Source: Bacteroidales bacterium (GTDB lineage: Bacteria > Bacteroidota > Bacteroidia > Bacteroidales > VadinHA17). Taken from it: 39,613 nucleotides of DNA. The notes below the pieces were generated by a model. That model saw only the letters and a list, made by a program, of their open reading frames with translations, was not told the origin of the DNA and made no database searches. How positions within the stretch are numbered: position 1 is the stretch's first letter; each line of letters begins with the position of its first letter. The position numbers and the translations under genes were made by a program. Positions 1-39,613 of the stretch are shown here, piece after piece. Where the stretch lies: positions 1 through 39,613 of the forward strand of contig JAHYJA010000010.1 in NCBI GenBank assembly GCA_019429325.1, written 5' to 3'.

Positions 1-973
1 TCTTCTCCAGTCTGAAGAGGGATCACTGCTGATAAAACTAAAGGAAGTAAGATCAAATATCTGCAGGATCAGTACATTTTTACCGGGTGGCGAGGAACTT
101 GTGTCGCGGATTGAATCCGCTTATATCGAGCTTAACGACCTCGCAGGCGATTTAGCCAGGCTCTCTGACGGGATTGAAGCCGATCCCGGACGGCTTGAGA
201 AGATAAACAACAGGCTTGACCTGATCTATTCACTTATCCGGAAGCACAGGGTGAATAACCTTGATGAGCTGATACTCAGGGAGGCAGAGCTCAGAAGTCA
301 TATCAGTTCAACCAGCTCAACAGATGAGAAACTGCAGGAGCTTGAATCCCTTCTTGCCACAGAGGAGAAATCATTGAGGAGTGTCGCTGAGAAGATGTCT
401 GCAAGCCGAAAAACGGTTCTGCATGATGTGGAGGGAAGGATTACGGATATTCTGAGACAGCTTGGAATGCCGAATGGCAGATTCCGTATAGTTCTTTCGC
501 AATTACCGGACCTCACGGCAACCGGTACTGACCATGCTGATTTTCTCTTTTCGGCCAATAAACAGATCGAACCTGAAGATCTTTCAAGGATCGCTTCAGG
601 CGGTGAATTGTCAAGAGTGATGCTGAGTCTCAAATCACTCCTGACAAGAAACACCAACCTCCCGACAATTATTTTTGATGAGATCGACGCCGGTGTCTCC
701 GGTGAAGTGGCCGATAAGGTAGGTCAGATACTGGCTCTTATGGGTAAATACATGCAGGTAGTGAACATAACGCACCTTCCACAGGTAGCCTCCAGGGGAA
801 CAAAGCACTACCATGTTTACAAAGAAGAAAAGGGTGACGAAACAATTACCCGTGTTAAATTGTTATCTGCCGAGGAAAGGATAATTGAAGTTGCCAGATT
901 GCTTAGCGGCAGCGAAGTAACCGAAACAGCCATCAGGAACGCAACTGAATTATTACAGGCGGCGGTTAGTTAA
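1..973 (+). CDS. recN: DNA repair protein RecN, C-terminal part (cut by window edge)
   Basis: SMC-like ATPase of recombinational double-strand break repair, acting in the cytoplasm on DNA. The reading frame is open from base 2, so the gene begins before the window; a GTG at 101 is internal, not a start. What remains (about 323 residues) covers the end of the coiled-coil arm and the C-terminal ATPase half. The ABC signature is seen in SRIASGGELSRVM and the Walker B in IIFDEIDAGVSGEVADKVG, followed by the H-loop region NITHLPQVASRG, which is typical of RecN rather than other SMC proteins. fabI follows 24 bases downstream on the same strand, so the two may be cotranscribed. The identification is firm; nothing can be said about the N-terminal half. 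Confidence 0.95.
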   Translation, partial: LLQSEEGSLLIKLKEVRSNICRISTFLPGGEELVSRIESAYIELNDLAGDLARLSDGIEADPGRLEKINNRLDLIYSLIRKHRVNNLDELILREAELRSHISSTSSTDEKLQELESLLATEEKSLRSVAEKMSASRKTVLHDVEGRITDILRQLGMPNGRFRIVLSQLPDLTATGTDHADFLFSANKQIEPEDLSRIASGGELSRVMLSLKSLLTRNTNLPTIIFDEIDAGVSGEVADKVGQILALMGKYMQVVNITHLPQVASRGTKHYHVYKEEKGDETITRVKLLSAEERIIEVARLLSGSEVTETAIRNATELLQAAVS

Positions 974-997
974 ATCACTCACTAAACAAACAGCTTT

Positions 998-1828
998 ATG
1001 ACCAATGCTCTTCTTTATGGGAAAAAAGGGATTATTTTCGGAGCCCTGAATGAGAAATCAATTGCCTGGCAGGTGGCCCTGAAAGCCAGGGAACACGGTG
1101 CTGATCTGGTATTGACCAACTCGCCTGTCGCCATACGGCTGGGAACAATCGATGAGCTTGCCGGGATAACCGGCAGCAGAGTTATTCCAGCCGATGCTGT
1201 AAAAATGGAGGATATTGACAAGCTTATAACTGAGAGCATGGATTATTTCGGCGGCCGGTTTGACTTTATCCTGCATTCAATCGGTATGTCTCCCAATGTC
1301 AGGAAGGAGATCCCCTACGAGAATACCAGCTATGAGAATATGCTGAAAACTTTCGATGTCTCAGCTCTTAGTTTTCACCGGATACTCCAGACCGCATATA
1401 AACACGATGCAATAAGGGAGTGGGGCTCAGTCGTAGCCCTATCCTATGTAGCTGCACAGAGGACACTGACAGGCTACAACGATATGGGCGATGCCAAGGC
1501 TCTTCTGGAATCGATCGCCCGTTCCTTCGGATATATCTATGGCCGCGACAGAAAAGTCAGGGTAAACACTATATCACAGTCACCAACTCCCACAACCGCA
1601 GGCTCCGGGATCCACGGTTTCGAATCGCTTGTGGATTTCTCGGAAAGGATGTCACCTCTCGGAAATGCCACCGCAGAAGAGTGTGCTGATTATTGTGTCG
1701 TCCTTTTCTCAGACCTTACAAGGAAAGTAACCATGCAAAACCTCTATCACGACGGTGGATTCTCCAGCATGGGAATGAGCCTCAAGGCTATAGAACAGTA
1801 CCGCAAGAGCTTTGAGGAATGTGACTGA
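998..1828 (+). CDS. fabI: Enoyl-[acyl-carrier-protein] reductase (NADH), FabI type
   Basis: Carries out the last reduction of each fatty-acid elongation cycle, turning enoyl-ACP into acyl-ACP in the cytoplasm. The protein is 276 residues, within the normal range, and is a short-chain dehydrogenase-like fold. The N-terminal nucleotide-binding stretch reads KKGIIFGALNEKSIAW, with HSIGMSPNVRK near residues 93-103. The catalytic FabI residues are visible as Y150, Y160 and K167 (Y-x6-K spacing), and the sequence is of the Bacteroidota FabI kind (YVAAQRTLTGYNDMGDAKAL). It begins with ATG 24 bases after recN. No other fatty-acid gene is adjacent, so placement next to recN looks incidental. Confidence 0.95.
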   Translation: MTNALLYGKKGIIFGALNEKSIAWQVALKAREHGADLVLTNSPVAIRLGTIDELAGITGSRVIPADAVKMEDIDKLITESMDYFGGRFDFILHSIGMSPNVRKEIPYENTSYENMLKTFDVSALSFHRILQTAYKHDAIREWGSVVALSYVAAQRTLTGYNDMGDAKALLESIARSFGYIYGRDRKVRVNTISQSPTPTTAGSGIHGFESLVDFSERMSPLGNATAEECADYCVVLFSDLTRKVTMQNLYHDGGFSSMGMSLKAIEQYRKSFEECD

Positions 1829-1868
1829 AGCTGTTCATGTAAGTATAAATACATATTTTTCAGGTCAA

Positions 1869-1901
1869 TTGCTCCATGGTTAAAGGCTTTGTTTATATTT
1901 G
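1869..1901 (+). promoter_or_regulatory. Bacteroidota-type promoter for the DUF819 gene
   Basis: A perfect TAnnTTTG element (TATATTTG, 1894-1901) has a TTG at 1869-1871, separated by 22 bases. Flavobacterium and Bacteroides promoters use TTG or TTTG about 17-23 bases before TAnnTTTG. The start codon at 1924 lies 22 bases downstream, leaving a leader of roughly 15 bases. It implies the DUF819 gene is transcribed separately from recN-fabI. Confidence 0.55.
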
Positions 1902-1923
1902 ATCAGACCTAAAACCTGAAGCA

Positions 1924-3198
1924 ATGATTAAAATCGTTCTCCTGGTTCTATTCTATTTTACCTTCCCTTTAGCAATTATCTATTTGTGCAGACGCTGGTC
2001 CCTCTTCAGACGATGCGGATCGATTCTGCTGGCTTATGCTTTCGGGCTGCTTCTGAGTGTTTCCGGTATTTTGCCGGGGGGAAGTGAGGGTTATATGCTC
2101 GCTCTGCACGGAGATCCCTCACTCCCTGGACCGCAGATGGAATCACTGCTGGCTTCCGGTGCCATCACCGAAGATGATCTGACCGTGAATGCCATTGCCA
2201 GCGCTCAGGATCTTCTGACTACTGTTATTGTGCCGGTTGCATTTCCTCTTCTGCTGTTTTCACTGAACATCAGAAGATGGTTGAAGCATGCAAAGACCGG
2301 TTTTCTGAGCATGGTGCTGGCCTTGATTTCAGTCATCATAATAATTGCCACAGGATACCTGATCTTTTCTGATATTGTCCCCGACAGCTGGAAAGTGGCG
2401 GGAATGCTTGTCAGCGTCTACACCGGGGGGACTGCAAATATGGCTTCACTGAGTGTCGCTCTTGATGTTGATCCAAGCCTTTTTCTGATGACAAACACCT
2501 ATGATATAATTATAGGTGCCATCACTATCATCTTCTTTATAACAGCCGGCCCGAAGGTTTTCAGGGCCATTCTTCCTCCTTTCAGGTCTTCAGGTGAGTC
2601 AGTCGATACGAGGCAGGCAGTCGCGGAGGCCGAAAGCTTTGATGATTTTTCGGGAATGTTCAAAAAGGGGCGACTCCTTCCGCTTCTGAAAGCTTTCGGG
2701 ATCTCATTACTTATCGTAGCAATATCCGTCGGTCTAGCTGTCCTGCTCTTTCCCCCGGAAGCGCTTAATCCGGTTGCCATATTACTTATCACAACCCTGG
2801 CGATCGCAGGTTCTCTGATGCCCTGGTTGAACAGGATCGAAAAAACATTCCAGCTCGGGATGTACTTTATTCTTGTTTTTTCACTGGTTGTTGCTTCGAT
2901 GGCTAACCTCGGGGTAATATTCAATATCGGCTTCCTTGGCCTTTTTTCCTATGTTCTGTATGCATACTTCGGTTCCCTTTTCCTTCATCTTCTGCTTTCT
3001 AAAATATTCAGGGTCAATGCAGATGATTATCTTATAACAACTACCTCCTTCATCTATTCACCGCCATTCGTGCCTATTGTTGCAGCAGCACTGAAGAATA
3101 AGGATGTAATAGTGACAGGTATAACAGTCGGGGTGGTCGGCTATATTATTGGCAACTATATGGGAGTCGGGCTGGCTTATTTCCTCAAGGGTATGTAA
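1924..3198 (+). CDS. DUF819 family integral membrane protein (YjcL-like)
   Basis: A 424-residue polytopic inner-membrane protein. Hydrophobic segments follow one another almost throughout: the first begins at residue 3 (IVLLVLFYFTFPLAIIYL), and the last segments surround GVVGYIIGNYMGVGLAYFL. The family is recognised by the motif VYTGGTANMASLSVALD near residue 160, with a polar loop around residues 225-245. DUF819 proteins are related in shape to sodium-dependent or carboxylate transporters, but no substrate is established. The gene has its own promoter-like element and is convergent, with a 15-base gap, to the outer-membrane barrel gene. Call of family is good; transport function is inferred only from topology. 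Confidence 0.85.
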   Translation: MIKIVLLVLFYFTFPLAIIYLCRRWSLFRRCGSILLAYAFGLLLSVSGILPGGSEGYMLALHGDPSLPGPQMESLLASGAITEDDLTVNAIASAQDLLTTVIVPVAFPLLLFSLNIRRWLKHAKTGFLSMVLALISVIIIIATGYLIFSDIVPDSWKVAGMLVSVYTGGTANMASLSVALDVDPSLFLMTNTYDIIIGAITIIFFITAGPKVFRAILPPFRSSGESVDTRQAVAEAESFDDFSGMFKKGRLLPLLKAFGISLLIVAISVGLAVLLFPPEALNPVAILLITTLAIAGSLMPWLNRIEKTFQLGMYFILVFSLVVASMANLGVIFNIGFLGLFSYVLYAYFGSLFLHLLLSKIFRVNADDYLITTTSFIYSPPFVPIVAAALKNKDVIVTGITVGVVGYIIGNYMGVGLAYFLKGM

Positions 3199-3213
3199 GC
3201 TTTCAGCAATCGT

Positions 3214-4533
3214 CTAAAACAGGTAGTTCAGTCCAACATAGAACCCCATGCCGCCGTCCTGTTCGTTAAATGCTTTCCCAAGGTCGAATGCTATAATGAA
3301 ATTTTCATTCATAACCACTCTCAGACCGGCTCCGGCAGTGACATGAAGCTTTTCTGCACCAGGATCGAAAAAATCCGCCTGATTGAGAGGTAATACAGAA
3401 AAATTGGGAATATCGAAATCTATTTTTTTGGTGATCATTCCGAAATCCGTAAAACCGTTCAGACCTATATAGAAGTTCTGGTTGATAAAGCTGAACCTTA
3501 CCGCTTTCCATCGTAATTCAACGTTTCCGTAAAAAAAGCCGTCGCCTACAACCCTGTTCCTCCAGATACCTCGAAGGGTTTTGGAACCCCCCAGGCCCTC
3601 GGAGAAAGCTCCTCTTAAAGCCGATACGATAACCTGCGGCTGGTAATAAAAAGGTACATCCCCGAAAATTGTCTGCTGATAACCAAGCCGGTAAGCAAGA
3701 GAAAGATCATTCGGGATCAGTGTGAAGTATTGACGATGAGTAAAGTAAAATTTTCCAAAGGATGCTTCACTGCCCAGAAACTTCTGGGAAGTTTCAATAC
3801 CTGCCTCGGTCCAGATCCCTTTCATCGGATTTGGCCGGTTATCCCTCGTGTCGTAGGAAAGTCCGGCCTTGAGCGTTGTCACCAGACCACCGTCCGCTTC
3901 TTCATCGCCGATGATACCCCAATCCTTATATAACTCATAAAGACCGGGAACGTCAGGATATTTTTCATCATCATCCCTGCCTTTGTTCAGCTTATCGAGA
4001 TCGACAGACGAAATGGTGAATTTCTGCAATGCGAACCCTGCATTCCAGAGAAGCTTGGGTCCCGAGAGTTTTCCCTCGAAATCGTTCTTGAACCTGAAAA
4101 GCGAACGCTTATGCCTGTAGAACATCCGGGTTATGTAATCATCCGACTCAAGATCCATCCAATCCTTTACAATAACGGCATCATATCCGTTAAATCCGTA
4201 GAAGTCGTATGCCTGGTCCGTCAGGAACGAAAGATCTGTGGTGTATCTTACACCGGGTATGAGTTTAATGGTTTCGTAGTTTAATCTGTTGATTCCGCTC
4301 CCCTTTGTAAAGCGGCTCACTTCAACATAGATCTTGTGATAGAAATCGGGATAGATGTCGCCGGTCCCGTAATTATAGAGGTCGATCAGTCCCCCGTACT
4401 GAAAACCCAGGTCTGAATCAAAGGAAATTGACGGCAGGACACCAAAGTTCCATCCTGATTTGGTCTTTGATTCCTGTGCCGGCAAGGTTAGGGCAAGCAT
4501 GGCTAAAACAAATAGTAAAGCGCTCTTTTTCAT
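3214..4533 (-). CDS. Omp85/BamA-superfamily outer-membrane beta-barrel protein without POTRA domains
   Basis: A 439-residue protein with a clear signal peptide (MKKSALLFVLAMLALTLPAQ, cleaved after about residue 20) and no POTRA-like N-terminal domain of usual size. The rest consists of alternating hydrophobic beta-strand stretches and ends in an aromatic C-terminal strand (GMGFYVGLNYLF), the signal for insertion by the BAM machinery. The segments GLSYDTRDNRPNPMKGIWTEAG and GGSKTLRGIWRNRVVGDGFFYGNVELRW resemble the conserved barrel strands and the loop-6 (V)RG[Y/W] motif of bacterial surface-antigen (PF01103) proteins. Such stand-alone barrels are common in Bacteroidota; cargo is unknown. A weak minus-strand TAnnTTTA lies at 4559-4566 in the divergent gap before hutI. 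Confidence 0.8.
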   Translation of the reverse strand: MKKSALLFVLAMLALTLPAQESKTKSGWNFGVLPSISFDSDLGFQYGGLIDLYNYGTGDIYPDFYHKIYVEVSRFTKGSGINRLNYETIKLIPGVRYTTDLSFLTDQAYDFYGFNGYDAVIVKDWMDLESDDYITRMFYRHKRSLFRFKNDFEGKLSGPKLLWNAGFALQKFTISSVDLDKLNKGRDDDEKYPDVPGLYELYKDWGIIGDEEADGGLVTTLKAGLSYDTRDNRPNPMKGIWTEAGIETSQKFLGSEASFGKFYFTHRQYFTLIPNDLSLAYRLGYQQTIFGDVPFYYQPQVIVSALRGAFSEGLGGSKTLRGIWRNRVVGDGFFYGNVELRWKAVRFSFINQNFYIGLNGFTDFGMITKKIDFDIPNFSVLPLNQADFFDPGAEKLHVTAGAGLRVVMNENFIIAFDLGKAFNEQDGGMGFYVGLNYLF

Positions 4534-4641
4534 AGGTTATGGTTTGGTTATTCAGGGCTAAAGATAAAGAAAAATGGAAATTCTGATCTCTTTTTTCAAT
4601 ATTTGCTACCTTAGGACAATATTTTACGACTAAAGACTTAT

Positions 4642-5907
4642 ATGGGACTGCTGATCAAGAATATCAAATGCCTGGTGCAGGCAGAGGAGACTCCCCGAAC
4701 CAGGGTTTGCGGCAAGGAGATGTCTGAGATCGGAATCATCAGGGATGCATTTTTGCTTACCGAGAATCAATTGATTAAGGACTTCGGACCTATGGAGGAG
4801 ATCTCCCTCAGGGTCAGGGATGACGATCATAACAGGCATGAAATAATTGACGCTTCGGGCAGATTTTTATTCCCGTCATTCTGCGACCCGCATACTCATT
4901 TAGTTTATGCCGGCAGCCGCGAGAAAGAGTTTACTGACAGGATCCGGGGTTTATCGTACGAGGAGATAGCCGGCAGGGGAGGAGGTATACTTAATTCTGC
5001 AAGATTGCTGGCAGAGACATCCGAAGAAGAACTTTTTGTACAATCGATGGGACGTGTCAATGAGATCATAAGTCTTGGTACAGGTGCTGTTGAGATTAAA
5101 AGTGGTTACGGGCTAACACCGGAGGGTGAGCTTAAGATGCTTAGGGTCATTAAAAAAATCAGGGAATCGTCACCAATAGAAGTGAGGTCCACCTTCCTGG
5201 GAGCCCACGCCGTGCCGGAGGAGTATAAAGGCCGGAGAGAACAGTATGTAGATCTGATCATAAACGAGATGATCCCGATGGTCGCTTATGAAGAGCTTGC
5301 CGACTACATTGATGTGTTCTGTGACCGCGGGTTCTTTACCGTTGAGGACACCGAAAGAATATTGACAGCAGGAATGAAATACGGACTCATTCCCAAGATC
5401 CATGCCAATGAGCTTGATTTCTCGGGTGGAGTCCAGGTTGGTGTTAAATATGATGCCCTCTCGGTGGATCATCTCGAAATGACAGGTGATGAAGAGATAG
5501 ATTCACTTTCAGGCACTGAAACCATGCCTGTGCTTCTGCCGGGCGCCGCTTTCTTTCTGGGTCTCCCCGATCCTCCGGCAAGAAAGATGATCGATGCCGG
5601 ATTGCCGGTTGCAATGGCCTCGGATTATAATCCGGGATCATCCCCGTCGGGCAATATGAAGCTTATAATGTCGCTGGGGTGTATCAGACTCAGGATGCTC
5701 CCTGAAGAGGTTATCAATGCAGTCACCATCAATGCCGCTTATGCGATGGGCCTCCAGGAAACACACGGGTCGGTTGCAGCAGGGAAGGTTGCCAATATGT
5801 TTATAACCAAAGAGATGCCATCTTACGACTTTTTGCCGTATGCTTACGGCAGCTATTTGATAGATAAAGTGATACTTAAAGGAAAGATATGGAAAGAAGG
5901 ATTATAG
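4642..5907 (+). CDS. hutI: Imidazolonepropionase (histidine degradation)
   Basis: Hydrolyses 4-imidazolone-5-propionate to N-formimino-L-glutamate, the third step of histidine breakdown, in the cytoplasm. At 421 residues it has the usual length for this amidohydrolase family. The metal-binding HxH is present at H84 and H86 in FCDPHTHLVYAGSREKEF, followed by RGLSYEEIAGRGGGILNSA; the later metal/active-site histidine context IHANELDFSGG and the aspartate of ASDYNPGSSP are also visible. The stop codon lies inside the next gene: the two frames overlap by 19 bases, so translation of ftcD is likely coupled. HutH and HutU, the first two enzymes, are not in the window. Confidence 0.96.
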   Translation: MGLLIKNIKCLVQAEETPRTRVCGKEMSEIGIIRDAFLLTENQLIKDFGPMEEISLRVRDDDHNRHEIIDASGRFLFPSFCDPHTHLVYAGSREKEFTDRIRGLSYEEIAGRGGGILNSARLLAETSEEELFVQSMGRVNEIISLGTGAVEIKSGYGLTPEGELKMLRVIKKIRESSPIEVRSTFLGAHAVPEEYKGRREQYVDLIINEMIPMVAYEELADYIDVFCDRGFFTVEDTERILTAGMKYGLIPKIHANELDFSGGVQVGVKYDALSVDHLEMTGDEEIDSLSGTETMPVLLPGAAFFLGLPDPPARKMIDAGLPVAMASDYNPGSSPSGNMKLIMSLGCIRLRMLPEEVINAVTINAAYAMGLQETHGSVAAGKVANMFITKEMPSYDFLPYAYGSYLIDKVILKGKIWKEGL

Positions 5908-7589
5908 AATGTGTGCCGAATTTCAGTGAAGGACGTGATATGGGTGTAATAAAGCAGATCACTGACTCCGTCGTTGCTGTCGAAGGGGTGAAGCTCCTCG
6001 GCGTTGACCCTGGAAAGGATACAAACCGCACCGTGGTTACTTTTACAGGAGATCCCGAACAGGTCATAGAAGCAGCTTTCAGGGCAGTGAAGACGGCTTC
6101 GTTGCTGATCGATATGTCAAAGCATACGGGAGAACATCCCAGGCTGGGTGCAACCGATGTTTGTCCGTTGATCCCGGTTTCATGTATCACAATGGAAGAG
6201 ACTGTTGTCTATGCCCGCAGACTGGCTGAAAGAATCGGGAACGAATTGCAGATACCCGTTTATTGTTACGAGCATGCCGCGTTTGAAGAAAAAAGGAGAA
6301 ATCTGGCCAGCATCAGAGCCGGCGAATATGAGGGATTGAGAAAAAAACTTGCCGACCACACTTGGAAACCGGATTTCGGACCAGCACTTTTTAATGAAAG
6401 ATCAGGTGCAACAGTTGTGGGAGCCAGGGATTTCCTGGTTGCTTTCAATGTTAACCTTAATACCACGTCTGTCAGGCGGGCAAACGCCATTGCATACGAT
6501 GTAAGGGAAAAAGGCAGACCATTACGGGAGGGTAATTCTCTTACAGGCAAAATAGTGACGGATAAAAGAGGGGAGCCGGTCATGGTCCCCGGATCACTTA
6601 AGTCTGTCAAGGCGATTGGCTGGTATATAGAAGAGTACGGGTTTGCTCAGATCTCCATGAACCTTACGGACCTTGCGGTAACCCCGGTGCATATTGCCTT
6701 CGACGAAGTGTGCCGTAAGGCTGATGCCAGGGGAGTAAGGGTTACCGGATCGGAACTTGTTGGTCTGATACCGCTCAAAGCAATACTCGATGCGGGCCGT
6801 TATTTTCTCAGCAAGCAACAGCGATCAGCAGGCGTATCAGATGATGAACTGATTAAGACAGCGGTCAGGTCAATGGGTCTTGATGAGTTGAGTCCCTTCA
6901 TTCCGGAGGAAAGAATAATTGAGTATGTGATGGAAGAGAAGCCCGGGAAGAACAAGCTGACCGCGATGAGCCTGAAGGGTTTCATGAACGAAGTTGCATC
7001 AGAGTCGACTGCTCCCGGTGGTGGCTCCGTCTCTTCATATATCGGGGCCATGGGTATTGCCCTTGGAACCATGGTCGCCAATCTTTCGTCGCACAAGCGC
7101 GGATGGGATGATCGATGGAAGGAATTCTCCGACTGGGCTGAACAGGGCAAGGAGATCCAGAACAGCCTTCTGAACCTTGTCGATGAGGATACCTCGGCTT
7201 TTAAAAGGATCATAGAGGCCATGAACCTTCCAAAAAAGAGCGATGAGGAAAAGGCTGCGAGGAACGTGGCTGTCGAGGAAGCTACAAAATATGCTACAAT
7301 CATACCTTTCAGAGTGATGGAGACAGCTGTGAAAGGCTTCAGGCTTATCAGGGAAATGGTTGAAAACGGAAACCCTGGTTCGGTGACTGATGCCGCTGTG
7401 GGTGCCCTGGCAGTAAGATCGTGTATCAGGGGAGCCTTCCTGAATGTAAAAATCAATGCTTCAGGACTGAAGGATAAGGAGTTTGCAAGAGATATTATTC
7501 AGAAAGGATGTGAGATAGAGACAGTTGCCCATCTGGAGGAAGAGGCAGTCATGAGGCTCATTGACAAGAAGACAGACTCTGTAAGATAG
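5889..7589 (+). CDS. ftcD: Bifunctional glutamate formimidoyltransferase / formimidoyl-THF cyclodeaminase
   Basis: Transfers the formimino group from N-formimino-glutamate to tetrahydrofolate and then releases ammonia to give methenyl-THF, so histidine carbon enters the one-carbon pool. The 566 residues hold two enzymes in one chain, as in animal FTCD. The N-terminal transferase runs from RIIECVPNFSEGRD (residues 3-16) to about residue 300, including KHTGEHPRLGATDVCPLIP; the cyclodeaminase begins near residue 355 (LTAMSLKGFMNEVASESTAPGGGS). The start overlaps hutI by 19 bases. With this route, formimino-glutamate need not be opened by HutG, so the ureohydrolase at 22.5 kb is probably not part of histidine use. 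Ends 11 bases from a convergent gene. Confidence 0.96.
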   Translation: MERRIIECVPNFSEGRDMGVIKQITDSVVAVEGVKLLGVDPGKDTNRTVVTFTGDPEQVIEAAFRAVKTASLLIDMSKHTGEHPRLGATDVCPLIPVSCITMEETVVYARRLAERIGNELQIPVYCYEHAAFEEKRRNLASIRAGEYEGLRKKLADHTWKPDFGPALFNERSGATVVGARDFLVAFNVNLNTTSVRRANAIAYDVREKGRPLREGNSLTGKIVTDKRGEPVMVPGSLKSVKAIGWYIEEYGFAQISMNLTDLAVTPVHIAFDEVCRKADARGVRVTGSELVGLIPLKAILDAGRYFLSKQQRSAGVSDDELIKTAVRSMGLDELSPFIPEERIIEYVMEEKPGKNKLTAMSLKGFMNEVASESTAPGGGSVSSYIGAMGIALGTMVANLSSHKRGWDDRWKEFSDWAEQGKEIQNSLLNLVDEDTSAFKRIIEAMNLPKKSDEEKAARNVAVEEATKYATIIPFRVMETAVKGFRLIREMVENGNPGSVTDAAVGALAVRSCIRGAFLNVKINASGLKDKEFARDIIQKGCEIETVAHLEEEAVMRLIDKKTDSVR

Positions 7590-7600
7590 AAGGGGAGAGC

Positions 7601-8362
7601 CTAAAGGATTCGTCTGATAGTGCGGAGGTGATGTGAGTAATCTCCGGTTTCCTGCTTGAATATTCCCTGGTGATCGATGGGATCAATGCGCACTCTTCCC
7701 GAGGCGTGGATTACCAGGCCCCTCGACAATATCATACCGACATGTGTAATAACACCCCTGTCGTTATCGAAAAATACCAGATCGCCGGGTATTGTCTCAT
7801 CAATGAAGCCTATAGCTGTCCCGGCTCCTGCCTGCTGAACACTGTCGCGCAGTATGGGAATACCATGTATCTTATAAACCAGCTGGGTGAATCCTGAACA
7901 ATCAATCCCTGAAGGGATACGGCCTCCCCATATATAAGGACTGTTAATGAATGCCATGGCACTGTCGGTCAGCATTCTCCCCGGGGTGATAATGCCCGGG
8001 CTGAATTCATGGCCTGTTTTGTAAATATTCCTTCCAATGGTAAATGTTTTATTCTCAAAGTCAGGATTATAGATCTCACACCCGGCCTCAAGCACAAGCT
8101 TTGTTCCGTCATGCTTAAAACAGAGCATTGACCGGTTAAGCACATAGCCGGGTGAATCACCGGTGTCGTCAGAATGCTGCAGATGGCACTGATCAATCCA
8201 GCCTGCATACTTGTCGAAAAGAGACTCTATCCTGATCCATTTGCCCGCCTGGTCAAGAATTATATATTTTTCCCCGAAAAGGATCTGGCTCAGCATTTCC
8301 GATCTGTGTGCCGGACCTGCCCTGAGGGGTACGAAAACATTCTCACATATAAATTGTTTCAT
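7601..8362 (-). CDS. SH3-domain NlpC/P60 (C40) peptidase, apparently cytosolic
   Basis: A 253-residue cysteine peptidase of the kind that cuts gamma-D-glutamyl bonds in peptidoglycan peptides. The C-terminal NlpC/P60 domain is intact: catalytic C155 in SGIDCSGFTQ, H207 in VITHVGMI, and third residue H219 in VIHASGR. The N-terminal half (roughly residues 7-125) resembles bacterial SH3 repeats: VPLRAGPAHRSEMLSQILFG and WIRIESLFDKYAGWID. No signal peptide or lipobox is seen; the chain begins with a polar stretch. By analogy with YkfC-type enzymes, recycling of imported muropeptides in the cytoplasm is the likeliest role, by inference. A minus-strand TAATTTTG (8380-8387) just upstream is a probable promoter element. 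Confidence 0.87.
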   Translation of the reverse strand: MKQFICENVFVPLRAGPAHRSEMLSQILFGEKYIILDQAGKWIRIESLFDKYAGWIDQCHLQHSDDTGDSPGYVLNRSMLCFKHDGTKLVLEAGCEIYNPDFENKTFTIGRNIYKTGHEFSPGIITPGRMLTDSAMAFINSPYIWGGRIPSGIDCSGFTQLVYKIHGIPILRDSVQQAGAGTAIGFIDETIPGDLVFFDNDRGVITHVGMILSRGLVIHASGRVRIDPIDHQGIFKQETGDYSHHLRTIRRIL

Positions 8363-8379
8363 CGTTAAGAGGTTTGCGC

Positions 8380-8387
8380 CAAAATTA
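8380..8387 (-). promoter_or_regulatory. -7 element for the NlpC/P60 gene
   Basis: Read on the minus strand this is TAATTTTG, a perfect TAnnTTTG match, 17 bases before the ATG at 8362, giving a leader of about 10 bases. No convincing TTG is seen at the -33 position. Confidence 0.4.
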
Positions 8388-8503
8388 CTAAATAGATTGC
8401 TAAAGGGATGCCTGAAACCCCATTTTTAACCGAAGAGAGCGCAAAGGAGGCGAAACCGGAGCAGAGTATACACGGGTTTTGACTGATGTACAACCCCGGG
8501 GTA

Positions 8504-8539
8504 TTTGAGCAAGATATATTGAAATTTAAATTACTTTTG
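8504..8539 (+). promoter_or_regulatory. Candidate promoter for the 7TM-HD gene
   Basis: TTTG at 8504-8507 and TACTTTTG at 8532-8539 match both Bacteroidota elements, but the spacer is 24 bases, one longer than the usual upper limit. The start codon is 34 bases beyond the -7 element. The rest of the 211-base gap (8363-8573) shows nothing else recognisable. Confidence 0.4.
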
Positions 8540-8573
8540 CCTGACTGGTAAAAATTTAACTAATTAATGCAGG

Positions 8574-10679
8574 ATGGTTCAGAAGGTGATAACATGGGTA
8601 AAGACCAGAAAATATATTCTTCACCTGATCTTTTTTCTGGCAAGTATTGCTGTTGTGGTTCTGATCTCTCCACGCGAAGGCAAGTTCAGGTACGAATTTC
8701 AAAAAGGCCGGCCCTGGCTGAACACTCCCCTGATAGCTCCCTGGGATTTCCCTGTTCTGAAACCCGAGAGTGTTGTAGCAAGGGAACAGGACAGTATAAT
8801 CAGCAATTTCGCACCCTATTTCAGGTTCGACGGTGAAGCAGAGGCAAGAGAGCTTCAGGAATTTGAAAAATATCTGAGTCAGCTTGCACCTCTTACGGAG
8901 TCAGACAAGCCGTCTTTTTCTGCGCGGATTTTAAGCAACATAAGGAGAGACCTCGCAGAAATACTCAGGAATATTTACGAAAGAGGGATAATCGAGGGAA
9001 TGGATATTGCCGGCTCTCCTGATTTAAGGAAGGGTGTGATCACAGTTGTAAAGGGGAGGATCGCCGAGCAGTGGCAGGTGGCTGGCGTCCTGAGTCAGAA
9101 GGATGCATATCAGCTCGCAAGCAGCATGAAGGATGAACTTGAAAAAAGCCTGCTGGAATCCAAAGAGAAAGATGCATCAGCATTTGTGGAATCGGTAGCC
9201 TTTTACAACTTCATCAAGCCTAACCTTATCTACGATGCTGTAACCTCAGCGGCAGTTAAAGAAAGGTTGATCAGGGAGATAAGTCTCAGCAGGGGACTGA
9301 TCCAGAAAGGAGAACTGATAATTACAAGCGGTGAAATTGTAGGTGACGAGAAATTCCTGATCCTCGAATCGCTTAAAAAAGAATACGAAAAAAGGCTTGG
9401 GCAGTACGACAGATGGTTCGTTCTTTTTGGGAGACTGATGATTGTGGCTTCATGTTATCTCGTACTTTATCTCTTTATGTATAATTTCAGGTTTGAGGTT
9501 CTCAATTCCACCATTAAAACATTTTTCATAATTCTGATCATTCTGCTTTTTTTCGTAATCACAAGGCTTGTGACCTATATGCCGAATGATGCTGTCTTCC
9601 TGATTCCATTCGCAATTATACCGATCGTTATCAGGACTTTCTACGATTCACGCTTAGCCCTTTTTATCCATCTGGTAGCGATAATGCTTGCCGGATTTAT
9701 CGTTCCTAATGCCTTTGAATTTGTCTTCATGAATTTCATCGCCGGAGTAGTGGCAATCTTCTCCCTGACAACTCTGTACAGACGCTCCAAACTCTTTTTC
9801 ACTGCTTTAATGGTTTTTCTTGCCTATTCGGTAGTCTATTTCGGAATCGGCATCCTGCAGGAGGGAAGTATAGCTAATATGAACTGGAAGAATTACATGT
9901 GGTTTGCGGGGAATGGCATGCTGCTCATGCTCAGTTATCCTCTGATCTTTATTTTTGAAAAGACTTTCAGATTTCTTTCGGATGCAACACTTTTTGAATT
10001 ATCGGATACAAACCAGCCTTTGCTGAGAAGGCTCGCGGAAGAGGCACCCGGATCATTTCAACACTCCCTTCAGGTCGCCAACCTTGCAGAGGAGGCAGCC
10101 AGGGAGATAGGAGCCAATCATTTGCTTGTACGCACGGGAGCTCTTTACCACGATATCGGGAAAATAAATTCCGCAGAATATTTTATCGAAAATCAGGTGG
10201 AGGGATTCAGTCCCCATGACATGCTCGATCCGATAACAAGTTCAAAATACATAATAAACCATGTCGCAAAGGGTGTTGAAATGGCAAAGAAATATAAGCT
10301 TCCTTCACCCATAACAGATTTTATCCAGACGCATCACGGAACAACTGTGGCCTACTTCTTTTACAAGAAATATCTCGATCTGAATCCAAGAAGCAGTAAC
10401 ATGGAAAAAGAGTTTGCCTATCCGGGGCCTAAACCATTTTCAAGAGAGACAGCGATTGTGATGATGGCTGACGCGGCTGAAGCTTCTTCACGGACGCTGG
10501 CAAGCTATTCCGACGAGAACATTAATGAACTTGTTGAGAGGATCATCTATCTTCAGGAGCAGGACGGGCAATTTTCCGATACTCCGCTGACATATAAGGA
10601 CATTTCGAATATAAAGGCTGTATTCTTTAAGAGACTTTCAAATATTTACCATGCCAGGATAGCATACCCGGCACGTTGA
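8574..10679 (+). CDS. 7TM-HD (PgpH-like) membrane phosphodiesterase, likely c-di-AMP specific
   Basis: A 701-residue membrane protein with the PgpH architecture. An N-terminal membrane segment (residues 13-33, ILHLIFFLASIAVVVLI) is followed by an extracytoplasmic domain of about 240 residues, then a block of about seven membrane segments (from roughly residue 280 to 470), then a cytoplasmic HD domain. Metal-binding HD residues are visible: H in GSFQHSLQVANLAEE, H526-D527 in ALYHDIGKI, the histidines of IQTHHGTTVAYFF, and D of MMADAAEASS. PgpH proteins of Listeria and relatives hydrolyse c-di-AMP; in Bacteroidota this is the expected substrate but is inferred. Convergent with the LolA-like gene, with 11 bases between them. 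Confidence 0.88.
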   Translation: MVQKVITWVKTRKYILHLIFFLASIAVVVLISPREGKFRYEFQKGRPWLNTPLIAPWDFPVLKPESVVAREQDSIISNFAPYFRFDGEAEARELQEFEKYLSQLAPLTESDKPSFSARILSNIRRDLAEILRNIYERGIIEGMDIAGSPDLRKGVITVVKGRIAEQWQVAGVLSQKDAYQLASSMKDELEKSLLESKEKDASAFVESVAFYNFIKPNLIYDAVTSAAVKERLIREISLSRGLIQKGELIITSGEIVGDEKFLILESLKKEYEKRLGQYDRWFVLFGRLMIVASCYLVLYLFMYNFRFEVLNSTIKTFFIILIILLFFVITRLVTYMPNDAVFLIPFAIIPIVIRTFYDSRLALFIHLVAIMLAGFIVPNAFEFVFMNFIAGVVAIFSLTTLYRRSKLFFTALMVFLAYSVVYFGIGILQEGSIANMNWKNYMWFAGNGMLLMLSYPLIFIFEKTFRFLSDATLFELSDTNQPLLRRLAEEAPGSFQHSLQVANLAEEAAREIGANHLLVRTGALYHDIGKINSAEYFIENQVEGFSPHDMLDPITSSKYIINHVAKGVEMAKKYKLPSPITDFIQTHHGTTVAYFFYKKYLDLNPRSSNMEKEFAYPGPKPFSRETAIVMMADAAEASSRTLASYSDENINELVERIIYLQEQDGQFSDTPLTYKDISNIKAVFFKRLSNIYHARIAYPAR

Positions 10680-10690
10680 CATTCTGCCGG

Positions 10691-11326
10691 TCAGCGCATA
10701 TCTACGATTTCAATACCCTTGTATTTGCCAGGCTGGAATGTGAAGAGCGACGGATCAGGTTTCTGCTTCAGATCATAATCCGTTACCAGAAGGGTGATGG
10801 TCAGTCCGTTCTTGTTTTTGTACTCTATTGCCCTGATATTCAACGATGGCTTCCCTATGGTCAGCCTGATCCGGATAAGGTCGCTCTTTAGGTCTTCCGG
10901 ATAGAGGTCGATTATGTAACGGTCAGAGGTATCTTCAACCAGCCTGTTCTTATAGCCTTTTTTATACATGGTGAAGATGGATGACGGCCGGCTCATGAAA
11001 GAGTCATCGTTCCTGTCAGGTTTCGTAATGGTCACCTCATTTTCTGCCGGAAGGTAGTTCCACGATGTTTCGCCGTTGAACCATATCATATTGTCAATCA
11101 GGTCGAGCCTGTATTTGTCCTTGCTTAATACGATCGAACCAGGGATGGTATCGGTGATGCCCTCGAGCTGATCTGTTGTAACAGCATTGAATTTCATCGA
11201 AACGGAGGGGGCTGAAAGGGCTGTTGCAGAGAACCTGTCAAGTATCCTGATAGCTTCAGGATCACTCTGAGTCCTTGCTAATTGCGGGACCATAAGAATG
11301 ACAGAAAACAGGAGTATTCTTTTCAT
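10691..11326 (-). CDS. LolA-like outer-membrane lipoprotein carrier protein
   Basis: A 211-residue secreted protein with a signal peptide (MKRILLFSVILMVPQLARTQ) and a LolA-like beta-rich body: opening helix EAIRILDRFSATALSAPSVSMKF, then strand pairs such as GSIVLSKDKYRLDLIDNMIWFNGETSWNY, ending with SLFTFQPGKYKGIEIVD. LolA carries lipoproteins through the periplasm to the outer membrane. It is 12 bases downstream of ftsK, an arrangement also found in other Bacteroidota, so the two are probably one transcript. The fold call is good, but cargo handling is inferred because LolA relatives vary greatly in sequence. Confidence 0.8.
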   Translation of the reverse strand: MKRILLFSVILMVPQLARTQSDPEAIRILDRFSATALSAPSVSMKFNAVTTDQLEGITDTIPGSIVLSKDKYRLDLIDNMIWFNGETSWNYLPAENEVTITKPDRNDDSFMSRPSSIFTMYKKGYKNRLVEDTSDRYIIDLYPEDLKSDLIRIRLTIGKPSLNIRAIEYKNKNGLTITLLVTDYDLKQKPDPSLFTFQPGKYKGIEIVDMR

Positions 11327-11338
11327 CGTGTCTTTCCT

Positions 11339-13765
11339 TTACTCAAGCTGCTTCAAAATCTGTTCCAAAGCTATAAGGTCCATGCACAGGACATCCCTGG
11401 CCTTGCTACCCTCAAAGGGACCGACTATGTTAGCCGCCTCAAGCTGATCTATTATGCGTCCTGCCCTGTTATACCCTATCGAGAGCTTCCTCTGGATCAG
11501 GGAGGTAGAGCCCTGCTGATGCTGAACGACCAGCCTGGCGGCATCATCAAACATCGGATCTCTCTTTCTGAGGTCAATATCCACGGCCCCGGCATCACTA
11601 TCGTCGATAAACTCAGGAAGATGCATTGCATCGGCATATCCCTGCTGTGCCCCGATATACTCTGTCAGTTCCTCAATCTCGGGAGTGTCGATAAAAGCAC
11701 ACTGGACCCGTACAGGTTCACTGCCTGAGGAAACCAGCATATCACCCCTGCCAACAAGACGATCAGCTCCCGTGGCATCGAGTATAGTTCTGGAATCGAT
11801 GGAGGAGAATACCCTGAAAGCTATCCTTGTGGGAAAGTTGGCCTTGATGAAACCTGTAATGATATTGGTTGATGGCCTCTGGGTAGAAATAATAAGATGA
11901 ATACCGATAGCTCTTGCAAGCTGAGCCAGCCTGCCGATAGGACCTTCAATCTCTCTTCCGGCGGTCATGATCAGGTCAGCAAACTCATCAATGATCAGGA
12001 CAATGTAGGGCATATATCTGTGACCCTTTTCCGGGTTAAGCTTGCGCGAGATGAATTTCTCATTATACTCCCTTATATTACGTGACTGGGCTCCCTTCAT
12101 CAGCTCCAGCCTGTTATCCATCTCTATGCAGAGGGAGTTGAGGGTGTTTATCACCTTCTGGGTGTCAGTGATTATGGCATCCTCCTCTCCGGGCAGCTTT
12201 GCCAGGAAATGACGCTCGATTTTTGTATAGAGAGGCAGTTCCACTCTTTTCGGATCGATAAGGACAAACTTGATCTCAGCAGGATGCTTCTTGTAAAGAA
12301 TAGATGTTATCACCGCATTGATCCCGACAGATTTCCCCTGTCCTGTTGCCCCTGCCACAAGAAGATGAGGCATTTTCGTAAGATCCACTATATACGGATC
12401 GTTGGTGATAGTCCGCCCCAGAGCCAGGGCTATCTCAAACTTATTTTCCTGGAATGCCTTGGAGGTGATAAGAGATTTCATGGAAACCACCTCAGGCCTC
12501 TTATTGGGCACCTCGATACCCACTGTTCCCCTTCCCGGGATAGGCGCAATGATCCTTATACCCAAGGCTGAGAGATTAAGGGCTATATCGTTCTCGAGCG
12601 ACTTGATCCGGGCAAGTCTTACACCCCTTTCAGGAACAATCTCATATAAGGTGACTGTTGGTCCGACGGTTGCTGAAATATGTCTGATGCTGATCTTATG
12701 ATCGCCCAGGGTTTTTATTATATTCTCCTTGTTATCAAATACTTCGGTATTGTCAAATGCGCTTTCGGATTTATGATCCTTCAGGATGGAAACCGGTGGG
12801 AACTTGTAATGAGACAGATCCAGGCGAGGATCATAGTTTTCCATTATCCTGTCAACTTCGTGATCTGACAGAAGATCTTCTGCCTCAGGCTTCAGGATGT
12901 TAATGGGAATATCACTGGTCTTTTTTGCTGCAATATCAGTGTCAAAATCATGTATTATCGAGCCGTCGTGAAGAAGAACGGTCTTATCTTCATCTTCATC
13001 TTCACTGCCGGATTTTCCTGTCCTGTTCCTGACAATAAACTTAAGATCACTCCCTTCCCCCGGTGTGGCAGGGGATTCTTCCATCCCTGCCATAACCGGA
13101 TCTGCCGCTATATTAACCCCTTCAAGCCCGGCCATGTTTCTCTTTAAAAACGATGGTATTACCTTAATGAAAATATCCGGTCTGATGTTAAGCGAAAAAA
13201 TCAGGTAAACAAATGTTATCAGGGTGATAAGAATGCCGGTTCCTATCTTCCCCATAAAGGCATTGAGCCACCTTGTTACCTCATATCCCTGTGCTCCGCC
13301 GGGACCACTTTCAAGATATCCTCCTGCCTTGCCGAAAATAAAACCCAGGATAAGTGACAGAATTATGGTTGCGAATGTGAGCCTGGTTATGAGCTTCCAT
13401 AAACCGAGCCTGGGGAAATCAAGAAGATACAATCCGGCGGCACCGATAATCAGGGGGATAAAGAAAGCTCCGAAGCCAAATCCGTTTCTTATTATCATGT
13501 AGGCAAGCCAGTATCCGCTTTTTCCTGCCCAGTTTCTTACCTGTACTTCAGGCCCCGAAAAGATCTCCGAGATGGGAAAACTTGCATCCGTCCTCCACCA
13601 GAACATAAATCCAAGACAGGCAAGAAGAAGGTACATCGCAAACCCTGTAAGGAGTATTCCAATAACAAATTTCAGCCTTTCGTCACTGAAGAAATTTTTA
13701 CTTTTCTCACGACCCTTTGTCGTTTTTTTGCCTTTTTCTTCCTTCACTTTTTGATCTTTAAACAA
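11339..13765 (-). CDS. ftsK: DNA translocase FtsK
   Basis: Pumps DNA at the division septum and helps resolve chromosome dimers. The 808-residue chain has a basic N-terminus, four membrane segments within about the first 200 residues (for example FVIGILLTGFAMYLLLACLGFMFWW), a linker, then the alpha-beta motor: Walker A in LLVAGATGQGKSVG, Walker B in YIVLIIDEFADLIM, and LIISTQRPSTNIITG. The C-terminal gamma winged-helix domain that reads KOPS is present (from about residue 735, QGSTSLIQRKLSIGYNRAGRIIDQLE). The frame opens at TTG, with an in-frame stop six bases upstream of it and no ATG nearby, so TTG at 13765 or GTG at 13747 must be the start. The lolA-like gene follows. Confidence 0.95.
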   Translation of the reverse strand: MFKDQKVKEEKGKKTTKGREKSKNFFSDERLKFVIGILLTGFAMYLLLACLGFMFWWRTDASFPISEIFSGPEVQVRNWAGKSGYWLAYMIIRNGFGFGAFFIPLIIGAAGLYLLDFPRLGLWKLITRLTFATIILSLILGFIFGKAGGYLESGPGGAQGYEVTRWLNAFMGKIGTGILITLITFVYLIFSLNIRPDIFIKVIPSFLKRNMAGLEGVNIAADPVMAGMEESPATPGEGSDLKFIVRNRTGKSGSEDEDEDKTVLLHDGSIIHDFDTDIAAKKTSDIPINILKPEAEDLLSDHEVDRIMENYDPRLDLSHYKFPPVSILKDHKSESAFDNTEVFDNKENIIKTLGDHKISIRHISATVGPTVTLYEIVPERGVRLARIKSLENDIALNLSALGIRIIAPIPGRGTVGIEVPNKRPEVVSMKSLITSKAFQENKFEIALALGRTITNDPYIVDLTKMPHLLVAGATGQGKSVGINAVITSILYKKHPAEIKFVLIDPKRVELPLYTKIERHFLAKLPGEEDAIITDTQKVINTLNSLCIEMDNRLELMKGAQSRNIREYNEKFISRKLNPEKGHRYMPYIVLIIDEFADLIMTAGREIEGPIGRLAQLARAIGIHLIISTQRPSTNIITGFIKANFPTRIAFRVFSSIDSRTILDATGADRLVGRGDMLVSSGSEPVRVQCAFIDTPEIEELTEYIGAQQGYADAMHLPEFIDDSDAGAVDIDLRKRDPMFDDAARLVVQHQQGSTSLIQRKLSIGYNRAGRIIDQLEAANIVGPFEGSKARDVLCMDLIALEQILKQLE

Positions 13766-13816
13766 GCTTTAAGCAGTTATTTATCAATTCTGCTGTTGTA
13801 TTTTTCTTAAGCAACG

Positions 13817-13824
13817 CAAAGGTA
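13817..13824 (-). promoter_or_regulatory. -7 element for ftsK
   Basis: On the minus strand this reads TACCTTTG, a perfect TAnnTTTG. It is about 50 bases before the TTG start of ftsK. No clear -33 TTG is seen at 17-23 bases. Confidence 0.4.
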
Positions 13825-13907
13825 ACAATTTTGAATTTAACTAATGTGGGGAGGGTGAATTTTGCAGCCTGAATTATTCAGGGAGACAGATCTTTATCTG
13901 CCGTTAT

Positions 13908-14594
13908 TTAAAGATTTATCATTTTGATGATAAACTTGTTTATATCTTCTTTTGACACCCTCTTGAATTTTTCCCTTCTTTCGAACATCCTGTCGGAGAT
14001 CTCTTTTTTGTAGACCGTCTCAGCAGTAAAATGAAGTTCCGAACCACCCATAATGAAGAGAAAACTCATCAGCACACCATCTATTTCGTGATATGGATTT
14101 GTAATATTGGGATTTTTAATATCAATTTCATCTGTATACCATATACTGAATTTCTTATTTCTGTCCTGCGGGAATGTTATTTCAGCATTCTTGCAGTTGA
14201 AACCGCAGATCACGGCTGTTTTAGAGGTCTTCTGGATCTCCATTCCCGTCATTGCCTCAAAACCCGGCTGAATCTCATCACGCTCGGAATCATAATAATA
14301 GCGAATGGTAAAAAGGCTTATGTAAGTGTCGTAGATGTCTTTTCCGGGATTGGCAAGATTCATAACGCCGGAATTGCCGATCGGCGACAACATTTCATAG
14401 AGTATCTTGTCCTTTTTGAATGATACGATCAGATTCTTTGGTCTGAACTCTTCCGGGAGAGGGCCGAATTTACCAACGTATTCGATAGTATAATGGATCT
14501 CGCCCTGACTGATATTTTTTCCTCCCCTTTCTTTACAGGAGTAGCTGGCTATTGCTAAAACAACCAAAATCAATAACCCGTATCTGAATCTCAC
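13908..14594 (-). CDS. Putative lipoprotein, DUF4412/GLPGLI-like
   Basis: A 228-residue protein of unknown role. The N-terminus is a lipoprotein signal: a hydrophobic run (YGLLILVVLAIASYSC) ending at a cysteine near residue 20 with small residues before it, so it should be lipid-anchored in the periplasm or outer membrane. The body is mostly beta-strand-like, with the segment GEIHYTIEYVGKFGPLPEEF, then KISIRYYYDSERDE-like strands, and a short C-terminal basic helix. The pattern (measured property of protein aggregate, repeated beta strands, internal methionines) resembles DUF4412 or GLPGLI proteins, but I cannot confirm the family. It is alone, with ftsK on one side and arcC divergent on the other. 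A near-promoter TACATTTA lies upstream. Confidence 0.6.
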   Translation of the reverse strand: MRFRYGLLILVVLAIASYSCKERGGKNISQGEIHYTIEYVGKFGPLPEEFRPKNLIVSFKKDKILYEMLSPIGNSGVMNLANPGKDIYDTYISLFTIRYYYDSERDEIQPGFEAMTGMEIQKTSKTAVICGFNCKNAEITFPQDRNKKFSIWYTDEIDIKNPNITNPYHEIDGVLMSFLFIMGGSELHFTAETVYKKEISDRMFERREKFKRVSKEDINKFIIKMINL

Positions 14595-14748
14595 GAATAG
14601 CTTAATTTTTGAATTTTGTAAATGTAACGTTTTTTTTCTCTTGACCTTTCTTTCGTCTGTTATTTAAAGTAAAATCCTGCATTGGGATCAGTCATTTTAA
14701 GCATATTTACTCCTTGCCGGAAGCCAGTCGGAGGTCAGGAAATTTTGG

Positions 14749-14756
14749 TAAATTTG
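14749..14756 (+). promoter_or_regulatory. -7 element for arcC
   Basis: TAAATTTG is a perfect TAnnTTTG match, 63 bases before the ATG. No TTG lies at the right distance upstream. The 225-base gap 14595-14819 otherwise holds only AT-rich sequence and a short degenerate CCGGAAG-like stretch near 14717-14738. Confidence 0.4.
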
Positions 14757-14819
14757 TGATTTGCATTTTCCTATCAGACAGAACAGATATTCTGGTAAAA
14801 TATTTTATAAGAGGTATTT

Positions 14820-15779
14820 ATGAGCAAAAAACTTGCAGTGCTTGCCCTGGGAGGCAACGCCCTGCTGAGAGACAACCAGATCGGGACCATCGATGAACAG
14901 GAGCATAACACTTCCGAGACGCTTGAAAACCTTATCTTTCTTCTTAGGGAAGGTTACGACCTTGTAATCACACATGGAAACGGACCTCAGATAGGCAACA
15001 TTCTCATGCGCAATGATGCAGGTGAGCATATGTACGGTATTGCCCAGATGCCTGTTGATATCTGCGTTGCAGATTCACAGGGCGGCATCGGATATATGAT
15101 CGACAGGATGTTCAGAAATATTCTCAACAAACATGGCATTCAGAAAAATGTTATATGCTTTGTCAATGAGGTCATCGTTGATATCAGGGATAAGGCTTTC
15201 AACGATCCCCAGAAGCGGATCGGGAAGATCTATACAAGAGAGGAGGCTGATGAACTTGCGAGAAAGAAGGACTGGATCTTTAAAGAAGAGGTGAAGGCTC
15301 AGGAGGGGTTCAGGCGTGTTGTCCCCTCCCCGGCGCCTATTGGAGTTATGAACCATGAGATCATAGGTGATCTTGCCAGAAAGGGAAACATTGTGATTGC
15401 TGCCGGTGGAGGAGGGGTTCCTGTATATATCGACGAAAAAAATGATGTCAGGCCGGCTGAAGCAGTCATAGACAAAGACCTTGCGTCTTCTCTTCTCGCC
15501 ACCCTTATTGGCGCTGATGAGTTTTACATACTCACGGATGTGCCATATATCTATGTGAACTACAAAAAGCCGGACCAGGAGATCAGGGAGTTCCTGAATT
15601 ATGCAGATACTGTCAGATTACTGAATGAAGGACATTTTGCGAAAGGCAGCATGGAACCCAAGATCATTGCCTGCCTGAACTTTATAAGAGAGGGGGGGAA
15701 GATGAGCGTAATAACTGAAGCATTCAAGCTGGCAGACAAGAAATACGGCTCGAAGATCACGATGGAGTATGAGGAGTAA
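14820..15779 (+). CDS. arcC: Carbamate kinase
   Basis: Makes ATP and carbamate (which falls apart to CO2 and ammonia) from carbamoyl phosphate and ADP; the last step of the arginine deiminase route, in the cytoplasm. The protein is 319 residues, normal for ArcC. Family motifs are LALGGNALL at residues 8-16, VITHGNGPQIGN, the AAGGGGVPVY loop, and the nucleotide-binding stretch AVIDKDLASSLLATLIGAD. Start is ATG after AAGAGGTATTT, a purine-rich leader. The next gene, ornithine carbamoyltransferase, supplies its substrate, although 300 bases of repeats lie between them. Neither arginine deiminase nor an arginine/ornithine exchanger is in the window. Confidence 0.95.
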   Translation: MSKKLAVLALGGNALLRDNQIGTIDEQEHNTSETLENLIFLLREGYDLVITHGNGPQIGNILMRNDAGEHMYGIAQMPVDICVADSQGGIGYMIDRMFRNILNKHGIQKNVICFVNEVIVDIRDKAFNDPQKRIGKIYTREEADELARKKDWIFKEEVKAQEGFRRVVPSPAPIGVMNHEIIGDLARKGNIVIAAGGGGVPVYIDEKNDVRPAEAVIDKDLASSLLATLIGADEFYILTDVPYIYVNYKKPDQEIREFLNYADTVRLLNEGHFAKGSMEPKIIACLNFIREGGKMSVITEAFKLADKKYGSKITMEYEE

Positions 15780-15790
15780 GCCCGGAGGAA

Positions 15791-15822
15791 AGAGGGGGAG
15801 AAGGGGAGAGGGGGAGAAGGGG
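15791..15822 (+). repeat. Purine-only 16-base direct repeat with G-quadruplex potential
   Basis: Two perfect copies of AGAGGGGGAGAAGGGG stand head to tail, 12 bases after the arcC stop. The plus strand therefore carries four G runs (15794-98, 15803-06, 15810-14, 15819-22) separated by loops of only three or four bases, which fits the standard intramolecular G-quadruplex pattern. It would be in the arcC mRNA 3' region. Confidence 0.7.
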
Positions 15823-15851
15823 AGCACCGCAGAGATCGGGGCTGGGATCAG

Positions 15852-15950
15852 GTCGTGCAGGTCGTGCAGGTCGTGCAGGTCGTGCAGGTCATGCAGGTCG
15901 TGCAGGTCATGCAGGTCGTGCAGGTCGTGCAGGTCGTGCAGGTCATGCAA
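15852..15950 (+). repeat. Tandem 9-base repeat array, 11 units
   Basis: Eleven consecutive copies of GTCGTGCAG; units 5, 7 and 11 have GTCATGCAG-type changes, and the last ends in A. Because 9 is a multiple of 3, the array is open in several frames and would encode RSC or HDL tripeptides, but it lies between genes and has no start or context, so it is not a coding region. It is the middle part of the repeat island between arcC and the carbamoyltransferase gene. Confidence 0.95.
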
Positions 15951-15969
15951 GCCTATAGACTTTTCTTAC

Positions 15970-16011
15970 TTCCGTCTCCGGTCTCCGGTCTTCCGTCTCC
16001 GGTCTTCGGTC
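15970..16011 (+). repeat. Degenerate 7-base tandem repeat, six units
   Basis: Six heptamers in a row: TTCCGTC, TCCGGTC, TCCGGTC, TTCCGTC, TCCGGTC, TTCGGTC. It ends 29 bases before the promoter element of the carbamoyltransferase gene. It is the third repeat type in the same 300-base gap. Confidence 0.85.
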
Positions 16012-16039
16012 TATTCTGTTATTTTCCGAATTAATTCAT

Positions 16040-16047
16040 TATTTTTG
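16040..16047 (+). promoter_or_regulatory. -7 element for the ornithine carbamoyltransferase gene
   Basis: TATTTTTG is a perfect TAnnTTTG, 32 bases before the ATG at 16079. The TTCTG at 16014-16018, 21 bases upstream, is a weak -33 candidate. It suggests that this gene has its own promoter, not just readthrough from arcC. Confidence 0.45.
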
Positions 16048-16078
16048 TCCCTTCAAATCATCAAATAATTCTGCTAAC

Positions 16079-17083
16079 ATGTCATTCAATCTCCGGAACA
16101 GAAATTTTCTCAAACTGCTGGATTTTACGCCGGAAGAAATAAACTATCTTCTCGGCCTTGCCGCAGATCTCAAGCGAGCCAAATATAATGGCACCGAAAA
16201 ACAACAGCTGAAAGGAAAGAACATCGCGCTGATTTTTGAGAAGGCCTCCACAAGGACACGCTGTGCTTTTGAAGTTGCCGCTTTTGATCAGGGCGCGAAC
16301 GTCTCATATATTGGTCCCACCGGTTCCCAGATCGGGCAAAAGGAATCAATGAAGGATACAGCCAGGGTATTGGGCCGTATGTATGACGGTATTGAATACC
16401 GCGGATTCGGACAGGAGATCGTTGAGGAACTGGGCCGGTATGCCGGGGTGCCGGTCTGGAACGGCCTTACGAACGAGTTTCATCCGACACAGATTCTCGC
16501 TGATCTGATGACCATGCTCGAACATTCTGACAAGCCTCTTAATGAGATATCTTTCTGCTATCTCGGCGATGCACGCTATAATATGGGTAACTCGCTGATG
16601 GTGGGCGCCGCAAAAACGGGCATGGATTTCAGGGCCGCCGCACCCGCCGAATTCCAGCCGGCAAAAGAACTGATTGATATATGCCTGGCCATTGCAGGGG
16701 AAACCGGAGCCATGATCACTGTGACCGATAATGTTGATGAAGCAGTGCGGGGTGTCGATTTTCTGTATACTGACGTCTGGGTTTCAATGGGAGAAGCGGA
16801 TTCAGTGTGGGAGGAACGGATCAAGCTTCTTAAGCCTTACCAGGTCAATAATGAGATAATTGAAAAAACAGGTAATCCGAAAGTCAAATTTCTCCATTGC
16901 CTGCCGGGTTTCCATAACAGGGAAACCAAAATGGGAGAGGATATCTACAGGAGATTTGGTCTTGATGGTATGGAAGTCACCGAGGATGTGTTTGAATCAG
17001 AACGTTCCATCGTGTTTGATGAGGCTGAAAACAGGCTTCATACAATCAAAGCCGTGATGGTCGCAACCCTCGGAAATCCCTGA
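16079..17083 (+). CDS. argF: Ornithine carbamoyltransferase (probably catabolic)
   Basis: Interconverts citrulline plus phosphate with ornithine plus carbamoyl phosphate. The 334-residue protein has all expected motifs: the carbamoyl-phosphate loop S57-TRTR, HPTQ at 135-138, the ornithine-binding SMG loop at 236-238, and HCLP at 273-276. The SMG loop and the HCLPGFH ending point to ornithine rather than putrescine. Position 277 is glycine where many relatives have alanine. Since many Bacteroidota make arginine through an acetyl- or succinyl-ornithine transcarbamylase, an ornithine-type enzyme beside carbamate kinase is more likely to break down citrulline for ATP; that is inference. It ends just before a heptamer array. 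Confidence 0.93.
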
Positions 17084-17102
17084 TCCACACTCCTCGTTAA
17101 TA

Positions 17103-17144
17103 CTCTACGATCTACGCTTTACGCTCTACGCTCTACGCTCTACG
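17103..17144 (+). repeat. Tandem 7-base repeat, six units
   Basis: Six heptamers: CTCTACG, ATCTACG, CTTTACG, then CTCTACG three times. The array occupies most of the 61-base convergent gap and stops exactly at the last base of the DUF456 stop codon (minus strand). No hairpin terminator is seen here. Confidence 0.9.
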
Positions 17145-17624
17145 CTACCCAACAAGCTCCTTGACGAAATAGAAGGTCATCAGTAAGGAGGCGGCAAGCT
17201 TCAGTCCGATGCCGGTAAGAAACCCCAGAAGACTGCCAAATCCTGCTCTGAAGGCATATCTCAGATCATCCTTGAAAATCAGCTCGCCAACCAGCGCTCC
17301 GACAAAAGGCCCGATAATTATTCCGGCCGGCCCGAGGAACAACCCGATGACAAGACCCACGGCCGCCCCTCTTGTACCGTATTTGGAACCACCGAATTTC
17401 CTGGTACCCCATACAGGTACTATATAATCAAGGACCGTCACCAGCAGTGCAATAACTGCCATGGTGACAAGTATTCCGGTCGGGTAGAATGCAAACCTGG
17501 TGAAATGAAGCAGAACCAGTCCAAGAAAGCTCACAGGCGGACCGGGAAGAACTGGAACAAGGCATCCGATAATACCAACAAGCATCAGGATAATCGCCAG
17601 TATAAGAAGAATGTAATCAGACAT
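17145..17624 (-). CDS. DUF456 family membrane protein
   Basis: A 159-residue, glycine-rich inner-membrane protein. It shows about four or five hydrophobic segments: residues 5-25 (LILAIILMLVGIIGCLVPVLPG), 30-47, 50-70, a glycine-dense pair near 85-115 (GAAVGLVIGLFLGPAGIIIGPFVGALVGEL) and a final segment near 130-150. The order PVLPGPP near the first segment and the GxxxG-rich core fit DUF456; function is unknown. It follows the PUR gene by 15 bases on the same strand, so they share a promoter at about 18.1 kb. Its stop codon abuts a heptamer array. Confidence 0.85.
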   Translation of the reverse strand: MSDYILLILAIILMLVGIIGCLVPVLPGPPVSFLGLVLLHFTRFAFYPTGILVTMAVIALLVTVLDYIVPVWGTRKFGGSKYGTRGAAVGLVIGLFLGPAGIIIGPFVGALVGELIFKDDLRYAFRAGFGSLLGFLTGIGLKLAASLLMTFYFVKELVG

Positions 17625-17639
17625 TCATCAGGTTCTCCC

Positions 17640-18041
17640 TTATTTCTTGCCAAGGTCGTCAAATTCAATATTCGTGAACTCCTCTGATGCCATCTCACCG
17701 GCTCCCTCCCTGATCTCATCACCGGCCGGTGAACCGGCCGGCCTTATTATATCCTTGCCGTCATCAATATAGGTGACAGCATCCTTTAACCCTTCAGCGA
17801 ACTTCTCAAAATCTTCCTTGTAAAGAAATATCTTATGCTTTTCATAGAAGATCTTCCCTTCTTTCCCCAGTCTCTTCTTGCTTTCAGTAATTGTGAGGTA
17901 ATAGTCATCTTTCCGGGTGGCCTTTACATCAAAAAAATAGGTTCTCTTCCCGGCCCTTACAACTTTTGTAAAGATCTCTTCCCTGATGATTTTTTCATCA
18001 GCGCCGTTCATTGCTTCTTTTGCTCCGCTTTCTTCTTCCAT
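17640..18041 (-). CDS. PUR-alpha family nucleic-acid-binding protein (DUF3276)
   Basis: A 133-residue protein with one PUR repeat from about residue 17 to 90: EEIFTKVVRAGKRTYFFDVKA, then DDYYLTITESKKR, and KHKIFLYKEDFEKFAEGLKDA. Bacteroidota PUR proteins bind single-stranded or duplex DNA/RNA and are small cytoplasmic dimers; the target is not known. Both ends outside the PUR repeat are acidic and likely disordered. The tail coding sequence contains a perfect 9-base inverted repeat at 17722-17741. A good minus-strand promoter (18079-18107) is divergent from that of nusB. The family assignment is firm. Confidence 0.9.
   Translation of the reverse strand: MEEESGAKEAMNGADEKIIREEIFTKVVRAGKRTYFFDVKATRKDDYYLTITESKKRLGKEGKIFYEKHKIFLYKEDFEKFAEGLKDAVTYIDDGKDIIRPAGSPAGDEIREGAGEMASEEFTNIEFDDLGKK
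17722..17741. repeat. Perfect GC-rich inverted repeat in the PUR gene tail
   Basis: Arms CCGGCCGGT and ACCGGCCGG are perfectly complementary with a two-base GA loop. The hairpin is in the PUR coding region (encoding a PAG-SPAG segment), about 80 bases before the stop. No U-run follows in either direction, so it is not a standard terminator; it could slow ribosomes or protect the mRNA 3' end. Confidence 0.7.
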
Positions 18042-18078
18042 CTCTGAGTCTGTTAGTGTTAGGCAGGTTATCGACTGT

Positions 18079-18107
18079 CAAATGTAACAAATATTTTTAA
18101 AATCAAA
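18079..18107 (-). promoter_or_regulatory. Promoter of the PUR-DUF456 operon
   Basis: On the minus strand TTTG (18104-18107), 17 bases, and TACATTTG (18079-18086) match both Bacteroidota elements exactly. The start codon at 18041 is 37 bases past the -7 element. It faces away from the nusB promoter. Confidence 0.65.
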
Positions 18108-18146
18108 ACAGGAGCCTCCGATAGTGCCTATTTTTAGTAAAGTTGT

Positions 18147-18176
18147 TTTGACGGTAAAGGAAAAAGAGTATTTTTG
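18147..18176 (+). promoter_or_regulatory. Promoter of nusB
   Basis: TTTG (18147-18150), 18 bases, then TATTTTTG (18169-18176), an exact match to the TTTG/TAnnTTTG arrangement. Transcription would start near 18183, downstream of the first in-frame start codon, so it decides the nusB start in favour of 18202. Confidence 0.65.
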
Positions 18177-18201
18177 CAGCGAAATCAGAGGTTCTTTATC
18201 A

Positions 18202-19167
18202 ATGATCAGCAGACGACTACTACGCATTAAAGCTTTACTCATACTTTATGCCTTTAACCGCAGGGATGATGACGACCTGGCCTTGGCTGAAAAAGAACTT
18301 TTATTCAGCATCAACAAAACCTACGAACTTTATCATTATCTCCTCCTGCTGGTACTGGAGCTGGCTAAAATAGCATCTGAAAGGATTGATCAGGCCCTCC
18401 GCAAGAGGGTTCCTACACAGGAAGACCTTAATCCGGTAAGAAAATTTGTTGATAATCAGGTTGTTAAACAGCTTGGCGATAACCTTGCGCTAAACAGATA
18501 CATCTCCGCAACAAAAATTTCATGGGTTAATAATCCCCATGTACCCCGAATGCTTTATAATAAAATGATAGGATGGGAAGTTTATAACGACTATCTGTTG
18601 TCGGAGGAAAATAGTTATCAGAGCGACAGGAAATTCATCATAAGACTGATCACAGAGCTTATTACAGGCTGCGAAGACTTTCTGACAAATATTGAAGAGC
18701 AGAGCATATACTGGAACGACGATCTTGAATATGTTTCCGCTATGGTTGAAAAAACACTTAAAAGGTTCAAAGCCGATTCTGGTGAAAAAACCGGGTTGTT
18801 GCCGATGTTCAAAAATGAAGAGGACAAGGATTTTGTACTGCATTTATTCAGAAAGGCTGTCGTTAATTCCGGAAGATGCTCGGAACTTATAGAGAATAAC
18901 ACAACCAACTGGGAGCTGGAACGGATCGCGCTTATGGACATCCTGGTTATGCAACTGGCAGTTACCGAGATACTTGAATTTCCCGAGATCCCTGTAAAGG
19001 TCACCCTGAACGAGTATATTGAAATAGCCAAATATTATTGTACATCAAAAAGCAGTACCTTTGTGAACGGAATTCTTGATAATATTGTCAGGGAAATAAG
19101 GAAAGAGGGTCTTTTCAACAAGCAGGGCAGGGGCCTGGTGGGAGAAACCGTAAGGGAAGATGTATAA
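18202..19167 (+). CDS. nusB: Transcription antitermination factor NusB, long Bacteroidota form
   Basis: Binds boxA RNA with NusE to support rRNA transcription. The NusB fold covers the C-terminal part (from about residue 190: KDFVLHLFRKAVVNSGRCSELIENNTTNWELERIALMDILVMQLAVTEILEFPEIPVKVTLNEYIEIAKYY, given here as positions in the 321-residue protein), where the helices and the final FVNGILDNIVREI are typical. The first 180 residues start with SRRLLRIKALLILYAF and include a long helical insertion common in Bacteroidota NusB. ATG at 18202 is preferred over the one at 18124, because a good promoter (18147-18176) lies inside the longer frame. First gene of nusB-yajC-ybbR-coaE-terB/dnaJ. Confidence 0.88.
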   Translation: MISRRLLRIKALLILYAFNRRDDDDLALAEKELLFSINKTYELYHYLLLLVLELAKIASERIDQALRKRVPTQEDLNPVRKFVDNQVVKQLGDNLALNRYISATKISWVNNPHVPRMLYNKMIGWEVYNDYLLSEENSYQSDRKFIIRLITELITGCEDFLTNIEEQSIYWNDDLEYVSAMVEKTLKRFKADSGEKTGLLPMFKNEEDKDFVLHLFRKAVVNSGRCSELIENNTTNWELERIALMDILVMQLAVTEILEFPEIPVKVTLNEYIEIAKYYCTSKSSTFVNGILDNIVREIRKEGLFNKQGRGLVGETVREDV

Positions 19168-19234
19168 TCATTTCAGCACTCCTCGAGTACAGTAACTTTT
19201 AATCAATGCAAATAATAACCAAATAATTACAAAA

Positions 19235-19567
19235 ATGACCAATCTTGCTTATCTGTTTTTAATGGGGCAACCGGCCGGAGGAGCTTCCGGGCAGAGTAAT
19301 ACCCTCGTGACCTTCCTCCCTCTGATACTTGTTTTTGTTGTCTTTTATTTCTTCATGATAAGACCCCAGATGAGGAAACAAAAAGAGATGACCAGTTACA
19401 GAAACGCACTTAAGAAGGGTGATAAAGTTGTTACCACCGGAGGCATTTACGGAAGGGTCAACGAGGTTAAGGATAACTACGTTATGCTGGAAGTCGGAGG
19501 TGACCTGAAACTTAAAGTCGATAAGAGTGCCCTGCTGAAAGACCCGACTGACATCGAGCAGAAATAG
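19235..19567 (+). CDS. yajC: Preprotein translocase subunit YajC
   Basis: Accessory inner-membrane subunit of SecDF-YajC. The 110 residues have the usual layout: a short glycine-rich N-terminus, one membrane segment (residues 26-43, TFLPLILVFVVFYFFMI), the positively charged RPQMRKQKEM, and a small cytoplasmic SH3-like domain with GDKVVTTGGIYGRV and DNYVMLEV. ATG at 19235; the gap of 67 bases after nusB has no clear terminator, so this is likely the same operon. The ybbR gene follows after 22 bases. Confidence 0.95.
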   Translation: MTNLAYLFLMGQPAGGASGQSNTLVTFLPLILVFVVFYFFMIRPQMRKQKEMTSYRNALKKGDKVVTTGGIYGRVNEVKDNYVMLEVGGDLKLKVDKSALLKDPTDIEQK

Positions 19568-19589
19568 AAGGATCCTTAAATGTTTTCTG

Positions 19590-20597
19590 ATGAAAGGGGT
19601 AAGCTGGGTATGGTTACGGAACTTTATGGGAAAACCAGGAAGTCCTGCCGACAGGGACGTAGTGGTTTTTATTTTTTTCCTGGTCCTTTCATTTGTTTTC
19701 TGGTTCCTGAATTCCCTGGCAAAGGATATTGAAACAGAAATCAGATATCCGATAAAATATATCAATCTTCCTACAGACAGAGTGCTTGTGGAAGATCTGC
19801 CGCCAAGACTGAACCTCTACCTGAAGGGCCCCGGTTACTCTATCCTTAAACTGAGGCTTGCAGGAAGCCGTACTCCGGTGATGATAGACATTTCAAGCGT
19901 CAATTACAGGAGGGTGCCGGGAAGCCGGACCCTTACCTATTATATCATGACCTCCGGCCTGGTTCCGAGACTTACAAGCCAGCTGAGAACCGACTGCCAG
20001 ATTACATCGATTAAACCTGATACCCTGTTCTTTTCCTTCGACCGGATCATTTCAAAATCCGTGCCTGTTACCCCGGATCTTGAAATTAACACGGAAAGGC
20101 AATATTTCGTTAAAGGATCGCTGGTTGTTGATCCCGATTCTGTCGTAATTACAGGTCCGCGCAATATAGTCGACACCATAAGCACCATAAGGACAAGATT
20201 CAGGAAGCTTACAGGCCTCAGCGAGACCGTCAAAAGAAATCTGGTCCTTGTTGGCTCGGAGAACTACAGTCTCTCGGAGAAGAGGGTGAACGTCACCATC
20301 CCGGTCGAGCAGTTTACCGAGGCTGAACTGCTGGTTCCGGTCAGAATAGTTAATGTTCCCGACACGACTGATATCAAGATCTTTCCCGATGCCGTAACAG
20401 TTAAATGTTTTGTGGCTGTTACCGATTATGCGAAACTTAAAGACAGGCCATTCGACATTTTTATAGATCTGAAGAGGGCAAACATTAACTCGTCTGAGAA
20501 AATTCCCGTCGAAGTCAGAAATGTCCCATCGTTCGTGAATTCGCTCAGGATCTCTCCCACGGAAGTTGATTTCATTATCGAAAGGAAATCAAGATGA
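19590..20597 (+). CDS. ybbR: YbbR-like (CdaR-type) extracytoplasmic protein
   Basis: A 335-residue membrane-anchored protein. The N-terminal segment (residues 25-42, VVVFIFFLVLSFVFWFLNSLA) would anchor it, and the rest forms several YbbR repeats facing the periplasm: typical strands are PVMIDISSVNYRRVPG, SVPVTPDLEINTERQYFVKG, DSVVITGPRNIVDTISTIRT and the final PVEVRNVPS..ISPTEVDFIIE. In Firmicutes CdaR proteins of this type control the c-di-AMP synthase CdaA; here the gene sits between yajC and coaE instead, with no cdaA nearby. Its stop overlaps coaE by four bases, so coaE is translationally coupled. Role in c-di-AMP is only by homology. Confidence 0.85.
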   Translation: MKGVSWVWLRNFMGKPGSPADRDVVVFIFFLVLSFVFWFLNSLAKDIETEIRYPIKYINLPTDRVLVEDLPPRLNLYLKGPGYSILKLRLAGSRTPVMIDISSVNYRRVPGSRTLTYYIMTSGLVPRLTSQLRTDCQITSIKPDTLFFSFDRIISKSVPVTPDLEINTERQYFVKGSLVVDPDSVVITGPRNIVDTISTIRTRFRKLTGLSETVKRNLVLVGSENYSLSEKRVNVTIPVEQFTEAELLVPVRIVNVPDTTDIKIFPDAVTVKCFVAVTDYAKLKDRPFDIFIDLKRANINSSEKIPVEVRNVPSFVNSLRISPTEVDFIIERKSR

Positions 20598-21205
20598 GCA
20601 GATCCATTTTCAAACTGGGAATCACGGGCGGTATCGGCAGTGGCAAGACCTCTGTCTGCAAGGTCTTTGAAATTCTCGGCATCCCGGTTTTTCTGGCTGA
20701 CCTGGAAGCCAGAAAAATGATGGATAATGACACTGAAATTATCCGGCAGATAAACTCAGCTGCAGGCACCGACCTTTATACCGGCGGAGATCTTGACAGA
20801 CAACGGCTGGCAGGCCTTATCTTCAATGACAGGCTCCTTCTTGAGAAGGTCAATTCAATAATTCACCCGCTTGTTTTTGCTAATTTTACCGGATGGGCGG
20901 CAGATCAGAAGGCCCCCTATGTGATAATGGAAGCAGCCATTCTCTTTGAGAGCGGGGGATATAAGCTTGTTGACAAGGTCGCCACTATTGTTGCCCCGCT
21001 GGAGGAGAGGATTGAAAGAATCGTGAAGAGAAACAAGCTGACACGCGACCAGGTAATGGAAAGAGTAAGGAACCAGATGGATGATGATTCAAATATAAGA
21101 TTGTCAGACTACGTGATAAGAAATTCAGAGAATGACATGATAATTCCGGCAATACTGGAGATTCATCAGGATATTTTGAACCTGATTAAGAAGCGGGAGG
21201 CGTAA
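20594..21205 (+). CDS. coaE: Dephospho-CoA kinase
   Basis: Adds the 3'-phosphate to dephospho-CoA in the last step of coenzyme A synthesis. The 203-residue protein has the P-loop [16 protein letters not shown] (residues 8-23), the DLEARKMM stretch after it, and the lid-like segment [24 protein letters not shown] with RLSDYVIRN following. It starts with ATG overlapping the last four bases of ybbR and shares one base with the terB/dnaJ gene after it (TAATG), so three genes are translationally coupled. Confidence 0.94.
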
Positions 21206-21933
21206 TGGGAAATTTTGCAAAATGGATCGGAGGAGGACTCGGCTGGGTGATGGGGGGGCCGATAGGCGGATTGCTCGGCTTTGTTGTGGGCTCGTTTATT
21301 GACAATACAACGGTGCATACCTCGCGATATGCATCATCTCCTGACACCACAGCACAGGGAGCTTTCGGAATGAGCCTTCTGGTGCTTATTGCTGCGGTTA
21401 TGAAAGCCGACGGGAAGGTGCTGAGATCGGAACTGGATTATGTAAAGCAGTTTTTTGTCAGACAATTCGGAACGGAGACTGCAAAGGAGGCAACAATACT
21501 TCTCCGTGACCTTCTGAACCAGAATATTCCGGTCAGAGATGTCTGCATTCAGATCAGTAAAAACATGGATTACCCCTCACGCCTGCAGCTATTGCACATC
21601 CTCTTCAATATATCCAATGCCGACGGGGTGATCCATCAGGGAGAATTTGAAACTATCGAAAGAATATCAGGATATCTGGGAATCGGAGACTCAGATTTCC
21701 TTTCGATCAAGAATATGTTTGTTCCGGAGACCGATTCCGCTTACAAGATCCTTGAGACAGACAGAAGCGCCACGGATGAAGAGATAAAGAAAGCATACCG
21801 GAAAATGGCGCTCAGATATCATCCGGATAAAGTCAGCCATCTCGGGGAGGATTTCAGAAAGGTGGCAGATGAGAAATTCAAAATGGTCAGCGATGCATAC
21901 AACAAAATAAAAAAGGAGAGGGGTATGAAATGA
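21205..21933 (+). CDS. DjlA-like TerB-DnaJ domain co-chaperone
   Basis: A 242-residue protein: a glycine-rich N-terminal segment (residues 8-33, [26 protein letters not shown]) that may sit in the membrane, a TerB-like helical domain (about residues 55-165, with [17 protein letters not shown] and [17 protein letters not shown]), and a C-terminal J domain with H206-P207-D208 in [12 protein letters not shown]. The layout matches DjlA, which recruits DnaK at the inner membrane. It starts on the last base of coaE. The J domain is complete and should stimulate DnaK; the client is unknown. Confidence 0.88.
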
Positions 21934-22012
21934 TCTTCCCGGCCTTAAGGTGCGGAACATTATAAAACAAAAGAACTCTGTTATACGTTAAATCTGAATA
22001 TATACAATCATT

Positions 22013-22483
22013 ATGAAGCTTAAGGATATTGTTGCGATCTCAGGCGAACCGGGTCTTTTCAGATTTATTGCCCAGGGAAAAAATTCAATAGTTGTTGAGA
22101 ATCTTGAAACCGGCAAAAGGACCAGCGCGTTTGGCTCTGCAAAGGTTAGCTCCCTTGAAGACATCTCAGTCTTTACCGATAATGAGGACATGCTTCTGGG
22201 AAAAGTTTTTGACATGATCCATGAAAAGGAGAACGGAGGACCGTCAATCGATCCAAAAGCAGGTGCGGACGAACTTAAGAATTACTTCGGGGAGTTAATT
22301 CCTGAATACTCAAGGGATAAAGTCTACCTGAGCGATATCAGGAAGATTGTTAAATGGTACAATATTCTTCATGAGAAGGACCTTCTGGTGAAAGATGATC
22401 CTGAACCCTCACCTGAAGCCGCAGCAGATACCGCACCTGACACGGAAAAGGAGTCAGCCCCGGCACCCGGAATCTCAGAGTAA
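22013..22483 (+). CDS. DUF5606 family protein
   Basis: A 156-residue conserved Bacteroidota protein of unknown function. The N-terminal 55 residues resemble the family core (MKLKDIVAISGEPGLFRFIA, then NSIVVENLETGKRTS), a small SH3-like strand set, followed by a helical section with ELKNYFGELIPEYSRDKVYLSDIRKIVKWYNILHEKD, and an acidic, alanine/proline-rich, likely disordered tail of about 30 residues. No signal peptide, so cytoplasmic. The ureohydrolase gene begins 22 bases later. The 79-base gap before it shows no clear promoter. Confidence 0.83.
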   Translation: MKLKDIVAISGEPGLFRFIAQGKNSIVVENLETGKRTSAFGSAKVSSLEDISVFTDNEDMLLGKVFDMIHEKENGGPSIDPKAGADELKNYFGELIPEYSRDKVYLSDIRKIVKWYNILHEKDLLVKDDPEPSPEAAADTAPDTEKESAPAPGISE

Positions 22484-22505
22484 ATATCCCGTTTATAACA
22501 GTGCC

Positions 22506-23354
22506 ATGAATTTCGGAGGCGATGAGGTAAAATACAGCTACGACGATTCAACTTTTGTGATTGTTCCGGTACCTTACGATCAGACAAGTACCTGGATTAA
22601 GGGTTCTGAAAAAGGGCCTGCGGCAATACTTGAAGCGTCAGTCAACCTCGAGTTCTACGATATTGAAACCTCAACCCAGGCTCACCTGAAGGGAATTTTC
22701 ACAGCCGGTCCCGTTGTCTCTTCCGGTAGCCCGGAGGCTCTTACAGATGCAGTATATGACAGGGTAATGACCCTTCTTAAAGCGGGAAAGTATCCCGTTA
22801 TCATTGGTGGCAATCACACTGTAACAATCGGATCTGTCAGAGCTTTTGCAGATTATTTCGGTAAACTGTCGGTCCTTCAGCTCGATGCTCATACTGACCT
22901 GAGAGAGGAGTATGAGGGGTCGCGTTATAACCATGCATGTGTTATGGCAAGGGTAAGGGAGAAGGCGGAAATAGTGCAGGTTGGTATCAGAAGTCTGTCT
23001 GCGGGCGAGGTGCCGCTCACCAACAGGGAGAGGCTCTTTTTTGCTCATAACCTTTATTACGACAAGAGCCTCTATCGCAAGGCATTGAATAAACTGACCG
23101 AAAACGTTTATATTACCATCGACCTTGATGTCTTCGATCCTTCCCTTATCCCCTCAACGGGAACGCCTGAACCGGGCGGCCCGGATTATTTCGAACTTAT
23201 GCATTTCCTTGCGGAGGTGATCAGGGAGAAGAATGTTGTCGGGTTTGACGTGGTCGAGTTGTGCCCTTCGCCGGACAACAAAGTCCCTGATTTTGTAGCT
23301 GCAAAAATAATCTATCAGCTCCTGAGCTATGTTGTGGCAAAAACCTTTAGCTGA
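22506..23354 (+). CDS. speB: Agmatinase-family ureohydrolase
   Basis: Manganese enzyme of the arginase/agmatinase family, most likely splitting agmatine into putrescine and urea. The three metal-binding motifs are present: GGNHTVTIGSV, LQLDAHTDLREEYEG, and YITIDLDVFDPSLIPSTGTPEPGG, plus NHACVMARV. ATG at 22506 (282 residues) is chosen; an upstream ATG at 22395 would add 37 residues lying wholly in the DUF5606 gene and with no family likeness. Formimidoylglutamase (HutG) is an alternative, but histidine breakdown in this organism uses ftcD, so agmatinase is preferred; substrate is inferred. Convergent with mazG, 27 bases apart. Confidence 0.8.
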   Translation: MNFGGDEVKYSYDDSTFVIVPVPYDQTSTWIKGSEKGPAAILEASVNLEFYDIETSTQAHLKGIFTAGPVVSSGSPEALTDAVYDRVMTLLKAGKYPVIIGGNHTVTIGSVRAFADYFGKLSVLQLDAHTDLREEYEGSRYNHACVMARVREKAEIVQVGIRSLSAGEVPLTNRERLFFAHNLYYDKSLYRKALNKLTENVYITIDLDVFDPSLIPSTGTPEPGGPDYFELMHFLAEVIREKNVVGFDVVELCPSPDNKVPDFVAAKIIYQLLSYVVAKTFS

Positions 23355-23381
23355 CCTGTACTGATCAGCATCAACAGAAGC

Positions 23382-24164
23382 TTACTCATTTTTTTTTGCA
23401 TCTTCCCAGATCACATTCATTTCATCGAGGCTCATCTCGTGAAGAGATCTTCCTTTCGAGAGTGTCTCCTTCTCCAGGTAGTTGAATCGCATGATGAATT
23501 TCCGGTTGGTCTTCTCGAGGGCCGCCTCAGGGTCGATACCATAAAGGCGCGAAGCATTGATCAACGAAAACATCACATCCCCAAGTTCCGACTCAATTGA
23601 CTCCCGGTCTTGATCCTTTATCCCCTCTTTAAGTTCAGTTATCTCTTCGAGTACCTTATCCCATATCTGTTCGCGGTTTTCCCAGTCGAACCCGACTCCT
23701 CTCACTTTTTCCTGTATCCTGTTGGCCTTTACCATCGCCGGAAGAGAAGACGGAACACCTGATAGTACCGGTTTATACTCCTCCTTTTCCCTCATCTTGA
23801 GCTGTTCCCAGTTCTCTTCCACCTCCGAGGCACCCGAAACGGCTACATTGCCAAATACATGCGGATGCCTGTAAACCAGTTTCTTGTTTATTCCCTTAAG
23901 TACGTCTTCCATTGTAAACACACCCCTCTCAGTTCCGATCCTGGCGTAAAAGACAATGTGAAGCATCAGATCCCCGAGCTCATTCCTTATTCCGTCATCA
24001 TCGCCTGAGTAGATGGCATCGGCCAGCTCATGAGTCTCTTCTATTGTAAGCTTGCGAAGAGATTCATAAGTCTGCTTCATGTCCCACGGACATTTTGACC
24101 TTAGCTCATCCATAATGGAAAGGAGCTTTTTAAACTCTTCAGCACTTCTTTGAAAGGTGTCCAT
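23382..24164 (-). CDS. mazG: Nucleoside triphosphate pyrophosphohydrolase MazG
   Basis: Removes non-canonical or excess nucleoside triphosphates, yielding the monophosphate and pyrophosphate. The 260-residue protein has two MazG domains, each with the EExxE...ExxD metal site: in the first TIEETHELADAIYSGDDDGIRNELGDLMLHIVFYAR, in the second EEITELKEGIKDQDRESIESELGDVMFSLINASR. KCPWDMKQTYESLRK lies at about residues 24-38, and the chain ends with helical MSLDEMNVIWEDAKKNE. It follows the DUF62 gene by 12 bases on the same strand; they probably share a promoter. Confidence 0.95.
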   Translation of the reverse strand: MDTFQRSAEEFKKLLSIMDELRSKCPWDMKQTYESLRKLTIEETHELADAIYSGDDDGIRNELGDLMLHIVFYARIGTERGVFTMEDVLKGINKKLVYRHPHVFGNVAVSGASEVEENWEQLKMREKEEYKPVLSGVPSSLPAMVKANRIQEKVRGVGFDWENREQIWDKVLEEITELKEGIKDQDRESIESELGDVMFSLINASRLYGIDPEAALEKTNRKFIMRFNYLEKETLSKGRSLHEMSLDEMNVIWEDAKKNE

Positions 24165-24176
24165 AAATTTAAGTTG

Positions 24177-24971
24177 TTAAAATAAGCGATCCCTGGCATA
24201 TGATTTGCCGGCAGTGTCGATCCTGACCACAGAGCCTATTTCGAGACTCAGCAATTCAGAAACATTAGCCCCGTTAATTGATATCTCCAGAAGTTCAAGC
24301 GGATTGAAACGCGCGAGCATTTCTCCGACAGGTACATCGCTGTATTTTTGTGAAATCCGGCCGGTGTAATTTTTATTGCTTTGAACCAGAATACGAAACT
24401 CTTTCTTTTCAAAAACCCTCAAAAAAAGCTCCCTGGTAATGTTTGAAATGGCGTTTCCGTAGGAATCGATAAATATAATGCTTCCGATTATAACCTCTTT
24501 ATCAATCGTTGCCCTCAGGGGCACTCTTTCGGTAATGCTTTTCATCCTCCTTCCCAGATCCTCCGGACTCTTCCCTGAGATCAGGCCTGCTGCCGCCCCG
24601 GCAAAGATGTCGAGCTCATTATCTGTGTCTTTATGTTCCGTCATCACTGCTAATTCGGGTTCGCCATTGAGAATCAGATTGAATATCCCGTTATCGGTGC
24701 CAATGAAAAAATGATTTTTTGCTTTCGCAATTATATGGTTTTCATTATTATGCGATTCAGAATGCACGCAAATAATGTGAATAGTGCCCTCAGGATAGTT
24801 GCTGAAGGTGTTCCTTATAATAAATGCGGCCTGTGCAATATTAAACGGAGGGATACCGGAAGCATTATCTATAACGGTAGCTCCGGGACAGAGGCTGCAC
24901 AATTTCCCCCTGAGTATCCCATAGTAGAAATCATCAGGCCTCCATTCAGTTGTAAGGGTAATTACAGGCAT
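24177..24971 (-). CDS. DUF62 (SAM hydroxide adenosyltransferase-like) protein with altered active site
   Basis: Family members hydrolyse S-adenosylmethionine to adenosine and methionine, or act as halogenases. The 264-residue length and the two-domain order fit: MPVITLTTEWRPDDFYYGILRG at the N-terminus, FIGTDNGIFNLIL, and GSIIFIDSYGNAISNITRE opening the C-terminal domain. However, the residues usually forming the Asp-Arg-His triad look replaced: the VDPGVG stretch reads VHSESH, the arginine after it is missing, and the FHGRD histidine segment reads NELDIFA. So it may not be an ordinary hydrolase. The gene is followed by mazG and divergent from phoH. A perfect -7 element lies 17 bases upstream. 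Confidence 0.78.
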   Translation of the reverse strand: MPVITLTTEWRPDDFYYGILRGKLCSLCPGATVIDNASGIPPFNIAQAAFIIRNTFSNYPEGTIHIICVHSESHNNENHIIAKAKNHFFIGTDNGIFNLILNGEPELAVMTEHKDTDNELDIFAGAAAGLISGKSPEDLGRRMKSITERVPLRATIDKEVIIGSIIFIDSYGNAISNITRELFLRVFEKKEFRILVQSNKNYTGRISQKYSDVPVGEMLARFNPLELLEISINGANVSELLSLEIGSVVRIDTAGKSYARDRLF

Positions 24972-24987
24972 CGGGAAAAACTTTTAA

Positions 24988-24995
24988 CAAAGATA
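24988..24995 (-). promoter_or_regulatory. -7 element for the DUF62-mazG operon
   Basis: TATCTTTG on the minus strand is an exact TAnnTTTG match, 17 bases before the ATG, implying a leader of about 10 bases. No matching -33 TTG is obvious. Confidence 0.4.
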
Positions 24996-25016
24996 ATCTT
25001 CTGGCGAAAATTAATT

Positions 25017-25024
25017 TACTTTGT
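25017..25024 (+). promoter_or_regulatory. Near-consensus -7 element for phoH
   Basis: TTACTTTG differs from TAnnTTTG at one base. It is in the divergent gap between the DUF62 gene and phoH, 89 bases before the preferred phoH start. Weak evidence. Confidence 0.25.
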
Positions 25025-25112
25025 ATCGGTTAAAGATCCTATTATTAATGAACAGGCCTGCATTAGCCGGATAAGAAAAACAAGTGAAGCAAACAAACTT
25101 TGTATTGAATTA

Positions 25113-26084
25113 ATGACAGAGATAATAATTTTTCTTGAAGATATCGATCCTGTTGTCTTTTTTGGTGCTAACAATTCTCTCCTTGATAAAATCCGCAGTT
25201 TTTTCCCAAAGATCAAGATCATTGCAAGAGGCAATGAGATAAAATGTATCGGGGAAGAAGGGGAGATAACACTGTTTGCCGAGAAGTTCAATTATCTTAT
25301 CGAATACTACAGGAAATATAACCGGATGGATGAGGAGGATCTTGAGAAGTACTTTTTCGATGAAGAGCACATGAAATCGGCCTCGAACGGAGACTTTGAA
25401 CAGACAATCGTGTTCGGGACGAGCGGGAAACCTGTAAGGGCCAGGACAGCAAACCAGCTGGTGCTGGTGAATGACTACAGGTCAAATGATCTGATAATTG
25501 CTGAAGGTCCTGCCGGAACAGGCAAAACATACACATCAATCGCTCTTGCCGTGCGGGCCCTGAAGGAGCGGGAGGTAAAAAGGATAATCCTTACCAGGCC
25601 CGCAGTTGAGGCAGGGGAGAGACTCGGCTTTCTGCCGGGTGATATGAAAGAGAAGCTCGACCCATATCTCCAGCCCCTGTACGATGCCCTTCATGACATG
25701 CTCCCCTATAAGAAACTTGAAACCTGGCTGGAAGATGGTACCGTACAGATTGCCCCGCTGGCATTCATGAGGGGAAGGACACTCGAAAACGCTTTTGTTA
25801 TTCTCGATGAAGCGCAGAATGCCACCATAAGCCAGATCAAGATGTTTCTTACACGGATGGGCGTGAACTCCAAATTCATTATGACAGGTGATACTACCCA
25901 GATTGATCTCCCCAGAAAACCTGATTCGGGACTCCTTCAGGCAATGCGCATACTGGCAGATATCGAAGGGATCTCCATTATTAAATTTGATGAAAGTGAT
26001 ATCGTCAGGCACAGACTTGTCAGAAGGATTGTGAAGGCTTACGAAAAGGAAGAAAATGATGAGAATAAAAATAGACCCATATAA
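25113..26084 (+). CDS. phoH: PhoH family ATPase
   Basis: Cytoplasmic P-loop ATPase/RNA-helicase-like protein of the PhoH family. From ATG at 25113 (323 residues) the start reads MTEIIIFLEDIDPVVFFGANN, which is how Bacteroidota PhoH proteins begin; a KH-like region with KIKIIARGNEIKCIGEEGEI follows. The P-loop is AEGPAGTGKTYTSIALAV near residue 130, Walker B AFVILDEAQNATISQIKMFLTRMG, then FIMTGDTTQIDLPRKPDSGL. An ATG at 24711 would add 134 residues lying opposite the DUF62 gene without family likeness, so it is rejected. purC follows after seven bases, as one operon. Confidence 0.93.
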   Translation: MTEIIIFLEDIDPVVFFGANNSLLDKIRSFFPKIKIIARGNEIKCIGEEGEITLFAEKFNYLIEYYRKYNRMDEEDLEKYFFDEEHMKSASNGDFEQTIVFGTSGKPVRARTANQLVLVNDYRSNDLIIAEGPAGTGKTYTSIALAVRALKEREVKRIILTRPAVEAGERLGFLPGDMKEKLDPYLQPLYDALHDMLPYKKLETWLEDGTVQIAPLAFMRGRTLENAFVILDEAQNATISQIKMFLTRMGVNSKFIMTGDTTQIDLPRKPDSGLLQAMRILADIEGISIIKFDESDIVRHRLVRRIVKAYEKEENDENKNRPI

Positions 26085-26091
26085 TTAGAAA

Positions 26092-27057
26092 ATGAAAAGG
26101 AGTGTTTTAAGCTCAGATTACCGCTTCCCGGAACAGAGAAGCATTTATAAGGGTAAAGTCCGGGATGTATACCATATCGGAAGTGACTACCTTCTGATGG
26201 TCGTTACAGACAGGATTTCTGCATTCGATGTCGTCCTGCCGAGAGGCATACCTTACAAGGGTCAGGTTCTGAATCAGATAGCATCAAAATTCCTTGATGC
26301 AACAAGCGACATCGTGCCAAACTGGAAGATAGCCACTCCGGATCCGGCAGTAACCTTCGGACGTAAATGTGAACCCTACCCTGTCGAAATGATTGTTAGG
26401 GCATGCCTTACCGGCAGCGCCTGGCGTACCTACAGGTCCGGAGCCAGAGAGATTTGCGGTATCCCTGTGCCGGACGGTATGAGAGAAAACCAGCGTTTTC
26501 CTGAACCACTCATTACCCCTACCACAAAAGCGGAGAAGGGGCTTCACGACGAGGATATCTCGCGGTCAGATATATTAATGCAGGGTATCGTAACTGAGGA
26601 GGAGTATGATCTTCTTGAGAAATATTCCATGGAAGTGTTCAGAAGAGGTGCGGAGATAGCATCCGAAAAGGGGTTGTTACTTGTGGATACAAAATATGAG
26701 TTCGGAAAGAAAGACGGGAAAATACTTTTGATTGATGAGATTAACACACCCGATTCTTCGCGTTATTTCTACGCGGATGAATACATTGAGCGCTTTGAAA
26801 AAAACCTGCCTCAGAAACAGTTATCGAAAGAGTTTGTCCGGGAGTGGCTCATGTCCAACGGATTTCAGGGCAGAGCAGGGGAGAGGGTACCGGAAATGAC
26901 CGATGATTTTGTTAACGCGGTTTCTGAACGATACATAGAACTATATGAGAAGCTTGCCGGTGAGCAATTCATCAGAACCGATATCAGCAACGTCGCCGAA
27001 AGAATTGAAAACAATTGCAAAAGCTTTCTTGCGACATTCCTGCAGAACAATATATGA
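26092..27057 (+). CDS. purC: Phosphoribosylaminoimidazole-succinocarboxamide synthase
   Basis: Joins CAIR and aspartate with ATP to give SAICAR in purine synthesis. The 321 residues are of the longer class found in many Bacteroidota and fungi. Visible motifs: [33 protein letters not shown] near residues 19-51 (binding of ATP phosphates), [60 protein letters not shown] in the middle, and the C-terminal [16 protein letters not shown] starts seven bases after phoH. Purine synthesis next to a nucleotide-pool cleaner (mazG) may be chance. Confidence 0.96.
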
Positions 27058-27099
27058 TCAGACTGATTTCAAAACCTCTTTTAATCATATCTGGCAGTG

Positions 27100-27113
27100 A
27101 CAATTTAAATTGT
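27100..27113. repeat. Perfect 14-base palindrome upstream of the LysM gene
   Basis: ACAATTTAAATTGT reads the same on both strands. It lies three bases before the TACATTTG element, where a regulator would block or aid RNA polymerase. Chance of a perfect 14-mer palindrome in AT-rich DNA is small but not negligible. Confidence 0.6.
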
Positions 27114-27116
27114 TGT

Positions 27117-27124
27117 TACATTTG
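27117..27124 (+). promoter_or_regulatory. -7 element for the LysM-binding protein gene
   Basis: TACATTTG is an exact TAnnTTTG match, 32 bases before the ATG. A TTG at the standard -33 distance is missing, which, with the neighbouring palindrome, may mean that activation is needed. Confidence 0.45.
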
Positions 27125-27155
27125 TGGTTCAATCTGAATAATTAAACTGATATAG

Positions 27156-29132
27156 ATGATATCCGACTTTATTAAATACCTGGTCACTTTAACTCTCCTT
27201 ATGATTCCGGTTACTCCTGCGTTTAACCAGGTAGCTGTCGAAAGATCGAAGGATAAGGCTATTATATCAGGTGTGCCCTATTATATCCATGTGGCAAAAA
27301 AAGGAGAAACAGTTTATTCTATATCAAGAGCTTATGGTATTACTGCCGAAGAACTGACCAGAGAGAATCCTCCTGTTCTGCATGGACTTAAGGAAGGGCA
27401 GGCCCTGAGAATCCCTGTCAGGTCCGTGACGGATTCTCCGGCTCAGGTTTATCAGCCGGAGCCTTTACAGCGCGATGAAACCCGTTACCTCTATCACAGA
27501 CTTCAGCCCGGTGAAACGGTTTTCTTCCTGTCCAGAACGTACGGAGTTTCAGAGAATGAGATAATTGAAGCTAATCCGGGAATGGAAATAAACAAGCTAC
27601 CGGTCGGATCCGAAATAGCTGTTCCAAGAAGAGTGCTGATGAGCGAGAAAGAGAAGTTTGATGATGAGGTGCAGAAATACTATTATCACAAAGTCCTGAA
27701 GGGTGAAACAATGGCCTCAATAGCAGACAGGTACGGGATTACAGTTAGGGAGCTGAGAAGGGAAAACAGGGAACTGCGGTTTCCCCAGGTTGGTGACTAC
27801 GTCAGAATCCCTGTTCAGGGGACGCCAGGCAGGCCTCCCGTAGCTGAAATAATACCGGATATCCCCGCTGATGAACAGCCGGCCGGCTTCCATGAGAGGT
27901 TGCCCGAGACCACACCTGTCACAAGATTGAGGGGATCGCTCGATGTGGCCGTACTGCTTCCACTCTATCTGAAAGAGAACTCCGCCCGGATTGAAATAGA
28001 CTCTTCATCTGTAGTGAAGGGTAAACGGACATACAAGGTAATAAGCAAACCTGACGACTGGGTCTTTTCGCGGAGCATAGGATTTATTGAGATGTACCAG
28101 GGTATCCTTCTCGCAGTGGACACATTGAGGTCTCTCGGACTGGATATCAATCTGCATGTATTCGATATAAAAAGTGATTCAATCGGATTGCTGAAACTGA
28201 TCAGAGAAGGAAAACTTGACAGGATGGACCTCATTATCGGGCCGGTCTACTCCAATAATCTGCTGATCGCTGCCTCCTATGCCGGCAAAAGGGGTATACC
28301 CGTGGTATCGCCTGTCCCGCTGACCAATAATTCAGTGCTTAGAGGAAATCCGGCACTCTTTATGGCAACCGGTTCCACGGAAGTGGCAAGGAATACTCTT
28401 GCCAGGGAAATCAGCATGTATTATGACCATAACATTGTGTTCATACATAACGACCCGTCAGGTGAGAATCAGGAGGTCCGCAGTTTAAGGTCAGGGATCT
28501 TTCAGGAAATGAGTTATAAGATACCCTATGAACAGATAAAATTCAGGGAACTGATATTTTACAGCAGGTCGGTTTTTGGAAATGACTCCATCAACCGTTT
28601 GCGGCAGGCACTCTCTGAACAGACACCTAACCTTATTGTTATCGCCTCCGAGGAGACTCCCGTAATGAGCGAGACACTGCTTGATATTCATGCACTTTCC
28701 AGGAAGTACAATATTAAGGTGCTTGGATATCCTTCAATGAGAATACTTGGTAATGAGAATTTCGACCCAAGGGTTATGTTTGATCTTCAACTTCTGGTCT
28801 TTTCACCCTACTGGATCGACTACTCGGAACGTGATGTGAAAAAGTTCAATGCTGATTTCTATAGAAAATTCTATTCACAGCCTTCAGAAATGAGCTACGC
28901 ATGGCAGGGTTATGATATTACCTGGTATTTTCTCAGCGGCCTGACCCTCCATGGGAAGAAATTCATCGAGAATCCCTGGATCCATAATCCTGACCTACTT
29001 CATACCTTCTTCGACTTCAGAAGAAGATCGGCAGATGACGGTTTTGAAAACAATAATCTTTTTCTTATCAGATATTCAAGCGATTATGAGGTCCGGCTGG
29101 TTAAAAGGAGTGAATCATTCGCGGACAGGTAA
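27156..29132 (+). CDS. Triple-LysM protein with periplasmic-binding (leucine-binding-like) domain
   Basis: A 658-residue secreted protein. The signal peptide (residues 1-24, YLVTLTLLMIPVTPAFNQ) is followed by three LysM repeats at about 43-88 (VAKKGETVYSISRAYGIT), 112-157 (LQPGETVFFLSRTYGVS) and 176-220 (VLKGETMASIADRYGIT), a proline-rich linker to about 255, and then a periplasmic-binding domain of the branched-chain amino-acid type beginning DVAVLLPLYLKEN, with MDLIIGPVYSNNLLIAASYAGKRGIPVVSPVPLT. The LysM part should hold it on peptidoglycan. No transporter permease or ATPase is near, so it may sense rather than import; ligand unknown. An ECF sigma gene follows. Confidence 0.87.
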   Translation: MISDFIKYLVTLTLLMIPVTPAFNQVAVERSKDKAIISGVPYYIHVAKKGETVYSISRAYGITAEELTRENPPVLHGLKEGQALRIPVRSVTDSPAQVYQPEPLQRDETRYLYHRLQPGETVFFLSRTYGVSENEIIEANPGMEINKLPVGSEIAVPRRVLMSEKEKFDDEVQKYYYHKVLKGETMASIADRYGITVRELRRENRELRFPQVGDYVRIPVQGTPGRPPVAEIIPDIPADEQPAGFHERLPETTPVTRLRGSLDVAVLLPLYLKENSARIEIDSSSVVKGKRTYKVISKPDDWVFSRSIGFIEMYQGILLAVDTLRSLGLDINLHVFDIKSDSIGLLKLIREGKLDRMDLIIGPVYSNNLLIAASYAGKRGIPVVSPVPLTNNSVLRGNPALFMATGSTEVARNTLAREISMYYDHNIVFIHNDPSGENQEVRSLRSGIFQEMSYKIPYEQIKFRELIFYSRSVFGNDSINRLRQALSEQTPNLIVIASEETPVMSETLLDIHALSRKYNIKVLGYPSMRILGNENFDPRVMFDLQLLVFSPYWIDYSERDVKKFNADFYRKFYSQPSEMSYAWQGYDITWYFLSGLTLHGKKFIENPWIHNPDLLHTFFDFRRRSADDGFENNNLFLIRYSSDYEVRLVKRSESFADR

Positions 29133-29171
29133 GGTCTGCGGAGTTTTTAATTATTCTTCCATTTTATTTAA

Positions 29172-29191
29172 TTGTTAATAAAAATTAACAA
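29172..29191. repeat. Perfect 7-base inverted repeat upstream of the ECF sigma gene
   Basis: Arms TTGTTAA and TTAACAA are exact complements with a six-base spacer. Rex sites have the same arms but a four-base spacer, so it is not a standard Rex box. Two more inverted repeats follow (AGGGA/TCCCT at 29192-29207, and ACAATTGT at 29212-29219). Confidence 0.65.
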
Positions 29192-29233
29192 AAGGGAATA
29201 ATATCCCTGTAACAATTGTCTATAAAACAGAGT

Positions 29234-29794
29234 ATGATCAGGGAATCGTACAGGCAGTATGGAGATGATGAACTGGTAAAGGCTTCTATCGAAGGCGACA
29301 AACTGGCGTTCGGAGAAATAATTGCCAGGTATCAGGGGATGGTGGCGCGAACGGTGAAAGGTATGCTTGGCGATTCTGTTTACAGCGAGGATATCGGACA
29401 GGACGTGTTCATTAAACTTTACAAGTCACTGCCGGACTTCAGGGGCGAAGCGAAACTGTCGACTTACATACAGAAGATCGCGGTTAACCTCACACTGAAT
29501 GAATTAAAAAGGAGGAAAAGATTTTTTTCAATGTTCACGCAGGCGGGAAATAACGAGATGTATGAGTATGAAATTGCTGCTCATGATTCAGAGGAAAGAA
29601 GGGATGCATCAGAAATTGTTGGCAAAGCGCTCAAAGGCATGGATCCCAGGTTCAGGATTATTTTGACAATGAGAATGCTGCAAGGGTATTCCACCAAAGA
29701 AACTGCGGAAATCCTTGATCTGCCGATAGGCACGGTTCTCTCAAGGTTATCAAGGGCACAGGAACAATTAAAAGGAATTTTAAACAAATTATAA
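29234..29794 (+). CDS. ECF-type RNA polymerase sigma factor
   Basis: A 186-residue extracytoplasmic-function sigma factor. Region 2 runs from about residue 22 to 90 (EGDKLAFGEIIARYQGMVARTVKGML, SEDIGQDVFIKLYKSLPDFRGEAKLSTYIQKIAVNLTLNELKRRKR) and region 4 near residues 140-186 (LTMRMLQGYSTKETAEILDLPIGTVLSRLSRAQEQLKG). Both are complete; there is no sigma 1 or 3. A TTG at 29216 could extend the frame by six residues; the ATG at 29234 is preferred. The next gene starts five bases after the stop and encodes a small membrane protein, then a CpxP/Spy-like protein: an arrangement of sigma, anti-sigma and sensor. Confidence 0.9.
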   Translation: MIRESYRQYGDDELVKASIEGDKLAFGEIIARYQGMVARTVKGMLGDSVYSEDIGQDVFIKLYKSLPDFRGEAKLSTYIQKIAVNLTLNELKRRKRFFSMFTQAGNNEMYEYEIAAHDSEERRDASEIVGKALKGMDPRFRIILTMRMLQGYSTKETAEILDLPIGTVLSRLSRAQEQLKGILNKL

Positions 29795-29799
29795 TAGTC

Positions 29800-30153
29800 A
29801 TGAAAGCTTCAGAGATTAAGAAAATGTTAATCAGGTCGCTGGATCCCGATGCCGATACCCGGGCATTTCCGGAGAAACTGGAAGAAGCAGGAATCTCCCC
29901 GGATTTTAGCTACGGTTTTAGCGATAAGGTGCTTGACAGGCTCTCTCATGCGGTTTCTGCTTCTCTGCCGCAGGCAGAATTTATCAAAGGCATGAACTAT
30001 GTTTTTTACAGAATAGCGCTTACAGGCGTTGCCGCAATCGTTATTCTGCTGATCTCCATATTTCTGATGGAGGGCTCACTCTCTTTTAATTCATTTATTG
30101 GTTTGAGCGACACTTATGATGAGAGCATTGTGTGCCTTTTAACGGGAAATTAA
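29800..30153 (+). CDS. Small single-pass membrane protein, probable anti-sigma factor
   Basis: A 117-residue protein without a recognisable domain. A charged cytoplasmic section of about 70 residues (EIKKMLIRSLDPDADTRAFPEKLEE) is followed by a membrane segment at about 72-91 (IALTGVAAIVILLISIFLM) and a short outside tail ending CLLTGN. This layout, directly between an ECF sigma factor and a periplasmic LTxxQ protein, suggests that the cytoplasmic part holds the sigma factor, like CnrY. It has no zinc-type anti-sigma motif (HxxxCxxC), so the call rests on position and topology. Confidence 0.55.
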   Translation: MKASEIKKMLIRSLDPDADTRAFPEKLEEAGISPDFSYGFSDKVLDRLSHAVSASLPQAEFIKGMNYVFYRIALTGVAAIVILLISIFLMEGSLSFNSFIGLSDTYDESIVCLLTGN

Positions 30154-30162
30154 TAATGAATC

Positions 30163-30630
30163 ATGAAAGCGAAACCAATCATACTTGTAATCGTTACTCT
30201 GGCCCTCGGATTTGTGCTTGGTATGCTTACTTCCGCCCAGCTCAGGCTCCACAGGCTGAAACCCGTACGTGTCTATTTCTCAGAGGAGCGTTTCAGGGAG
30301 GGATTCTATAGCATTATACAACCCGATGAACAGCAGAGAGCCAGGATCGAAGTTATTCTCGACAAATATGCAAAGATCAACAGCGAGCTTCAGAACGAGT
30401 TCCGTAAGGACCTTGAATCAAATATGAGGGCCTTCAGAAAGGAGCTTGATGCAAACCTTACGAAAGAGCAGATAGCGAGGCTGAAAGAGATGGATGACCG
30501 TCGTCAGGAAATGATAAGACAGGGGAGGCGGGATCAGCGAAATGACACACTGAGAACACGGGACAGGCGCCGGCCCGATTCCGACAGGAGAAGGATGAGG
30601 GAAAACCAGCCTCAACCCCCTCCGCCATAA
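30163..30630 (+). CDS. CpxP/Spy-like LTxxQ periplasmic sensor protein
   Basis: A 155-residue protein anchored by one N-terminal membrane segment (residues 5-22, PIILVIVTLALGFVLGML). The exported part is helical, with QPDEQQRARIEVILDKYAKINSELQNEF and the family motif LTKEQ at residues 99-103 (NLTKEQIARLKEM), then a very basic tail (DRRRPDSDRRRMREN) ending in four prolines. LTxxQ proteins such as Spy, CpxP and the metal sensor CnrX detect envelope stress or metal ions. It is the third gene of the sigma cluster. Convergent with the TPR gene. Confidence 0.72.
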   Translation: MKAKPIILVIVTLALGFVLGMLTSAQLRLHRLKPVRVYFSEERFREGFYSIIQPDEQQRARIEVILDKYAKINSELQNEFRKDLESNMRAFRKELDANLTKEQIARLKEMDDRRQEMIRQGRRDQRNDTLRTRDRRRPDSDRRRMRENQPQPPPP

Positions 30631-30657
30631 ATGCGGGGAGATGATACATCCGGTATG

Positions 30658-32886
30658 TCAACCGGTAAATAAAAGATAATCGAGCAGAATAGGCAGGTCA
30701 TCCTGGTTGATCCCCAGAGAGATCAGCAACGACTCATCTTCGGTAAATATATTTATGAATTCCTCAAGCGAGATCTCCCCGCTGTTATAGCTCAACCGGT
30801 ATAACTCAATAGCTTCCTTCCGGTTTCCCTTGCATAACGACAGATGCCCCATGTTGATGTGATCGTGAGCATTTAGCCTGCCCTCAGAGAGCCGGTCATA
30901 GTATTTTTCTGAGTCGTCGAACCTCCCCAGGGCAAAATAGCAGTAAGCTATCGGCCGGAGGATTTTAAGGTTCCCTGGTTCGTGGTACTCAACTCTGAAA
31001 TAGTATTTCAGCGCCGATTCATAATCCTTCAGATCGAGATAGCAATGTCCGGTCATGACGATTGTATGGATGTTGTCGGGCTCCATGTCATGGGCCTGAA
31101 GATAATATTCAAGAGCTTCTTCATTCCTTCCGAGGCGCCTCAGACATAATCCAGCTTTCTTCAGTGTCCAGACCTTCCTGTCAATAAGTTCTGCTCTCTT
31201 GTATAATTTCAGGGCTTCTTCATAATCCTTGTTCTGCTGGTAGCAATATCCCGCCTTTTCATACAGATGGGCATCAGCGGTTCTCTCCCTTAGTTGTTTA
31301 AGGAAGATCGCAAGAGCATCATCATAAAAACCTTTGTTGAAGAAATAGTCGGCAAGACCAGCTTCCGCATCCGGAGCGTTACAGGACATCCTGAAAAACT
31401 CTGAATTGTAAATATCCAGCTTCCCCAGAAAAATATCCTCGAACTCCTTCCTGTAGGGCGAAAGTTTGAAAAACCTGTAAATATCCTGCAGATACTGCGT
31501 TACGACAGTTCTGAAACTTCTGTACGGATCTGCAGCATTCTGCTCCGCGTTCAACTCCTGGAGACCCTCAAGCTCCATACGGAATACCTTGAGCATCATT
31601 TTCTTCTGGGCCGAAGGAAGATATTTGAGATTCAGCAGAAGGGAATATTTGTCGGAGTTGCAGATAAAAGGGGTCTTGTATAGCGCTTCAGCAAGCTCAT
31701 TGGTGCCCGGCCCGAGAATCTTATCCCTGAATATCTCATCGACTGTTTCATGATCGGGATGAAAAGGGACGAACCAGTTCTGAAAGTCCTTGAAAAAATC
31801 AAAATGTTTGAGATTGGCAAAAGCCGACATATAAACATCAGCTCCTTCCATCTGAAGCTCTGTGAGCTCTTCCATCGTTTTGAAGATCTCCTCCGAATCA
31901 CTGAACATCTCAGCCCAGTCGGGATTTTTCTCTTCGTCCCTGTCGCCCGGCAGAATATTGTCGAGACCCAGCTTTTCATCAATTCCGGGCTTTAGCCTGG
32001 CGACCTTGGGTATTATCTCATCATGAAGCTTTTTACTCAGCTTTTCCGTCTCCCTCGACCTGATGGTCTGAAAAACAATTATCCTGCAGTGCTCCCTGAA
32101 TCCGGCCCCTTCGCTCAGCTTCCTTATCCTCTCCATAACCTCCGGATAGAGAAGTACTCTCTCATTATAGTAATGCAGGGTCAAAATAAGTCCTGTCAGG
32201 GCTCGTTCCATAACCTGCTCTGTTGCCGCTTCATAAAAATCTGTCAGGTGCATCAGCTTTTCCGGCTGCCAGGTCCTTAAACCGCTCAGTGTAATGGCAC
32301 TGACAAAGAGGCCGGCTTCATGCCATCTGAATTTTCCGTAATTCATAATAATGTCTATCAGACTCCTCTCGGCTTCGTCATAATAATCAGTAAGCCACAA
32401 GTGATTGAAAATGTTACTTATAAGCTGCTTGTGCTTCCTGGAGATCTCCGAATCAGGGTCAGGATTGAATTCGTGGCTGAGCTTGAGCCACTCATCCAGC
32501 TCCGATTTGAACATCAGATCATCAACGGTCTCGACTATTGATTTGCCTGTAAGTCTCTGCTCTTTCTCCGTCTGCTGCCTGACCCAGTATGTGTGCCAAC
32601 CCGAATAATGTGACAATATGTCCTGACGAACACGGTCAGAAAGGCTCAGGATCGACTGAATGAGCTTTAGATATATCCGTCCCCGCTCCGGATCATTTAT
32701 ACCTTCAATGGTATATGTAAGCATGTTCCGGTAAGTCATGACTATATCATTATATTCGTCACGCAGGTTTCCCGACTGTGAGTCGTCAATCATATCTTCA
32801 AGAATATCAAGACTTTGCTTGATCTTCTTGGCCGAGACCAGACGACATAGTTTTTTATGCTGGTTATTTATTCTGGTAACATTCAT
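30658..32886 (-). CDS. Large TPR-repeat protein of unknown function
   Basis: A 742-residue cytoplasmic protein with no signal peptide or membrane segment. The N-terminal 500 residues are helical and resemble no family I know, with charged stretches and many leucines (for example LTYTIEGINDPERGRIYLKLIQSILSLSDRV). The C-terminal part (about residues 520-700) contains at least five TPR repeats, such as AHLYEKAGYCYQQNKDYEEALKLYKRAELID and NIHTIVMTGHCYLDLKDYESALKYYFRVEYHEP, ending with YCYFALGRFDDSEKYYDRLSEG. TPRs bind protein partners. It is convergent to the sigma cluster and diverges from ygiQ; a good promoter lies in the latter gap. Confidence 0.75.
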   Translation of the reverse strand: MNVTRINNQHKKLCRLVSAKKIKQSLDILEDMIDDSQSGNLRDEYNDIVMTYRNMLTYTIEGINDPERGRIYLKLIQSILSLSDRVRQDILSHYSGWHTYWVRQQTEKEQRLTGKSIVETVDDLMFKSELDEWLKLSHEFNPDPDSEISRKHKQLISNIFNHLWLTDYYDEAERSLIDIIMNYGKFRWHEAGLFVSAITLSGLRTWQPEKLMHLTDFYEAATEQVMERALTGLILTLHYYNERVLLYPEVMERIRKLSEGAGFREHCRIIVFQTIRSRETEKLSKKLHDEIIPKVARLKPGIDEKLGLDNILPGDRDEEKNPDWAEMFSDSEEIFKTMEELTELQMEGADVYMSAFANLKHFDFFKDFQNWFVPFHPDHETVDEIFRDKILGPGTNELAEALYKTPFICNSDKYSLLLNLKYLPSAQKKMMLKVFRMELEGLQELNAEQNAADPYRSFRTVVTQYLQDIYRFFKLSPYRKEFEDIFLGKLDIYNSEFFRMSCNAPDAEAGLADYFFNKGFYDDALAIFLKQLRERTADAHLYEKAGYCYQQNKDYEEALKLYKRAELIDRKVWTLKKAGLCLRRLGRNEEALEYYLQAHDMEPDNIHTIVMTGHCYLDLKDYESALKYYFRVEYHEPGNLKILRPIAYCYFALGRFDDSEKYYDRLSEGRLNAHDHINMGHLSLCKGNRKEAIELYRLSYNSGEISLEEFINIFTEDESLLISLGINQDDLPILLDYLLFTG

Positions 32887-32918
32887 AATAACTATTGCGT
32901 GAGTTCCTTTTCACTATT

Positions 32919-32949
32919 TAAATATACACACCCTGAACACATACTGCAA
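32919..32949 (-). promoter_or_regulatory. Promoter of the TPR gene
   Basis: On the minus strand TTG (32947-32949), 20 bases, then TATATTTA (32919-32926); only the last base of the -7 element differs from TAnnTTTG. The ATG at 32886 is 32 bases beyond. Confidence 0.5.
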
Positions 32950-33024
32950 CAATCAGGCCGTTCGGAATTAATGACATTCTTGCCTGATATACATCACAAT
33001 CTCCTGCAGCATAGTAATTTTCAG

Positions 33025-33032
33025 TAATTTTG
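33025..33032 (+). promoter_or_regulatory. -7 element for ygiQ
   Basis: TAATTTTG is an exact TAnnTTTG match, 26 bases before the ATG at 33059. No clear -33 TTG. Confidence 0.45.
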
Positions 33033-33058
33033 CAGTACGGATTAATATTGGAAGTTCA

Positions 33059-34834
33059 ATGGGCTGGTTACCTGCTACAAAAAAGGAGATTGAGATGCTT
33101 GGATGGGAGCAACCCGATGTGGTGCTCTTCAGCGGGGATGCCTATGTCGACCATCCATCTTTCGGAACTGCTGTGATTGCGAGAGTTATTGAGGACGAGG
33201 GTCTGCGGGTCGCTATAGTCCCCCAGCCTAACTGGAAGGATGATCTGAGGGATTTCACCAAGATGGGCAGACCGAAATACTTTTTTGGTGTAACGGCAGG
33301 AAACATGGACTCAATGGTCAATCATTACACGGCAACCCGACGCCTGCGCTCCGACGATGCGTTTACTCCGGGCGGCAGGGCAGGCTTCAGACCTGACTAT
33401 CCCACAGTTGTTTATACAGAGATACTTAAGAAGATCTACCCCGATTTGCCTGTGGTGATCGGGGGCATAGAGGCATCCATGCGCCGCCTGACACATTATG
33501 ATTACTGGAAAGACAGGCTTGACCCTTCGATACTCTTAACAAGCGGAGCAGACATGCTTGTTTACGGAATGGGAGAACAGCCTGTACGCGAACTGGTAAG
33601 ACTCCTTTCCAGGGGTATCCCCTTTGCCTCACTGAAAACAATACCCCAGACTGCTGTCAGGGCCGGAAAGAACGATCCAGTAACCTTACAGAAAAACTGG
33701 AAGAATATCTTCCTCCACTCATTTGATGAATGCGTTTCTGACAAGGTTCTCCTTGCTGAAAACTTTATAGTGTTTGAAAGGGAATCGAACAGGATCGGTT
33801 CAGGAAGGCTTATTGAAGATGCCGGTGATTACCGGGTGATTGTTAACCCGCCATTTGCACCGGCGGATGAGCGCGAAGCCGACCGCTCATATGATCTCCC
33901 CTATGAGTACAGGCCTCATCCCAGGTATGACAAAAAGGAGAAAATACCTGCTTACGAGATGATTAAATTTTCTGTCAATATTCACAGGGGGTGCTTTGGG
34001 GGATGCAGTTTCTGTGCAATTGCTGCCCACCAGGGTAAGCAGATCATAAGCAGGTCGGAGGAATCTATCCTCCGGGAGGTCGGAAAAATAACCCGGTTGC
34101 CGGGATTTAAGGGTTACATTTCCGATCTTGGGGGCCCCTCTGCAAATATGTACCGGATGACCGCCAGAAATATTGATAAATGCCGGAAATGTGCAAGACC
34201 CTCCTGCATCTGGCCCGCTGTCTGCCCGAACCTTGATGTCAGTCATGCCAGTCTGACAGCTCTTTACCGAAAAGTGAGACGTGCTGAAGGGATCAAAAAA
34301 GCATTTATCGGAAGCGGAATAAGGTATGACCTGTTGTTCCCGGAATGGAACAAAAATGCCGGAAGGGCAGAGAAGGATTATTTTGAAGAACTGATAGTGA
34401 ATCACACATCAGGCAGGCTGAAGGTTGCTCCTGAACATACATCGCCGAAAGTCCTTAATTACATGAGAAAAGCCCCATTCTCCCTTTTCAGGACAATGAG
34501 AGCAGGCTTTGAGAAGGTGAAGACTGCTCACGGGCTTAATTATGAGATTGTTCCGTATTTTATTTCTTCTCACCCCGGTTGTACTGCCAGCGACATGGGA
34601 GAGCTGGCTGCTGAGGTCAGGAACCTCGGCATCAGACCTGAGCAGGTTCAGGATTTTACCCCAACCCCGATGACTCTTTCAACACTTATGTATTACACGG
34701 GGTTCGATCCTTACACCGGAAAAAAGCTTTACGTTGCCAGAAGCAGAGCCGACAAGAACCGGCAGAAGGATCAGTTTTTCTGGTACAAAAAAAAGGCCGG
34801 AAAGAAAAACAATCCCGGCTTTCTGAAAACATGA
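33059..34834 (+). CDS. ygiQ: YgiQ family radical SAM protein
   Basis: A 591-residue radical SAM protein of the UPF0313/YgiQ family, function unknown. The N-terminal part has DVVLFSGDAYVDHPSFGTAVIARVIEDEGL (family start) and VVIGGIEASMRRLTHYDYW. The 4Fe-4S cluster cysteines are C312, C316 and C319 in RGCFGGCSFCAIAAHQG, followed by SDLGGPSANMYRM and CKCARPSCIWPAVCPNL-type cysteines that may hold another cluster (KCRKCARPSC region). The C-terminal YFISSHPGCTASDM and QVQDFTPTPMTLSTLMYYTG belong to the family. It is convergent with the hydC gene by 16 bases, and no functional link is evident. Confidence 0.93.
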   Translation: MGWLPATKKEIEMLGWEQPDVVLFSGDAYVDHPSFGTAVIARVIEDEGLRVAIVPQPNWKDDLRDFTKMGRPKYFFGVTAGNMDSMVNHYTATRRLRSDDAFTPGGRAGFRPDYPTVVYTEILKKIYPDLPVVIGGIEASMRRLTHYDYWKDRLDPSILLTSGADMLVYGMGEQPVRELVRLLSRGIPFASLKTIPQTAVRAGKNDPVTLQKNWKNIFLHSFDECVSDKVLLAENFIVFERESNRIGSGRLIEDAGDYRVIVNPPFAPADEREADRSYDLPYEYRPHPRYDKKEKIPAYEMIKFSVNIHRGCFGGCSFCAIAAHQGKQIISRSEESILREVGKITRLPGFKGYISDLGGPSANMYRMTARNIDKCRKCARPSCIWPAVCPNLDVSHASLTALYRKVRRAEGIKKAFIGSGIRYDLLFPEWNKNAGRAEKDYFEELIVNHTSGRLKVAPEHTSPKVLNYMRKAPFSLFRTMRAGFEKVKTAHGLNYEIVPYFISSHPGCTASDMGELAAEVRNLGIRPEQVQDFTPTPMTLSTLMYYTGFDPYTGKKLYVARSRADKNRQKDQFFWYKKKAGKKNNPGFLKT

Positions 34835-34850
34835 AAAATAACTGAATCTG

Positions 34851-35333
34851 CTACTCGTATTCCCTGAGAATGTTCCTGACATCATCCGGAGCCACCCTTC
34901 CATAGGTTTTATCACCCACCAGAACAACCGGAGCCAGTCCGCAAGCACCGACACATCGCAGGCTGGATAGTGAGAATTTGCCATCGGTGGTAGTTTGACC
35001 GACCTGAAGGTTAAGCTCCTTTTTGAACTCATCCAGCACCTTTTCGGCTCCCCTTACATAGCAGGCAGTTCCCATGCAGATGCTTATCGGGTGCCTTCCC
35101 TTAGGGGTCATGGTAAAGAACGAATAGAATGTAACAACACCGTATATCTTTGCCACAGGTACATCGAGCTCATTTGAAACAACCTCCTGCACCTCTGCAG
35201 GGAGGTAGCCAAAATGCTCCTGACATTTGTGCAATATATTGATCAGTTCCTGTGGATCCTTGTTGAAGGAACTGCATATTTCCCTTATCTTTTCGATATC
35301 TTCCTGTCTCAATTCTATTTTTATACTTGACAT
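34851..35333 (-). CDS. hydC: NADH-dependent hydrogenase subunit HydC (NuoE-like)
   Basis: Thioredoxin-like [2Fe-2S] subunit of a HydABC-type [FeFe] hydrogenase. The 160 residues carry the four NuoE cysteines C86, C91 (ICMGTACYV) and C127, C131 (RCVGACGLAP), plus CQEHFGYLP near residue 37 and VAKIYGVVTFYSFF. Last gene of the operon hydD-hydB-hydA-hydC, 33 bases after hydA, starting with ATG. It relays electrons between NADH/flavin in HydB and HydA. No hydE, hydF or hydG maturation gene is in the window. Confidence 0.93.
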   Translation of the reverse strand: MSSIKIELRQEDIEKIREICSSFNKDPQELINILHKCQEHFGYLPAEVQEVVSNELDVPVAKIYGVVTFYSFFTMTPKGRHPISICMGTACYVRGAEKVLDEFKKELNLQVGQTTTDGKFSLSSLRCVGACGLAPVVLVGDKTYGRVAPDDVRNILREYE

Positions 35334-35366
35334 GATGCAGAATTTTATGTTGAACTTTGTTGTTGA

Positions 35367-37145
35367 TTACTGTTTTACAACGATCTTTTTCTTCCTTTCA
35401 AAATAATGTGTGTGAAGCAGATGGTGAGCTTTTTCGCTGTTTGGTCTGTCTAAAAACTCTTCATAGAGTTTTATTATGAAAGGGTTCTCATGAGATTTGC
35501 GGAGTGGTTTCTTTTTGTCTTCAGCGTAAATTGCTGCTGCCCTGGCTTTTATTATCTCTGAGTTGCCATGATGCAATGGCTGGCCCCCGCCTCCGATACA
35601 GCCTCCGGGGCAGGCCATCACTTCAATGGCATGAAACTGCGACTTGCCTGACCTTACATCATCAAGAAGCTTCCTTGCATTACCCAGTCCGTGAGCAATA
35701 CCAATCCTTACGGGCAAGCCGTCGAAATCAATTGTCGCCTCACGCACACCCTCCAGTCCCCTCAGTTCAGTGAAATCCAGCCTGTCGAGCTTTTTGCCGG
35801 TCTGCAACTCGTAAGCTGTCCTGACCGCTGCTTCGATCACCCCGCCTGTTGCCCCGAAGATCACACCTGCACCAGTCGATTCACCCAGTGGAGCATCAAA
35901 ATCATCTTCTTCAAGATTGTTCAGGTCAATATTTGCCTGTTTGATGAAAGCGGCCAGTTCCCTGGTGGAAATTGAGAAATCGACATCCCGGTTATTGTCT
36001 GTCGAGAATTCTTCGCGCTGGCATTCATACTTCTTGGCAAGGCAGGGCATAATGGATACAACCACCAGGTCTTTCCTGTTTACTTTTATCTTATCGGCAA
36101 AATAGGTTTTGGCTATCGCTCCGAACATCTGCTGGGGCGATTTTGCTGTTGAGGGAACCTCCTTCAGATCGGGGAAGTAATATTCAAAAAAGTTGACCCA
36201 GCCGGGGCAACAGGATGTCAGTATAGGCAGCCTGGCACTCTTGTCTCCGCTGAGATGCCTGTTCAGCCTGTCGAGGAGCTCAGTCCCTTCTTCCATTATC
36301 GTAAGGTCCGCTGCAAAATCGGTATCGAAAACATAATCAAATCCGAGCGCTCTGAGAGCTGACACCATTTTCCCGGTCACAAGGGTGCCGGGTTCCATTC
36401 CGAACTCCTCTCCGAGAGCTGCCCTGACGGCGGGAGCAGTCTGTACAATTACTGTCTTTGACGGATCGGCGAGAGCTCTCAGCACATCCGGTGTATGGTC
36501 AACCTCAGTAAGTGCTCCTGTCGGGCAAACGGCAACACACTGACCGCAGTAGGTACAGGTTGAATGCTCGAGGTTCTGCTCAAAGGCGGGCGCTACAGCC
36601 GCCATAAACCCCCGGTTAACAGCTGACAATGCTCCAACAGTCTGTATTTCGTTGCACATCATCTCGCACCGCCGGCACATGATGCACTTGTCGAGATCTC
36701 TTATGATAGAAGGAGAGGTGTCGAGACGATAAGTCGACATTGCAGCAATTTCCTGTCCGGGTATCTCGCGGATCCCCAGTTTGTGAGCCATCGATTGAAG
36801 TTCGCAGTTCCCCGATTTAGCGCAAATAAGGCAATCCTTGGGATGATCGGAAAGAATGAATTCCATTACTGTCCTGCGGGCATTGAGAACCCTGGTTGTA
36901 TGAGTTCTGACAATCATCCCCTCTTCACAATTCGTTGCACATGAGGGCGCAAGGTTGCGGCGGCCCTCAACCTCAACAACACATATCCGGCACCCGGCAG
37001 GTTTGTTCTCAATATTCATATCCTTCAGTTCCATGTAACAGAGGACCGGTATCTCGATCCCCAGAAGTCTGGCCGCCTTGTTTATTGTTGTACCGCGGGG
37101 TACTTCAACCGCCCGGTTATCTATTGTCAGCTTTATTGTTTCCAT
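35367..37145 (-). CDS. hydA: [FeFe] hydrogenase catalytic subunit HydA, bifurcating type
   Basis: A 592-residue catalytic subunit. In order: a plant-type [2Fe-2S] domain (C36, C52, C55, C69), a His-Cys [4Fe-4S] site (H101, C105, C108, C114), two [4Fe-4S] clusters (C154, C157, C160, C164 and C197, C200, C203, C207), and the H-cluster domain with L1 TSCCPGW (310-316), L2 MPCLAKKYE (366-374), and L3 EVMACPGGCIGGGGQP (508-523). C312, the usual proton-transfer cysteine of group A enzymes, is retained. With HydB and HydC it should make H2 from NADH and reduced ferredoxin, or the reverse. A purine-rich AGAGGA lies upstream of ATG, 17 bases after hydB. Confidence 0.96.
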   Translation of the reverse strand: METIKLTIDNRAVEVPRGTTINKAARLLGIEIPVLCYMELKDMNIENKPAGCRICVVEVEGRRNLAPSCATNCEEGMIVRTHTTRVLNARRTVMEFILSDHPKDCLICAKSGNCELQSMAHKLGIREIPGQEIAAMSTYRLDTSPSIIRDLDKCIMCRRCEMMCNEIQTVGALSAVNRGFMAAVAPAFEQNLEHSTCTYCGQCVAVCPTGALTEVDHTPDVLRALADPSKTVIVQTAPAVRAALGEEFGMEPGTLVTGKMVSALRALGFDYVFDTDFAADLTIMEEGTELLDRLNRHLSGDKSARLPILTSCCPGWVNFFEYYFPDLKEVPSTAKSPQQMFGAIAKTYFADKIKVNRKDLVVVSIMPCLAKKYECQREEFSTDNNRDVDFSISTRELAAFIKQANIDLNNLEEDDFDAPLGESTGAGVIFGATGGVIEAAVRTAYELQTGKKLDRLDFTELRGLEGVREATIDFDGLPVRIGIAHGLGNARKLLDDVRSGKSQFHAIEVMACPGGCIGGGGQPLHHGNSEIIKARAAAIYAEDKKKPLRKSHENPFIIKLYEEFLDRPNSEKAHHLLHTHYFERKKKIVVKQ

Positions 37146-37162
37146 CTGCGCTTTTCCTCTGA

Positions 37163-38956
37163 TTAATGAATGATGATTGCGTCAAACTTGCATTTCTCCT
37201 TGCAGGCACCGCATTTGATGCATATTTCGGGATTGATGATGTGAGGCTCTTTGCGCTCTCCGGTAATTGCATTCACAGGGCATACCCTTGCACATGCTGT
37301 ACATCCCACACAATTTGCCTCGATTATAAAGTACTCCATGAGATCGCGGCACTGGCCAGCCGGACATTTTTTAGCGGTCACATGCGATTCATACTCCTCA
37401 TAAAAGTTATCAAGAGTTGAGAGGACGGGATTGGGTGAGCTCTGACCGAGTCCGCAAAGAGATGTATCCTTTATGACCCTGCTCATGTTCCTCAGGCGGT
37501 CAAGATCGGCTGGTGCACCCTTCCCCTTTGTGATGTGTTCGAGAAGTTCATGCAGGCGCTTATTGCCTATCCTGCACGGGGAGCATTTGCCGCAGGACTC
37601 TTCGACGGTAAACTCAAGAAAGAATTTGGCTACCGATACCATACAGTCATCTTCGTCCATCACTATCAGTCCGCCGGAACCCATCATCGATCCTGCTGCG
37701 ATGAGATTGTCGAAGTCTATGGGTGTGTCGAGGTGCTTTTCTGTCAGACAACCGCCGGATGGCCCTCCGGTCTGTGCAGCCTTGAATTTTTTCCCGTCTC
37801 TTATTCCGCCGCCGATCTCAAAAACAACCTCACGAAGGGTTGTTCCCATTGGTACTTCAACCAGTCCCACATTGTTTATTTTGCCGGCGAGGGCAAAAAC
37901 CTTTGTGCCTTTTGATTTTTCCGTTCCGATACTTCTGAACCAGTCTGCACCTTTGAGGATAACAGGCGATATGCAGGCAAAGGTCTCCACGTTATTGACA
38001 TTGGTGGGTTTGCCCCTGAATCCCGATTCTGCCGGGAACGGCGGCTTCACTGTAGGCTCACCTCTCAGACCTTCCATTGAGTGGATTAATGCGGTCTCCT
38101 CGCCACAGACAAAGGCTCCGGCACCATATTTGATCCCGATATCGAAATTAAAACCAGTTCCCATGATATTGCTGCCCAGCAGCCCGTACTGCCGGGCCTG
38201 GCTGATCGCTGTTTTAAGCCTTGCCACTGCAAGCGGGTACTCGGCACGGATATAGATCAATCCGTTGGCGGCGCCGATGCAGTAGCCGCAAATGGCCATT
38301 GCCTCGAGTACTGCATGAGGATCGCCTTCAAGGACTGATCTGTCCATAAAGGCACCGGGGTCTCCTTCATCGGCATTACAGACAACATATTTTTCTTCAG
38401 CCTGGTTCTTTCTGGCAATCTCCCACTTAAGTCCTGTGGGGAAACCGCCGCCACCCCTGCCTCTTAGTCCTGAATCCTTGATTATCTTTATCGCTTCGTC
38501 CGGTGTCAGTTCCGTAAGAGCTTTAGCCAGGGCCTCGTAAGCATTGGCGGCTATCGCCTCTTCTATGTTTTCAGGATCGATTATGCCGCAATTCCTCAGT
38601 ACAATCCTGAGTTGCTTTTTGCAGGCTGACAGCTCCGGTTCAGTGGCAAGAATCTTCTGAGAAACAGGATCTTTATGAAGCAAACGTTCGACCTTTCGGC
38701 CCTTTAGAACATGTTCGGAAACTATTTCCGTTGCATCGTCGGGGCTAACGTGGGTATAAATAACCTCGTCCGGCATCACTCTTACTACCGGACCAAGTCC
38801 GCACAGGCCGAAACAGCCTGTCCTCACGACCTGTATCTCGTTCTCAAGGGCAAAGGCTTCAATTTCGAGCTGAAGGTTATCGAAGATGGCCTCGCTGTTC
38901 AGGTCGCTGCAGCCCGCTCCGCCGCATACCATTATTTGCATCCTGTATTGTGACAT
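37163..38956 (-). CDS. hydB: NADH-dependent hydrogenase subunit HydB (NuoF-like)
   Basis: Flavin and NADH-binding subunit. The 597 residues contain, in order, a thioredoxin-like [2Fe-2S] segment (VCGGAGCSDLNS, then RTGCFGLCGLGPV), the NuoF FMN/NADH domain (SGLRGRGGGGFPTGLKW and CNADEGDPGAFMDRS, GAGAFVCGEETALIHSMEG), an SLBB region, a [4Fe-4S] motif ESCGKCSPCRIG, and two C-terminal [4Fe-4S] ferredoxin motifs (CVGCTACARVCPVNAI and CIKCGACKEKCKFDAI). ATG at 38956 is preferred to a TTG at 38989: an AGAGG stretch precedes it and relatives start near this position. hydD ends 25 bases upstream. Confidence 0.95.
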   Translation of the reverse strand: MSQYRMQIMVCGGAGCSDLNSEAIFDNLQLEIEAFALENEIQVVRTGCFGLCGLGPVVRVMPDEVIYTHVSPDDATEIVSEHVLKGRKVERLLHKDPVSQKILATEPELSACKKQLRIVLRNCGIIDPENIEEAIAANAYEALAKALTELTPDEAIKIIKDSGLRGRGGGGFPTGLKWEIARKNQAEEKYVVCNADEGDPGAFMDRSVLEGDPHAVLEAMAICGYCIGAANGLIYIRAEYPLAVARLKTAISQARQYGLLGSNIMGTGFNFDIGIKYGAGAFVCGEETALIHSMEGLRGEPTVKPPFPAESGFRGKPTNVNNVETFACISPVILKGADWFRSIGTEKSKGTKVFALAGKINNVGLVEVPMGTTLREVVFEIGGGIRDGKKFKAAQTGGPSGGCLTEKHLDTPIDFDNLIAAGSMMGSGGLIVMDEDDCMVSVAKFFLEFTVEESCGKCSPCRIGNKRLHELLEHITKGKGAPADLDRLRNMSRVIKDTSLCGLGQSSPNPVLSTLDNFYEEYESHVTAKKCPAGQCRDLMEYFIIEANCVGCTACARVCPVNAITGERKEPHIINPEICIKCGACKEKCKFDAIIIH

Positions 38957-38981
38957 GGTTAATCCTCTACGCTTATTTTGT

Positions 38982-39368
38982 TTATTCAATAGTCTGATAA
39001 TTGACCGGAAGTATCCCTTCTAACAGTTCCCCTCCCTTTATGTACTTTTCTATTATCTCATCAGCCTTATGCCTGTCAACATTACCGAAAACAACAGGTT
39101 TTCTGCCCGGGAGAGTAACCTCAATAGTAGGTTCTGCAAAACAGTAACCCATATCACCCGTTCTTATCACGACAGCATCTATGTTCCTTTTTTCAAGTTC
39201 AAGCGTAATGAAATCAAAGATCTCATTTGCGCCCGATGCCAGCCCGCTTGTTCCGGAATGTACCCTGACGAGAACCTTTTCATTTGTCCCGTCACCTTTG
39301 GGATGCACTCTTCCGAGGATCTCATTCCTCAGTCTCCTGAGCTCTTCCGGTGATTTGATTGTTTTCAT
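38982..39368 (-). CDS. hydD: HydD-like small subunit, ferredoxin fold without its cluster cysteines
   Basis: A 128-residue protein in the first place of the hydrogenase operon. Its frame matches (2Fe-2S) thioredoxin-like ferredoxin proteins (VRVHSGTSGLASGANEIFDFI and IRTGDMGYCFAEPTIEVTLPG), but where relatives have cysteines it has S41 and D72; only C76 remains. Acetobacterium woodii has a similarly cofactor-less HydD in its four-subunit enzyme, so this could be a structural subunit. Begins with ATG at 39368. The leader carries Rex-like operators and a promoter element. Confidence 0.7.
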   Translation of the reverse strand: MKTIKSPEELRRLRNEILGRVHPKGDGTNEKVLVRVHSGTSGLASGANEIFDFITLELEKRNIDAVVIRTGDMGYCFAEPTIEVTLPGRKPVVFGNVDRHKADEIIEKYIKGGELLEGILPVNYQTIE

Positions 39369-39439
39369 ATTTCTCTGGTTTGCAAGTGTGTTAATGTCGG
39401 ATCAGTTACAGACCTGCCGCTGCCTTCTGAATTCCGCAA

Positions 39440-39474
39440 CAAAAATAATAATTTATTTGTTAAATAAATAACAA
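39440..39474 (-). promoter_or_regulatory. Promoter of the hydrogenase operon
   Basis: On the minus strand TATTTTTG (39440-39447) is an exact -7 element; TTG at 39472-39474 is a -33 candidate with a spacer of 24 bases, one more than usual. The gene starts 71 bases downstream of the -7 element. The spacer is filled by the Rex-like operator. Confidence 0.5.
39457..39474. promoter_or_regulatory. Rex-like operator 1 of the hydrogenase operon
   Basis: TTGTTA and TAACAA arms are perfect complements around a six-base centre. Against the Rex consensus TTGTTAAnnnnTTAACAA 13 of 14 defined bases match (only position 12 is A instead of T). It overlaps the -33 region and spacer, a good place for repression. 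Confidence 0.65.
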
Positions 39475-39491
39475 TGTTAATAAAATAACAC
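39474..39491. promoter_or_regulatory. Rex-like operator 2 of the hydrogenase operon
   Basis: TGTTA and TAACA arms are perfect complements around six bases; 11 of 14 defined Rex bases match. It shares one base with operator 1 and shows the same mismatch at position 12. Confidence 0.45.
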
Positions 39492-39539
39492 TATGATTTT
39501 AGAAATTAAATTTTCTGCTTCGCTGCCTTCAACTCCCCG

Positions 39540-39560
39540 CTCCCTGCTCCCTGCTCCCAG
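39540..39560 (+). repeat. Tandem 7-base repeat, three units
   Basis: CTCCCTG, CTCCCTG, CTCCCAG in a row, followed by a related CTCACTC at 39561-39567. Together with the array that follows it makes the end of the window a repeat zone. Confidence 0.75.
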
Positions 39561-39576
39561 CTCACTCAACGGCTCA

Positions 39577-39613
39577 CCGCAATCCGCAATCCGCAATCCG
39601 CAATCCGCAATCC
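39577..39613 (+). repeat. Tandem 7-base repeat, five or more units, running off the window edge
   Basis: Five exact copies of CCGCAAT and the beginning of a sixth at the last two bases. Its full length cannot be seen. No gene follows the hydD promoter in the last 120 bases. Confidence 0.9.

Follow-up and report, generated by a model that had tools for sequence, protein, structure and literature searches.

A strictly spaced double Rex-like operator predicted to govern hydrogenase operons in Bacteroidales

Which regulator sets the output of the [FeFe]-hydrogenase operon hydDBAC in a Bacteroidales bacterium is a question raised by two inverted repeats that lie ahead of the operon. The operon and its promoter occupy one end of contig C190 of the source genome (3.39 Mb in 263 contigs); this contig, 39,613 nucleotides long, is the entire stretch of DNA that was analysed and is called the window below. 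An initial annotation of the window had read the repeats as tandem operators for the repressor Rex. The answer developed here is that the pair of repeats belongs together, that it marks a small group of mostly hydrogenase-related promoters, and that a Rex protein is its most likely binder.

Paired palindromes ahead of hydDBAC

34851..35333, minus strand: hydC, NuoE-like [2Fe-2S] subunit
35367..37145, minus strand: hydA, catalytic subunit of an NADH-dependent [FeFe]-hydrogenase of group A6 (NCBIfam NF040763)
37163..38956, minus strand: hydB, NuoF-like FMN/FeS subunit; the ATG start was chosen
38982..39368, minus strand: hydD, 128 aa; no Pfam match at 1e-5
39440-39447, minus strand: -7 promoter element TATTTTTG (TAnnTTTG), 10 bp downstream of the 33-bp operator core
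39457-39474, no strand: proximal Rex-like palindrome TTGTTAAATAAATAACAA, overlapping the expected -33 region
39474-39491, no strand: distal Rex-like palindrome ATGTTAATAAAATAACAC; base 39474 is common to both palindromes, whose centres are 17 bp apart

The proposal that the operon codes for an NADH-linked hydrogenase was borne out. HydA scored 902 bits against the NCBIfam model NF040763 (cut-off 765), and its partners are NuoF- and NuoE-like by domain, which places the set among the group A6 HydABC enzymes. The hydD product can be aligned with the N-terminal, thioredoxin-like [2Fe-2S] region of proteins of the HydB type.

Two inverted repeats sharing one base were recovered at 39457-39491, exact to the base, and the match counts of the initial annotation were reproduced. 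The proximal site agrees with 13 and the distal site with 11 of the 14 defined bases of the 18-bp Rex palindrome TTGTTAANNNNTTAACAA (TTGTKAA-N4-TTMACAA), and both carry an A at consensus position 12. A tandem-repeat scan (TRF) lists the pair as a weak repeat of period 17 (39458-39490). The element TATTTTTG, about 70 nt ahead of the hydD start on the minus strand, conforms to TAnnTTTG, which we take to be the Bacteroidota-type -7 element. The repeats had been placed between and beyond the -7 and -33 elements; they do lie upstream of the -7, but no separate -33 TTTG was identified for hydDBAC, and the -33 region falls within the proximal palindrome, so that this placement holds approximately.

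Contig C190 terminates 122 bp past the distal site, inside a 7-bp repeat array. Just upstream of the operator, short 7-bp tandem arrays lie at 39533-39613 of the window, first CTCCCTG and then CCGCAAT up to the contig end, and the CCGCAAT array probably broke the assembly. Short tandem arrays are also clustered at 15791-16012, where a 9-bp unit CAGGTCGTG occurs 11 times together with 7- and 16-bp units.

Conservation, distribution and position of the pair

The source genome shows no enrichment of single Rex boxes, with 30 at up to two mismatches versus 28 in a reversed control; in the window, six were found at up to three mismatches against 2.2 expected. A regulon of single boxes was considered and dropped as evidence, there being no excess over the control in the source genome. 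Two other single sites with one mismatch outside the pairs (L003 and L004) are, by eye, not upstream of redox genes. The paired pattern TGTTANNNNNNTAACANTGTTANNNNNNTAACA (TGTTA-N6-TAACA-N-TGTTA-N6-TAACA, with 20 defined bases) occurred twice in the 3.39-Mb source genome at up to three mismatches, versus zero for the reversed control. In a 3-Mb Markov null, at least 16 of the 20 defined bases were matched six times and at least 17 never. At up to two mismatches, 28 of the 59 genomes of the family (source included) carry the pair, and the control pattern has a single match in all 59. Two copies are present in 23 of these 28 genomes, one in four and three in one. When the spacer was allowed to vary from 0 to 30 bp in the 59 family genomes, all 14 exact pairs had 1 bp. 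Neither the pair nor its control was found at up to one mismatch in 394 other genomes of the phylum, the source genome alone of 395 being positive. The pair is not a product of chance.

The 14-base Rex consensus, on which the original reading leaned, offers a less firm basis than the pair, even though the site matches were confirmed, because single boxes are not enriched and because the inner base pair is mostly noncanonical. Among the palindromes listed from a global scan, the canonical inner pair (A..T, as in TTGTTAA..TTAACAA) is kept in 9 of 164, which counts against a Rex reading. The inner bases are asymmetric, A/A or T/T, in 91 of the 164 listed (L127-L206), the permutation mean being 63.7.

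Conservation upstream of orthologous hydrogenase operons, which had been put forward as a check on the Rex reading, was found in every case. Orthologues of hydD (E below 1e-34) are present in 27 of the 59 family genomes and all 27 have the pair upstream, 26 at up to two mismatches and G054 at three. The distance from pair to hydD is about 220 bp or less in 14 genomes, 470 and 1022 bp in two, and 2.2-4.0 kb on the same contig in 11. In these last 11, extra genes precede hydD, including genes of PHP-domain and ATPase-domain type by similarity (8 of the 11 were read from hydD as far as the operator, and the domains of the homologous gene pair were taken from L144). When 15 pair-bearing hydD promoters were aligned on the pair, information stood at 1.17 bits per column in the operator versus 0.29 in the 50 bp upstream, the half-site value being partly inflated because the promoters were chosen by the pair; the inner N6 is conserved too.

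An exact scan for the pair in 84,980 species yielded at least 110 stretches, and 80 loci were examined. All but one of these (79 of 80) are titled as Bacteroidota taxa, mostly Bacteroidales MAGs. The remaining 'Alphaproteobacteria' locus (L166) is probably a binning error, since its operator flanks are nearly identical to those of a Bacteroidales locus (L201). A cultured carrier is represented by L128, where the record of Perlabentimonas gracilis M08_MB contains the pair exactly. Matches to hydrogenase-operon genes (tblastn) occur at 68 of the 80 listed loci, some of them weak kinase-domain matches, and a hydrogenase-type gene starts within 700 bp, pointing away, at 63 of 83 listed operators. 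At three of the 12 loci without hydrogenase matches (L158, L178 and L205), the operator precedes genes of the DRTGG type, confirmed by domain at L178. At three more of the 12 (L129, L154 and L182) the pair lies near other genes, and at L129 a protein read by eye as cyclic-nucleotide-binding adjoins one operator. At a further three, in other Bacteroidales, the pair stands directly ahead of a glutamate dehydrogenase gene (L134, L170 and L203; confirmed by model at L170). The L170 enzyme also scores above the threshold of an NADP-specific model and so is not clearly an NADH enzyme, which counts against a Rex reading. The last of the 12 are L176, where a V/A-type ATPase cluster is found behind the pair, and L175 and L202, with similar genes nearby by eye.

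The position of the operator relative to the promoter differs between gene types. Among the hydD promoters listed from the global set, TAnnTTTG lies within 45 bp of the operator in 23 of 24 (shuffle mean 1.2), at 8-10 bp in 14, at 19 bp in one and at 30 bp in eight. It is present in all 10 DRTGG-first promoters, at 8-10 bp in seven and at 29 bp in three. Placement is more scattered for the divergent pair of promoters of the second operon described below, with TAnnTTTG in 9 of 20 and 11 of 16. None of the 13 HydC-first promoters has TAnnTTTG downstream of the operator, which in 12 of them lies about 20-40 nt from the start codon (by eye). The 8-10 bp placement at hydD and the HydC-first placement fit steric repression, and the placement at 29-30 bp could be activation. 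A position upstream of a free promoter is the usual place of an activator, and the 8 of 24 hydD promoters with offset 30, where the operator is upstream of an apparently free -33/-7 promoter, count against a plain repression reading.

Linkage to rex and candidate binders

The second pair of the source genome (C243:24585-24617, one mismatch) precedes NuoE-like and NuoF-like genes, and contig C243 ends 1.7 kb after them. In relatives, this second operon comprises genes for NuoE-like, NuoF-like and HydA-like proteins, a histidine kinase with an [FeFe]-hydrogenase domain, a response regulator and a response regulator-kinase, followed by rexA and ribF. It is complete in L117, L118 and L126, and a gene is missing or split in L120, L121 and L122; domains were assigned from the L118 proteins except RibF. 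Divergently, on the opposite side of the second operator, are genes for a [2Fe-2S] protein, a second hydrogenase-domain protein and a SpoIIE-type phosphatase. Of the 26 operator-bearing family genomes that have rex, 20 carry the second operator and rexA on a single contig at a distance of 0.4-8.1 kb, the intervening genes having been read in several; in the remaining six, the source genome included, the two are on separate contigs. The second operon of the source genome is therefore reconstructed from relatives, and its rexA (C210) is flanked by the same neighbours as in relatives. In G037 (L119), an apparent deletion has spared rexA, the operator and a portion of the NuoE-like gene. RexA is the only protein with a DNA-binding domain among the operon proteins scanned, a set that leaves out the ribF product.

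The presence of a rex gene was a further check named by the initial annotation, and two were found in the source genome, encoding RexA (C210; 209 aa) and RexB (C99; 231 aa), both above the NCBIfam Rex cut-offs. Types A and B are also the two main Rex types among the genomes examined. The source RexA aligns to solved Rex structures, and Arg, Tyr and Asp, which we take to be the Rex sensing triad, are aligned between RexA of G018 and chain 3ikv. The Rex domain PF06971 is found in 26 of the 28 operator-bearing family genomes. G025 has a 25-residue match to the end of rexA; in G010 (98% complete, with its single pair copy at the hyd operator) a search for Rex gave no match at E up to 10, which counts against a Rex reading. 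Among the 31 family genomes that lack the operator, 27 also have Rex. Because it is so common there, its presence alone says little, and co-occurrence was dropped as a weak argument.

Linkage of rex to the operator is what was found, in the rexA of the second operon and at L138 and L314. All 49 global-scan genomes examined have Rex, and in 48 of them the matched portion of the profile indicates the A type. These genomes were reached via 50 of the 80 loci, and at least four are also family genomes with identical coordinates (G460=G020, G473=G057, G487=G050, G501=G006). In the exception, L138, the operator separates the sole rex from a divergently oriented hydrogenase operon. A response-regulator gene stands beside rexA in 28 of the 30 rex loci read; L306 is near a contig end, and at L314 rexA (of G499) stands alone behind a perfect TTGTTAAATTCTTAACAA (TTGTTAA-N4-TTAACAA), directly after which comes a second palindrome whose core is 5 bp long.

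Pair conservation, linkage to rex and the two Rex genes support the predicted Rex reading of the operators at the hydrogenase promoter. The 35-bp element would thus be a double Rex operator, most likely for RexA, to which we assign a probability of roughly 85%. Comparison across genomes also supports a wider interpretation, in which a strictly spaced double operator would define a small, hydrogenase-centred Bacteroidales regulon linked to rex.

The main doubt concerns the identity of the binder, because the core geometry is of the CRP type and the canonical inner Rex pair is rare. CRP-type sites have the form TGTGA-N6-TCACA, and TGTTA-N6-TAACA shares their 5+6+5 geometry, with an N6 that is weakly constrained. 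The operator could on this basis belong to an activator of the CRP/FNR family, the dimer of which would touch RNA polymerase from a helically phased position, and we consider this unlikely. Offsets to the -7 element do form clusters at 8-10, 19-22 and 29-30 bp, a few others being at 2, 5, 7, 15, 16, 18, 24 and 27, but phasing is not relied on here, because 29-30 bp may equal an operator abutting a normal -33 and because the promoters are related by descent. CRP-type HTH genes occur in 58 of the 59 family genomes, so that absence of CRP/FNR is unusable as an argument; no CRP-type domain was found among the scanned operon proteins, however, whereas rexA lies in the operon or beside the operator. 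Variants of the form TGTGA..TCACA exist, mostly in genus g10, but the boxes of stand-alone rexA genes have the same half-sites as the pair. The HydC-first placement suits a repressor, and CRP/FNR sites 17 bp apart would presumably be crowded.

Boxes at the rex genes themselves were counted without duplicate and partial copies. Stand-alone rexA genes have a Rex box with at least 12 of 14 bases within 150 bp in 12 of 22 cases, with TGTTA- or TGTGA-type half-sites. None of 27 operon-internal rexA genes has a box of its own; this was rejected as proof and counted as consistent, since an internal gene needs no box of its own. Boxes of the type TTGTGAA-N4-TTCACAA, often over the start codon, accompany rexB genes, 27 of 30 having at least 12 of 14 bases. 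In many rexB genes (L002:1466-1483; among L237-L261), a near-perfect TTGTGAAACAATTCACAA-type box lies over or beside the start codon, which suggests that rexB is autoregulated via a canonical Rex box in its coding start. In genus g13 (L107, L112, L259 and L262), rexA- and rexB-type genes are divergent with one TTGTTTA-type box between them.

These rexB boxes, the score of RexB above the Rex cut-offs and the occurrence of TGTGAA..TTCACA as one palindrome of the hyd pair in several g10 genomes would suit a different assignment, namely that Rex binds but that the physiological binder here is RexB (C99), or that RexA and RexB compete. This appears slightly less probable still than a CRP/FNR owner. 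The boxes of rexB are mostly single sites of the TGTGA type, whereas the tandem pair is mostly of the TGTTA type, and the A type is the sole Rex in 11 of the 26 rex-containing family genomes with the operator (G048, G050, G055, G057, G001, G006, G015, G016, G037, G052 and G054); box types and A-type-only genomes together make RexA the likelier binder. An explanation of the pair as a chance repeat or AT-rich promoter element without a dedicated regulator, as the AT-rich region and the weak 17-bp repeat listed by TRF might suggest, is highly improbable, as the pair is far above the controls and the Markov null, its spacing is fixed in the family set and, a strong argument, it recurs in non-orthologous promoters (hydD, DRTGG-first, NuoE2, HydC-first and glutamate dehydrogenase).

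Proposed mechanism and relation to known systems

For the double Rex operator, RexA is the predicted binder, and a response to NADH, repression and cooperativity are inferred from the behaviour of the Rex family. A pair of Rex dimers, most likely RexA, would occupy adjacent positions over the -33 region, immediately upstream of the -7 element, in a fixed register of 17 bp and, at low NADH, would exclude RNA polymerase from hydDBAC. With a rise in NADH, Rex would come off the DNA, the NADH-linked [FeFe]-hydrogenase would be made and reducing equivalents would be disposed of as H2. RexA would also govern its own supply, as is proposed because the double operator of relatives heads the rexA-containing second operon. 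A more ambitious joint reading is offered tentatively and is doubtful as a whole: RexA may act as a position-dependent switch and not as a plain single-box repressor, with two dimers as one unit on nearly opposite faces of the DNA, blocking over the -33 or the transcription start and possibly activating at a phased distance beside a free -33. Together with the sensor hydrogenase-kinase, such a switch would join the sensing of NADH and H2 in a self-regulating circuit that sets the H2 output of uncultured anaerobic Bacteroidales.

Rex control of hydrogenases has precedents. In Caldicellulosiruptor bescii, gel shifts with Rex are reported, a Rex box lies upstream of the bifurcating [FeFe]-hydrogenase operon and rex autoregulates, much as a Rex box is predicted ahead of an [FeFe]-hydrogenase operon here (PMC6391272, PMC8579813). 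A Rex site overlapping the promoter was argued to repress, and one upstream of it possibly to activate (PMC8579813). That system differs in its 20-bp palindromic motif, its broad central-metabolism regulon and its Gram-positive, thermophilic host, and the available text of the two papers describes no paired operator (PMC6391272, PMC8579813), whereas the Bacteroidales sites form a pair at a 17-bp register with mostly hydrogenase operons as targets. Similarly, in Caldithrix abyssi rex is clustered with an NAD/ferredoxin [FeFe]-hydrogenase and a Rex site is predicted upstream; a single site is given (cTGTGAATCAATTCACAt), the hydrogenase genes lie downstream of rex, and the accessible parts of the paper describe neither a tandem operator nor a second sensor operon (PMC5317091). 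A Rex site is also predicted at the promoter of the electron-bifurcating hydrogenase Hnd of Solidesulfovibrio fructosivorans, for which the putative sensor hydrogenase HydS was proposed as a further regulator (PMC10084766). That is a prediction for one species, whereas in several of the genomes read here a shared operator heads an operon that contains both rex and the gene for a hydrogenase-domain histidine kinase.

Two Rex sites occur in the rex and adhE promoters of Streptococcus mutans, one in the rex promoter overlapping the -35; no hydrogenase is involved, and in the portions available the spacing is not reported as fixed or shared (PMC3441419). Streptomyces avermitilis has two adjacent half-sites at one promoter, a layout unlike the pair here (PMC5355995). 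Within the open-licence PMC literature, much of it available in part, we found neither a tandem Rex operator of fixed spacing nor Bacteroidota hydrogenases under the control of Rex, and a prior description is possible. Rex-hydrogenase control is already known, and the strictly spaced double operator in Bacteroidales would be a new form of it.

In sediments and digesters, methanogens and syntrophs are fed by the H2 that fermenting Bacteroidales release. Little was found in the accessible open-licence PMC literature on how the hydrogenases of these bacteria are switched. The present analysis names one candidate regulator, RexA, together with an architecture, a fixed 17-bp double operator and a rex gene co-operonic with an H2-sensor-type kinase. 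The 33-bp signature marks hydrogenase operons across uncultured lineages and offers a sequence-only handle on their control.
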